IMG/VR virus record: IMGVR_UViG_3300019776_000128
Span: 1 to 40,420 of that record
Source of the DNA: a virus
DNA: 40,420 bases
Direction: 5' to 3' (one strand)
Numbering within the stretch: the first letter of the stretch is position 1; every line of letters starts with the position of its first letter. The notes under the pieces are model-generated. The model saw only the letters and a list, made by a program, of their open reading frames with translations. It was not told where the DNA came from and did no database searches. Below are positions 1 through 40,420 of this stretch, piece after piece. The position numbers and the translations under genes are program-made.

Positions 1-13
1 CGGGGGAATGACC
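1..13. other. Left copy of 13-bp terminal repeat, probable cos end
   Basis: The first 13 bases, CGGGGGAATGACC, are repeated exactly as the last 13 bases of the window. The right copy lies about 40 bp upstream of the terminase small-subunit gene, which is where cos lies in lambda-like phages. The repeat may be a cohesive end recorded at both ends, or an assembly overlap of a circular contig; the sequence alone cannot decide. Confidence 0.6.
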
Positions 14-46
14 CACGAGGCCACCCCTCTAGGAAGGACCCGAGAA

Positions 47-70
47 TTTTTTTTGTTGTATGTAAACAAC
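47..70. repeat. A/T tract and small inverted repeat beside cos
   Basis: Eight consecutive T (47-54) are followed by the inverted repeat GTTGT-ATGTAA-ACAAC (55-70). It lies between cos and the stop codon of the leftmost gene. The T run precedes the stem on the plus strand and becomes an A run after the stem on the minus strand, so it is not a terminator in either direction. An A-tract bend next to cos fits a terminase/IHF loading region, but no exact IHF consensus was found. Confidence 0.35.
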
Positions 71-116
71 ACTTGATTGGGCTGTGCGTGTCATTGGGCC
101 GCGATTGTATCGCGCA

Positions 117-794
117 TCACTTGGCTGTGCGCATGGCGTATGCCCATGCCTGTTGCAGCTGCGCAACGAACACCTTGTCGACCACGCGCCCACCGATGGC
201 TGTCATGTCGAAGCGGCGTTTGTATTGGGGCTTAGATGCGAACACCATCAGCGCTTCGATGCGCTTGTTGTTGCCCACGCGTGCGTAAATGCCCCAGCCC
301 CTGCCTGCGTTCTTACCTGCGCCCTTGGGCTTGCCGATGAAGTAGCGGCCTGCTGTGCCTTTGGTGTTCATGTTCTGCGACATGCGCTTGATGGTGGCCA
401 GGCTCACGCCGCCAGTGCTGTCCAGCTTGATGTTGCGGGTGGGCACCAGTGCATTGTCGGGGCCATGCTTGCCCATGCTGTCGAACTTCTTTTCAAAGCC
501 CTTGATGCGACGCTGGCCACCCTGCACCTGGAACTTCAGGTATCGGGCCTGCTGATCCTTGGCGAACACCATGGCGGTCAGGGTTTGCTTGTCTGCCTTC
601 TGCATGGCCCAGGCATTGCGGGTGAACGCATTGGGCCGGTCGAACGCCACGGGGGTCTGGGTCTTGAACTCGTCCCGCACCAGCTGCGCCGTGTTGGTCA
701 GCGCCTTGGCGATGGTGAACGGTGCCTGCCTGCTGGTGAACTGCTCCAGCTGGGGCATGACCTGGCGGATGTTGGATTCGACCGAGATGTTCAT
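117..794 (-). CDS. Putative tail or head-tail completion protein (gpZ/virion morphogenesis-like)
   Basis: A basic protein of 225 residues with no signal peptide or membrane segment. Its general pattern (N-terminal helical part, then a Gly/Lys-rich segment GKPKGAGKNAGRG and a short C-terminal helix) resembles minor tail/virion morphogenesis proteins of the gpZ type, but I recognise no exact family. I chose ATG 794 over the in-frame GTG at 890 because the GTG extension runs into the iteron repeats and an inverted repeat; neither start has a clear Shine-Dalgarno. In the circular genome it is the last gene before cos and lies directly upstream of terS on the same strand. It is therefore probably a late structural gene separated from the others by cos. 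Alternative: an unrelated hypothetical protein. Confidence 0.55.
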   Translation of the reverse strand: MNISVESNIRQVMPQLEQFTSRQAPFTIAKALTNTAQLVRDEFKTQTPVAFDRPNAFTRNAWAMQKADKQTLTAMVFAKDQQARYLKFQVQGGQRRIKGFEKKFDSMGKHGPDNALVPTRNIKLDSTGGVSLATIKRMSQNMNTKGTAGRYFIGKPKGAGKNAGRGWGIYARVGNNKRIEALMVFASKPQYKRRFDMTAIGGRVVDKVFVAQLQQAWAYAMRTAK

Positions 795-848
795 GGTGTT
801 GGAATGATAACGCTGAGGTGTTGCCAGTGGTTGGGGGTTTGCGTGAAA

Positions 849-864
849 GTTAGTGATTACTAAC
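849..864. repeat. Inverted repeat GTTAGT-GATT-ACTAAC
   Basis: Perfect 6-bp arms around a 4-bp spacer lie 55 bp upstream of the leftmost gene's ATG and next to the first iteron. The half-site GTTAGTG also occurs inverted near the right end (40386-40392). It could be an operator or a binding site for a replication or packaging protein. It has no T run and is not a terminator. Confidence 0.4.
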
Positions 865-879
865 CAAAGGTTCCTAGCG

Positions 880-1108
880 CTTGCCACCACCTAAGTCATT
901 GTCACCATTGGGAAAAATGCAAAAGGTGGCAAGTGGCAAGTGTTTTAGGTGTCGCCGCCATATATGCGAGTGCATGTGTGCGGCGCTTTGTTTCATCCTC
1001 GTGTGTGTGTAGATGTGTTTTACTTGGAACTTGCCACCTAAACAATGTAAGTCATTGATTTATATGAAGAAAATGAGGTGGCAAGTTAGGTGGCAAGCCG
1101 GTGGCAAG
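880..1108. other. Candidate iteron replication origin (GGTGGCAAG repeats)
   Basis: The 332 bp between the leftmost gene and the primase holds repeated GGTGGCAAG. Exact copies are at 925-933, 1077-1085, 1089-1097 and 1100-1108 on the plus strand, and at 880-888 and 1030-1038 on the minus strand. A one-mismatch copy overlaps at 932-940. The last three plus copies are 12 and 11 bp apart, about one helical turn. The interval also contains an A/T-richer stretch (about 1039-1075). Iterons beside a P4-alpha-like primase-helicase are typical of origins bound by that class of protein (P4 alpha binds its own iterons). Binding and origin function here are inferred. Confidence 0.65.
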
Positions 1109-1125
1109 CCGGCCTGTTAGCCACC

Positions 1126-3366
1126 TCAGAACGGCCGATCATTGTCCGCAAAGGCCGGACGCTTGAACCCACCGAACGGCGGCAGCGGATCATTGGCGTC
1201 CAGTTCCTCGCGGATCTTGGCCTTGGATGCTGGCGTCCCGTCGTACTCCATGGGCCGCCTGATCCAAACGTGGCACTTGCGGCCGTCCCACTTGATCACA
1301 TCCTTGACCTTCTCAAACTTCAGTTCGCTTAGTGCTTGGGACATGCGGCTGGTCTGGATGGTGCGGTTTTCCATGTCACGCAGTGCCACGTTAAGCGCCT
1401 TGGTTTCGACCACGTTCAGGCTCACGCCTCTGGCACCAGTCTCCAGAATGGCTTGGATGGACTGTGCGTCGGCGGACATGCTGTGGCTGATCATGTAGCG
1501 CTTGGCCTGCGTCATGGCCGGGCCTTCGTTGCGGTCGAAGTCGGCCAGGTCAACACTCATAAGCCAGCCACGGATCACCTCGGGGTTATCCCTGATGGCG
1601 TAGTCATTCAGGCGCGCCCAGTAGTCCTTGTCCATTTGCGACGTGACTTCCTCGCGGCTGTTAAACCGGGTGAAGAAAACGCCCCATCGGCGGTCGTCTG
1701 GGTCCAGCACCAGGGCGTCGCGGAAATTGGACAGGGCGATGTAGTTCTGGGTGTTGGCCACGTTCTTGCTGTTCTTGCCCTTGGCCACCACGTCCACGAT
1801 GTCGTTGGTGATCAGGGTTTTCAGCTTGTTCATGAAGTCGTGCCGGCTGTGACCTGGCACGCGGATTTCCTCAAAGGTGGACAGACACTTGCCTTCCGCC
1901 CATCCGTTGAAGTCAGACCGCAGGCCTTCCATGCCGACGACCTGGGTATGCTTGCGGCCCATGGCAGCGGTCAGCATCTTTGCAATGGTGGTCTTTCCAT
2001 CGCCAGGCATGCCGACAATCACCGGTGCCCATAGGATTTTCTTACCGGGGTGCTGGACATTGTGGGCCATCCACAGCAGCAGCTGCTGCCAGTCGTGCGG
2101 CAGGATGTTCTGAATATGCCCTAGGCAGATTTTCCATGCGTCCTTGCTCTCCCATGCTGGGTCCGCCTTTGGCACGCTGGTTTCGTTGTAGGTGTTCAGA
2201 TATTTGATGCCGTCCAGAAAGAAGATCGGGTCACCGTTCCACATTGTCGGCAGGTACATCAGATCGTGGACCACCTCGGAATTCTCGACCCTGCGCAGGT
2301 ATTCGGCAGGCTTCATCTTCCGGTGGGCGGGGAACTGCTCCATCAGGTGCAGGTGTTCCATGTTGAAAGCGTCCACGTCCACCAGGCGCATGGTCGGCTT
2401 ATGCACAAACTTGCGCTGGGCGGACACGAACACCCATTCCTCGATCATGGCCTGCGCTGGGTCTAGGATGGCGGGGTTGTTGTCGTTGGACACAGCTGTG
2501 ACGATCTCGGCCACAGCTTCAGCTCCAGCGGATAGCGCCAGGTCGTTGAAGTCGCCAGCCTCTGGCGCCACGACAGTGGCCTGCACAGCTCGGGCTGCCT
2601 GGTTGGCTTTGGTGATGCCGGGATTTCCTGGCGTGTTCACGTCATTGTCGGCGGCAATGATGATTTCAATGTCTTGGAACCGTTCGCGCATTGCCAGCGC
2701 CACAGGCTCTAGATTGCCAGCATTAAAGGCGATTGCCACAGCAGACTGTGTGGACTCGTGAATGCTGGCGGCCGTGGCATATCCCTCGGCAATGTAGATC
2801 TTGCCATCAGGCCGACCGATGCCGCTGTAGCAGCCTTTGATGCGGCCACCAGTCAGGAAACGCTTGTTGCCATCCGGGTCGATGAACTGAAGGCTGTGCA
2901 GCGTTCCGTCCGTTGTTTTCAACGGCACCACCAGCGCATCGCCTGACTGTCGCAGTCCATAGGCCTTCACACCCTTGCGCACCAGGTATGGGTGATTGTC
3001 GTTTGCAACTGGGCAGGCCTCCCAGATCTTGAACGCTTTGTCTCTGGCATCGGCGCGCAGCTGCTCAGTTGCCGCAGCGCGTTCTGCCTTGATGCGCTCC
3101 ATCTTCGCCGCATACTCTGCGCGCTCGGTTGGCGTGAACTCCTGTTCTGATTTGGCGCACCATGAACTGCTGATGTCGTGCTTCCAGCTGCCGAATGCGC
3201 CGGCCGGCACGCCATCGTCGTGCAAAACATACCAGCCGTTTAGGCTGCGGGGTTTGTCGCCGTCGACGGTGAACCGGTGGATCTTGCCGTCTGGGATGAT
3301 TTCGTCGCTTGTACGCAGGCCGGCTGCGGTCATTGCGTCGCGGAATGCGTCGATTGGGTTAAGCAT
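1126..3366 (-). CDS. Primase-helicase, P4 alpha-like (TOPRIM + DUF5906/SF3 helicase)
   Basis: A 746-residue replication protein that should synthesise primers and unwind the phage origin. The N-terminal third carries a P4-type primase region, with a TOPRIM core (IYIAEGYATAA near residue 194, AADND near 240) supplying the metal-binding acidic residues. The C-terminal half is a viral helicase-type ATPase with Walker A GMPGDGKTT near residue 452 and an acidic Walker B-like STFEE about 45 residues later, as in DUF5906 proteins. ATG 3366 is chosen over the upstream ATG 3387 because GAGGT lies 7 nt before it and it falls just after the stop of the preceding gene. It is the last replication gene of the early operon, and the iteron cluster lies immediately downstream. 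Confidence 0.9.
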   Translation of the reverse strand: MLNPIDAFRDAMTAAGLRTSDEIIPDGKIHRFTVDGDKPRSLNGWYVLHDDGVPAGAFGSWKHDISSSWCAKSEQEFTPTERAEYAAKMERIKAERAAATEQLRADARDKAFKIWEACPVANDNHPYLVRKGVKAYGLRQSGDALVVPLKTTDGTLHSLQFIDPDGNKRFLTGGRIKGCYSGIGRPDGKIYIAEGYATAASIHESTQSAVAIAFNAGNLEPVALAMRERFQDIEIIIAADNDVNTPGNPGITKANQAARAVQATVVAPEAGDFNDLALSAGAEAVAEIVTAVSNDNNPAILDPAQAMIEEWVFVSAQRKFVHKPTMRLVDVDAFNMEHLHLMEQFPAHRKMKPAEYLRRVENSEVVHDLMYLPTMWNGDPIFFLDGIKYLNTYNETSVPKADPAWESKDAWKICLGHIQNILPHDWQQLLLWMAHNVQHPGKKILWAPVIVGMPGDGKTTIAKMLTAAMGRKHTQVVGMEGLRSDFNGWAEGKCLSTFEEIRVPGHSRHDFMNKLKTLITNDIVDVVAKGKNSKNVANTQNYIALSNFRDALVLDPDDRRWGVFFTRFNSREEVTSQMDKDYWARLNDYAIRDNPEVIRGWLMSVDLADFDRNEGPAMTQAKRYMISHSMSADAQSIQAILETGARGVSLNVVETKALNVALRDMENRTIQTSRMSQALSELKFEKVKDVIKWDGRKCHVWIRRPMEYDGTPASKAKIREELDANDPLPPFGGFKRPAFADNDRPF

Positions 3367-3376
3367 GTCTGTTACC

Positions 3377-3691
3377 TCACCATGCAACGATGTGTTCGAC
3401 GTTGTTTTCGTTTTCGCCGCACATTCCCCAGGCCACGCGGAATGCGCGCGCCAGCGTGTTGGATGGTGGGTGTTTCCAGCGCAGGCACAGCTTGCCCTGC
3501 ATGTCTGTCGCTTCGGACAGCAGCAGCTCTAGCTGCTCTTTCTCCAGATCCAGAACCGTCGCTGCGATCCTGACTGCTTTCTTCAGGCGGTCAACCCGCC
3601 ACTGATCCTTGGTTTCCCAGGCCACATATTCCATATATTTGCCTTCACCCCACTTCACTGAAACCCGGATGGCCGCAGGGTTAGAAACCAT
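3377..3691 (-). CDS. Hypothetical early protein
   Basis: A 104-residue soluble protein with a central helical, charged segment (DRLKKAVRIAATVLDLEKEQ) and no motif I recognise. It lies 12 nt after a small HTH gene, and its stop is 10 nt before the primase start, so it is part of the same operon. Its position suggests a role in replication or its control, but nothing in the sequence shows this. Confidence 0.7.
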   Translation of the reverse strand: MVSNPAAIRVSVKWGEGKYMEYVAWETKDQWRVDRLKKAVRIAATVLDLEKEQLELLLSEATDMQGKLCLRWKHPPSNTLARAFRVAWGMCGENENNVEHIVAW

Positions 3692-3703
3692 CCAGGGTTC
3701 GCA

Positions 3704-3886
3704 TCATACCCCAGCTTTCCCCTTCTCCGCCCACTGACGAATCAGGATCTGCACTGGGGCAGGGATGCGAGTGTAACCCTTGCGCCAGTTGATGACAGTC
3801 TGATCGGATACGCCGCACATGCGCTGCACGTCATGGTTTTTCATGCGGGCCTGGGCTTGCAGTCGCTGGAATTCCTGCGATGTCAT
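3704..3886 (-). CDS. Small Cro/YdaS-like helix-turn-helix protein
   Basis: A 60-residue protein with one helix-turn-helix: KNHDVQRMCGVSDQTVINWR, then a short basic turn and a C-terminal helix. This is the Cro/YdaS-like arrangement in which a one-domain DNA-binding protein acts as a dimer. ATG 3886 is supported by GGAGG 7 nt upstream and by an ATGA overlap with the preceding gene; in-frame codons further upstream are in the shadow of that gene. It lies just before the primase, where lambda has its CII/O region. Its target sites are not known, and it could be a Cro-, CII- or excisionase-like regulator. Confidence 0.7.
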   Translation of the reverse strand: MTSQEFQRLQAQARMKNHDVQRMCGVSDQTVINWRKGYTRIPAPVQILIRQWAEKGKAGV

Positions 3887-4164
3887 GCGCGCGCCTCCAT
3901 GGGCTGCCAGACGGTGCGGGTGTAGCGGTCGCGTGGGTGCGGGCAATGCTCTGGCGGCACGACCACGCACCAGACGGCGTAGTATTGTCCGCGCACTGGG
4001 CCGGTCCAGCGGTCAATGTAGGCGTCGGGCATTCGCTCCAGGCACTTGCGCAGGGTTTCTGGTTTGCTGATCTGGGGCAATAACGCCAGCAATTCCTTGA
4101 TCGTCATGCCGCCGTCGTTTTCTCGCAACAGTGCGCGGATGTCTGGGGTGTGGGGTTTTTTCAT
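3883..4164 (-). CDS. Small winged-helix-like protein
   Basis: A 93-residue protein with a likely HTH (MTIKELLALLPQISKPETLRKCL) followed by a wing-like segment ending in YYAVWCVVV. GGAGG lies 6 nt before the ATG. It overlaps the next gene by ATGA, so the two DNA-binding proteins are probably co-translated. I do not recognise the family; DNA binding is inferred from the fold pattern only. Confidence 0.65.
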   Translation of the reverse strand: MKKPHTPDIRALLRENDGGMTIKELLALLPQISKPETLRKCLERMPDAYIDRWTGPVRGQYYAVWCVVVPPEHCPHPRDRYTRTVWQPMEARA

Positions 4165-4322
4165 GTCTGGCCTCCGTTCTTCTCAATGAGCCGCTTTTGA
4201 AGTTCTAGTTCAGGCCCGGTGCGGAATTTCCAAAGCGCCGTGTCAATCCCCTGCATGGTGATGAATGCTTCGCACACAACCCACACGGCCACACATATCC
4301 AGAATGCTGACCATCCGTTCAT
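4161..4322 (-). CDS. Small membrane protein
   Basis: A 53-residue protein with one hydrophobic N-terminal helix (AFWICVAVWVVCEAFI) and a charged C-terminal half, so a probable single-pass inner-membrane protein. The start ATG overlaps the stop of the upstream gene (ATGA) and its own 3' end overlaps the next start by 4 nt. In-frame upstream starts lie inside the upstream gene and were discarded. Function unknown. Confidence 0.65.
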   Translation of the reverse strand: MNGWSAFWICVAVWVVCEAFITMQGIDTALWKFRTGPELELQKRLIEKNGGQT

Positions 4323-5104
4323 ACGCCACCGCCGTTCTTTTCGCGCAGCTTGGCTTCGATGGCGAACTGGTCGCATAGCCAATCAAGATTTTGAGCGATG
4401 CCGCAAAATGCAGCACATTCAGGGATTCGCCCTTTCATTGCCCAGTGCATTGCCTCGTTTCGCGCATCGACCAACGCCTCGCGCTGCGCCTCAGTCAGCC
4501 CAACCCATTGCCGCTGTGCTTCGGATTGGTTGGTGGCAGTCACCAGCGGAACCCATGCGCCAGACTGTTTGCGGACTTCTTCGATCTGCGCGTTGTGGAT
4601 TGGCCCCTCATACATGCCGTTGCTGCACGGGCGATACCAGAACACCGGCTCCTGCACAGGTGCTGCGGGTGGGGTGGTGTAGAGGGGCCGCTTATGCAGC
4701 GCATCTGGATGCGGCTTGTCACTGACTTGCCAATGATCGGTTGCATTGCTCATCTTCCATTGCCACGCCACAGGCTCCTGCTTCTCTGCGGCATCAATGT
4801 GCCGCTGAATGCGATCTGCAATCCTGTCAAGTAGGCGCTGGTTGTTAGTGCTGTGCCCGCAGTCTGACATCACCATCTCAGCCAGTTTGTAGACCGTTGA
4901 TGACGGGTCGCAGTATTCCGGCTCCTGCACAGGAGCTGAACGGGCTTGCTCGATGGCGGTGCGGAGGGCGGTGGCTTGTACTGTCGCAAGACATTTTGCT
5001 TCGTACATACTGGATGCCAGCGATCCAACACTTCTGTCGTGGTCGTACCAACTTGCAATATCTTCGAACGCCTCCAGCGCCTGCTTCATTGCTTCGATGC
5101 TCAT
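4319..5104 (-). CDS. Ea22-like accessory protein with PVQEP repeats
   Basis: A 261-residue protein. The N-terminal half is helical (MSIEAMKQALEAFEDIA...), and the middle carries repeated linkers APVQEPEY, EPVAWQW and PVQEPVFW with PLYTTPP between them. Proteins with this opening and the EPVAWQ/PLYT(T)PP signature are common accessory genes in phages of Gram-negative bacteria (Ea22/DUF551-type assortments). They vary by swapping of short segments and have no assigned biochemical role. It is coupled by ATGA overlaps on both sides. Confidence 0.7.
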   Translation of the reverse strand: MSIEAMKQALEAFEDIASWYDHDRSVGSLASSMYEAKCLATVQATALRTAIEQARSAPVQEPEYCDPSSTVYKLAEMVMSDCGHSTNNQRLLDRIADRIQRHIDAAEKQEPVAWQWKMSNATDHWQVSDKPHPDALHKRPLYTTPPAAPVQEPVFWYRPCSNGMYEGPIHNAQIEEVRKQSGAWVPLVTATNQSEAQRQWVGLTEAQREALVDARNEAMHWAMKGRIPECAAFCGIAQNLDWLCDQFAIEAKLREKNGGGV

Positions 5105-5358
5105 GCTGCCCCCTTGATGAACAGCCCAACGCAGCCGCCGCAGATGGTGGCCAGGGCGTCGAACACGTCGGGCGTGTGCGCGTCGCGGTTAAACGCGTCG
5201 TAGATTTCCTTCAGGAACGCGATGATGGTCACCGCGGCCATGGCGTAGCGTGCACCGATGAACGGTGTGGCTGCTGCGAACAGCACCACGCCGCTGGCGA
5301 AGTGCATCACTTTGTCGGGGGGGATGGCGTTCAGCCACGCCAGGATTTTTTCGATCAT
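5101..5358 (-). CDS. Small two-helix membrane protein
   Basis: An 85-residue protein with two hydrophobic helices: HFASGVVLFAAATPFIGARYAMAAVTIIAF, then after KEIYDAFNRD a second one in the C-terminal ALATICGGCVGLFI. The conserved-looking DKVMHFASG and KEIYD-D patterns resemble a family of small membrane/lipoprotein-like proteins (DUF2279-like). AAGGAG 6 nt before ATG 5358 decides the start. It could be mistaken for a holin, but it lies in the early operon far from the lysis genes, so I do not call it one. Confidence 0.65.
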   Translation of the reverse strand: MIEKILAWLNAIPPDKVMHFASGVVLFAAATPFIGARYAMAAVTIIAFLKEIYDAFNRDAHTPDVFDALATICGGCVGLFIKGAA

Positions 5359-5359
5359 T

Positions 5360-5830
5360 TCATGCTCCTTCGTGTTCAATGACGCGCGCTTTCTTGGCGC
5401 GGATGGTTTTCTGCACGATGTCCAGTGCCTTCTCCAATTCAGCAATGGTGCACGCCTCCAGCTGGGCGTCGTGGATTTCCATGGCCAGGTTGATGGCCAC
5501 CAGTTCTGGCCCGGTGAACAGGAACCGGCCGCGCTCCAGGCCACGCCGACACATGGCCAGCATGGCGTCCTGGCCGGCGTTGATGTCTTGGCGGTACTCG
5601 TCGCCAATGCGTAGCAGTGCCAGCGCTTCTGTCATGTTCAGGGCGGCGATCACGGCATCGCAGTGGTCGCGTGTGCCGCGGCCCTTCACCAGTTCGTCCA
5701 TCGCTGCGTGGTTGCGCAGTTTCAGGGTGATGGCCTCGGGGTGCGTGGCCATGGGCTGCATGCCCTGCTTGATCCACGCCATCACATCCAGGCGCACGCC
5801 TTTGGGTCGGTAGCTGCTGCGCTTACGCAT
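5360..5830 (-). CDS. Conserved phage hypothetical protein
   Basis: A 156-residue, mostly helical soluble protein. The opening RKRSSYRPKGVRLDVMAW is of a kind I have seen in unannotated phage proteins of Betaproteobacteria, and the C-terminal part (AELEKALDIVQKTIRAKKAR) may form a coiled coil. No catalytic motif was seen. It overlaps the upstream gene by 8 nt and its stop is 1 nt before the next start. Confidence 0.7.
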   Translation of the reverse strand: MRKRSSYRPKGVRLDVMAWIKQGMQPMATHPEAITLKLRNHAAMDELVKGRGTRDHCDAVIAALNMTEALALLRIGDEYRQDINAGQDAMLAMCRRGLERGRFLFTGPELVAINLAMEIHDAQLEACTIAELEKALDIVQKTIRAKKARVIEHEGA

Positions 5831-6032
5831 GGTTGAACCCCGCGGCCGCCAGCATGGCCATGTAAGTCAGCAGCAGGGCAGCGGCCAGCATCCACTTGGC
5901 CAGCTGGCGCAGTTGGCGGCGCCATGGTGATGCGTCATGGTCCAGGCGTTCTTTGGCTTGGCGCACGCGTTCGATACGCACCGGGCAGTCGCGTCCCTGG
6001 CGGCAGTTGCCGTAGTCGTCGCAGCAGTTCAT
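5823..6032 (-). CDS. Small Cys-rich membrane protein
   Basis: A 69-residue protein: an N-terminal MNCCDDYGNCRQGRDC segment with four cysteines that could bind metal, a basic middle, and a C-terminal hydrophobic helix (WMLAAALLLTYMAMLAAAGF). AGGAG 7 nt before ATG 6032 supports this start over the upstream one. Function unknown; probably membrane anchored with a cytoplasmic Cys cluster. Confidence 0.65.
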   Translation of the reverse strand: MNCCDDYGNCRQGRDCPVRIERVRQAKERLDHDASPWRRQLRQLAKWMLAAALLLTYMAMLAAAGFNHA

Positions 6033-6253
6033 GTCTTCGCTCCTGGGCATGTCTCGCCGTGATGTGCGTATTTTTCGTTCTTCCCGCAGACCTTGCAGTG
6101 GTATTTGCCCCAGCCGTCATGGACGAAGAAGTGGGTGGGTGCCGGCTCGGGTTTGTCGCGCCCGAAGATCGCGTCCCACCGGTTCGCATAGTCCTGATCG
6201 CTGACCGCCATGGGCCTGCGTGCTGATCCTTTGCCGCCGTCTGATGCGCTCAT
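6029..6253 (-). CDS. Small zinc-ribbon-like phage protein
   Basis: A 74-residue protein. The N-terminal GGKGSARRP...YANRWDAIFGRDK is a pattern found in a small conserved phage family of unknown function. The C-terminal YHCKVCGKNEKYAHHGETC carries three Cys and two His in zinc-finger spacing. The start at ATG 6253 is preceded by AAGGCAG. Adjacent genes overlap by 4 nt at both ends. Confidence 0.7.
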   Translation of the reverse strand: MSASDGGKGSARRPMAVSDQDYANRWDAIFGRDKPEPAPTHFFVHDGWGKYHCKVCGKNEKYAHHGETCPGAKT

Positions 6254-6435
6254 TTTTTCGCTGCCTTCTTGATTGTGAATTGCCGTGACTTGTCTGAACC
6301 GCGGCCAGCCATCGCAACGGACGCGGCCTGGGACATGCGGAAATGCACGCTGCTGGTGATCGTGCTTTGGGTCTTGCGCCAGTCGAACGCGTTGCCAGTC
6401 GACTTGCGGATTTTGGTGCCTGGCCAGTAGGTCAT
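6250..6435 (-). CDS. Hypothetical small basic protein
   Basis: A 61-residue basic protein with no recognised motif. It is accepted because it joins its neighbours by ATGA overlaps at both its start and its stop, exactly like the rest of the operon. Its Lys/Arg-rich end (SRQFTIKKAAKK) suggests nucleic-acid binding, but that is inference. Confidence 0.55.
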   Translation of the reverse strand: MTYWPGTKIRKSTGNAFDWRKTQSTITSSVHFRMSQAASVAMAGRGSDKSRQFTIKKAAKK

Positions 6436-6848
6436 GCCAGCAGCTCCCCAGTGCGGTAGTGGACCCGGCGGTCGCCCTGGCGGCTGGGCAGACTGTAGGC
6501 GTCCATGGCGCCGGGCCGGCCGTTGTAGGGCGCCAGCTCATTGGCCTGGTACAGCTCACGGCTGGCGGCGTTCACCAGTGTGCGGCTGCTGGCGAACGTG
6601 GGCGGTGCTTCCTTCCAGCGTTGCTTGTTGGCGCTGGCCAGTGCGTTGCGGCCTTTGGGCTGGATCTCCAGCAGGCCGTCGCCGGCCATGGTGACCATCA
6701 GCAGCTTGCGGACGGTTTTCAGGGCCTCGGGCGTCTCATGCGTGCCCAGTGCGTTTAGCTGGGCCTCGTCCATGGCGCCGAAGTCGCGCAAAGTTTGCAA
6801 AACCCACCATTGTGCGGTGCCGTGTTTGATGCGGGTTGGTGCTGTCAT
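6432..6848 (-). CDS. Hypothetical protein, possible winged helix
   Basis: A 138-residue protein with an N-terminal helix-rich region (QWWVLQTLRDFGAMDEAQL...ALKTVRKLLMVTMAGDGLLEI) that reads like a winged-helix domain, and a C-terminal part (GDRRVHYRTGELLA) ending like proteins of small phage regulator families. No catalytic residues. A GAGG-type ribosome binding site lies upstream of the ATG. Function not recognised. Confidence 0.65.
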   Translation of the reverse strand: MTAPTRIKHGTAQWWVLQTLRDFGAMDEAQLNALGTHETPEALKTVRKLLMVTMAGDGLLEIQPKGRNALASANKQRWKEAPPTFASSRTLVNAASRELYQANELAPYNGRPGAMDAYSLPSRQGDRRVHYRTGELLA

Positions 6849-6855
6849 GTCGGCC

Positions 6856-7047
6856 TCACTTCACCAGAACGTCGAAGTAACCCAGCATGCAGGCGACCAG
6901 GCCGCCCATCATGGCCAGGCCGATGGCGCCGTAGGCGATGAACTGCAGGAACGTGGGGCGGTCGCTGATGGGGCGGTCGGTGTAGTAGCCGATCTCGAAA
7001 CTGCAGTCGGCCAGAGTGCGGGGGGTTGTGATGTGGCTGGGTTTCAT
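6856..7047 (-). CDS. Small single-pass membrane protein
   Basis: A 63-residue protein with a polar N-terminus and one C-terminal hydrophobic helix (FIAYGAIGLAMMGGLVACMLGYF). ATG 7047 has AAAGGA 7 nt upstream, which decides it over the upstream ATG. It follows a 77-bp gap after the nuclease gene and starts the run of orphan genes. Function unknown. Confidence 0.65.
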   Translation of the reverse strand: MKPSHITTPRTLADCSFEIGYYTDRPISDRPTFLQFIAYGAIGLAMMGGLVACMLGYFDVLVK

Positions 7048-7124
7048 TTCACAGTCCTTTCGGTTGCTGGACAGCACCGCGCTGTCCATGGCTGTGAATT
7101 ATGCCAAGTATTTAGGGTTTCTTC

Positions 7125-7484
7125 TTAGGACAAACCCTTATGTCGCGTAATCGCAACAGCCTCACCCGGCGACCTTGCGATGCCGGCATAGCCGCCAGCC
7201 GCCAGCACCTGGGCGATGAAGTTCAGCTGGTGCTGGGTGGGCTTGCCGGTGGGTGTCTTGACCTCGATGCCGGTGAACACTGCCACGGTCTGGCCCACCA
7301 TGTCGGGGGTGATGCGCAGTGGGGTCCAGCCGATCAGATCGCCGCCGCCGGGATTGCAGACGCCGTACTGGATCATGCGCTGGGCCTTGGGGTCAAAGTA
7401 GGCCCCGATGTTGTTGCGGAATGCCACCACGCCAGCGCGAGAAAGCGCAAGGCGGATCTGTTGCTGGATGGCGGCTTCGCTCAC
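7125..7484 (-). CDS. VRR-NUC domain nuclease
   Basis: A 119-residue protein made of a single VRR-NUC (PD-(D/E)XK-type) nuclease domain. Visible motifs are an early helix ending in FRNNIG, the NPGGGDLIG active-site Asp motif, IEVKTPTGKPTQHQ with the E-x-K pair, and the final GGYAGIARSPGEA helix. Stand-alone phage VRR-NUC proteins are structure-specific or Holliday junction-type nucleases, so a role in processing replication or recombination intermediates is likely. It starts with GTG overlapping the upstream stop (GTGA). Length matches phage versions of the family. Confidence 0.88.
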   Translation of the reverse strand: MSEAAIQQQIRLALSRAGVVAFRNNIGAYFDPKAQRMIQYGVCNPGGGDLIGWTPLRITPDMVGQTVAVFTGIEVKTPTGKPTQHQLNFIAQVLAAGGYAGIARSPGEAVAITRHKGLS

Positions 7485-7789
7485 TTGTTGCGTTCGAACT
7501 CAATCAGCATTTCCAGCGTGTGCAAGGCTTTCTCCAGATCCTGGATGCCGCCCTTGTCGCGGAAACGTGTGACGTACTTGATGATGGTGTGCTGGCAGGC
7601 GTCCAGCTTGTTAGCCATGCTGTATTCCATCGGCTGGATGGCCAATGTCTTGTAGTGTCCGCCGCCGATCTGGGTGTCCAGTGCTGACACATGGACAGCC
7701 GGCGGGACCGCCGCGTTTTCCTTGCACCACATGGTGTGGCCTTCCCACAGGCCGCAGGTTGGGCATGGCGCTGATCGCGTGATTGCCAT
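7481..7789 (-). CDS. DUF3310 protein with N-terminal Cys motif
   Basis: A 102-residue protein. The C-terminal 60 residues show the DUF3310 signature: GGGHYKTLAIQPMEY, IIKYVTRFRDKGGIQDLEKA. DUF3310 proteins are common in phage replication or nucleotide-metabolism regions; their biochemical role is not established. The N-terminal CPTCGLWEGHTMWC could bind a metal. It is coupled to ssb upstream (its ATG begins 3 nt after the ssb stop) and to the VRR-NUC gene downstream. Confidence 0.85.
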   Translation of the reverse strand: MAITRSAPCPTCGLWEGHTMWCKENAAVPPAVHVSALDTQIGGGHYKTLAIQPMEYSMANKLDACQHTIIKYVTRFRDKGGIQDLEKALHTLEMLIEFERNK

Positions 7790-7791
7790 GA

Positions 7792-8079
7792 TCAGAACGG
7801 AATGTCGTCGTCCACGGGCGCCGACTGGCGTTGCGGTGCAGCTGCGCGCGGTGCCTGCTGGCCATCCTGGCGCGGCTCGAACAGCGAGCAGATCACGCGG
7901 TCCTTGCCGGCTTCACGCGGCACTGCGGCCAGGTTGATCAGCGGGTCCAGCAGCAGGTAGAGGCCGTTGTCGCCCTGCATCACTGCGCCGATGTTTTGGT
8001 AGCGGTTCTTGGTCTGCCCCTGGTTGTCCTGGTAGCTGCCGGTCTTGACTGCGATGTCGTACTTTTTGGTGGTCGCCAT
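7792..8079 (-). CDS. ssb: Single-stranded DNA-binding protein
   Basis: A 95-residue protein. The N-terminal part (KKYDIAVKTGSYQDNQGQTK then YLLLDPLINLAAV) fits a small OB-fold SSB as seen in phages, followed by a Gln/Ala/Pro-rich linker and the acidic tail VDDDIPF. The last six residues DDDIPF equal the E. coli SSB tail that recruits host repair and replication proteins. GAGGA lies 5 nt before ATG 8079. It lies after the helicase group and a hairpin, and before the nuclease genes. It probably protects ssDNA for replication and for annealing with the recombination proteins on the other strand. Confidence 0.8.
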   Translation of the reverse strand: MATTKKYDIAVKTGSYQDNQGQTKNRYQNIGAVMQGDNGLYLLLDPLINLAAVPREAGKDRVICSLFEPRQDGQQAPRAAAPQRQSAPVDDDIPF

Positions 8080-8104
8080 AATGGTCCTCAATGGTTGATG
8101 ATGA

Positions 8105-8127
8105 AAAGTGGCCCCTTACGGGGGCCA
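8105..8127 (-). terminator. Hairpin with short U run upstream of ssb
   Basis: On the minus strand TGGCCCC-CGTAA-GGGGCCA forms a perfect 7-bp GC-rich stem followed by CTTTTC. It lies between the DUF7696-like gene and ssb, 26 nt before the ssb SD region. It looks like a weak intrinsic terminator or attenuator splitting the early operon. The U run is short, so read-through is expected. Confidence 0.5.
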
Positions 8128-8181
8128 GTCGGCTGACGCGCATTGGCAGAAAGGAGACACCGCCGCCGTCAGCTGCCGGTG

Positions 8182-8427
8182 TTACTCGCCACCGCCGGCT
8201 GGGCGTTTATTCCAGGCAAGTTCAACAGCAGTGCGCAATTTTAGCCATGCTTTGTCCCCTCGCTTGTGTTGTATTTTCATCAAATACTGTCGCCGATCTA
8301 ACAACGTCGGCATGTTGCAGACATGCAGCGCCTCGCAGTGGTTTCGCCAGTCCTCGGACCAGGTGCACGTCTCGCGGCCGTCGGGCAGCGTGGCGCGTGG
8401 GTGGGGGCAGGTGGTGGGGCAGGTCAT
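8182..8427 (-). CDS. DUF7696-like conserved phage protein
   Basis: An 81-residue protein starting MTCPTTCPHPRATLPDGRE followed by TCTWSEDWRNHCEALHVCNM and a basic helical end. The CPHPRATLPDGRETCTWSEDWR.CEA pattern is a conserved small family I associate with phages of Betaproteobacteria, with unknown function. The start overlaps the helicase stop as ATGA, so it is coupled. Longer in-frame extensions upstream are only the shadow of the helicase and are discarded. Confidence 0.7.
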   Translation of the reverse strand: MTCPTTCPHPRATLPDGRETCTWSEDWRNHCEALHVCNMPTLLDRRQYLMKIQHKRGDKAWLKLRTAVELAWNKRPAGGGE

Positions 8428-9788
8428 AGGTGGATGCCTCGCGCGGACTTGATGCGCAGCTGCTGGTACACCCAGTCCATCTTGTAACCGCGTTCCTCGG
8501 CGATGCGGCGCAGGTCTTCGATGGTCTGCGCCCGCCCGACTTCCTGGCGCTGCTTGCGCTTGATCTCGGTCAGCTCGGCCAGCTCGCCTTCGGTCTGCTG
8601 GATCTTGCGTTCCTTGACCGGGTGCACATGGCCACAGTTCGGGCAGACCGGGGCAGGGCTGTGCACGAAGTAGCAGCGCTCGCACTGGCGCACCGGCTCG
8701 ACTTCCTCGGCTTCCCTGGCGCGTTTCTTGGCGCCCTCCAGGGTCCACTCGCGCGGCTCGGTGGGCAGGCCGTGCGTGAAGGCGTTGCCAGCGTGGTCCA
8801 GCACCACCAGGTCGGTCTTGCCGTGGTGCGTGCGCAGGCCGCGGCCGATGCTCTGCAGGTACTTGGTTAGGCTCTTGGTGGGCGCCAGCAGGATCACGCA
8901 GCCGATGGCCGGGCAGTCCACGCCGGCCACCCACAGCTGGCAGTTCACCACCACATCCAGTTCGCCACCCTTCAGGCGCTCCAGCGCGCCGGTGCGCTCG
9001 TCGGTGGCTGTCTCGCCGCTGATGGCCACCGCACGGTAGCCGGCCTCGCGGAAGTGCGCGGCGGTGTCATGGGCGTGGGCCACGTTGGTGCAGAACACCA
9101 CGCAGGGACGGCCGTGGGCCAGCTTGCGGTAGTGCGCCACCGCGTCGCCGGTGATGCTGGGCTTGTTCATTGCGTTGGCCAGCTGCCCCTGGGCGTAGTC
9201 GCCGGCGATAGTGCGAACGCCGGTCAGGTCCGGTCGGCTGGGGGCGTAGTAGCGGATGGGCACCAGCAGGCCGTCACGCTGCAGCTGGGCGGTGTCGCAG
9301 GACTGCACCAGGGTGTCGAACATCTCGACCAGGCCGCGGCCGTCCAGGCGGGCGGGGGTGGCCGTCAGACCCAGCAGGGCAGGGTTGCCCACGGCCTCGA
9401 CCACCTGGCGGTAGGTGGCGGCCACGGCCAGGTGGCATTCGTCGATCACGATCAGGTCCGGCCTGGGCAGCTTCTCCAGGCGGCGCGCGGCCGTCTGCAC
9501 CATCACCACATGCACGGCCGGGGTGGGGTCGTACTGGCGGCCGGCCATGATGTAACCGTGGGCGATGCCCTCGGCCGTCAGCTTGGCGCTGGTGGTGTCC
9601 AGGATCTCGCGCAGGTGCGCCATGAACCAGACGCGGCGGCCGCGGGCCACAGCGCTGCGGATGATCTCGGCGCTGGTGTGGGTCTTTCCCCCACCAGTGG
9701 CCATCACCAGCACCGGGGCGCGATGCCCGGCGCGGTATGCGGCGCGCAGGTCGTCCAGGGCTTTGGCCTGGTGTGGCCGCAGGCTCAC
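8424..9788 (-). CDS. SF2 DNA helicase (DEAD/DEAH-like, DECH box)
   Basis: A 454-residue superfamily 2 helicase. Motifs in order: Q-like LRPHQAKAL at the N-terminus, Walker A ATGGGKT near residues 30-37, DECH at about 116-119, LTATPAR (motif III) at about 145, then the second RecA-like domain with QSIGRGLRT (motif VI) near 320. After it comes a CERC...CPNCG zinc ribbon and a charged C-terminal helix. This is the phage UvsW/RadB-like ATP-dependent helicase type that opens duplexes or branches during replication or repair. GTG 9788 is chosen because it overlaps the stop of the small upstream gene (GTGA). Upstream in-frame codons lie inside that gene. Confidence 0.88.
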   Translation of the reverse strand: MSLRPHQAKALDDLRAAYRAGHRAPVLVMATGGGKTHTSAEIIRSAVARGRRVWFMAHLREILDTTSAKLTAEGIAHGYIMAGRQYDPTPAVHVVMVQTAARRLEKLPRPDLIVIDECHLAVAATYRQVVEAVGNPALLGLTATPARLDGRGLVEMFDTLVQSCDTAQLQRDGLLVPIRYYAPSRPDLTGVRTIAGDYAQGQLANAMNKPSITGDAVAHYRKLAHGRPCVVFCTNVAHAHDTAAHFREAGYRAVAISGETATDERTGALERLKGGELDVVVNCQLWVAGVDCPAIGCVILLAPTKSLTKYLQSIGRGLRTHHGKTDLVVLDHAGNAFTHGLPTEPREWTLEGAKKRAREAEEVEPVRQCERCYFVHSPAPVCPNCGHVHPVKERKIQQTEGELAELTEIKRKQRQEVGRAQTIEDLRRIAEERGYKMDWVYQQLRIKSARGIHL

Positions 9789-9907
9789 AGCAGCCCCCAC
9801 CCCATAGTCAGGGCGGCCCAGCCCAGCTTGGCGACAAACCCGGCCACCACCATGAAACACCACCAGCCGGCGAACGTGGCCAGCAGACGCATGATTGCTT
9901 CGATCAT
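9785..9907 (-). CDS. Tiny single-pass membrane protein
   Basis: A 40-residue protein, mostly one long hydrophobic stretch (FAGWWCFMVVAGFVAKLGWA). It is shorter than the usual size cut-off. It is accepted because its ATG overlaps the upstream regulator stop (ATGA) and its TGA overlaps the helicase GTG, giving a three-gene coupled chain. Function unknown; it may serve mainly to deliver ribosomes to the helicase start. Confidence 0.6.
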   Translation of the reverse strand: MIEAIMRLLATFAGWWCFMVVAGFVAKLGWAALTMGWGLL

Positions 9908-10113
9908 TTCCTGTTCCTTTCGATCAGCCGCTGGGCGGCCGCGTTAATTTTCTGGATCGTTTTCGCTCTGGGCTGTGACTGGCCGGACTTCCACTGATGA
10001 ACCGTGGACGCGCCGACACTGGCTTCGCGCAGCAGCGCCGCGACACTGCACCGGGCAGTTACTGCCAGTTCACGGACCTTCCAGAACGCATCGTTATTTT
10101 CATTCATATCCAT
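9904..10113 (-). CDS. Small HTH transcriptional regulator (Cro/repressor candidate)
   Basis: A 69-residue protein with a C-terminal half helix-turn-helix (AALLREASVGASTVHQWKSGQSQPRA), the Cro/C1 type, and no dimerisation/protease domain. It is the first minus-strand gene beside the divergent plus-strand recombination operon, the place where phages keep Cro or a repressor. No Shine-Dalgarno precedes ATG 10113 (or ATG 10107, two codons inside), so leaderless or very short-leader initiation is possible. A TATACT -10 lies about 26 nt upstream. It could be Cro or the only repressor; the sequence cannot separate these. Confidence 0.7.
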   Translation of the reverse strand: MDMNENNDAFWKVRELAVTARCSVAALLREASVGASTVHQWKSGQSQPRAKTIQKINAAAQRLIERNRK

Positions 10114-10227
10114 CTGTTCGGTGTTGCTGTGATGCGACAGTATAACGGGGCTTTCGTCCGTGTGCGGATGAATAGCGTGTAGAATCCAGCCTTGCCGTGA
10201 TTTGCGGTGAACACTCGAAAGGACGTC
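10114..10227. promoter_or_regulatory. Divergent control region between early and recombination operons
   Basis: This 114-bp region separates the minus-strand HTH gene from the plus-strand RecE-like gene. For the minus strand, TATACT (rc of 10139-10144) is a good -10 with a poor -35. For the plus strand, TAGAAT at 10180-10185 is a weaker -10. A short inverted repeat TCCG-TGTG-CGGA (10157-10168) lies between the two and is a plausible operator for the small HTH protein. Only the minus -10 is reasonably convincing. Confidence 0.5.
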
Positions 10228-11073
10228 ATGCAGACAGGAATTTATGCTGGCATAACCAATGCCGACTATCACGGCGGCCCCGGCATTTCGAAGTCAGGCC
10301 TGGACCTGATCGCCAGGTCGCCGCTGCACTATTGGACGCGCTACCTGGACCCGAACCGCACGCCCACCGAACCCACGCCGTCGATGCGGCTGGGCACGGC
10401 TATCCACACGGCGGTGCTGGAACCTGGTGAATTCGCCAAGCGGCACCATGTGGCGCCGGTGGTTGATCGCCGGACCAAGGACGGGAAAGCCATGTGGGAA
10501 GCGGCAGTGGCCGACGCTGAAGCGGCAGGCGCCGAACTGATCAGCAATGAAGACGCGCAGACCTGCATGGCCATCGCCAAGGTGGTGCGCAACCACCCGA
10601 CGGCGCGCAAGGTGTTCGGCACGGGGCAGGCGGAAATGTCGTGCTACTGGACCGACCGCGAAACGGGCCTGCTGTGCAAGTGCCGCCCGGACTGGCTGGC
10701 CCTGCCGCTGATCGTGGACTTGAAGTCCACCGAAGACGCCAGCGCCGATGGCTTCCAGCGGTCAGCGTGGAACTGGCGGTATTGGGTGCAGGCTGCCTGG
10801 TACGTGGACGGCGTGGAACAGGCCACCGGCCAGCGCCCTGATGCGTTCGTGTTCGGTGCGTTTGAGAAGGCGCCGCCCTATGCCTGCGCGTTCTACTATG
10901 CCGACCAGGCCATGCTCGACATGGGGCGGGCAGAATATCGCCGCCTGCTGCGCATCCTGGCGGACTGTATCTCGTCGGATACATGGCCCGGATACGACAC
11001 CGACGTGCGGCCGCTGGGCCTGCCTGCCTGGGCGCTGAAGGCGGCCAATGACAACGAACGGGGGGCGGCATGA
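10228..11073 (+). CDS. RecE/exonuclease VIII-like PD-(D/E)XK nuclease
   Basis: A 281-residue protein of the RecE C-terminal/DUF3799 type. The start MQTGIYAGITNADYHGGPGI is followed by SKSGLDLIARSPLHYW, the family's conserved opening. The nuclease core is visible as CRPDWL, then VDLKSTEDAS (the D-x-K pair) and the QAAWYVDG helix. Such enzymes degrade one strand from duplex ends so that an annealing protein can pair the rest. ATG 10228 has AAGGA close upstream; the in-frame GTG 10207 does not. It is the first gene of the plus-strand operon and its stop overlaps the methylase start (ATGA). Genome-end processing during circularisation or recombination is the likely role. Confidence 0.88.
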   Translation: MQTGIYAGITNADYHGGPGISKSGLDLIARSPLHYWTRYLDPNRTPTEPTPSMRLGTAIHTAVLEPGEFAKRHHVAPVVDRRTKDGKAMWEAAVADAEAAGAELISNEDAQTCMAIAKVVRNHPTARKVFGTGQAEMSCYWTDRETGLLCKCRPDWLALPLIVDLKSTEDASADGFQRSAWNWRYWVQAAWYVDGVEQATGQRPDAFVFGAFEKAPPYACAFYYADQAMLDMGRAEYRRLLRILADCISSDTWPGYDTDVRPLGLPAWALKAANDNERGAA

Positions 11074-11966
11074 ATCGCATTGAATTCGGGGACTGCCGCG
11101 ACACCATGCGGCGCTGGGCGACCGATGGTGTAAAGGTCCAAACCTGTGTGACCAGCCCGCCGTACTTTGGCCTCCGCGATTACGGACACGACGGCCAGAT
11201 TGGGCTGGAACAGACGCCAGACGAATACATCGCGGCCATGGTCGAAGTGTTCCGTTGCGTCCGTGACGTACTGGCAGACGACGGGACGCTGTGGCTGAAC
11301 ATCGGGGACAGCTATGCCGGCAGCGGCGGCGCTGGATCACAGTTCAAGCCAGGCGGCATTGCCAAGACCGGAACGCAAGCGCCGTCCACTTGGAAAGCTG
11401 AATACAAACAGAAGCCGGTCACGCTGAACGTGCCTGGCTGCAAGCCAAAAGACCTGATCGGCATCCCTTGGATGTTGGCATTCGCCCTTCGCGCTGACGG
11501 CTGGTATCTGCGCCAAGACATCATTTGGCACAAGCCCAACCCGATGCCGGAACCGGCGACCGACAGGTGCGCAAAAGCACACGAATATCTGTTCCTGTTT
11601 TCCAAAAGCAACCGCTACTTTTTCGACTCCAAAGCGATCCAAGAAGCAACGAACGATGGACTATCAAAGCGCAACCGCCGCAGCGTGTGGTCAGTCGCCA
11701 CCCGCCCGTACAAGGGCGCTCACTTTGCCACGTTCCCGCCCGCACTGATCGAGCCCTGCATCCTGGCTGGCAGCAGACCCAGCGACATCGTGCTTGACCC
11801 CTTCATGGGTTCAGGAACCACAGCTCAGGTCGCGCTGCAGCATGGCCGACAGTACCTGGGCTGCGAACTGAACCAAGAATACGGGCCGTTGCAGCAGGAA
11901 CGCATCGCACTAGCCACGCCAGCCAATGACAACATTCCCACCACTGGCGACCTGTTCGCCGCATAA
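11070..11966 (+). CDS. DNA methyltransferase, beta class (N6-Ade or N4-Cyt)
   Basis: A 298-residue site-specific DNA methyltransferase. Catalytic motif IV TSPPYFGLRDYG is near residue 28, and SAM-binding motif I DPFMGSGTT is near the C-terminus. The order IV before I defines the beta class. The motif does not distinguish N6-adenine from N4-cytosine. No restriction gene neighbours it, so it is an orphan: it may protect phage DNA from host restriction. It overlaps the RecE-like gene by 4 nt and so is made with the recombination proteins. The two remaining reading directions here are shadows. Confidence 0.88.
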   Translation: MNRIEFGDCRDTMRRWATDGVKVQTCVTSPPYFGLRDYGHDGQIGLEQTPDEYIAAMVEVFRCVRDVLADDGTLWLNIGDSYAGSGGAGSQFKPGGIAKTGTQAPSTWKAEYKQKPVTLNVPGCKPKDLIGIPWMLAFALRADGWYLRQDIIWHKPNPMPEPATDRCAKAHEYLFLFSKSNRYFFDSKAIQEATNDGLSKRNRRSVWSVATRPYKGAHFATFPPALIEPCILAGSRPSDIVLDPFMGSGTTAQVALQHGRQYLGCELNQEYGPLQQERIALATPANDNIPTTGDLFAA

Positions 11967-11981
11967 CCCTGAAAGCAAACC

Positions 11982-12974
11982 ATGACCTTTGAAATCCGCA
12001 AAGCACAGCGCCAAGGTGCGCGCCTTCTGATCCAGCTGTCCGGCGTGTCCGGCTCTGGAAAGACCTACACCGCCCTGCAGCTGGCCTATGGCCTGGCTGG
12101 CAACAATGCCGACAAGGTGGTGCTGATTGACACCGAAAACCGCCGGGGCAGCCTGTACGCCAACGTCCTGCCGCAGCCGTTCAACATCCTGGACTTTTAT
12201 GCACCGTTCAGCCCCCAGCGGTACATCGAAGCAATCGACGCCGCCTGCCGCGCTGGCGCTGAAGTGATCGTCATCGACAGCGTGACCCATGAATGGGAAG
12301 GGCCGGGCGGCTGCCAGGAAATTGCGAACGCCACCAAGTTCGCGGACTGGAAGCGCGCCAAAGCGGAACACAAGCGGTTCATGACGCACATGCTGCAGTC
12401 GCCGGCGCACATCATCGCCTGCACCCGTGCGCGCGAGAAAACCGACTTCAGCGACACCCGCAACCCGGTGAAGCTGGGGGTGCAGCCGATCCAGGAACAG
12501 AACTTCAGTTATGAAGCGACCGTCAGCCTGATGATGCAGGACCAGGGCAAACGCCAAGATGTGCTGAAGTGCCCGGCTGAACTGCAGGATGTGCTGGGGC
12601 GTGGCCATGGATACATTGGTGCGGATGATGGCCTGGCGCTGCGCCAGTGGGTGGATGGTGGGGTGAAGGTAGACCCGGCCATCGAACACCACCGCGGCAT
12701 GCTGCTGAACGCCACAGAACAGGGACTTAAGGTTTTGCAGGATGCGTGGGTTTCAACCCCTGCGGCTGTGCGTAAATCTCTTGGTGACCAATTTAAAGAA
12801 CAGCTGAAGGCAGCGGCGGCGGAGTACGAAAAAGTACGGATGTCAGCACAACCGGAGACACCTACATCCATCGCACAGCTGAATTCTGGGGATGGGAATG
12901 AAGGCGCAGTGGACGGGATGAATTCCCAGTCTGTAAAAGTGAACAAACAAGAAACGAATGGGGGTGTATTTTGA
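11982..12974 (+). CDS. RecA-like AAA ATPase (Sak4/AAA_24-like)
   Basis: A 330-residue RecA-core ATPase. Walker A SGVSGSGKTYTAL is near residue 20, a DTENRRGS segment follows, and Walker B VIVIDSVTHEW is near 90. A central ACTRAREKTDF loop and a helical C-terminal region end in a low-complexity polar tail. This matches the AAA_24/Sak4-type recombinases of phages, which anneal ssDNA together with SSB and a RecE-like nuclease. Both partners are encoded here, so homologous recombination/annealing is the likely role. The ATG is 15 nt after the methylase stop. Alternative: a general phage NTPase. Confidence 0.82.
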   Translation: MTFEIRKAQRQGARLLIQLSGVSGSGKTYTALQLAYGLAGNNADKVVLIDTENRRGSLYANVLPQPFNILDFYAPFSPQRYIEAIDAACRAGAEVIVIDSVTHEWEGPGGCQEIANATKFADWKRAKAEHKRFMTHMLQSPAHIIACTRAREKTDFSDTRNPVKLGVQPIQEQNFSYEATVSLMMQDQGKRQDVLKCPAELQDVLGRGHGYIGADDGLALRQWVDGGVKVDPAIEHHRGMLLNATEQGLKVLQDAWVSTPAAVRKSLGDQFKEQLKAAAAEYEKVRMSAQPETPTSIAQLNSGDGNEGAVDGMNSQSVKVNKQETNGGVF

Positions 12975-13171
12975 CGGACGGAATTCGATACCTCACGCCA
13001 GCCGAACTGGTGCAGCGCTACAAGAACACGATCACGATCCGCACGCTGGCGAACTGGCGCAGCACGGGCGAAGGCCCGGTCTACACAAAGATTGGCGGCC
13101 GGGTTCTTTACCCAGTCGATGGCGTGAAATCCTGGGAAGCCTCCCGGACGCTGGGGGTGAAGGCGGGATGA
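12971..13171 (+). CDS. Excisionase-like HTH protein (MerR/HTH_17 type)
   Basis: A 66-residue protein with a MerR-type winged HTH: LTPAELVQRYKNTITIRTLA followed by WR and GGRVLYPVDGVKSWE. This is the HTH_17 pattern of AlpA/Xis-like proteins. The start is TTG, overlapping the upstream stop (TTGA), with G-rich GGGGGTG upstream. It sits between the recombination genes and attP/integrase, and direct repeats suited to an architectural excision protein lie beside attP. I therefore infer that it directs excision, but a repressor role for the integrase promoter is also possible. Confidence 0.7.
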   Translation: MTDGIRYLTPAELVQRYKNTITIRTLANWRSTGEGPVYTKIGGRVLYPVDGVKSWEASRTLGVKAG

Positions 13172-13177
13172 ACCTGC

Positions 13178-13200
13178 AACAGCACCCGTAACAGCACCCG
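13178..13200. repeat. Arm-type repeat pair, left of attP core
   Basis: Two tandem copies of AACAGCACCCG (13178-13188 and 13190-13200). The same pair occurs on the other side of the attP core at 13403-13425. Tandem repeats flanking an attP core are the expected layout of integrase arm-binding sites. The left copy also runs into the terminator stem. Confidence 0.6.
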
Positions 13201-13226
13201 CTGCGGTTTTCCGTGGCGGGTTTTTT
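13197..13226 (+). terminator. Intrinsic terminator of recombination operon
   Basis: A 10-bp stem CCCGCTGCGG-TTTT-CCGTGGCGGG (two G-U pairs) is followed directly by six T. It lies 26 nt after the excisionase-like stop on the plus strand and ends the recombination operon before attP. The integrase must therefore be transcribed from its own promoter or by read-through. Confidence 0.85.
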
Positions 13227-13251
13227 GTTGGCTAAGTGATTGATTTTGTTT

Positions 13252-13301
13252 TGGTGAGCCCGTCGGGGTTCGAACCCGAGACCCTCTGATTAAAAGTCAG
13301 A
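13252..13301 (-). other. attP core: 50-bp 3' part of a tRNA-Lys(UUU) gene
   Basis: Read on the minus strand, this is a complete 3' tRNA half: anticodon arm TCTGA-CTTTTAA-TCAGA (anticodon UUU), variable GGGTC, T-arm TCGGG-TTCGAAC-CCCGA, acceptor strand CGGGCTC, discriminator A and CCA. Upstream there is no D-arm, so it is not a tRNA gene. It lies next to the integrase and is what integration into a host tRNA-Lys gene would leave in the phage, restoring the tRNA 3' end. The exact crossover core may be shorter. Confidence 0.88.
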
Positions 13302-13309
13302 CATGGGTG

Positions 13310-13335
13310 CATCACCCGGCATCACAGACCATCAC
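13310..13335. repeat. Three CATCAC direct repeats, 10-bp phased
   Basis: CATCAC occurs at 13310, 13320 and 13330, one helical turn apart, just beyond the tRNA-Lys identity. The first copy overlaps an inverted repeat GGGTG-CAT-CACCC (13305-13317). Phased direct repeats next to the core resemble excisionase sites in other att regions. Confidence 0.55.
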
Positions 13336-13402
13336 GGAACACCTGTAAACATTGGACTTTCTGGCCGGGTATGGTGTAAGCCATTGGCGAACCCAGAACC
13401 CT

Positions 13403-13425
13403 AACAGCACCCGTAACGGCACCCG
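13403..13425. repeat. Arm-type repeat pair, right of attP core
   Basis: AACAGCACCCG (13403-13413) and AACGGCACCCG (13415-13425) repeat the pair seen left of attP. The second ends one base before the integrase ATG, so a protein bound here could block integrase transcription or initiation. Confidence 0.6.
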
Positions 13426-13426
13426 T

Positions 13427-14683
13427 ATGACACCCTCTGAAATCACCCGCGCGATCAAATCCTGCACCAGCGAAACCGTCCTGCGTGACAGCACCGGAGA
13501 GCGTGGAAGCGGCGTCTTGATGCTGGTCCTGCGCCGCTACAGCACCGGCGTGACGGCCATGTGGACGGCCATGTGGCAGCAGGACGGCAAGCGCCGCAAA
13601 CTCCAGCTGGGTCGGTATCCCGAAATGGGCCTGGCTGATGCCAGGGCGGCGTTCAATGCCAAGGTGCGGGACGTGCTGGCGGCCAAGCGCAACCCGGCGG
13701 CCATGGCTGTGGCCACCGAACGCCCGACCGTCCAGCGCCTGTTTGATGCGTACTGCGACCGCATGGCTGCCGATGGCAAAGCCAGCGCCGTGGAAGTGCG
13801 CCGGTGCCTGGGCTTCGCAGCCGAACACATTGGTGCCAACAGGCTGGCGGCTGATGTGCACGCCTCGGATGTTTCGTCATACTTGGCCACGATCTATGCC
13901 AGGGGCGCCAAGGTTGCCGCCGACCGGGTGCGGTCGTACCTGTCCGCCGCGTTCAATTTCGGCATGAAGTCGGCCAACGATTACCGGTCAGAACGCCGCC
14001 AGGACTGGGGCATCCAGTCGAACCCCGTGGCGGCCATCCAGAAGGACACCGGCGCCAGCCTGCCGCGTGACCGGGCGCTGACAGCTGGTGAACTGGCCAC
14101 GTTCTGGCACGCACTGGACCGGGGTGGCTTTGCCTTGGAAACCCGCGCGGCCCTGCGGCTGATGATCTGCTGCGGCCAGCGCCTGCGGGAAACCCTGCGA
14201 ATGGAATCGCATGAAGTCGATCTGGACGCTGGCGTTTGGCACATCCCGGCCCACAAGACCAAGGGCGGGCGGTTCCCCCATGCTGTGCCGCTGCCGTCCA
14301 TGGCGGTGGCCATCATTCGGGAGCTGATGCTGGTGCACCGCACGGGGCCGCTGATGCCAATTCAGGACCACTCTGTCACCACGGCGGTCATGCGATGGCT
14401 GGATGATGCGCCGGTGGCTCACTTCCAGGTGCGTGATTTGCGCCGGACGTGGAAGTCACGGGCGGCGGATGCTGGCCTGGACAGGTTCACCCGCGACCTG
14501 ATCCAGCAGCACGCCAAGACCGACACCGGGTCCAAGCATTACGACCGGGCGGACTATCTGCCGCTGGTGACGGACGCCATGAAGAAATGGGACAGGTGGC
14601 TGCGTGCCGCCTTAGTCGCGCCTGAACACGCGGTTCGCACGCTCCCGCAGCTGGGCGCAGTCCAGGCACAGGTGCAGGCCTAG
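13427..14683 (+). CDS. int: Tyrosine-type integrase
   Basis: A 418-residue tyrosine recombinase that should insert the phage into a tRNA-Lys gene. It has an N-terminal DNA-binding part, a core-binding domain (about 90-190) and a catalytic domain. Catalytic Arg is in CCGQRLRETL (R252), box II is VRDLRRT (R336, R339), His/Trp position QQHAK (H362) and the nucleophile is Tyr in SKHYDR (Y372). The first residue of box II is Arg rather than the usual His. ATG 13427 lacks a Shine-Dalgarno and directly follows arm-like repeats; a TTG at 13352 is in frame. The last 23 residues extend past the usual end and overlap an opposite-strand gene. Confidence 0.9.
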   Translation: MTPSEITRAIKSCTSETVLRDSTGERGSGVLMLVLRRYSTGVTAMWTAMWQQDGKRRKLQLGRYPEMGLADARAAFNAKVRDVLAAKRNPAAMAVATERPTVQRLFDAYCDRMAADGKASAVEVRRCLGFAAEHIGANRLAADVHASDVSSYLATIYARGAKVAADRVRSYLSAAFNFGMKSANDYRSERRQDWGIQSNPVAAIQKDTGASLPRDRALTAGELATFWHALDRGGFALETRAALRLMICCGQRLRETLRMESHEVDLDAGVWHIPAHKTKGGRFPHAVPLPSMAVAIIRELMLVHRTGPLMPIQDHSVTTAVMRWLDDAPVAHFQVRDLRRTWKSRAADAGLDRFTRDLIQQHAKTDTGSKHYDRADYLPLVTDAMKKWDRWLRAALVAPEHAVRTLPQLGAVQAQVQA

Positions 14684-14824
14684 CTTCTGCCGGGCCGGGG
14701 TGATTGGTTCTTCGCATTCCTCGCAATGCGTCACCGGCGGGCGGTTCGCAGCTGCCCGCTGGATTGCTATTCGGCGTTCCATGTCCGCCAGGATGGCGTC
14801 GTTGGCGATGTCGGCTTCGTCCAT
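14612..14824 (-). CDS. DksA/TraR-type zinc-finger protein
   Basis: A 70-residue protein with an N-terminal helical part (ADIANDAILADMERRIA) and a C4 zinc finger CEECEEPITPARQKLGLHLC-LDC, the TraR/DksA C-terminal pattern. Small phage TraR-like proteins bind in the RNA polymerase secondary channel and change host promoter output. The ATG shares bases with the upstream stop (TAATG). It is the last gene of the late operon, and its final 72 bp overlap the 3' end of the convergent integrase gene. This size lacks the long DksA coiled coil but matches TraR-length proteins. Confidence 0.85.
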   Translation of the reverse strand: MDEADIANDAILADMERRIAIQRAAANRPPVTHCEECEEPITPARQKLGLHLCLDCAQLRERANRVFRRD

Positions 14825-14967
14825 TACCAGGCAGCCCTCCACAGAAAGACCTGGGCGAACGCATAGCCAGCCCACATGCCGGCGCCGTTCACGTTGCCCT
14901 TGGTCAGTTGGTCCACGGCCACCACGGCATAGGCCAGCCCTGTTGCTGCGATCAGCCAGTGGCTCAT
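14824..14967 (-). CDS. Small membrane protein
   Basis: A 47-residue protein below common size limits. Its N-terminal and C-terminal parts are hydrophobic (WLIAATGLAYAVVAV and MWAGYAFAQVFLW), separated by DQLTKGN, suggesting two short membrane segments. It overlaps both neighbours (ATGA with the phosphoesterase, TAATG with the zinc-finger gene), which supports real translation. Function unknown. Confidence 0.6.
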   Translation of the reverse strand: MSHWLIAATGLAYAVVAVDQLTKGNVNGAGMWAGYAFAQVFLWRAAW

Positions 14968-15935
14968 AGCGCCCCCACGTCGATCAGTTCCCCCCTGAAC
15001 TCGATCAGGTCGTCGCCGTACTTGTGCACCACCTCGGGCCACAGCAGCTGTCCGTCCACGAACGTCAGCACGGCGAACCCGCTGCGCCAGTTCGTGGGGT
15101 TCTGCTCCAGGTAGTCCGCGAACTGGGGGCCGGACGGGTCCGCCAGGGTTCCGGTGTCCACGCCGTACCTGGTGCCGTTGTAGTCCGACCAAGGCGTGAC
15201 TTTGAGGCTGTGCAAGTGGCCGGTCACGATGGACTTTCCGCTGGACACCGTGCCCTGGTGGGTGGCGTGGATTCCGTTCTTGTAACGGTGTTTGACCACC
15301 ACGTCGGCGGTCGGCCAGCAGGCCCAGCAGGTCTGCCAGTCCGGGAAGTGGTCGGACAGGTGCACGCCGTGGACGTTTGCAAACTCTGGCACGCTGTTGG
15401 CCAGGCGGCTGCTGAAGCGGCTGTCGTGGTTGCCCATGGTCCAGATCAGCTTGGCCCGTCCGGCCACGTCTTCGATTTCACCCAAGGCCATCTGGCAGGC
15501 CTTCAGCTCGTCGATGACGCTGGGCGTCTGCTGCCACAGGATGCGCGGGTGGCGGCTGATGCTGGCACCGTCGAAGGCGTCGCCGTTGTTGATGATCGCC
15601 TTAGGCTTCAGGTGGTCGATGGCCCACAGCAGCCCCTTGAACGCCGTTGTGCGAATGCCCGGCCAGAAGTGGGCATCGCTGAACACGATCACGGTGCCGT
15701 TTTCAATACCCAGGTTGATAGCGCTGCGGTGTTCGTGGGCCTTGCTGATGTGTTCGTAGGCCTTGCCGCTGTGGTGCGTGACCTCCAGGGAAATGCCACG
15801 TCGCTGCTCAATGGCACGCCGGCGCTGGTGCACAGCTGTCAGATTGGACCCAAGGGCTTTGGCCACCTTGCTGGGGGACTTGTGCTTGCGCCACAGTTCG
15901 ATGAACTCGGCTTCGGTGACTTTTGGTGCAGGCAT
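14964..15935 (-). CDS. Calcineurin-like metallophosphoesterase with N-terminal HTH
   Basis: A 323-residue two-metal phosphoesterase. Motifs: VFSDAHFWPG (D-x-H), NNGDAFDG (GD), MGNHDSR (GNHD) and TGHLHSLK (GH.H), in the standard order from about residue 83 on. The first 45 residues carry a likely HTH (SPSKVAKALGSNLTAVHQRR), so DNA binding or protein recruitment is plausible. Substrate unknown: phage members include nucleases and nucleotide/protein phosphatases. It lies after the lysis genes in an accessory stretch. GGAG is 4 nt before the ATG. Confidence 0.85.
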   Translation of the reverse strand: MPAPKVTEAEFIELWRKHKSPSKVAKALGSNLTAVHQRRRAIEQRRGISLEVTHHSGKAYEHISKAHEHRSAINLGIENGTVIVFSDAHFWPGIRTTAFKGLLWAIDHLKPKAIINNGDAFDGASISRHPRILWQQTPSVIDELKACQMALGEIEDVAGRAKLIWTMGNHDSRFSSRLANSVPEFANVHGVHLSDHFPDWQTCWACWPTADVVVKHRYKNGIHATHQGTVSSGKSIVTGHLHSLKVTPWSDYNGTRYGVDTGTLADPSGPQFADYLEQNPTNWRSGFAVLTFVDGQLLWPEVVHKYGDDLIEFRGELIDVGAL

Positions 15936-15936
15936 A

Positions 15937-16296
15937 TCACTCCATGGTTAGAACGCGCTCCAGCACGTTGATGACGCGGTGTTCCGCTGACTCCAGCTGC
16001 TCGTCGGTGCTGCGGTGGTCCGCTGCGACGTTGATCAGGTCATGCAGCAGGATATGCAGCAGTTCGTGAAGCGCTGTTTTCTCCAGCGATTCGGGGGTGA
16101 TTTTCTCGGCACCAAAGTCGCCCAGGCGGTAGACAGCCAGCCTGGCGCCGTCGTTGAACTCCACCGTGGCCATGGCGTTCTTGGCCGGCCTGATCCCGCG
16201 TTCGATCCGCCAGTCCCCCAGGGAAAGCGTGGCTTGCCACTTCTGGACAAACTGGTCGAACATCAGCGCCTGGTCGGCGCTGGGGGTGTTTTTCAT
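15937..16296 (-). CDS. HExxH putative zinc metalloprotease-like protein
   Basis: A 119-residue protein with HELLHILLHDL near residue 78, a classic HExxH zinc-protease motif with a third His three residues on (H-x-x-x-H-x-x-x-H). Phages often carry small proteins of this type related to SprT/ImmA-like domains; substrates are unknown. There is no signal peptide, so it acts in the cytoplasm. Its start overlaps the spanin stop (ATGA), which places it in the lysis operon. Confidence 0.7.
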   Translation of the reverse strand: MKNTPSADQALMFDQFVQKWQATLSLGDWRIERGIRPAKNAMATVEFNDGARLAVYRLGDFGAEKITPESLEKTALHELLHILLHDLINVAADHRSTDEQLESAEHRVINVLERVLTME

Positions 16297-16742
16297 TTAG
16301 GCCAGGATTGTTGCAGGGTCAGCGTGTCGCTGGCGTGGCCGTCAGCTGCTCTTGCCAGCGCCTGATATTCTCTGACGCAGCTTTCGAGTACGGCTGTGGC
16401 GGTTGCGGCTGTGTGGCGGGCGGCATCGGCGGTGGCGGTGGGCAGATCTCGACGCGCTGCTGCGGATTGCTCGCGCAGCCGGTCAGCAGCATCACGCAAA
16501 GCGTCGCCATCGCGGCGCAGGTCTTGTTCACGTTTCGCAGCTGCATTTCGGGCCTCTGTCAGTCGTTGATTGGTCAGGCGCTCTGCGGTCAGGGCGCGTT
16601 CATTGGTGGCCTGGACTTCGGCCTGGTGCTTTGCCTGCAGGGTGGTGATCTGGTGGTCGTAGCGCCACGCCTGTACCTTCCAAGTGAAAACGCCGGCCAT
16701 GATGGCACCGGCGATGGCAGCTGCGGTGTGGGTGTAGATCAT
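16293..16742 (-). CDS. Rz: Rz-like i-spanin
   Basis: A 149-residue inner-membrane spanin subunit. It has an N-terminal membrane anchor (HTAAAIAGAIMAGVFTWKVQ) and then a long periplasmic coiled coil rich in Ala, Arg, Glu and Gln (VQATNERALTAERLTNQRL and onward), as in Rz. It overlaps the endolysin stop by ATGA, so ATG 16742 rather than the in-frame upstream Met. The o-spanin gene is nested inside it in another frame. Together they fuse inner and outer membranes in the last step of lysis. Confidence 0.88.
   Translation of the reverse strand: MIYTHTAAAIAGAIMAGVFTWKVQAWRYDHQITTLQAKHQAEVQATNERALTAERLTNQRLTEARNAAAKREQDLRRDGDALRDAADRLREQSAAARRDLPTATADAARHTAATATAVLESCVREYQALARAADGHASDTLTLQQSWPK
16319..16546 (-). 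CDS. Rz1: Rz1-like o-spanin lipoprotein (nested in Rz)
   Basis: A 75-residue protein with a lipoprotein signal peptide (ATLCVMLLTGC, lipobox LTGC-AS, cleavage before Cys24) and a Pro-rich mature part (PPPPPMPPATQPQPPQP). This is the Rz1 pattern, an outer-membrane lipoprotein partner of Rz. It lies entirely inside the i-spanin gene in a different frame, the same nested arrangement as in lambda. Confidence 0.88.
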   Translation of the reverse strand: MQLRNVNKTCAAMATLCVMLLTGCASNPQQRVEICPPPPPMPPATQPQPPQPYSKAASENIRRWQEQLTATPATR

Positions 16743-17197
16743 TGTGGCCCCATGCACGTCTTGAACTCAGCCTGGCGCCTGGTGGTCAGACCGGCCAATG
16801 GCTTGCCATTGAACTTGTCCCACCTCAAAATCTCGCGGCAGGCACCCGCATAGTCTAATGCGTTCAGCTTGCGCACCAGCGTGCTGGAACAGAACGCGCC
16901 GCCGCCAATGTTGTAAGAAAGCGACAGATAGGCGTCGTATTCCCACTGGTACAGCGGGGCGACGACGCATTTTTTCAGTGCGCCTTCGAATTCGCCCACG
17001 TCGATCATGGCGCGCTGAATGGCTCTCACGGGGGTGATGGTGTCGCCAGGCTTGACGCCTTCCGTGGTGCCGAACCCGATTGTGGGCACGTCACCTGCGA
17101 CGGGGGTGTAGGCTTTCTCGCGGTAGCCTTCACTGGTCAGGATGCCGACAAACGCTGCGGCACTCAGCGCCAGGCTTGCAACCTGGACCCGGTTCAC
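16739..17197 (-). CDS. GH24 lysozyme endolysin with SAR-type N-terminus
   Basis: A 152-residue muramidase. The N-terminus (VASLALSAAAFVGIL, residues 6-20) is a weak, Ala/Gly-rich hydrophobic stretch, as in signal-anchor-release endolysins, which are exported by Sec and released by membrane depolarisation. Catalytic region: E23 in TSEGYREKAY, then GDVPTIGFG with D36 and T39. Thr lies 16 residues after Glu and Pro sits where the R21-type Asp would be, so the triad spacing differs from the T4/R21 pattern. The start is GTG 17197, overlapping the holin stop (GTGA). Confidence 0.87.
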   Translation of the reverse strand: MNRVQVASLALSAAAFVGILTSEGYREKAYTPVAGDVPTIGFGTTEGVKPGDTITPVRAIQRAMIDVGEFEGALKKCVVAPLYQWEYDAYLSLSYNIGGGAFCSSTLVRKLNALDYAGACREILRWDKFNGKPLAGLTTRRQAEFKTCMGPQ

Positions 17198-17385
17198 GAC
17201 CGCAAGTCCTTGTAAATCTGCCACAGCTTGTGGCTGATCATCAGCAGCGTGTAGATCAGCGTGGACCACAGCACCAATTCGCTGACTTGAACGCCCATAA
17301 CGCTGGCCAATGAAACTGTTGCGGGGGGCGCGGCTTTGGCGAGAATAGCGGCCCCTGTTTCAGCTGTGGTCTGTGGTGCGTCCAT
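17194..17385 (-). CDS. Holin
   Basis: A 63-residue protein with a polar N-terminus and one clear hydrophobic segment (ELVLWSTLIYTLLMIS), then a basic C-terminal end (HKLWQIYKDLRS). Size, topology and position just before the endolysin fit a small single-membrane-segment holin; the Ala-rich first part might form a second weak segment. Its ATG comes straight after a U run of a terminator hairpin with no Shine-Dalgarno in between, an unusual start site. It controls the timing of lysis. Confidence 0.82.
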   Translation of the reverse strand: MDAPQTTAETGAAILAKAAPPATVSLASVMGVQVSELVLWSTLIYTLLMISHKLWQIYKDLRS

Positions 17386-17433
17386 AAAAAAAGTCCGGCG
17401 TTGGTTTGTTCGATTCTAACAAACTGACGCCGG
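17386..17433 (-). terminator. Strong intrinsic terminator immediately before the holin
   Basis: Arms 17395-17410 and 17418-17433 pair over 16 positions, with two mismatches on the transcribed minus strand, around a 7-nt loop. A TTTTTTT run follows and is separated from the stem by two bases. The last T is the base before the holin ATG. It can end transcripts coming from the tail genes, so lysis genes depend on read-through or antitermination. Confidence 0.87.
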
Positions 17434-17464
17434 TCAAGTGGGGGGTTTTGGGTGATTTTGCGGG

Positions 17465-17626
17465 TTAGTCTTTCGGCGGCTCTGGCTCGGCTGGTTTCTG
17501 CGCGGCTTCGACCTGGGCATTGATTTTGTCAAAAAGCGCCTTTGAAACCTTCAGGGGCAGCTCGCCAAGGGCTGCGCCAATGATGGTTAGATCGTTCTGG
17601 TCGAGCTTCAGGGTGATTTCGTTCAT
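17465..17626 (-). CDS. Hypothetical small tail-region protein
   Basis: A 53-residue protein, MNEITLKLDQNDLTIIGAAL then GELPLKVSKALFDKINAQ and a Pro/Glu-rich end. The LKLDQNDL..I..AL.ELP pattern is typical of small phage proteins with unknown role that lie between tail fibre and lysis genes. It has AAAGGA 5 nt before the ATG and is too short for usual ORF calling. Confidence 0.7.
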   Translation of the reverse strand: MNEITLKLDQNDLTIIGAALGELPLKVSKALFDKINAQVEAAQKPAEPEPPKD

Positions 17627-17640
17627 GGGTTTCCTTTCGA

Positions 17641-17970
17641 TTAAACCGTTGCCCAGGGCAGTTCAGTGGCTGGCACGTCCGGGTTTTGGTGGGATTGGAT
17701 TTTAGCGGTGATTTCGGCTTCGTAGGCGGCAACCTGAACTGCGCCCAGCTGGCTGTGGCACCAAGCCAACACCTGCGGTTCGTTCAGTTCATCGAACTGC
17801 GTAAAGTCACCAGCGGGGCCGGGCAGGGCCACCACACCGAAAATGCTGTCGCTGTTCGTGCCGTCTGTGCCGTCCAGGCGCCACGTCACCGAACTGATTA
17901 CCTTGGGCAGATCGAACACCTGTTCCTTGTACTGCAGCGCATGCACGCGCCAGGTCTTGATCACGTTCAT
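17641..17970 (-). CDS. Conserved tail-associated protein (DUF7936-like)
   Basis: A 109-residue protein: a short beta-rich start (VIKTWRVHALQYKEQV), VISSVTWRLDGTDG, and a helical C-terminal part. The pattern is that of a conserved small protein found downstream of tail fibre genes (DUF7936-like). Function unknown; it may help fibre folding or attachment. It overlaps the upstream gene by 4 nt. Confidence 0.65.
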   Translation of the reverse strand: MNVIKTWRVHALQYKEQVFDLPKVISSVTWRLDGTDGTNSDSIFGVVALPGPAGDFTQFDELNEPQVLAWCHSQLGAVQVAAYEAEITAKIQSHQNPDVPATELPWATV

Positions 17971-18197
17971 TGCGCGCCCTCCAGTGCAGCTTTGATCTCG
18001 TCGGCTGTGGCGGCTGCGTCGATGGCGGCCTGGATAGCTGCGTACTTCGCGCGGATCGCCTGGCGCTCGGCTTCAGCCTGGGCTGCCTCGGCCGGGATAG
18101 TGGCCTTGATGTCTAGCGGTGCGAACTCCTGCGCGCGGGAAGCGCGGCGCATGTCGTGGCCGATGGCCTTGGCTCTGTCGATGTTGATGCTGATCAT
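17967..18197 (-). CDS. Conserved small tail-region protein
   Basis: A 76-residue soluble helical protein starting MISINIDRAKAIGHDMRRAS. Proteins of this kind, with INIDRAK.IGHD.RR at the start and an Ala/Glu-rich coiled-coil end, are common downstream of phage tail fibres and are of unknown function. ATG 18197 overlaps the upstream stop (ATGA), so upstream in-frame codons were rejected. Confidence 0.7.
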   Translation of the reverse strand: MISINIDRAKAIGHDMRRASRAQEFAPLDIKATIPAEAAQAEAERQAIRAKYAAIQAAIDAAATADEIKAALEGAQ

Positions 18198-18442
18198 TCT
18201 GCGGCCTCGTCTTGCTCTGCAAACCACGCTTCGGCGCCGATGCCGTGGCCGTCTGGCTCGCTGAAATCGGAGTACCAGGCGGCTCGGAAGGTGCGGTCTG
18301 CTGGAATGTCGGCGCCGTCGATGATCCGGTAAGGTACACCAGCCGGCACGTCCTTGCGGGCGACTTCAACCAGCGGCAGCTCGCCGGTTGGGTGTATGAC
18401 GGCCAGGCCTTCAGCTGTGGGATAGATGATGCGTTTGGTCAT
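18194..18442 (-). CDS. Conserved tail-region protein
   Basis: An 82-residue acidic soluble protein. VPAGVPYRIIDGADIPADRT and FRAAWYSDF are typical of a small family in phage tail regions where it precedes the gene above. It may accompany the fibre. It is 9 nt after the fibre stop. No biochemical role known to me. Confidence 0.7.
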   Translation of the reverse strand: MTKRIIYPTAEGLAVIHPTGELPLVEVARKDVPAGVPYRIIDGADIPADRTFRAAWYSDFSEPDGHGIGAEAWFAEQDEAAE

Positions 18443-18450
18443 GTTGCGCC

Positions 18451-19893
18451 TTAGATGAAGACCGCGACGTTAACACAGTCGGTGTCGATTTGGTTGCCAG
18501 AGCTGGTTCTTGTGCTGACACGCACGGATGAAGTTGTAGCCGAAGATGCCCCCACGCCAGCAGTGGATGGCGCGTAAAGACCAGCGGCAATGACGTTCGT
18601 GTTACCTGATGCAGTGGACACGGCTGTCACGTTCGTAGCGTAGTTCGCGTTGCTCATCGCGGTGGTGTAGTTCACGGTGTAATCGCCCACGCCGTTATCG
18701 GTGATGCTCGTCACGTTGCCGCTGGATCGAATGGCCACAGTGCCAGTGCCGTTGAAGTTCACCCAGGCGCGCGCGTCGTAGGCCTTGACCACTGCACCGG
18801 CAGCGTTGGTAGTTGACATCTGCCCACTGGAGTCAATACGGGCGCGTTCGGTGCCATTTGTATAGAAGCGTTGCGCCCCTGCGTTACTCATTACAAAGTT
18901 CAGGTCTGTGCCGTCGTTGTAAAGGAATTGGGTGGCGGTGCCTCCGCGCAATTCCAGCAAGGCTGTGGAGGTTCCGTAGATTTCCACAAGGCCGCGACCA
19001 GCAGCGCTATACGCTGCGGCGGTTTTTCCGACCAGCAAGTTCCCGCTGGAGTCGAGGCGCATACGTTCGGTGTTGTTCGTGCCGAACGCCATGTAGGTAT
19101 TGGCGCGGTTGTACAAATACACATTCGACGAACCGTCTTGGATCAGATCAAACGATGATGTGCCAGGAACGCCTGCGTTACCCGCAACAGACACATACGC
19201 GTGATTGCCTGCGCTTGCATAGGAGCGAATAACAGTCGTGCCCCCAGATGACACATCCAGCTTCGCCCCCGGCGAACTCGTCCCAATCCCCAGCCCTGTG
19301 CTGGTCAGGCGCATTTGTTCGGATGTGTCGATATAGAACGAAGTGAAACCGCCCCACCCTGCACTACGTCCGCTTGCAATACGCAGTTCGGAATTGTTCG
19401 GTTGTGCTTTTACAAACGCATCTAATGCGCCGCCATTGAATTCAAAACCATACAAAGCATTTATAGTGCTTGCAGTTGCGCGAATAACTGGAGAGCCTGT
19501 AGACGCATTTAGTGTTGTCCCATCAAACGTCAGCGCAGACCCGCTGGTCAGCACCTTGCTACCGTTCAGGTAAGGGACGCCGTTGGCGGTGCCGCCGTTA
19601 AGCGTCACATCGCCAGATACCGTCACGGTGGCCAAGGACGCATTACCGCTGACGGTAAGAGCGCCAGCGACAGATAGCGCCGGGAATGTGAAGGTAGACA
19701 CAGCATCCACCCAGGCGGTGCCGTTCCATGTTTCAAAGCGGCCCGTGCTGGTGTTCAGCCGCTTGCTGTTGGTCGGGATGCTTGTGCTGCTGCTGCCCTC
19801 AAACCAGACCGCATTGTCGATGTCACGGTCTTTTACTTCGGTGACAAAGTTGGTGTAGGTGCTGGTTAGCGCCGGTTTTGTCCAGTCTGCCAT
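18451..19893 (-). CDS. Tail fibre protein
   Basis: A 480-residue fibre-like protein. The N-terminal part (about 1-70) has a short conserved segment TGRFETWNGTAWVDA of the fibre-base type. Then come Gly/Ser/Thr-rich beta repeats with ERMRLDSSGNLLVG, SEQMRLTSTGLGIG and TERARIDSSG, the familiar trimeric fibre repeat. The Ser/Thr-rich C-terminal region (about 360-480) is probably the host-binding tip. AAAGGAG is 8 nt before the ATG, inside the end of the J-like gene. No intramolecular chaperone was recognised. Confidence 0.85.
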   Translation of the reverse strand: MADWTKPALTSTYTNFVTEVKDRDIDNAVWFEGSSSTSIPTNSKRLNTSTGRFETWNGTAWVDAVSTFTFPALSVAGALTVSGNASLATVTVSGDVTLNGGTANGVPYLNGSKVLTSGSALTFDGTTLNASTGSPVIRATASTINALYGFEFNGGALDAFVKAQPNNSELRIASGRSAGWGGFTSFYIDTSEQMRLTSTGLGIGTSSPGAKLDVSSGGTTVIRSYASAGNHAYVSVAGNAGVPGTSSFDLIQDGSSNVYLYNRANTYMAFGTNNTERMRLDSSGNLLVGKTAAAYSAAGRGLVEIYGTSTALLELRGGTATQFLYNDGTDLNFVMSNAGAQRFYTNGTERARIDSSGQMSTTNAAGAVVKAYDARAWVNFNGTGTVAIRSSGNVTSITDNGVGDYTVNYTTAMSNANYATNVTAVSTASGNTNVIAAGLYAPSTAGVGASSATTSSVRVSTRTSSGNQIDTDCVNVAVFI

Positions 19894-19896
19894 TAT

Positions 19897-22800
19897 TTAA
19901 ACTCCTTTGACCGACCAGCTCACGTCGCCGCTTACGCGGTTGCCGGAAGTATCAAACAATAAAACCTTGAAACTCGTTGGGTTCGGTGCGTCAACGAAAT
20001 CATAAACGGCAATACGCGCCGCCGTTCCCTTGGGCGTCACCGTGATGCTGGTGACATCCACGAAACTCACGCTAAACGCCACCGTAGTGCCGCCGCTGTC
20101 GGTGCTGACGGCAGAAACCACTCCGCTGTCGTTTTTCAACTTGACGTCAAAGCGCACATTCAGGCCGCTGATAGACACCAAGTCGTCACCGCCCACGCTG
20201 GCGAAGTCGTAGCGTACCTTCACATAGCGGAAGTCCGTAACGTATACCGCGTTCACCCCTGAGTACGTCGTCCAGGGGTCCGTCGCCAGCTTGCGCACAC
20301 TGATGGACGGCGTAACGGTCGGGGTGCCTGCGGCGATGGTGTAGGACAGTGTGGTGGTGATCTTGGTAGCCGCCAGGACCGTCCCGTAGTCAATGGTTTC
20401 TTCGTAGTAGCCACTGGCCGCAGATGGCTCTGCGAACAGGGGATAACCGGCGCTGATCTGATCCTGGGGCGTTGTCCAGCTGCGGCTGGTGAAGTGCGAC
20501 TGCCATGTCTCGCTGGTGTCCACCGGCGCGAGGTATCCCACGCTGTCGGCCGTCATACTGGACTTGGTGCCAGGGAAGGTACTGTCGTAGTTGTATTGCA
20601 GCAGGTAGTCCGGAGGCTGGTTCACCGCAGCGGATACATAGCTTGGCGTGCCGATGTTGCCCGCCACATCCACGCCAGCCACCCAGTAGCTGTAGACGCC
20701 AGCGGCAGACTCAAAGATCACCGTGAACCGGCTGGATATGCGGCCAATAACGCTGCCGCCGGCCCAGGTCGAACCCTTGCGCAGCTCGTAGTAGTCCAGC
20801 GGGAGTGTGTTGACGGCATCGGACCAGCGCAGCAGCACGTTGTTGTCGATAACTTCCTGCGTGACCGTGACCGATGTGGGCACCTGAACCGTCACGTCGA
20901 CCTTGCCTGCGGCGCCATAGTTGCCGGCGATGTCGATGGCCGCCACCCAGAATGATCGCACGCCAGACCAGGTGGCCTTTGTGCTGAACGTGGTGCCCTT
21001 GATGGTGCCCAGCGATGTGCCAGCGCCGAACGTGCTGCCAAAACGGATCTCGTATGCTTGCGTGGCAAGGCTGCCGGCCACAGCGCCCCAGGTGATGATG
21101 GCGTTTTCGCCTGCGAACGCGGACGTGACGACCGGCTGGCCAGCGGCGGAGATCGTCACCGTGGTGCTTGCCGATGCTGTGCTGTAGTTGCCGCTGGTGT
21201 CCAGCGCACGCACCAGGTAGGTCTTGGTCGACGCCGACACCAGTCCGACCTTCAGGGATGTGCCCTTGATCTTGCTGACCAGTGTGGCGGCGCCCCAGTC
21301 GCTGCCATCGCGCACCTCGTAGAAGTCCACGTCAAGATCTGCCACGCGGTCCCAGTACAGTGTCACGCCGATGTTCGGGTCCACAATGGACGTGAAGCCG
21401 GTCACGTTGGACGGCGGCGCGGTCTTGCCCAGTGCGTTGATCGTAGCGGTTGCGTAGGTGGCGGACTCTTTGCCGGTTGGCCCGATGGCGTAGACGCGGA
21501 CGACGTAGGTGCCTGGCGTGGTGTCCAGCAGCTCGTAATCGCTGATCGTCGTGATGGCGTCGGCAAAGTTTCCGCCGTCCTTGCTCCACTGCACGCGGTA
21601 GGAGCTAGCGCCCTGGACGTTGGCCCACCCAATGGACAGCAGGGACCGGACTTCAGCCTGGTAGGTGTAAAGCGCCTCAGTGATCACCAGGTCGGTGGGG
21701 TCGTCTGGAATCGGCGTCAGGTCGGTTATGTCGCGCGGCTGCAGCACCAGGCCGTTTTCCACGGCGTCGTATTTCTGGGCGTCATAGCGCAGGGCGGAGA
21801 TCTCAACCTTGCCGCCTTCCTGCTCGGTGACGGTCAGCACGCGGAACGTCTGCGCCTCCACCGAAGACGCCGACAAAATCCACTGGGCACCGTTCTGGGG
21901 GGCTGAAGGCAGGGCTGTGGCCAGGCTGATCACAGCGCCGGCTGCGCCAGTAACCGCCGCCGAACCCACCGTGCCGTCTGGCAGCATGGCGTACAGTGTC
22001 CAGCTGCTGGCGCCAAAGTCGACCGTGGCGTCCAGCGTCACCGCCGTAGTGGTGGCGCTGCTCACACGTCCGCCCAGCCGCACGCCGGCGCGAGATGTGT
22101 CTGCCACTTTGATGACCTGGCCAGGTCGGGCGACAGCGCCTTCCACCCCAGTCTGGAAGCTCACCACCTCGGATTCATAGCGCTCGGAGTACAGCAACCA
22201 GCGGCCGACGCGGTGGGCTTGGCCTCGGCTGGTGCAGCCAATAGCCACCACCTCGGTCGGCACCACGCCGAAGCGGGTGATGGCGTCCTGGTCCTCGACG
22301 TATTCGACCTTCTGGGCGTACAGGTCGGCCGGGTCGTTCCATGTCACCAGGGCGACCGTGTGCCGGGCTTTGGCGCTGCTGCCGCTGTAGCTGAACAGGC
22401 CGTCGATCACATTGGCGTTGGTGAACAGTGCCACGGGGTCGGTGGGTGCATCCTGTGACAGCGTAAGGCTGCCGGACGCCCAGAACGCCATGGACCGGAA
22501 GCACGACGCCAGATCCTGGACGACCTTGTAGGCTTCGGCGCGGCTTTGCAGGTACAGATTACAGGTGAAGCGGGGTTCTGTGCCGCCAAAACCATCGTCC
22601 ACCAGCTCGTCGCAGTATTGCCCGATGGAATACAGCGCCCACTTGTCGACCTGGCTGGCGTCGACGTAGCCGCCAAGGCCGTAACGGGCGTTGGTCACCA
22701 GGTCGTAGAAGCACCATGCGGGGTTGTCCGTCCACGCTGTCGTGAAAGTGCCGTCCCAGGTGCCGGTATAGACGCGGGTGTCAGGGTTGTAGTTGCTCGG

Positions 22801-23493
22801 CACTTTGACCTTGAGCAGCTTCAAGTCATATGACCTGGCTGGGATACCGCTAAACACCGACGCATCGAACCTCATGGCCACCAGGGCGCTGTTGGGGTAG
22901 CGCAGCTTGGCGTCCACGATGGCCGTGTAGCTGTCCCAGGTAGTTTTGTTCTGCAGCTTCAGGCTGGTGCTGTCTTCCGTCAGGCGGCGCACTCGGATGT
23001 CCCAAGGGCCGGCGCCCGTTAGGTCGATGCGGTAGCTGCGCTGGTATTTGCTGGTGGCCTTGCCGTCGATGGTGTCGTTGATCTTGGTAACGTAGCCACC
23101 GCCTGCCGTCTGCACATCCACAGCAATGCTGACCGCGGTGCCCTTCTGGTCGCCGTCGTCCTGGACTTTGTAGAGCGCAGGCACGGACACCGTGACGCGC
23201 ACTGCGTTTACGGTGCTGTCGCTGATCGTGCGTGTGATGGCTGCCGAATACTTGACCTCAACGCCAACGCTTGTCTCGGACTCGACCGCAGGGGTGCCTG
23301 CGATGTAGGTCTGCGCATTCGTGCCCGTGCGGGTGTCGAATGTGACGTTCTGGAAGTTGTAGGTGCCGTCGTCGTTCTGTAGGCGGGTGCCGTCCAGGTA
23401 GATGGACTTTGCGCCATTAACCAGGCCGACGATCTCGCCTTCAGACACTAGGTCCAGAACCCGCGCGAAGGCTTTTGATTGCAGATCACTCAT
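19897..23493 (-). CDS. Tail tip/host-specificity protein J
   Basis: A 1198-residue protein of the lambda J family. The N-terminal FARVLDLVSEGEIVGLVNGA opening and the following several hundred residues are the conserved hub region, which closes the tail tip. Fibronectin-type III-like repeats follow (for example DPTDLVITEA..., AGQPVVTSAF..., PTSVTVTQEV...; about 600-980), and the variable C-terminal part binds the receptor. Its start overlaps the I-like stop by 4 nt. It is the largest gene of the window. Confidence 0.93.
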   Translation of the reverse strand: MSDLQSKAFARVLDLVSEGEIVGLVNGAKSIYLDGTRLQNDDGTYNFQNVTFDTRTGTNAQTYIAGTPAVESETSVGVEVKYSAAITRTISDSTVNAVRVTVSVPALYKVQDDGDQKGTAVSIAVDVQTAGGGYVTKINDTIDGKATSKYQRSYRIDLTGAGPWDIRVRRLTEDSTSLKLQNKTTWDSYTAIVDAKLRYPNSALVAMRFDASVFSGIPARSYDLKLLKVKVPSNYNPDTRVYTGTWDGTFTTAWTDNPAWCFYDLVTNARYGLGGYVDASQVDKWALYSIGQYCDELVDDGFGGTEPRFTCNLYLQSRAEAYKVVQDLASCFRSMAFWASGSLTLSQDAPTDPVALFTNANVIDGLFSYSGSSAKARHTVALVTWNDPADLYAQKVEYVEDQDAITRFGVVPTEVVAIGCTSRGQAHRVGRWLLYSERYESEVVSFQTGVEGAVARPGQVIKVADTSRAGVRLGGRVSSATTTAVTLDATVDFGASSWTLYAMLPDGTVGSAAVTGAAGAVISLATALPSAPQNGAQWILSASSVEAQTFRVLTVTEQEGGKVEISALRYDAQKYDAVENGLVLQPRDITDLTPIPDDPTDLVITEALYTYQAEVRSLLSIGWANVQGASSYRVQWSKDGGNFADAITTISDYELLDTTPGTYVVRVYAIGPTGKESATYATATINALGKTAPPSNVTGFTSIVDPNIGVTLYWDRVADLDVDFYEVRDGSDWGAATLVSKIKGTSLKVGLVSASTKTYLVRALDTSGNYSTASASTTVTISAAGQPVVTSAFAGENAIITWGAVAGSLATQAYEIRFGSTFGAGTSLGTIKGTTFSTKATWSGVRSFWVAAIDIAGNYGAAGKVDVTVQVPTSVTVTQEVIDNNVLLRWSDAVNTLPLDYYELRKGSTWAGGSVIGRISSRFTVIFESAAGVYSYWVAGVDVAGNIGTPSYVSAAVNQPPDYLLQYNYDSTFPGTKSSMTADSVGYLAPVDTSETWQSHFTSRSWTTPQDQISAGYPLFAEPSAASGYYEETIDYGTVLAATKITTTLSYTIAAGTPTVTPSISVRKLATDPWTTYSGVNAVYVTDFRYVKVRYDFASVGGDDLVSISGLNVRFDVKLKNDSGVVSAVSTDSGGTTVAFSVSFVDVTSITVTPKGTAARIAVYDFVDAPNPTSFKVLLFDTSGNRVSGDVSWSVKGV

Positions 23494-24074
23494 GCCTGGA
23501 AGTCCTCAACGCTGATGCCGGCGCTGATCACGGCGCTGCCAACGATCATGCGGCCATACCCGATGGGCACCGGCTGGCCTTGTGACGTGGTGTTCACTGC
23601 TCCGTTGAATACATAAGATTGTTTTTCTTCCTGTGCCGATGGCTGTTTCGGCGCCTGCGCAAGCAGCTGCGAAACACCACCCAAGGCAAGCGAGACACCA
23701 ATCCCAAACGCCACAGATGCCAGCGTTGTGGTGCCCACCAACGTGACTGCCGCAAGGGGCGGGAATAGCACTGCCGAAGCGATCAAAGCGGCACCGACCA
23801 GGATCTGCCCGACCGAACCACCCGCACCAGCGACCACCGGCACAATGGCGATCTGCTGACCGGCAGGCGTGTGCAGCTCGTCCTGGCTCACGTCCTCACG
23901 CATATTCAGCACGCGATAGCCGACGTTGCGTTCCTGGGACGACGCCACGAACGCGGCAAAGTCCTTGAAGTTGGCGCACAGCGCGCGGATGGCCTCGGCC
24001 GGCGACTTCACGTCCAGCCGGTGCCGGCTTCCGTATCGCTTCCCAAGCTCACCCAGCAGAATGATGTTTTTCAT
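23490..24074 (-). CDS. Tail assembly protein I
   Basis: A 194-residue protein of the lambda I family. MKNIILLGELGKRYGSRHRL is the conserved opening. A central Gly/Ala-rich hydrophobic stretch (VAGAGGSVGQILVGAALIAS and on) and the C-terminal GQPVPIGYGRMIVGSAVISA are diagnostic. It acts in tail-tip assembly and is not thought to remain in the virion. It overlaps the K-like gene by 26 nt. Confidence 0.92.
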   Translation of the reverse strand: MKNIILLGELGKRYGSRHRLDVKSPAEAIRALCANFKDFAAFVASSQERNVGYRVLNMREDVSQDELHTPAGQQIAIVPVVAGAGGSVGQILVGAALIASAVLFPPLAAVTLVGTTTLASVAFGIGVSLALGGVSQLLAQAPKQPSAQEEKQSYVFNGAVNTTSQGQPVPIGYGRMIVGSAVISAGISVEDFQA

Positions 24075-24753
24075 GTCTCAGCACATGCGTTGTTCGTTGC
24101 CGCCAGAAGTCGCCGTAGATGTCCCGGCACGAAAGCCGGTTCTGGACGTGGTGGATGATCCTATTATCCCCCAGGTACACCGCCCCATGGTTGGTCACTG
24201 GGCTGACCACCCGCATCAGGATGCCATCGCCAGGCTGGATGTCGGCGGGGTCGATCTCCACAAACCCAGCTTCCCGGAAGTGCTCGACGTACAGGTCATC
24301 GCCGCGCAGCCACCATTCGTCACGCCTGGCAAAGTCAGGCAGCTGCAGGCCACGCTCGCGGGCGTACCAGTCGCGGATCAGGCTGTAGCAGTCCAGCACG
24401 CCGTGGGACCATTCACGGCCCACCAGCGGGGCCTGGTAGCCGGTCGGCTCCATGTAGTGCCACTGGCCGCCAGGGACGCTGACGATGTGCCATGGCAGTC
24501 CTGACGCTTCGCAGGCCACCAGATCCGCCTGGGACGGTGTGCACGGCAGGTCAGGATGGCTGTGCACCACGCCCACAATGTCGCCGGCCAGCTCGGCCGC
24601 CAGGTAGTCCTGCGGGTCCAGGATGAATTGGTCAGTACCGACGGCCAGGTTGCGGCAAGGCCAGTAGCGTTCACGCCCCTTGACGATGACCACCAGCCCG
24701 CAAGCCTCGCGCGGGAATTCCGCCATGGCGTGCTGTAGGGCGGCTTCCTTCAC
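24049..24753 (-). CDS. Tail tip assembly protein K (JAB/MPN + NlpC/P60)
   Basis: A 234-residue protein with two hydrolase domains. N-terminal JAB/MPN: VVHSHPDLPCTPSQADL (H64, H66, S74, D77). C-terminal NlpC/P60: Cys in LDCYSLIRDW (C122) and His in VTNHGAVYLGD (H189). Lambda K has this architecture; the NlpC/P60 part is thought to cleave peptidoglycan at DNA injection or tail maturation. GTG 24753 overlaps the L-like stop (GTGA), so longer starts inside L were rejected. Confidence 0.93.
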   Translation of the reverse strand: MKEAALQHAMAEFPREACGLVVIVKGRERYWPCRNLAVGTDQFILDPQDYLAAELAGDIVGVVHSHPDLPCTPSQADLVACEASGLPWHIVSVPGGQWHYMEPTGYQAPLVGREWSHGVLDCYSLIRDWYARERGLQLPDFARRDEWWLRGDDLYVEHFREAGFVEIDPADIQPGDGILMRVVSPVTNHGAVYLGDNRIIHHVQNRLSCRDIYGDFWRQRTTHVLRHEKHHSAG

Positions 24754-25457
24754 TTGGTCAGGCCCGCTGCTGGGAATGAACCGAACGGCAGGGGCGATGT
24801 GGCGCCAAAACGGACCTTGCAGCTGCTCAGACGCTTGCCGCAAACATCTTGGCCAGCACCGCCGACGCTGGCGTCGTTGGCATCGAAATAGGTGGTACCT
24901 GTATAACCGCACTCAGTCCCACGGTAGCGCCAAACACAGACGTTCTGGATGATCTGCCGGCGAGGCAGCTGCACGCCGGACACATCGAACGCGGCCGCCA
25001 GTTCAAACTCCACATAGTCGCGGGTTTCTGTGGCCTTGCGGTCGATAAGGAAGATGTCGTCCGCGAACTCGGCTGTGGGGTCCGCCGTGGGGTTGGTGCC
25101 TCCGGTGAAGTTGGCGCCGTCCAGGTATTTGGCCAGTGTGCGTTTGCGGGTGATCTTGGCGCCCAGCAGGTCGTCGTATGTCAGCACCAGCAGCGAGATC
25201 GCGCCGGTGACGTTGGCCACCTGCAGCTTCGGCCGGGGCAGCTGCCCGTTGCCGCTGTAGTCGAAGCCGGACGCCTGGATCGGGAACGCAGTGTAAGTGT
25301 TGCCCTGCCACACGACGTTCTGGCGCAGGCCGTTGGTGCCAGCGTGGAAGCGCAGCACGTCGCCACCAAAAGCGCTGGCGTCCATCACGAACAGCTCGAT
25401 GATGGCGCTGGGTTCCAGCTTCTGGATCTCGCTGGTGATGGTTTGCGGCGTCGTCAT
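24750..25457 (-). CDS. Minor tail protein L
   Basis: A 235-residue tail-tip protein of the lambda L family. The C-terminal part has four cysteines, in NVCVWRYRGTECGYTG and DVCGKRLSSCKVRFG, matching the iron-sulphur cluster ligands described for lambda L. The N-terminal part (ITSEIQKLEPSAIIELFVMD) is conserved. It lies between M and K in the standard tail order. Confidence 0.93.
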   Translation of the reverse strand: MTTPQTITSEIQKLEPSAIIELFVMDASAFGGDVLRFHAGTNGLRQNVVWQGNTYTAFPIQASGFDYSGNGQLPRPKLQVANVTGAISLLVLTYDDLLGAKITRKRTLAKYLDGANFTGGTNPTADPTAEFADDIFLIDRKATETRDYVEFELAAAFDVSGVQLPRRQIIQNVCVWRYRGTECGYTGTTYFDANDASVGGAGQDVCGKRLSSCKVRFGATSPLPFGSFPAAGLTK

Positions 25458-25460
25458 GGA

Positions 25461-25799
25461 TTAGGCCTCATAGACCCGTACAAACTGGGCGCTGACGGTG
25501 TTCAAGTTGTAGCGCTCCAGCGTCTTGCTCCACTCACGGCAGACCACGCGGATGGCTGTGGCCTCGTTGGGTGGGGTCCAGTCGAACGCCTCCACCGCAT
25601 TGCGCGCGTCCAGAAAGTCCATGATCGCTTGGGCCTCAGTGTTGGTCCGGCGCTGGAACTGCAAGTCCCAGGTGTCTCCGCGCGCGTTGATGCCGAACGC
25701 TTGGCGCTGTTCGTAGCCGTCCCCGAACGCGGCCACCCGCACGCGGGGCTTGATGGCGACCTTGGCGCCGAAGTCTGGGGTGAAAGTGAATATTGCCAT
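25461..25799 (-). CDS. Minor tail protein M
   Basis: A 112-residue protein of the lambda M family: FTFTPDFGAKVAIKPRVRVA, FGDGYEQRQAFGIN and FLDARNAVEAFDWTPP are conserved. It is part of the tail-tip hub and lies directly after the tape measure gene. Confidence 0.92.
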   Translation of the reverse strand: MAIFTFTPDFGAKVAIKPRVRVAAFGDGYEQRQAFGINARGDTWDLQFQRRTNTEAQAIMDFLDARNAVEAFDWTPPNEATAIRVVCREWSKTLERYNLNTVSAQFVRVYEA

Positions 25800-25802
25800 A
25801 GG

Positions 25803-27842
25803 TTATGCCGCCAGCAGCCCGCCGGGCCGCTTCTGGTTGATCAGTTCCTGCTTGACTGCAGCGGAAATCGCCCGGCCCAGCTCACCTGCGCCCTGGTTGG
25901 TTTTGACCTGCTCGCTGCCGGACTCGACGTTCACGTTCACCGTGACGTTGTTGGTGCCGCCGCCGGCGCCTTTCATGGTCACAGGGATTGTGCGGCCATC
26001 GGGCAGGGGGACATAGGCTTCGGGCATGCGGCCTTCGCCGTACAGCGCCAGCTGCGGGCTGTTGGCAATGCCGCCGGACGCGTACTTGCGCAGCTCCAGT
26101 GGTCCGCTGTCGGTCATGATGCCGCCGTTGGCGAACTTCGGCAGCATGCCACCAAGGGCGCCGAAAAGCGGTTTCGTGACCATTTGATAGATGGCCATGC
26201 GCGCCAGATCCTTCAGGATGCTGTTAACCATGTCCTTGAAACTGGACTTGCCGGTGAATGCGAATTCGACAAACGCATCAGCCGACTGCCGGCCCCAACC
26301 TTCGACGGCCTGGCGCAGCTCGTCCATGGCGTCCTTGCCTTTGTCCTTGATGCCTTCGAAGTCGTCCTGGGCCTTGAAGATGGCGCGGCTGTAGGTGTCC
26401 CAGTCAATGGCACCCTGGGCCAGCAGGGCGTTCAGGCGCGCGATCTCAATGTTCAGCTTTTCGGCGGGCGTGCGCGTTTCGTCGTACACCCGCTTGCCCG
26501 CGTCCATCATTTCCTTCTGCTTTCGCAGGGCTTCCTCGCGTTGCTTGTTCGCTTCCTTGGTGGCTTCCTCCAGCTCGCGGTCGGCGGCCTTCAGCTGCGC
26601 GCGCTGGGTCAGCAGCGCCTGCAGTTGCGCCAGTTCCTTGCCGTTCATGCCGGCCGCGCGGGCCTTCTGCAGCAGCAGGGCGTCCTCGCCTTGCGACAGG
26701 CCGAACACCTCGTCCTTCAGCCGCTGCATGATGTTCAGGCGCTCTTTCAGGGCAGCGTTGTCCTGGTTGGCACCCAGGGCGCCTAGGATCTTGTCAGTCT
26801 TGCCGGTGGCAGGCTCGGGCGCGGGGGCGTTGCGCTTGTCCTGCATGTCCTGCAACTGCTTCAGGACGGCCTGCGCTTCCGTCAGCTGGAAGCGCACGAT
26901 GGCCATATCTTCCGGCGAGAAAAACCGGTTAATACTTGCGGCCAGCGAATCCTTGGACAGGGCGGCTAATGTTTCCTGCAGGCTAACGATCTTGGCCTTC
27001 TGTTCGTCAATCGCCTTTCCCAGGTTCTGATAATCAACCGTTACTTCGCGTGTGCCCTGCTTGATTCCTGCCCACAGGTTATCCAAGAAGTCGCCGCCGC
27101 CCTGCTTGGATTTCACCATTTCTTCGGTGATGCGAACCATGGACGGCAGTAGGTCGTTAGCCAAGGACTTACCCAGCTTGGATGCGGCGTCGCCCATCAG
27201 GATCATGTTGTCCTGGTATTCCTTGGCGGCGTTAGCAAACTCGGTGCTGATCTTGGCGTTCGTGGTGTCGATGCGCTCGTTCAGCTCTTTCAGGAACGGC
27301 AGCACATTGGTGCCGCCACGGCCGCCCAGCTCGGTCATCACCTTGGTGACCACCTCGGGGTCCACCCCCTGCAGATTACGCGCCAAGTCGATCAGCAGTT
27401 CGTCGGCCTTGCGCAGACCGCCGTTTGCGTCCTGGACCTTGACGCCCAGGGCGCCAAACAGTCGCGCCATCTTTTCGTTGCCGGTCGCCGCGTCCACCGC
27501 GTTGTTGGAGATCTTTTTCAAGATCGTGGCGACTTCTTCCATGTCCGTGCCGGACAGCTTGGCCACGGTGCCAAAGCGGGAAAGCGTCTCAACAGACAGG
27601 CCGGTCTTGATCGACAGGTCGGCCATGCCAGCCGCGGCGTCGATAGAACTGGTAACCAGCGAAGTCAGGCCAGCGATGCTGCTGGCTGCGCCGATCACGC
27701 CGATATTGTTTTTCAGGAACGCGAAGGCCTTGCCGGCCATGTCGGTGGCGCCCTGCAGCTTGTCCATGGAAGTCTTGAGCTGGTCCACCGCCTGCTGGCC
27801 GGTGACGCCAGCAGAGATCTTCAGCAAAACATTCATGTCCAT
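25803..27842 (-). CDS. Tape measure protein
   Basis: A 679-residue tape measure of the lambda H type. An N-terminal helical region is followed by a hydrophobic segment (IGVIGAASSIAGLTSLVTS), a long central coiled coil (ADRELEEATKEANKQREEAL and more, about 280-500), and a C-terminal domain ending in a Gly-rich segment (GGTNNVTVNVNVES). At about 0.15 nm per residue it predicts a tail near 100 nm, shorter than lambda; this is an estimate. AAGGA is 7 nt before the ATG; a second ATG lies two codons inside. Confidence 0.9.
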   Translation of the reverse strand: MDMNVLLKISAGVTGQQAVDQLKTSMDKLQGATDMAGKAFAFLKNNIGVIGAASSIAGLTSLVTSSIDAAAGMADLSIKTGLSVETLSRFGTVAKLSGTDMEEVATILKKISNNAVDAATGNEKMARLFGALGVKVQDANGGLRKADELLIDLARNLQGVDPEVVTKVMTELGGRGGTNVLPFLKELNERIDTTNAKISTEFANAAKEYQDNMILMGDAASKLGKSLANDLLPSMVRITEEMVKSKQGGGDFLDNLWAGIKQGTREVTVDYQNLGKAIDEQKAKIVSLQETLAALSKDSLAASINRFFSPEDMAIVRFQLTEAQAVLKQLQDMQDKRNAPAPEPATGKTDKILGALGANQDNAALKERLNIMQRLKDEVFGLSQGEDALLLQKARAAGMNGKELAQLQALLTQRAQLKAADRELEEATKEANKQREEALRKQKEMMDAGKRVYDETRTPAEKLNIEIARLNALLAQGAIDWDTYSRAIFKAQDDFEGIKDKGKDAMDELRQAVEGWGRQSADAFVEFAFTGKSSFKDMVNSILKDLARMAIYQMVTKPLFGALGGMLPKFANGGIMTDSGPLELRKYASGGIANSPQLALYGEGRMPEAYVPLPDGRTIPVTMKGAGGGTNNVTVNVNVESGSEQVKTNQGAGELGRAISAAVKQELINQKRPGGLLAA

Positions 27843-27845
27843 GGG

Positions 27846-28522
27846 TCAGTCCTTGCGCTTGTTCAGCACCTGCAGCGCGGCCATTTCCATGGCTTGCAGG
27901 TCGTTCATCATGGCGGCCGGGTCGGCCACTGAATGAATTTTAAATAGAAACTCCGCCGACTGGTAATTCAACCCCAGGAATGCGCCGTCGATTACCCGCC
28001 ATTGCGTCTGCAGGCGCATGAACATCACCACAGTTTCGGCATTTTCTTCCCAAATACCGAAGTCGGTATCGCTCGCGGCCTCACCCACCGCGGCGATGAT
28101 CTCGGGCGCGGCGCCGAATGCCGCCAGGTCGTCAGCGCTGTCATCCTTGACGCCACCAGTTGCCCAGTGCCGGGCGGCGTCGGTTAGTTTTTTCGCTTGG
28201 CCCCGGACAAGCTTTCAAACAGGGCCACCACCACGGCCGTGGCGACGCGCGGTACCTCCAGCAGCTGCTCGCGGGCGGTTTCGCTATACGGCACCTCGCC
28301 GGATTCGTCCGTGATGCCCTTCCAGCTGACGATCACTTCGCGCGCCAGGTCCAGGTCGGTAATGGTGCCCTTCTCGATGGCGTCGCGGATCTCGTTCAGG
28401 CGGGTCTGGTTCAGACGCTTGAACTCGATGTCAAACTGGGCTTTTTCGGTGCGGCCGCCGTCTGCGGGGAACTCGATATTGACGGGCCAGGTGTAGGTCT
28501 GGGTCTGGACGATCTTGAACAC
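27846..28522 (-). CDS. Tail assembly chaperone GT frameshift product
   Basis: The 112-residue G-like protein is extended by -1 frameshifting at A_AAA_AAC with 113 residues read from an overlapping frame, giving about 225 residues. The added part has no stop from the slippery site to 27846. Its end (WEENAETVVMFMRLQTQWRV then GLNYQSAEF) is the DUF1799 pattern, the usual T-domain of such phages. GT is made in minor amounts and binds the tape measure for tail assembly. The downstream region could also be read from GTG 28088, but the conserved layout favours the fusion. Confidence 0.85.
28184..28522 (-). CDS. Tail assembly chaperone G
   Basis: A 112-residue protein: FKIVQTQTYTWPVNIEFPAD and later ITDLDLAREVIVSWKGITD, a pattern of phage tail assembly chaperones (lambda G-like TAC). 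It starts with GTG and has AGGAG 6 nt upstream. The stop TAA follows the slippery heptamer directly, so most ribosomes end here. It probably coats the tape measure before tube polymerisation. Confidence 0.85.
   Translation of the reverse strand: MFKIVQTQTYTWPVNIEFPADGGRTEKAQFDIEFKRLNQTRLNEIRDAIEKGTITDLDLAREVIVSWKGITDESGEVPYSETAREQLLEVPRVATAVVVALFESLSGAKRKN
28187..28193 (-). promoter_or_regulatory. -1 ribosomal frameshift site A_AAA_AAC
   Basis: The minus strand reads CGA-AAA-AAC-TAA in the G frame, with the heptamer A_AAA_AAC (X_XXY_YYZ) directly before the stop. After a -1 slip the frame continues with CTA-ACC-GAC into the DUF1799 part. This is the canonical arrangement for lambda-type G-GT production. 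Confidence 0.88.
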
Positions 28523-28533
28523 AGCATTCTCCT

Positions 28534-28560
28534 AAAAAGAAACCCGCCACAGCGGGCGGG
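28534..28560 (-). terminator. Terminator/attenuator after major tail protein
   Basis: On the minus strand CCCGCC-CGCTGT-GGCGGG is followed by TTTCTTTTT. It lies 19 nt after the major tail protein stop and just upstream of the G gene, with the AGGAG of G right after it. It would keep tail tube mRNA abundant and lower expression of the following tail genes. Confidence 0.8.
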
Positions 28561-28579
28561 TAGAGTGGCGCGGTGGATT

Positions 28580-29512
28580 TTACTTCACCACGATGCTCAC
28601 TTCGTCGTTGCCCGACGTGGACGGGATCAGCTTGACGGGCACCTGCAGCATCTGGATGCCGTTCTGGTCCTGGTAGGTCGGGTTCTGCACGTTCACGCGG
28701 CTGGACGTGATCTGCACCTTGTTGCCAGCCGTGGTGCCGTGGGTGATGTCCAGGGCGCCAAGCGTGGTGGCCAGGCCTGCGCTGAAGAAGTCCTTGGTGG
28801 CGATGGTCGGGGCTTCGAACACGATCTGACCACCCACCTGGCGGTCGGTCAGCAGCACGTCCTCGGCGCCGATCAGCGAACGGTATTGGATGCCGTTGTT
28901 GAAGTTCAGGTTCAGGGACTCCAGCGCGCCGCTGTAGCCGAACAGGCTGAAACCGCTGCTGTTGTCGCTGTTGGCGGCCAGCGGGGTCTGCCAGCTGGTA
29001 TAGGTCACGCTCGGGGCGGCTGTGTCGGTCGGGGCGTTGTACAGGCCGGTGAACGTGAACTTGAACACCGGGATCTGGCGTGCCTTGATGTCGATTTCCA
29101 CGTTGCCGCGGCAGCCGGTCAGCTTATGCAGCACGCCGTCCACGTTGTAGTAGATCGTGACGCTGCCGAAGCTCGACGACACCGGGGTGTAGGTCGCGGA
29201 CGTGCTGGCAACCAGGGTTTCGCTCAGGCCGCAGGCCTTGAGCAGCGGGGCGTATGCGGGTGCGGTGCCTGCGGCGCCGGCGCCAGCCATTTCCACTTCG
29301 AACTCGATGCCGACGTAGGCGGTGGCCAGCAGCTGCTCGCTGGAACCCAGGTACGGGCGCACCAGGTCGCGGCTCACCAGTTCCGCGTTCAGTGGGGTGA
29401 TGCTCATGTTGCGCACCAGGATGGCGTTGGCCGAGCCGGTGGGCGTCGGGTCGGTGCCATAGGTCGTTTCGACTTTGGCCAGGATGGTGCGCTTACGGGT
29501 TAAAAGTGCCAT
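28580..29512 (-). CDS. Major tail (tube) protein
   Basis: A 310-residue protein starting MALLTRKRTILAKVETTYGT with PLLKACGLSETL and ARQIPVFKFTFTGLY, the phage tail tube pattern seen in lambda-like siphoviruses with long tails. The hexameric rings it forms make the DNA channel. It lies between the tail terminator and the chaperone genes. GAGG lies 6 nt before its ATG, and the terminator right after the gene fits high expression. Confidence 0.88.
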   Translation of the reverse strand: MALLTRKRTILAKVETTYGTDPTPTGSANAILVRNMSITPLNAELVSRDLVRPYLGSSEQLLATAYVGIEFEVEMAGAGAAGTAPAYAPLLKACGLSETLVASTSATYTPVSSSFGSVTIYYNVDGVLHKLTGCRGNVEIDIKARQIPVFKFTFTGLYNAPTDTAAPSVTYTSWQTPLAANSDNSSGFSLFGYSGALESLNLNFNNGIQYRSLIGAEDVLLTDRQVGGQIVFEAPTIATKDFFSAGLATTLGALDITHGTTAGNKVQITSSRVNVQNPTYQDQNGIQMLQVPVKLIPSTSGNDEVSIVVK

Positions 29513-29539
29513 GGTGAACCTCGCGTGGTTTGCTTGATT

Positions 29540-29959
29540 TTAACTCAGGGAATTCAGGCTTGTGCGGTATTGCGCCGTGAATTCCGCTGACACGACACCG
29601 GCAGGCTGGTCCGCCTCCAGCATCTCGAAATTAACCGTCGACGGCAGCATGATGATCACCAGTCCGTCCAGCGTGGCGTCGCTCATCAGCTTGCTGTGCA
29701 CGTCCATCATGGCGCTGTCGGCCAGCTGGTCTGGCACGTTGCCACGCACGATCACCGAAACACGGAAAGTTAGCGTCCACATCAGCGTGGACAGGGTGTC
29801 CTGCACAGCGCTGTCGCTCACCGGCTCTACCACCAGGGCAGGGGCTTCGCCGCGGGCCAGGGGCACGACGCGGCTGCGGTAGATCCGCGAACCCACGCCA
29901 GTGGTGCCTGCCAGTGCTGTCGCGACTCGGGCCAGGATGGTTTCTCGCTTGCTGGCCAT
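29540..29959 (-). CDS. Tail terminator protein (U-like)
   Basis: A 139-residue protein: SKRETILARVATALAGTTGV then IYRSRVVPLARGEAPALVVE, SDSAVQDTL and a C-terminal AEFTAQYRTSLNSL. The pattern matches small tail terminator/completion proteins (lambda U-like) and the gene lies before the tube gene as expected. It caps the tube and joins it to the head. Confidence 0.8.
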   Translation of the reverse strand: MASKRETILARVATALAGTTGVGSRIYRSRVVPLARGEAPALVVEPVSDSAVQDTLSTLMWTLTFRVSVIVRGNVPDQLADSAMMDVHSKLMSDATLDGLVIIMLPSTVNFEMLEADQPAGVVSAEFTAQYRTSLNSLS

Positions 29960-29961
29960 GC

Positions 29962-30234
29962 TCAGACCTTGGACAGATAGACGATGGAAAACACGCCATC
30001 ATCCTGCAGCTTGACCTCGCGCACGACGTAGGCGGCGCCGCCCACCGTCAGCGAATCTTCGTATTTCAGCGTGGGGAAAGCACTGGACTTCACCGTCAAG
30101 GCGTAATCCGTTGTGATCACCATGCCGCCAGCGATCACTTCGCTGGGCATGTCCAGGATGCCCTTAGCCGTGGTGCTGCCGTCAGTGACGACCACCCCAA
30201 AATCAGCCAGAAACGCATCCGGGAATTCAAGCAT
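29962..30234 (-). CDS. Head-tail joining protein (FII-like)
   Basis: A 90-residue protein: LEFPDAFLADFGVVV, GGAAYVVREVKLQDDGVFSI VYL at the end, typical of the small beta-barrel head-tail joining proteins (lambda FII type). The ATG at 30234 shares a base with the upstream stop (TGATG); a GTG at 30237 is also possible. Confidence 0.75.
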   Translation of the reverse strand: MLEFPDAFLADFGVVVTDGSTTAKGILDMPSEVIAGGMVITTDYALTVKSSAFPTLKYEDSLTVGGAAYVVREVKLQDDGVFSIVYLSKV

Positions 30235-30404
30235 CACTCAGCCTTTTCGGCCTTAGCCTTGCGTGCAGGCTTTTCCTGCTCGGCCAGCTCGATGATGTTG
30301 GCGTAGTCAGCAGCCTGCTGCTCGTCCAGCTCCACCACGTCGCCACCCTTGAAAACCTCGCGGCCCAGTTTGACCACATAGTCGTCGCGTACTTTGAATT
30401 TCAT
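30234..30404 (-). CDS. Small protein after the capsid gene
   Basis: A 56-residue protein: MKFKVRDDYVVKLGREVFKG and DVVELDEQQAADYANIIEL, then a Lys/Ala-rich end (ARKAKAEKAE). The start ATG 30404 has GAGGA 4 nt upstream. Proteins with this opening lie just after the capsid gene in many siphoviruses; function unknown (possible head completion). Confidence 0.7.
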   Translation of the reverse strand: MKFKVRDDYVVKLGREVFKGGDVVELDEQQAADYANIIELAEQEKPARKAKAEKAE

Positions 30405-30469
30405 TGTGTCCTCGCTGCAGTGCTTGGGCAAAGGGGCCGCTTGTGGCGGCCCCTTCACTCACTCACCGA

Positions 30470-32446
30470 TTAGGCCGTCAGGGCGTCGGTCATGGCGGCG
30501 AAGCTCTTGGCGTGGCGCACGCCCAGGTCCACCGACTGCAGCGCGCGGATGTCGACGCTGCCGTTGTTGTAGCCAGAACCGTAGGGGTTCGGCAGGATCT
30601 CCAGCACGCCCCACTCGCCGATGATCAGCTCGTTCCAGTTGCCGAACAGGACCGTGGAGCAGACGCCGGAAGCGGTGCCCTTGGTGCCGGTGCTGGACAC
30701 CTGATTGGAACGGGCCACGGTGTAGCCGTTGATCTCGCCGGGGGTACCCGAACGCTGGCCCATGTCGCTGCCGGTCCACAGGTACTGGCCGGTGGTCGAC
30801 TTCAGCTTCTTGAGGGCGCCGATCAGCTTGGCGTTGGTCAGGTAGGCCAGGTTGTCTTCCGGTGCGTTGGAAGCGGTCACGCTGGTTTCCAGGTCGATCA
30901 GGTGGTCGATGGTGATGGCTGCGCCGTTGGTGCCGCCAACCACGGAACCGATGCCGGCCGTGTTCAGGATACCAGTGGGCTGGCCAGCAGAACCGGAACC
31001 AGCGATAGCAGCCAGGTCGATGGCCAGGGCCAGCTGGGCGGCCAGGTCATTGCGCACGACCATTTCGATGTCGGGCGTGGACTGCATCATCATGTTGCGC
31101 GTCATCTGCGAACGGGCACCAACCGTCTTGGGCGACAGGCTGATCTTGTCGAACGCGGCTTCGGCTTCGGTGATGTCAGCGCCTTCGGTCACCCAGTAGG
31201 TGGACGTGGCGGCGGTCTGACGCGGGATGTCCACGTTGCCGACCAGGCCGGTCAGCATGCGGGCGCCCAGCTGGACCACGCGGGCCTTGTTGCGCAGCAC
31301 TTCGATGAACTCGGAGGCCAGCAGGTTGGTGGCCACCAGGGTGCCGCCGGTGGTGCCGGAACCAGCGGTGCCGACAGCGTAGGCCGTGCCAGAAGCGGCG
31401 CGGATGTTCAGGGGCATGAAAAAGCCAGCGGTGTCCTTGCCGGTGCGCTTGGCGATGGCCTCGCTGCATTCACGCTCGAAACCGGCGTCTTTCCAGTTGC
31501 CAGTGACCTGGGCGCGGATGGCGCGGACCAGCGAGTAGTCGCGCTTCTCTTTTTCCGACAGGTCCAGGTTGGCTTGGCCTTCCACGACAGGGGCGGCTTT
31601 GCTGCCGATCTTGTCCAGGAATGCGGCGCGGGCTTCGTCGATGGACTTGCCGCCATCGACCAGGCTGCGCGCCAGGTCAGAGTTGTGGAAACGCTCACCG
31701 AGGGCGGTGATCGTTGCGATGCGTGCGCGCTCGGCCTGCACGGCTTCGCTCTGCACGACTTTGATGTCCACGGCGTTGTCAGCCGCATTGGTGGCTTGCG
31801 TCATAGTGACCTCGTTTTGAGAAGGCGCGGCTGCGCCGGGTTGCTGGGCGCGAAGTACGGGGACTTCGCATTCATCTGCCGATCCAGCGCGGCCGACACC
31901 AATGGAGGGGTCAGCCGGCACCGTAACCAGCGAGATTTCGTAGGGCTGCCACTTGGTAGCCCGGTATGTGTCTTTGCCCTCGTCCAGCATCTCGTTGATG
32001 CGGTAGCCGAAGGACACGTTGCGGATGATCTTGTCGTTCACCATGCCCATCACCTCGCGGGCGCGGGCGGTGTCAGCGAAGCGCACGGTGGCGGTGCCTC
32101 GCTTGGACTTGGCGTCGATGCCAGCGCGCTCAACCACGCCGATGATCTCGTCCATGTTGTGATTGAACAGCAGCGGGGCGCCGTCGTTCAAGCGGCTCAT
32201 GTCGGCGGCGCCGTTGTCGTGTGACAGGACTTCGTTGCCGAACCAGCGCTCGACAGGGTATTCGCTGCTGAAGGACAAATCCAGGGTGCGGTCCTCGCCG
32301 ACCACCAGGTCGGAAGGTGCATCCATGCTGCGGGTCAGCTGGGGCAGCTTCAGACGCACATTGCCGTCGATCTCAGTGAATTCGACAGCGCGCTTTACCG
32401 CAGCAGGATTTTCCTGCTGGGCCAAAGGTTCGGTTTGCTTGTCCAT
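30470..32446 (-). CDS. Fused prohead protease-major capsid protein
   Basis: A 658-residue polyprotein. Residues 1 to about 190 are an HK97-type (S78) prohead protease: LFNHN with H96, NVSFGYR with S145, EISLVTVPADP. From about 215, a helical scaffold-like delta region (ERARIATITALGERFHNSDL, EARAAFLDKIGS) leads into an HK97-fold coat protein (ASTYWVTEGADITEAEAAF, QMTRNMMMQSTPDIEM, PTGILNTAGIGS, NAPEDNLAYLTNAKLIGALK, ILPNPYGSGYNNGSVDIRA). The two are usually separate genes. An internal ATG at 31804 preceded by GAGGTCACT can start the capsid part alone (444 residues). Confidence 0.9.
   Translation of the reverse strand: MDKQTEPLAQQENPAAVKRAVEFTEIDGNVRLKLPQLTRSMDAPSDLVVGEDRTLDLSFSSEYPVERWFGNEVLSHDNGAADMSRLNDGAPLLFNHNMDEIIGVVERAGIDAKSKRGTATVRFADTARAREVMGMVNDKIIRNVSFGYRINEMLDEGKDTYRATKWQPYEISLVTVPADPSIGVGRAGSADECEVPVLRAQQPGAAAPSQNEVTMTQATNAADNAVDIKVVQSEAVQAERARIATITALGERFHNSDLARSLVDGGKSIDEARAAFLDKIGSKAAPVVEGQANLDLSEKEKRDYSLVRAIRAQVTGNWKDAGFERECSEAIAKRTGKDTAGFFMPLNIRAASGTAYAVGTAGSGTTGGTLVATNLLASEFIEVLRNKARVVQLGARMLTGLVGNVDIPRQTAATSTYWVTEGADITEAEAAFDKISLSPKTVGARSQMTRNMMMQSTPDIEMVVRNDLAAQLALAIDLAAIAGSGSAGQPTGILNTAGIGSVVGGTNGAAITIDHLIDLETSVTASNAPEDNLAYLTNAKLIGALKKLKSTTGQYLWTGSDMGQRSGTPGEINGYTVARSNQVSSTGTKGTASGVCSTVLFGNWNELIIGEWGVLEILPNPYGSGYNNGSVDIRALQSVDLGVRHAKSFAAMTDALTA
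31802..31814 (-). promoter_or_regulatory. Internal translation start for the capsid part
   Basis: Minus-strand GAGG with 5 nt to an in-frame ATG (31804) inside the protease-capsid gene, at residue 215, just where the protease ends. It would give extra capsid protein without protease, like the nested Nu3 start in lambda C. Confidence 0.7.
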
Positions 32447-32500
32447 GATGCGATTGTAGCCCTTTTGTGAATTATCCGTGCCCTGATTAGCGGCGTCAAA

Positions 32501-32788
32501 TCAGAAAAGACTGACGGGCAGTGTGTTTGCGAGAACATAGGTGTTGCCACCGTCGTCCGTGACTGTGCAGCGCAGGTGGTAGGTGCAGCCAGCCACCCCG
32601 CCGACCAGTCGCTGCGACACCTTCGTTCCAGTCACAAGCGGCGCACCAGACAGCATGGATGCGGGCGCTGCGTCGTTGCCTTCGTCGGCTGCGTTGGTCA
32701 CCGTTGCCGTGCTGATGCTGCTCACCAGCGCCGAAAAGTCGAACGTCACGACGATGGATTCGCTGGGGTCTTTGGTGCTGAAGCTCAT
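32501..32788 (-). CDS. Hypothetical structural-region protein
   Basis: A 95-residue protein ending VSQRLVGGVAGCTYHLRCTV TDDGG NTYVLANTLPV, a beta-rich Ig-like end pattern. Such short proteins with YHL..T..TD.G...... are found in phage head regions and may be part of the capsid surface. It overlaps the repeat protein stop by 4 nt. Function not known. Confidence 0.65.
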   Translation of the reverse strand: MSFSTKDPSESIVVTFDFSALVSSISTATVTNAADEGNDAAPASMLSGAPLVTGTKVSQRLVGGVAGCTYHLRCTVTDDGGNTYVLANTLPVSLF

Positions 32789-33903
32789 TTCCTAACCTCT
32801 TGGGATCGTGCGGCTGCGGTGGCTGTGCTTGATTTTACCCTGCCGGTCTGCGCCAGTGTGCGTGCGGCGGCTGCCGCTGCGTTGTCTTTGGTGCCAACAT
32901 GCGACAGCGAACGGCCAGACGCGGCGACGATGTAGCGGCCAGTGATGTCACCGGGGCTGATGGCAGATCCTGCCGCTGTCGCCGGTGCCAAGTAGACCAG
33001 GGCGCTGCCGCAGGCGGCTGTTGCTTCACCCGCACCAGATCCAGCGCCAGGTGCTGCAGACAGCGCAGCCAGGATCGCCGACGCATCGCCGCTGATGACG
33101 ACGGTTCCCTGCGCGGTGCCGGTGGCCACCACCAGCGTGATCGGTGCGTTTGCGCCGGTTCCCGTGGCGTCCAGCCGGGCATAAGCCAGCCCGGTGGCCG
33201 CCGTCAGTGTGATCTGGGCCGACGCCCCCGTGGCGGTGGCTGCCGATGCTGCCGTGCCGGTGGCCGCCGACAGACTAACGCTGACCGGTGTTCCGGTGCT
33301 CGTCGCCTGACCGGTAGCTGCGCCCGTCGCCTCCACAGCAGCCAGCGCCACCAGGACGCCAGACGCGGACGCATTGCCCGCTGTGCTGGCCGTTCCAGTG
33401 GCCGCCGACAGGCTGACCACGGCGCTGCTGCCCGTCGCTCCTGCTGCGCCCGTTGCACTACCTGCACTTGCCGACAGGGTGACCGCCAACGACGCACCGC
33501 TGGTGCTGGCGCTGCCAGACGCCGCAGCAGTCGTTGCCGCAGTGGTGACCGATGCCGGGGTGGTACTGGTCGATGCCGCGCCCGTCGCCGATGCGGTCGA
33601 TGCCGTCAGGCTGGCCGACGCCGATGCACCAGACGCTGTGACCGCAACGCTTGCCGATCCGGTCGCTGCCGCAAGGGACAGCGACGCGCACGCGCCCGAC
33701 GCGCTGGCGTTGACGACGCTGCTGCCGGTTGCCGTTCCAGTGGCGGCGGTCAGCGATACCGAGGCGCAGCTGCCCGTCGCGCTGGCGTTGACGACCGTGG
33801 TGCCCGACGCGCTCCCGGTGGCTGCGATCATGGACGCAGACGACAGCGATCCTGCGGCTGCACCATCGCCCGCGCCGCCGATCAGCGCCAGCAGCAGTGA
33901 CAT
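32785..33903 (-). CDS. Highly repetitive Ala/Ser/Thr/Gly-rich protein
   Basis: A 372-residue protein of about a dozen imperfect repeats of 20-28 residues. Each has a turn-like ATGTA/ATGSA followed by Ala/Ser/Thr-rich residues and a short beta-like VSLSA or ITLTA. Residues 300-372 are less regular and contain GRYIVAASGRSLSHVGTK and a basic Arg/Lys end. No known family was recognised. Its low complexity and position between portal and capsid genes suggest a fibrous virion or decoration protein. It is a real gene: it has a GAGGC ribosome site and is coupled to the next gene by a 4-nt overlap. Replication slippage has probably expanded it. Confidence 0.7.
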   Translation of the reverse strand: MSLLLALIGGAGDGAAAGSLSSASMIAATGSASGTTVVNASATGSCASVSLTAATGTATGSSVVNASASGACASLSLAAATGSASVAVTASGASASASLTASTASATGAASTSTTPASVTTAATTAAASGSASTSGASLAVTLSASAGSATGAAGATGSSAVVSLSAATGTASTAGNASASGVLVALAAVEATGAATGQATSTGTPVSVSLSAATGTAASAATATGASAQITLTAATGLAYARLDATGTGANAPITLVVATGTAQGTVVISGDASAILAALSAAPGAGSGAGEATAACGSALVYLAPATAAGSAISPGDITGRYIVAASGRSLSHVGTKDNAAAAAARTLAQTGRVKSSTATAAARSQEVRK

Positions 33904-33906
33904 GGA

Positions 33907-34569
33907 TTACGCCTCGACGTCTGTCGTGCCTTCGCGCCAGCCGACCTCGACGCCCAGGGACCAAGTGCCTGCGGCATCCATCGCGGACGGTCCGACGCGA
34001 ATGGCGAGCACTTCGCCAGGGTTGATTTCAACTGCGTGGCTGCGTGCGTCGAATTCGTAGACGTGCTCGTAAAACGCGCCAGCCGCGCCCACGTGAGCAA
34101 GCGTCAGTTCGCCCATGTTAACCGCGTCGAATGTGATGCCGGTCACCGTCAGCGCGCCGGTCGATCCGATGCGGATGTCACCGCCGAGCGCCGCATCGTA
34201 GTTTGATGAAGCGTAATTGCTGTCCTTCTTTGTGCCCGCCGATATTGCCGTGCCGCCAGACGCCGCCGCGCCAGCACCGCGCGTCAGAACAATGGATCGC
34301 GTCTGCGTGATCGGGGTGGTGAACGCCACGATGGTCGTCCACCGCAGTTTCACCGCTTCAATGTACGCCTTTTTCGTTGATCCAGGGTTCAGGCGCATGG
34401 CGAACACGCAAGCGCCAGCCGCAGCTGCCGCAGCAATGGTGCCTGTCTTTGCCGCCACCGTGTAATTCGGTCCGGCCGCCCCGCCGTCCGTTATGCGCAG
34501 CGCACCGTCGGTGTTGACCTCAACACCAGTATTGGTTGACCAGCCGATGAGTTTATTTGCCCAGCCCAT
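33907..34569 (-). CDS. Hypothetical structural protein
   Basis: A 220-residue beta-rich protein starting MGWANKLIGWSTNTGVEVNT, with repeated Gly/Ala/Thr-rich segments and the end ARSHAVEINPGEVLAIRVGP SAMDAAGTWSLGVEVGW. The pattern resembles proteins of phage heads or fibres of unknown role. It is 3 nt before the repeat gene, so part of the same operon. Confidence 0.65.
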   Translation of the reverse strand: MGWANKLIGWSTNTGVEVNTDGALRITDGGAAGPNYTVAAKTGTIAAAAAAGACVFAMRLNPGSTKKAYIEAVKLRWTTIVAFTTPITQTRSIVLTRGAGAAASGGTAISAGTKKDSNYASSNYDAALGGDIRIGSTGALTVTGITFDAVNMGELTLAHVGAAGAFYEHVYEFDARSHAVEINPGEVLAIRVGPSAMDAAGTWSLGVEVGWREGTTDVEA

Positions 34570-34577
34570 AATTTACC

Positions 34578-34853
34578 TCACGCGTATGCGTATTGAATAA
34601 CGAATGTCCCGTGGCACAAGTCCATCAGGCAGGTGACGTACAGCGTAAACGATCCGCTGCCGGGTAGCGCCACAAGCTTCCAGCTCGCCGCCGCGTGTTG
34701 ATGCGCTTCCGCGTCATTGTCGACGGTGCTTGTGACCTGCACGAACGGCTCCACCACCGATGCGCCGGAAATGGCCGCATCGGTGATTGTGAACGAAGCC
34801 TCGGAAACTGGCGTGCTCCCGAAGTCGATTGTTGCGAAGCCTTTTCCAGCCAT
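34578..34853 (-). CDS. Hypothetical structural-region protein
   Basis: A 91-residue protein with a beta-rich pattern (FATIDFGSTPVSEASFTITD, FTLYVTCLMDLCHGTFVIQY). No known domain. It is 8 nt from the next gene in the same cassette and may form a small decoration or fibre-base unit. Confidence 0.65.
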   Translation of the reverse strand: MAGKGFATIDFGSTPVSEASFTITDAAISGASVVEPFVQVTSTVDNDAEAHQHAAASWKLVALPGSGSFTLYVTCLMDLCHGTFVIQYAYA

Positions 34854-34862
34854 GTCAGCTTA

Positions 34863-35291
34863 TCAGGCGTTGATGTAAAGCGGCGTGCTGAACGTCACCG
34901 AGTAGTTGCCGTTGGTGCTGGCCACGGTGCCGCTGAAGTCCACGAACTGCACCAGCTTGTCGGTGCTGGCCGTGCCGGTCGACTTGTAGATGATCGCACC
35001 CACGGCGCTGATCGTGGCCGAAGTCCAGCCAGGCGACAGGTTGCCGAACGTGATGGCCACGCGGTTGTTCGTGGTGTCCACCGAACCGACAGTGGCCGTC
35101 ACAGCCACGCCGCCAGACGTGTAACCGGTGCCGGTCACTTCGGTGGTCACGTCGCTGCGGTTGATCCAGCCGTCCAGGTTCGTTTCGCTGGGCACGCTGG
35201 AAACCAGCAGCACCTTAAAGCTGTCAGAACCGAAGTTGATTGCTGCTTTGGCCAGGTGGTCGGCCAGGTTGCGGAAGTTAGCGGATGCCAT
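34863..35291 (-). CDS. Hypothetical structural protein
   Basis: A 142-residue protein: an N-terminal helix (ASANFRNLADHLAKAAINF) then beta-rich Gly/Thr/Ser sequence (VTGTGYTSGGVAVTATVGSV, NNRVAITFGNLSPGWTSAT, GAIIYKSTG). It is of a kind seen in phage virions, such as fibre or decoration proteins with the pattern W..A.I.A.GAIIYK. Role inferred only. Confidence 0.7.
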   Translation of the reverse strand: MASANFRNLADHLAKAAINFGSDSFKVLLVSSVPSETNLDGWINRSDVTTEVTGTGYTSGGVAVTATVGSVDTTNNRVAITFGNLSPGWTSATISAVGAIIYKSTGTASTDKLVQFVDFSGTVASTNGNYSVTFSTPLYINA

Positions 35292-35319
35292 GGTTTACCT
35301 CGTCAGGTGAATAGTTGAA

Positions 35320-36873
35320 TTATGCGTCAGCTTCGGCGTCGGCTGACGCACTGTCCTGCGCTGCTGCGGGGGCTGCGGCTTCTCCTGGCTCGGCTGGTTC
35401 GGCCTGGGCTGCGCCCTTGCCGTCGAAGTCCTCGGGGTCCGTGTCGAACTCCAGGTCCAGTTCCTCGGCAAGGTCTAGCTCTCGGCGCCGCTGCTGGAAC
35501 GTTTCTTCCACATCCTTACCGGTTGCGGCCAGGACGTCGGCCACGGTCATGAAGCCGCAGCGCACCGCGTCCTTGTAGGCCGCCACTTCCTTGGCTGGGT
35601 CCACCCACGACCAGCCGCGCGGCATCCAGCGGACGCAGCGGTAGGCCTCGGGGTCGATCTCGTAGCCGGGCAGCTCCAGGGCACCAGACAGCACCGCCAT
35701 GTCCAGCCAGGCGTCGAATACACGCTGGTGGAAGTTCTCAATCATCCACTTCTGCAGGGAACGCCACTGGTCGCGGTCGTCCAGCAGTGCCAGACGGCTG
35801 CTGCTGTAGTTGCTCTGGCTGTAGTCCTTGCTCAGTGTCTCGTATGAGACACCGATACCGGCCGCCATGGCGCGCAGCTGCGCACGCACGAACGGGTCGT
35901 AATTGCCGCCCGGCCGGTTCGGCACGAACTCCTGGAATTCCTCGCCAGGGCCAAGGGCTTCAATCTTGCCAGGCTGGAAGTCGGTGATGTGCTGGTTGTT
36001 CTGCACGCCGTCACCGATCAGCTCGCCGTCGGGGGTTTTGATGAAGCCCATGATCGACGCCGACGCGCGGGCAGCCACGACCTCGGCTTCCTCGAAACCA
36101 GCCAGCTGGTGCATGCGCTGCAGGGCGCTGCTGAACCATGGGATGCCGCGGGTCTGGCTCGGGCGCTCAGTGCGGAACAGGTGGACGATCTCGTCGGCGT
36201 CCACGCGCTTGTACTTGGACAGTTGCACCTGCTTGAACAGGTAGTCACCAGGGTGCTGCGGGTAGAACCAATAGGCCACCGGGCGGCCCCAGCTATCCTT
36301 CTCCACGCCCATGCGGATCATGTTGCCGTTGTCGTGGGTGCCGTTGCGCTCGTCCATCAGTTGGTCAGATTCGATGATCTCCAGCGCCAGGGGGACAGGG
36401 GAATTGCCAAACGACTGGCCCTTGACCAGTCGAACCAGCACTTCGCCGTTTTCGGCCGCCGACGAAATCATCAGGCGCTCAATGTCAGCGAACGACAGTT
36501 GGCCAGCGACGTGGCAGTTCTCGCGCTTGCACCACTGCAGCCAGGCGTTTTCGATGGCCTCGTTCAGCCGGTCGTTCAGCACCTTGCCGTTGCGCTGGCG
36601 CTGCATGCGGACCTGGGCCTGCATGCCGATGCCGGTGCCGACCACGTTGTTCTGGATGGCGCGCAGGGCGTTCTTTGCCCAGTCGCAGTCTCTGACAAGT
36701 TGCCTTGTTCGATTGCGCAAAACTCTAAGGCTGGAGCGTGTCTCGCTATCTTGAGACGTGCCAATACTGGCGGTCCAATCAGAAGTCAGGCGGGAATAGT
36801 TGGCACCACCGTAGATTCGCTTGGAAGGCGCTGCTGCGGGCTTGTCTTTGCGGGAGAAGGGCCAAAATTTCAT
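35320..36873 (-). CDS. Portal protein (lambda gpB family)
   Basis: A 517-residue portal: KFWPFSRKDK, YGGANYSRLTSDW, RSLRVLRNRTRQLVRDCDW, ALRAIQNNVVGTGIGMQAQ, EIVHLFRTERPSQTRGIPWF, and GVSYETLSKDYSQSNYSSSR are typical of the lambda B family. It forms the 12-mer at the capsid vertex. ATG 36873 overlaps the HNH gene stop (ATGA). The C-terminal tail from about 480 is acidic and Ala/Pro-rich. No protease-like C domain follows it. Confidence 0.94.
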   Translation of the reverse strand: MKFWPFSRKDKPAAAPSKRIYGGANYSRLTSDWTASIGTSQDSETRSSLRVLRNRTRQLVRDCDWAKNALRAIQNNVVGTGIGMQAQVRMQRQRNGKVLNDRLNEAIENAWLQWCKRENCHVAGQLSFADIERLMISSAAENGEVLVRLVKGQSFGNSPVPLALEIIESDQLMDERNGTHDNGNMIRMGVEKDSWGRPVAYWFYPQHPGDYLFKQVQLSKYKRVDADEIVHLFRTERPSQTRGIPWFSSALQRMHQLAGFEEAEVVAARASASIMGFIKTPDGELIGDGVQNNQHITDFQPGKIEALGPGEEFQEFVPNRPGGNYDPFVRAQLRAMAAGIGVSYETLSKDYSQSNYSSSRLALLDDRDQWRSLQKWMIENFHQRVFDAWLDMAVLSGALELPGYEIDPEAYRCVRWMPRGWSWVDPAKEVAAYKDAVRCGFMTVADVLAATGKDVEETFQQRRRELDLAEELDLEFDTDPEDFDGKGAAQAEPAEPGEAAAPAAAQDSASADAEADA

Positions 36874-37409
36874 GCTGCCACCAGTTTGTTCGACTTGCGA
36901 AGATTGTCGTTGGCAGGGATTACCTGCAGGTTCCACGGTACATGCAGGCCGCAAACGGTCTTACCGCGTAGTGGAATTATATGATCGACGTGCCACTTTC
37001 CGCCAAATCGCGCCTGCCGATGCTTTGCAAGATCGTAGATTTCGCGCATCCACAGTTTTTCCAACTCAGACAGCCAAGAAGGGGTCGCGCTGATCTGCTT
37101 TGCTTTGCGATCCATTGCATGCTTGGTGCATAAATCCGGGTGAGCTTTACGCCAGCGACGTTTGATCTCCGACGCACGCTCTGGGTTGGCGGACATCCAT
37201 GCGTTAACACGCTGGTCAACATCCTGCTTGTTCCGCCTGTACCAATCCAACTTTCTCTTTGCTGCTTTTTCGGGATTCGCCTGCTGCCAAGCGACTGATG
37301 CAGCGGTATTGCAGGCTTTACATTGGCTGTTGTGCCCGTCCTTGCTTGTCCTTTTCTTGTGAAAATCGGCAAGCGGTTTGGTTTCGCCGCATTTGCTGCA
37401 GGTCTTCAT
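36870..37409 (-). CDS. HNH endonuclease
   Basis: A 179-residue HNH endonuclease. The N-terminal zinc finger CSKCGETKPLADFHKKR with SQCKACN is followed by a basic DNA-binding helix region (EKAAKRKLDWYRRNKQDVDQ) and the C-terminal HNH motif WHVDHIIPLRGKTVCGLHVP WNLQVIPANDNLRKSNK. It may be a homing enzyme or a packaging-associated nuclease, since HNH proteins near terminase genes stimulate cos cleavage in HK97-like phages. It overlaps both neighbours (TGATG and ATGA), so it is integrated into the operon. Its local base composition appears more A/T-rich than its neighbours. Confidence 0.87.
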   Translation of the reverse strand: MKTCSKCGETKPLADFHKKRTSKDGHNSQCKACNTAASVAWQQANPEKAAKRKLDWYRRNKQDVDQRVNAWMSANPERASEIKRRWRKAHPDLCTKHAMDRKAKQISATPSWLSELEKLWMREIYDLAKHRQARFGGKWHVDHIIPLRGKTVCGLHVPWNLQVIPANDNLRKSNKLVAA

Positions 37410-37972
37410 CAGTTAAACCTGACAAACATGGCGCGCGGGTTCCCCAGCCCCTGGGCGATTTTCTCGGCCTGGCGCTCGCGGGTGACGATGGTTTTGTAGC
37501 GGGACTGCAAAGCCACCAGATCACGCATCGGCGTTTTCTTCAGCGAACGATTGCCGATGGTGTATTCCTCGGCCGTGCCACCGTTCAGGCGGGCGCTGAT
37601 CTCAGCGTTGATGGCGGCCAGCGCCTTTTCGGCATCGCTGCGGCCGTCGAACGTGCCGACGTTACCGCTGAACGCCAGGTTTGCCGCCACCGTCAGGGTG
37701 CCGCTGCCCAGCGTGATGCGCTCGTCGCCCTTGGTGGCGACTGCCTGCCAGAAGTAACCGCCTGCCGTCAGCGTGGCCGACTGGGCCGCCGTGATCGTGG
37801 TCAGCCAGCCCTGGCCGTTCGCTGTGCCGGTGATCTCCAGCGCCTTGTCGCCGCGGATGTAGTATTTCAGCGCCCAGTCGGCGCTTGTTACAGCGTTGTC
37901 CAGGTTGTCGCGTGCTGCGTCATCCTTCCAGGAAACGCTGTCGCCGGCAGTGATTTTGTCAGGAATGCGCAT
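37409..37972 (-). CDS. Head-tail connector (gpW-like C-terminus) with N-terminal extension
   Basis: A 187-residue protein. The C-terminal TIGNRSLKKTPMRDLVALQS RYKTIVTRE is the gpW-type pattern for head-tail joining proteins. Before it lies an extra domain of about 100 residues with beta-type pattern (GDSVSWKDDAARDNLDNAVT...; LTTITAAQSATLTAGGYFW), so the protein is about twice the length of lambda gpW. It sits between terL and the HNH gene where lambda has W. Confidence 0.75.
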   Translation of the reverse strand: MRIPDKITAGDSVSWKDDAARDNLDNAVTSADWALKYYIRGDKALEITGTANGQGWLTTITAAQSATLTAGGYFWQAVATKGDERITLGSGTLTVAANLAFSGNVGTFDGRSDAEKALAAINAEISARLNGGTAEEYTIGNRSLKKTPMRDLVALQSRYKTIVTRERQAEKIAQGLGNPRAMFVRFN

Positions 37973-37976
37973 TGGG

Positions 37977-39863
37977 TCACCATGTCGTCACGAAACCGCG
38001 ACGCCTTGGGTCGATTATAGGTCTTGCCGGTGCTTTCGGGGTAGTCGGCGCCGGGGTCGTCTGTTCACGGATGTTCAGCGCACGTTCGAATTGGTCCCAA
38101 ATTGTGCGGCGGTTGTACCGGGTATACAGCCACTGCATCGCGGCGTAGGCGTAGACCTTGCAGTCCAATGCTTCGTTTCTAGCTCCAGAGCGCTTCACCC
38201 ACTCCCTGACAGGAAAACCTTTGATGTAACGGGTGATCTGGCGTTCAGCTGTCAGCTGCTCAAAGTATTCCGCCCCAGCCTCGGCGTGGAAGTGGATGTA
38301 CCCCGGCCCTGGCTCGTTCAGCTTCAGGCGCGCGAACACCGTGGACTTGATGGTGTCCGAACCGACCGGGTAAACCTCGGCGCTCTTGGACAGCTTCTGG
38401 CCCTTCCAGTTCAGATCCACCTTGGTGGCCTTGCCGATGGGCGGCTTTCCGCGCTGTGACTGGCCCTTGATGGCAAACACATGGTGCTGCCTGCGCTCGC
38501 GGGCGTAGGCGTAGACCTCATTGGTGAAGTGGCCGCCAGAGTCGATTGCCGTGGCCGACAGCTTGATAGGCTCCGACAGCTCATGCGGAACGGGTTTTAA
38601 GATCACCTCGTCCAGCTGTTGCCAGACTTTAGGCTGCGCAGGGTCGCCGTAGATCTCCATATGGTCGATCAACCAGCATTCCTCGTCTCGTCCCCAGCCG
38701 TACAGGCTCACCGCCAGGCGGTTGTCCTGCACGTCCACGCCGGCCGTGATGGCCAGCACCCGCGCCGGGGCGATGCCTGGCTGGTAGAACTCCACCCGCT
38801 GCTGCAGCTCGCCAGCGCCGATCTTGGCGGCGTAGTCGTCCTCCCAGGTTTCCCCCAGGACGGTGTTCACAAACGTCTTCAGCAGCGGCGCGTCGCCCTT
38901 GGCCTGCAGGAACTCGGCCACGATCTCGGCCCAGGACTTCCACCCCAGCGGGGAATACAGCGATGACAGGTGAAACCCCACCGTCCGGCCATCACTCTGC
39001 GCGGTCGGGCGCCACTCGCCAGCGTTCAGCATGTCAGTTTTGTGCCGTTCCTCGATCAGCGTGCCGCAGTCCTCGCAGGCATAGGCCGCCGTCTGCGGGT
39101 CGTCGTTGTCCCACTTCAGGTTCTTCCACTGCAGCCACTGCATGTGGCTACAGTGCGGGCAGGGGACATAGAACCGGCGCTGGTCCGACAGCAGGAACTC
39201 GCGTTCGATGCGCGACACATCCTTCACCGTGGGGGTGCTGCTCATGAACACCTTGCGCCGGGCGAACGTCGTGGTCCGCTTCTCGGCCAGCTGGATCGGG
39301 TCGCCTTCGCCGTCCACGTCCAAGGGGTAGGCGTCCACCTCGTCCATGAACAGGTAGCGGATTGGCATGGACCGCAGGCCGCTGGCGCTGTTCGCGCCGG
39401 TGATCAGCAGCACGCCGCCAGGGAATTCCTTGGCCATCATGCTGTTGCCGCTGTCCCTGGACTTGTTGTCCACGATGCGGTCGTGCAGCGCGGGGCTTTC
39501 TTCGATCATGGGCGCCAGGCGCTGCTTGGAAAACCTCTTTGCCGTGTCCACCGTCGGCTGCACCAGCAGCATCGGGCCGGGGGCGTGGTGGATCACAAAC
39601 CCCAGCCAGTTGTTGCCAGTCTCGGACTTGCCGACCTGGGCGCCGGCCATGAACACCACCCGCTGCGCCGGGCTGCTCGGGGACAGCTCGTCCATGATGT
39701 CGCGCAGGTACGGCGTGCGCTCGGTGCGCCAGCGGCCAGGCTCGGCCGACGCCTTCTGCGACAGCATGCGGTTGGCGTCCGCCCAGCTGCTGACGGTGTA
39801 GTCGGGGTCGGGGCGCAGGCCGTCCGCGAACGCCTGGCGGTAGATCAGGGCGCCGTCATTCAA
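37977..39863 (-). CDS. terL: Terminase large subunit (GpA family)
   Basis: A 628-residue terminase with an N-terminal ATPase (Walker A-like GAQVGKSE at about 74-81, Walker B YLFMDEVDAY at about 170-179), a zinc ribbon-like CPHCSHMQW...CEDCG near 235-265, and a C-terminal RNase H-like nuclease (AGVDVQDNRLAVSLYGWG, IDSGGHFTNEV, FAIKGQSQRG). It packages phage DNA and makes the cos cuts. It overlaps terS by 8 nt. Family assignment to lambda gpA predicts cos packaging. Confidence 0.94.
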   Translation of the reverse strand: MNDGALIYRQAFADGLRPDPDYTVSSWADANRMLSQKASAEPGRWRTERTPYLRDIMDELSPSSPAQRVVFMAGAQVGKSETGNNWLGFVIHHAPGPMLLVQPTVDTAKRFSKQRLAPMIEESPALHDRIVDNKSRDSGNSMMAKEFPGGVLLITGANSASGLRSMPIRYLFMDEVDAYPLDVDGEGDPIQLAEKRTTTFARRKVFMSSTPTVKDVSRIEREFLLSDQRRFYVPCPHCSHMQWLQWKNLKWDNDDPQTAAYACEDCGTLIEERHKTDMLNAGEWRPTAQSDGRTVGFHLSSLYSPLGWKSWAEIVAEFLQAKGDAPLLKTFVNTVLGETWEDDYAAKIGAGELQQRVEFYQPGIAPARVLAITAGVDVQDNRLAVSLYGWGRDEECWLIDHMEIYGDPAQPKVWQQLDEVILKPVPHELSEPIKLSATAIDSGGHFTNEVYAYARERRQHHVFAIKGQSQRGKPPIGKATKVDLNWKGQKLSKSAEVYPVGSDTIKSTVFARLKLNEPGPGYIHFHAEAGAEYFEQLTAERQITRYIKGFPVREWVKRSGARNEALDCKVYAYAAMQWLYTRYNRRTIWDQFERALNIREQTTPAPTTPKAPARPIIDPRRRGFVTTW

Positions 39864-40365
39864 GTTTTAGATCCTCCAGGGCGCGGCGGATCTCTTTGAC
39901 CAGGCGCTGGTGAACCTTGAACTGGTTTGTCTCGGCCGCCAGCTCGCCAGCCACTCGGTCGGGGATGTTCAGCATGGCGTCACGCACCAGGCGTGCCACA
40001 CGGAAGGCTTCACGCTTCGCCGCCTCGGCCTCCACCAGTTTGCCCTCGCGTTCCTCCAGCTCCAGCTGTGCCAGGCGCGCCTTGAAGCGCTCATGCTGGG
40101 CGCGGGCTTCGGCGTAGCTGATGGGCTGGCCAGGCTCTGCGTCCTCTGGGTCCACCAGCTCGGCACGTTTCTTGGCGTGGGCGGGGGCGCCCTGGCCGGT
40201 GTCGGTGTTGGCCGCCCATTCCTTGTCCGCCAGCTCGGGGTCGATCTTGTAGCGGCCGGCCTCGGACTGCCCGACCGATGCGGATAGTCGGCCTTCTTTG
40301 ATGGCCTGCACGACTGCCTGCAGGCTCACTCCGCGGTGTTTGGCGTAGGCTGTGGCGCTGACCAT
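39856..40365 (-). CDS. terS: Terminase small subunit (Nu1-like)
   Basis: A 169-residue protein with an N-terminal winged HTH (VSATAYAKHRGVSLQAVVQA then IKEGRL) that recognises cos, and a central coiled coil (EARAQHERFKARLAQLELEE REGKLVEAEAAKREAF) for assembly with the large subunit. This is the Nu1/gp1 family. No Shine-Dalgarno precedes the ATG. It is the first gene inside the right end of the window. Confidence 0.9.
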   Translation of the reverse strand: MVSATAYAKHRGVSLQAVVQAIKEGRLSASVGQSEAGRYKIDPELADKEWAANTDTGQGAPAHAKKRAELVDPEDAEPGQPISYAEARAQHERFKARLAQLELEEREGKLVEAEAAKREAFRVARLVRDAMLNIPDRVAGELAAETNQFKVHQRLVKEIRRALEDLKLE

Positions 40366-40407
40366 GGGTTAAGTACGTTGGTGGTCACTAACTAGCGAAA
40401 CGTCGCG

Positions 40408-40420
40408 CGGGGGAATGACC
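40408..40420. other. Right copy of 13-bp terminal repeat, probable cos end
   Basis: The last 13 bases repeat the first 13. They lie just upstream of terS, the usual place for cosN. The 42 bp between them and the terS ATG hold a TCACTAAC half-site that also occurs (inverted) in the repeat near 849-864. Confidence 0.6.

Follow-up and report, generated by a model that had tools for sequence, protein, structure and literature searches.

A probable iteron-type replication origin directly 3' of the primase-helicase gene of a temperate siphophage

The window, i.e. the whole stretch of DNA analysed here, is the entire 40,420-bp IMG/VR virus record IMGVR_UViG_3300019776_000128. Its gene content (TerS and TerL of lambda type, portal, capsid, tape measure, tail J, endolysin and integrase) is that of a full tailed phage, and the phage is a siphophage that bears an integrase (temperate) and packages its DNA like lambda. 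It also has a recombination module of exonuclease VIII/Sak4-like type; exonuclease VIII-like, DNA methyltransferase and Sak4-like genes follow one another on the plus strand at 10207-12974. A direct repeat of 13 bp, CGGGGGAATGACC, occupies the two ends of the record (1-13 and 40408-40420), beside the lambda-type terminase genes, and could be either an overlap left by assembly or a cos overhang. The features needed for the analysis are as follows.

117-794, minus strand: minor-tail-like gene (phrog_1924), ATG at 794, between the candidate origin region and the genome end
795-1125: non-coding candidate origin region, 331 bp, 52% AT compared with 38% for the genome
880-888, minus strand: iteron 6, inverted, 45 bp past the overlapping pair
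925-933, plus strand: iteron 5, the exact partner in an overlapping pair with a 7-bp period
932-940, plus strand: near iteron AGTGGCAAG, overlapping the 925 copy
1030-1038, minus strand: iteron 4, inverted, across the core from the triple
1039-1076: AT-rich core, candidate DNA unwinding element, 38 bp, 79% AT, between GGT-facing iterons 47 bp apart
1048-1060, minus strand: exact IHF consensus WATCAANNNNTTR (AATCAATGACTTA) in the core
1077-1085, plus strand: iteron 3, 12 bp from iteron 2, GGT end towards the AT-rich core
1089-1097, plus strand: iteron 2, 11 bp from iteron 1
1100-1108, plus strand: iteron 1 (GGTGGCAAG), in the primase-proximal triple
1126-3387, minus strand: primase-helicase gene, the putative initiator (TOPRIM_3 primase, DUF5906 helicase, C-terminal winged helix)
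1324-1353, minus strand: predicted recognition helix, residues 679-688 (TSRMSQALSE), helix 364-373 of the 438-aa AlphaFold2 (AF2) model
13178-13425: putative attP, with paired AACAGCACCCG arm-type repeats at 13178/13190 and 13403/13415, adjoining the integrase gene
13352-14683: integrase gene

The putative attP contains a tRNA-like sequence (about 13260-13300) resembling the 3' part of tRNA-Lys on the minus strand. Gene 117-794 stands apart from the structural module; a homologue is found in the same place in contig L129 and a similar gene there in contig L003, and in L129 the tail-like gene is followed by a stretch, AAAAATTCTCGGGTCC, similar to the end repeat.

The original prediction described six exact copies and one near copy of a 9-mer within 880-1108, and a listing of positions bears this out: GGTGGCAAG occurs at 880 and 1030 on the minus strand and at 925, 1077, 1089 and 1100 on the plus strand, with an 8/9 match at 932 (plus), so that both strands are occupied and the copies at 1077, 1089 and 1100 are phased 12 and 11 bp apart, as had been claimed. 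The expected number of GGTGGCAAG in the whole window is 0.79, and six or more were reached in none of 100 shuffles. The genome-wide count of the 9-mer, on which the original prediction had staked its reading, could be made in full because the window is the complete virus record, and it returned no exact copy outside the cluster in the whole 40.4 kb. With up to one mismatch there are 26 matches genome-wide, seven of which form the cluster, compared with 17.5 expected, which leaves the remainder of the genome at the background level. The stretch 880-1108 is non-coding since it lies between the stop of the primase-helicase gene (1126, minus strand) and the ATG of the next gene (794, minus strand), and the gap of 331 bp adjoins that stop, placing the repeats directly downstream (3') of the primase-helicase gene, again as predicted. 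Along the primase gene, with '>' denoting GGT... in its sense, the spacing is '< 11 < 12 < 47 > 98 < 7 < 45 >'. The triple at 1077-1108 on one side, and the copies at 1030 and 880-940 on the other, thereby surround the 79% AT core, which ranks first in AT content among all 40,383 38-mers of the genome. The 331-bp region had no BLASTN match among known phages, and cumulative GC skew of the window, proposed as a check, was uninformative, the genome being mosaic.

The product of the adjacent gene has 753 aa (its start codon is uncertain, being either TTG at 3387 or an internal ATG at residue 8), matches Pfam Toprim_3 (6.6e-14) and DUF5906 (1.6e-16), and is a primase according to PHROG. Its designation as 'P4-alpha-like' holds in part: it shares 34% identity with P4 alpha across 178 aa of the TOPRIM region, with IAEGYATA in both proteins, and both have a DUF5906 helicase; however, Pfam detected none of the Zn-ribbon, D5_N and Pox_D5 matches of P4 alpha. 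An AF2 model of the C-terminal half (residues 316-753, 438 aa; pLDDT 92.7) retrieved in Foldseek the C-terminal region of NrS-1 polymerase (CTR; E 1e-20), the pox D5/E5 helicases and the SaPI5 primase-helicase 7ola, and these matches together with DUF5906, found in P4 alpha too, place the protein among the superfamily-3/D5-type helicases. In AF2 models the C-terminus (residues ~625-753) is predicted to have winged-helix topology; folded alone this domain reached pLDDT 76 with only weak PDB/winged-helix matches, and the P4 origin-binding domain 1KA8 was absent from its top 50 structure matches.

We compared the locus with relatives of the primase, a check that the original prediction had suggested, and found that the iterons remain 3' of the gene and change with its C-terminal half. 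The 38.8-kb contig L003, whose helicase half is 83% identical to that of the window, has exactly six GGTGGCAAG in the record, all in the matching gap and in the same order and orientation, with a spacing of '< 11 < 12 < 47 > 91 < 7 < 46 >' (compare 98 and 45 in the window). Contig L129 has a related primase half (58% identity as far as residue 309), and the next gene too has a homologue there (28%), but its helicase half is unrelated and VapE-type, and its repeats are different (GGTGTACATG). This natural domain swap, with L129 sharing only the primase half and L003 sharing the helicase half and the iterons, supports a link between the iterons and the helicase half. A scan of viral contigs for two copies of GGTGGCAAG gave L003 as the sole primase-adjacent case among the multi-copy matches listed and examined; L118 and L032 have multiple copies but no adjacent primase. 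Similarly, scanning for the core (CTTGCCACC-N36-41-GGTGGCAAG) recovered L003 as a real match, and the three other matches had no primase relative nearby.

A significant cluster of short repeats lies 3' of the gene in 40 of 54 dereplicated DUF5906 relatives, where significance refers to the best repeat within 450 bp downstream of the gene (p<=0.005 from 200 shuffles); on the upstream side the best counts were 1-4, nearly always 1-2. The iteron sequence varies by lineage (GGTTACAAG, GGTTACAGG, GGGCACAAG, GGTCACAAG, GGTAACAAG, GGTTAGAGG, GGTTCGAGG, GGTCCGAAT and others) and usually differs from that of the window, yet in many relatives the geometry '< 12 < 12 < 46-49 > 7 > ~100 < 7 <' recurs. GGT-facing pairs 46-49 bp apart were present at 23 of 47 loci compared with 7.5 by random placement (maximum 17 in 2000 placements), the layout motifs having been picked by eye; when the procedure was automated and applied to held-out loci, such pairs occurred at 12 of 25 compared with 3.3 expected (maximum 8 in 200). 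By the exact-copy test, about a quarter of the relatives (e.g. L158, L166, L172 and L191, and also Vibrio phage 1.111) lack a significant cluster, although degenerate copies are found at the usual spacings in L172 and L191; counting the single best 8-mer overlooks degenerate and low-complexity iterons, such as those of Pseudomonas phage pAN (AACCCAACAC), which were spotted by eye. Clusters are also found 3' of primases with AAA_25, DUF927 and VapE helicases, indicating that the reader is not one family, and the 3'-iteron rule may extend past the DUF5906 group; with about a quarter of the relatives lacking a significant cluster by this test, the rule is broad rather than universal. Clusters were seen in L141 (phiAH14b), L142 (PB15), L237 (pAN), L236 (S1), L131 and L133, and the iterons of other types include GGGGAACAG (DUF927), GGTTCACA (AAA_25), AACCCAACAC, TGTGCGGGAT and TGTGCAGGG. 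Repeats of this kind are also carried by Curvibacter phage PCA1 and Burkholderia phage AH2. A search of genome contigs with a two-sequence alignment returned no relatives; a second search with a wider alignment gave prophage-like loci.

Across the loci the excess of AT is maximal at the core. The exact IHF consensus in the core of the window is one of just three in the genome, another of which (13233-13245) lies within the putative attP, i.e. at a site where IHF is expected, and the core of L003 also carries an exact consensus (AATCAATGACTTA). Exact matches were found in 6 of 23 cores compared with 0.07 by shuffling, and the 400-bp regions of 46 loci contain 14 (the background is 0.015 per 400 bp); held-out loci contain a further 14 compared with 1.8 expected. 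At most loci the core has no exact IHF consensus. The IHF-like core element of the window and L003 is oriented opposite to that of most relatives having it (TAAGTTGTTGATTT in the primase sense; L180, L184, L168 and L170). The consensus in the candidate origin is a putative binding site of IHF.

The base at position 8 of the iteron varies together with residue 679, with which the predicted recognition helix begins (T679 in the window): T accompanies A, and S or G accompanies G. In the first set of loci the counts were T:A 17, T:G 3, S/G:A 0 and S/G:G 12 (p=2e-6), and a tree that left out the winged helix showed seven independent switches of base 8, with the residue following five to six and opposing none. 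Because this column had been picked post hoc and by eye, the rule was recorded before three new scans were made. These added 68 held-out loci, all <95% identical to the first set, of which 28 had usable iterons; T, S or G stood at 679 in 21, and here the counts were T:A 10, T:G 2, S/G:A 0 and S/G:G 9 (p = 2.2e-4). T was thus paired with G in 2 of 12 cases, and the other seven loci have N, K or V at 679 and are outside the reach of the rule. The switch is present between close relatives, L213 (S; GGTTACAGG) and L215 (T; GGTCCCAAG), at 92% helicase identity. Of the evidence gathered, this covariation speaks most strongly for reading of the iterons by the protein itself, and it predicts that a T679S protein would prefer G at base 8 (with GGTGGCAGG and GGTTACAAG as contrast sequences to GGTGGCAAG).

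Several known systems resemble this arrangement. In phage-inducible chromosomal islands (PICIs) pri-rep is followed at once, on its 3' side, by the origin, where two sets of iterons enclose AT-rich DNA, and for EcCICFT073 of E. coli (Fillol-Salom et al. 2018) the initiator and origin region are sufficient for plasmid maintenance (PMC6092414). Like the window, EcCICFT073 has its origin immediately 3' of a primase-helicase gene (D5_N/DUF5906), two iteron sets flanking an AT-rich stretch, an iteron of GGT...AG form (GGTAGACAG) and GGT-facing iterons around AT-rich DNA (in the island 49 bp apart, with a spacing of '< 9 < 49 >'); unlike the window, it is satellite-borne, its iteron sequence is another, the region has no exact IHF consensus, and its protein has no TOPRIM Pfam match. 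In P4, crr is directly 3' of alpha with type 1 repeats on both strands, the 9-mer consensus GGTGAACAG has 6 of 9 positions in common with GGTGGCAAG, and alpha combines a TOPRIM domain bearing the EGYATA motif with a DUF5906 helicase; in contrast to the window, P4 lacks a 46-49-bp core and carries another cluster (ori) some 4.5 kb from the first, and alpha has the Zn ribbon, D5_N and Pox_D5 domains, which were not detected in the window protein. The self-loading helicases SaPI Rep and SCCmec Cch2 have their origin directly downstream and read its iterons with a C-terminal domain (PMC7581432). The window shares with them the downstream position and the structural match to 7ola, although they belong to Gram-positive islands with other iterons (AAGTG in SCCmec) and their sequences are only distantly related.

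Three other functions for the repeats were weighed. They lie upstream of the tail-like gene 117-794 and could be operator sites at which a phage repressor or activator controls it; operators can consist of inverted and direct repeats within AT-rich DNA, and promoters are another place where IHF acts. However, a promoter and terminator scan found nothing, with no sigma-70-like promoter in 700-1300, the winged helix of the primase covaries with the repeats, and the iterons accompany the primase even where another gene comes next (Silvanus has an endolysin there, PCA1 a late activator, P4 an attP-side gene and the PICI a small hypothetical gene), so that control of that gene is a very unlikely role. 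A packaging signal, i.e. cosB-like TerS sites about 0.9 kb from the genome end, would fit the 13-bp end repeat, the lambda-type TerS/TerL at the opposite end of the record and the annotated cos that the primase adjoins in BcepNazgul and PibeRecoleta. Nevertheless, a whole gene separates the repeats from the genome end, the equivalents in P4 and the PICI are replication elements, and in PB15, PCA1, Silvanus and phiAH14b, where the repeats again come after the primase, the displayed flanks contain no terminase gene, which makes packaging an extremely remote prospect.

The third alternative accepts a role in replication but places the true start elsewhere, the repeats being a secondary cis-acting control element like crr of P4, where one cluster is 3' of alpha and the other, ori, some 4.5 kb off. 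The window has one cluster only, which holds the most AT-rich 38-mer of the genome, and in a PICI sharing that core the site used for replication is the one 3' of pri; we consider a secondary element highly improbable.

The reading that we favour is that the repeats are the replication origin of the phage, bound by its own primase-helicase; on comparative evidence this is very probably correct, and an origin bound by the adjacent primase-helicase is strongly supported as by far the best explanation. The candidate origin of the original prediction gains its support from features computed directly (position, iteron conservation, recurrent geometry, AT-rich core, IHF-consensus enrichment and helix-iteron covariation): in the relatives the iterons stay 3' of the gene, change with its C-terminal half and often keep a fixed geometry around AT-rich DNA, they covary with the predicted DNA-reading helix, and the arrangement matches P4 crr and the EcCICFT073 PICI origin. 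As to mechanism, we infer that the C-terminal winged helix of the TOPRIM-DUF5906 primase-helicase would bind the GGTGGCAAG iterons, and that the two iteron groups, with GGT ends facing across the 38-bp core, would place two helicase assemblies head to head for a bidirectional start. Host IHF would bend the core and aid its melting, the helicase would load itself on the opened strands, and the TOPRIM half would then lay the first primers. The window carries the tested sequence features of the PICI/SaPI-type organisation except the satellite context, the gene set being that of a complete phage, and on these features we class the element with the PICI/P4 iteron origins, as a putative member carried by an autonomous temperate phage.

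By the same kind of evidence, the PICI origin layout appears to be common in autonomous tailed phages, which argues against the claim that such an organisation occurs in no replicon but PICIs (PMC6092414). As far as we searched the open PMC literature, three findings are new, namely the geometry that recurs in many phages, the IHF consensus and the residue-base code, although subscription journals may hold an earlier description. For most phages the origin is unknown, and the results offer a search rule: about 400 bp 3' of a DUF5906 primase-helicase gene, GGT-facing iterons 46-49 bp apart around AT-rich DNA. We give even chances to the broader proposal that a single design, in which a recurrent geometry is combined with an exchangeable 9-bp password set by a few recognition-helix residues, is common to PICIs and diverse autonomous tailed phages; with the password set in this way, origin specificity would be predictable from protein sequence. 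The residue-base code for origin specificity is testable, and near-identical natural pairs are ready comparisons. The password changes fast between close relatives (L213/L215), perhaps because this avoids cross-talk with co-resident phages and satellites, and satellites and full phages would be linked by the layout of their origins.
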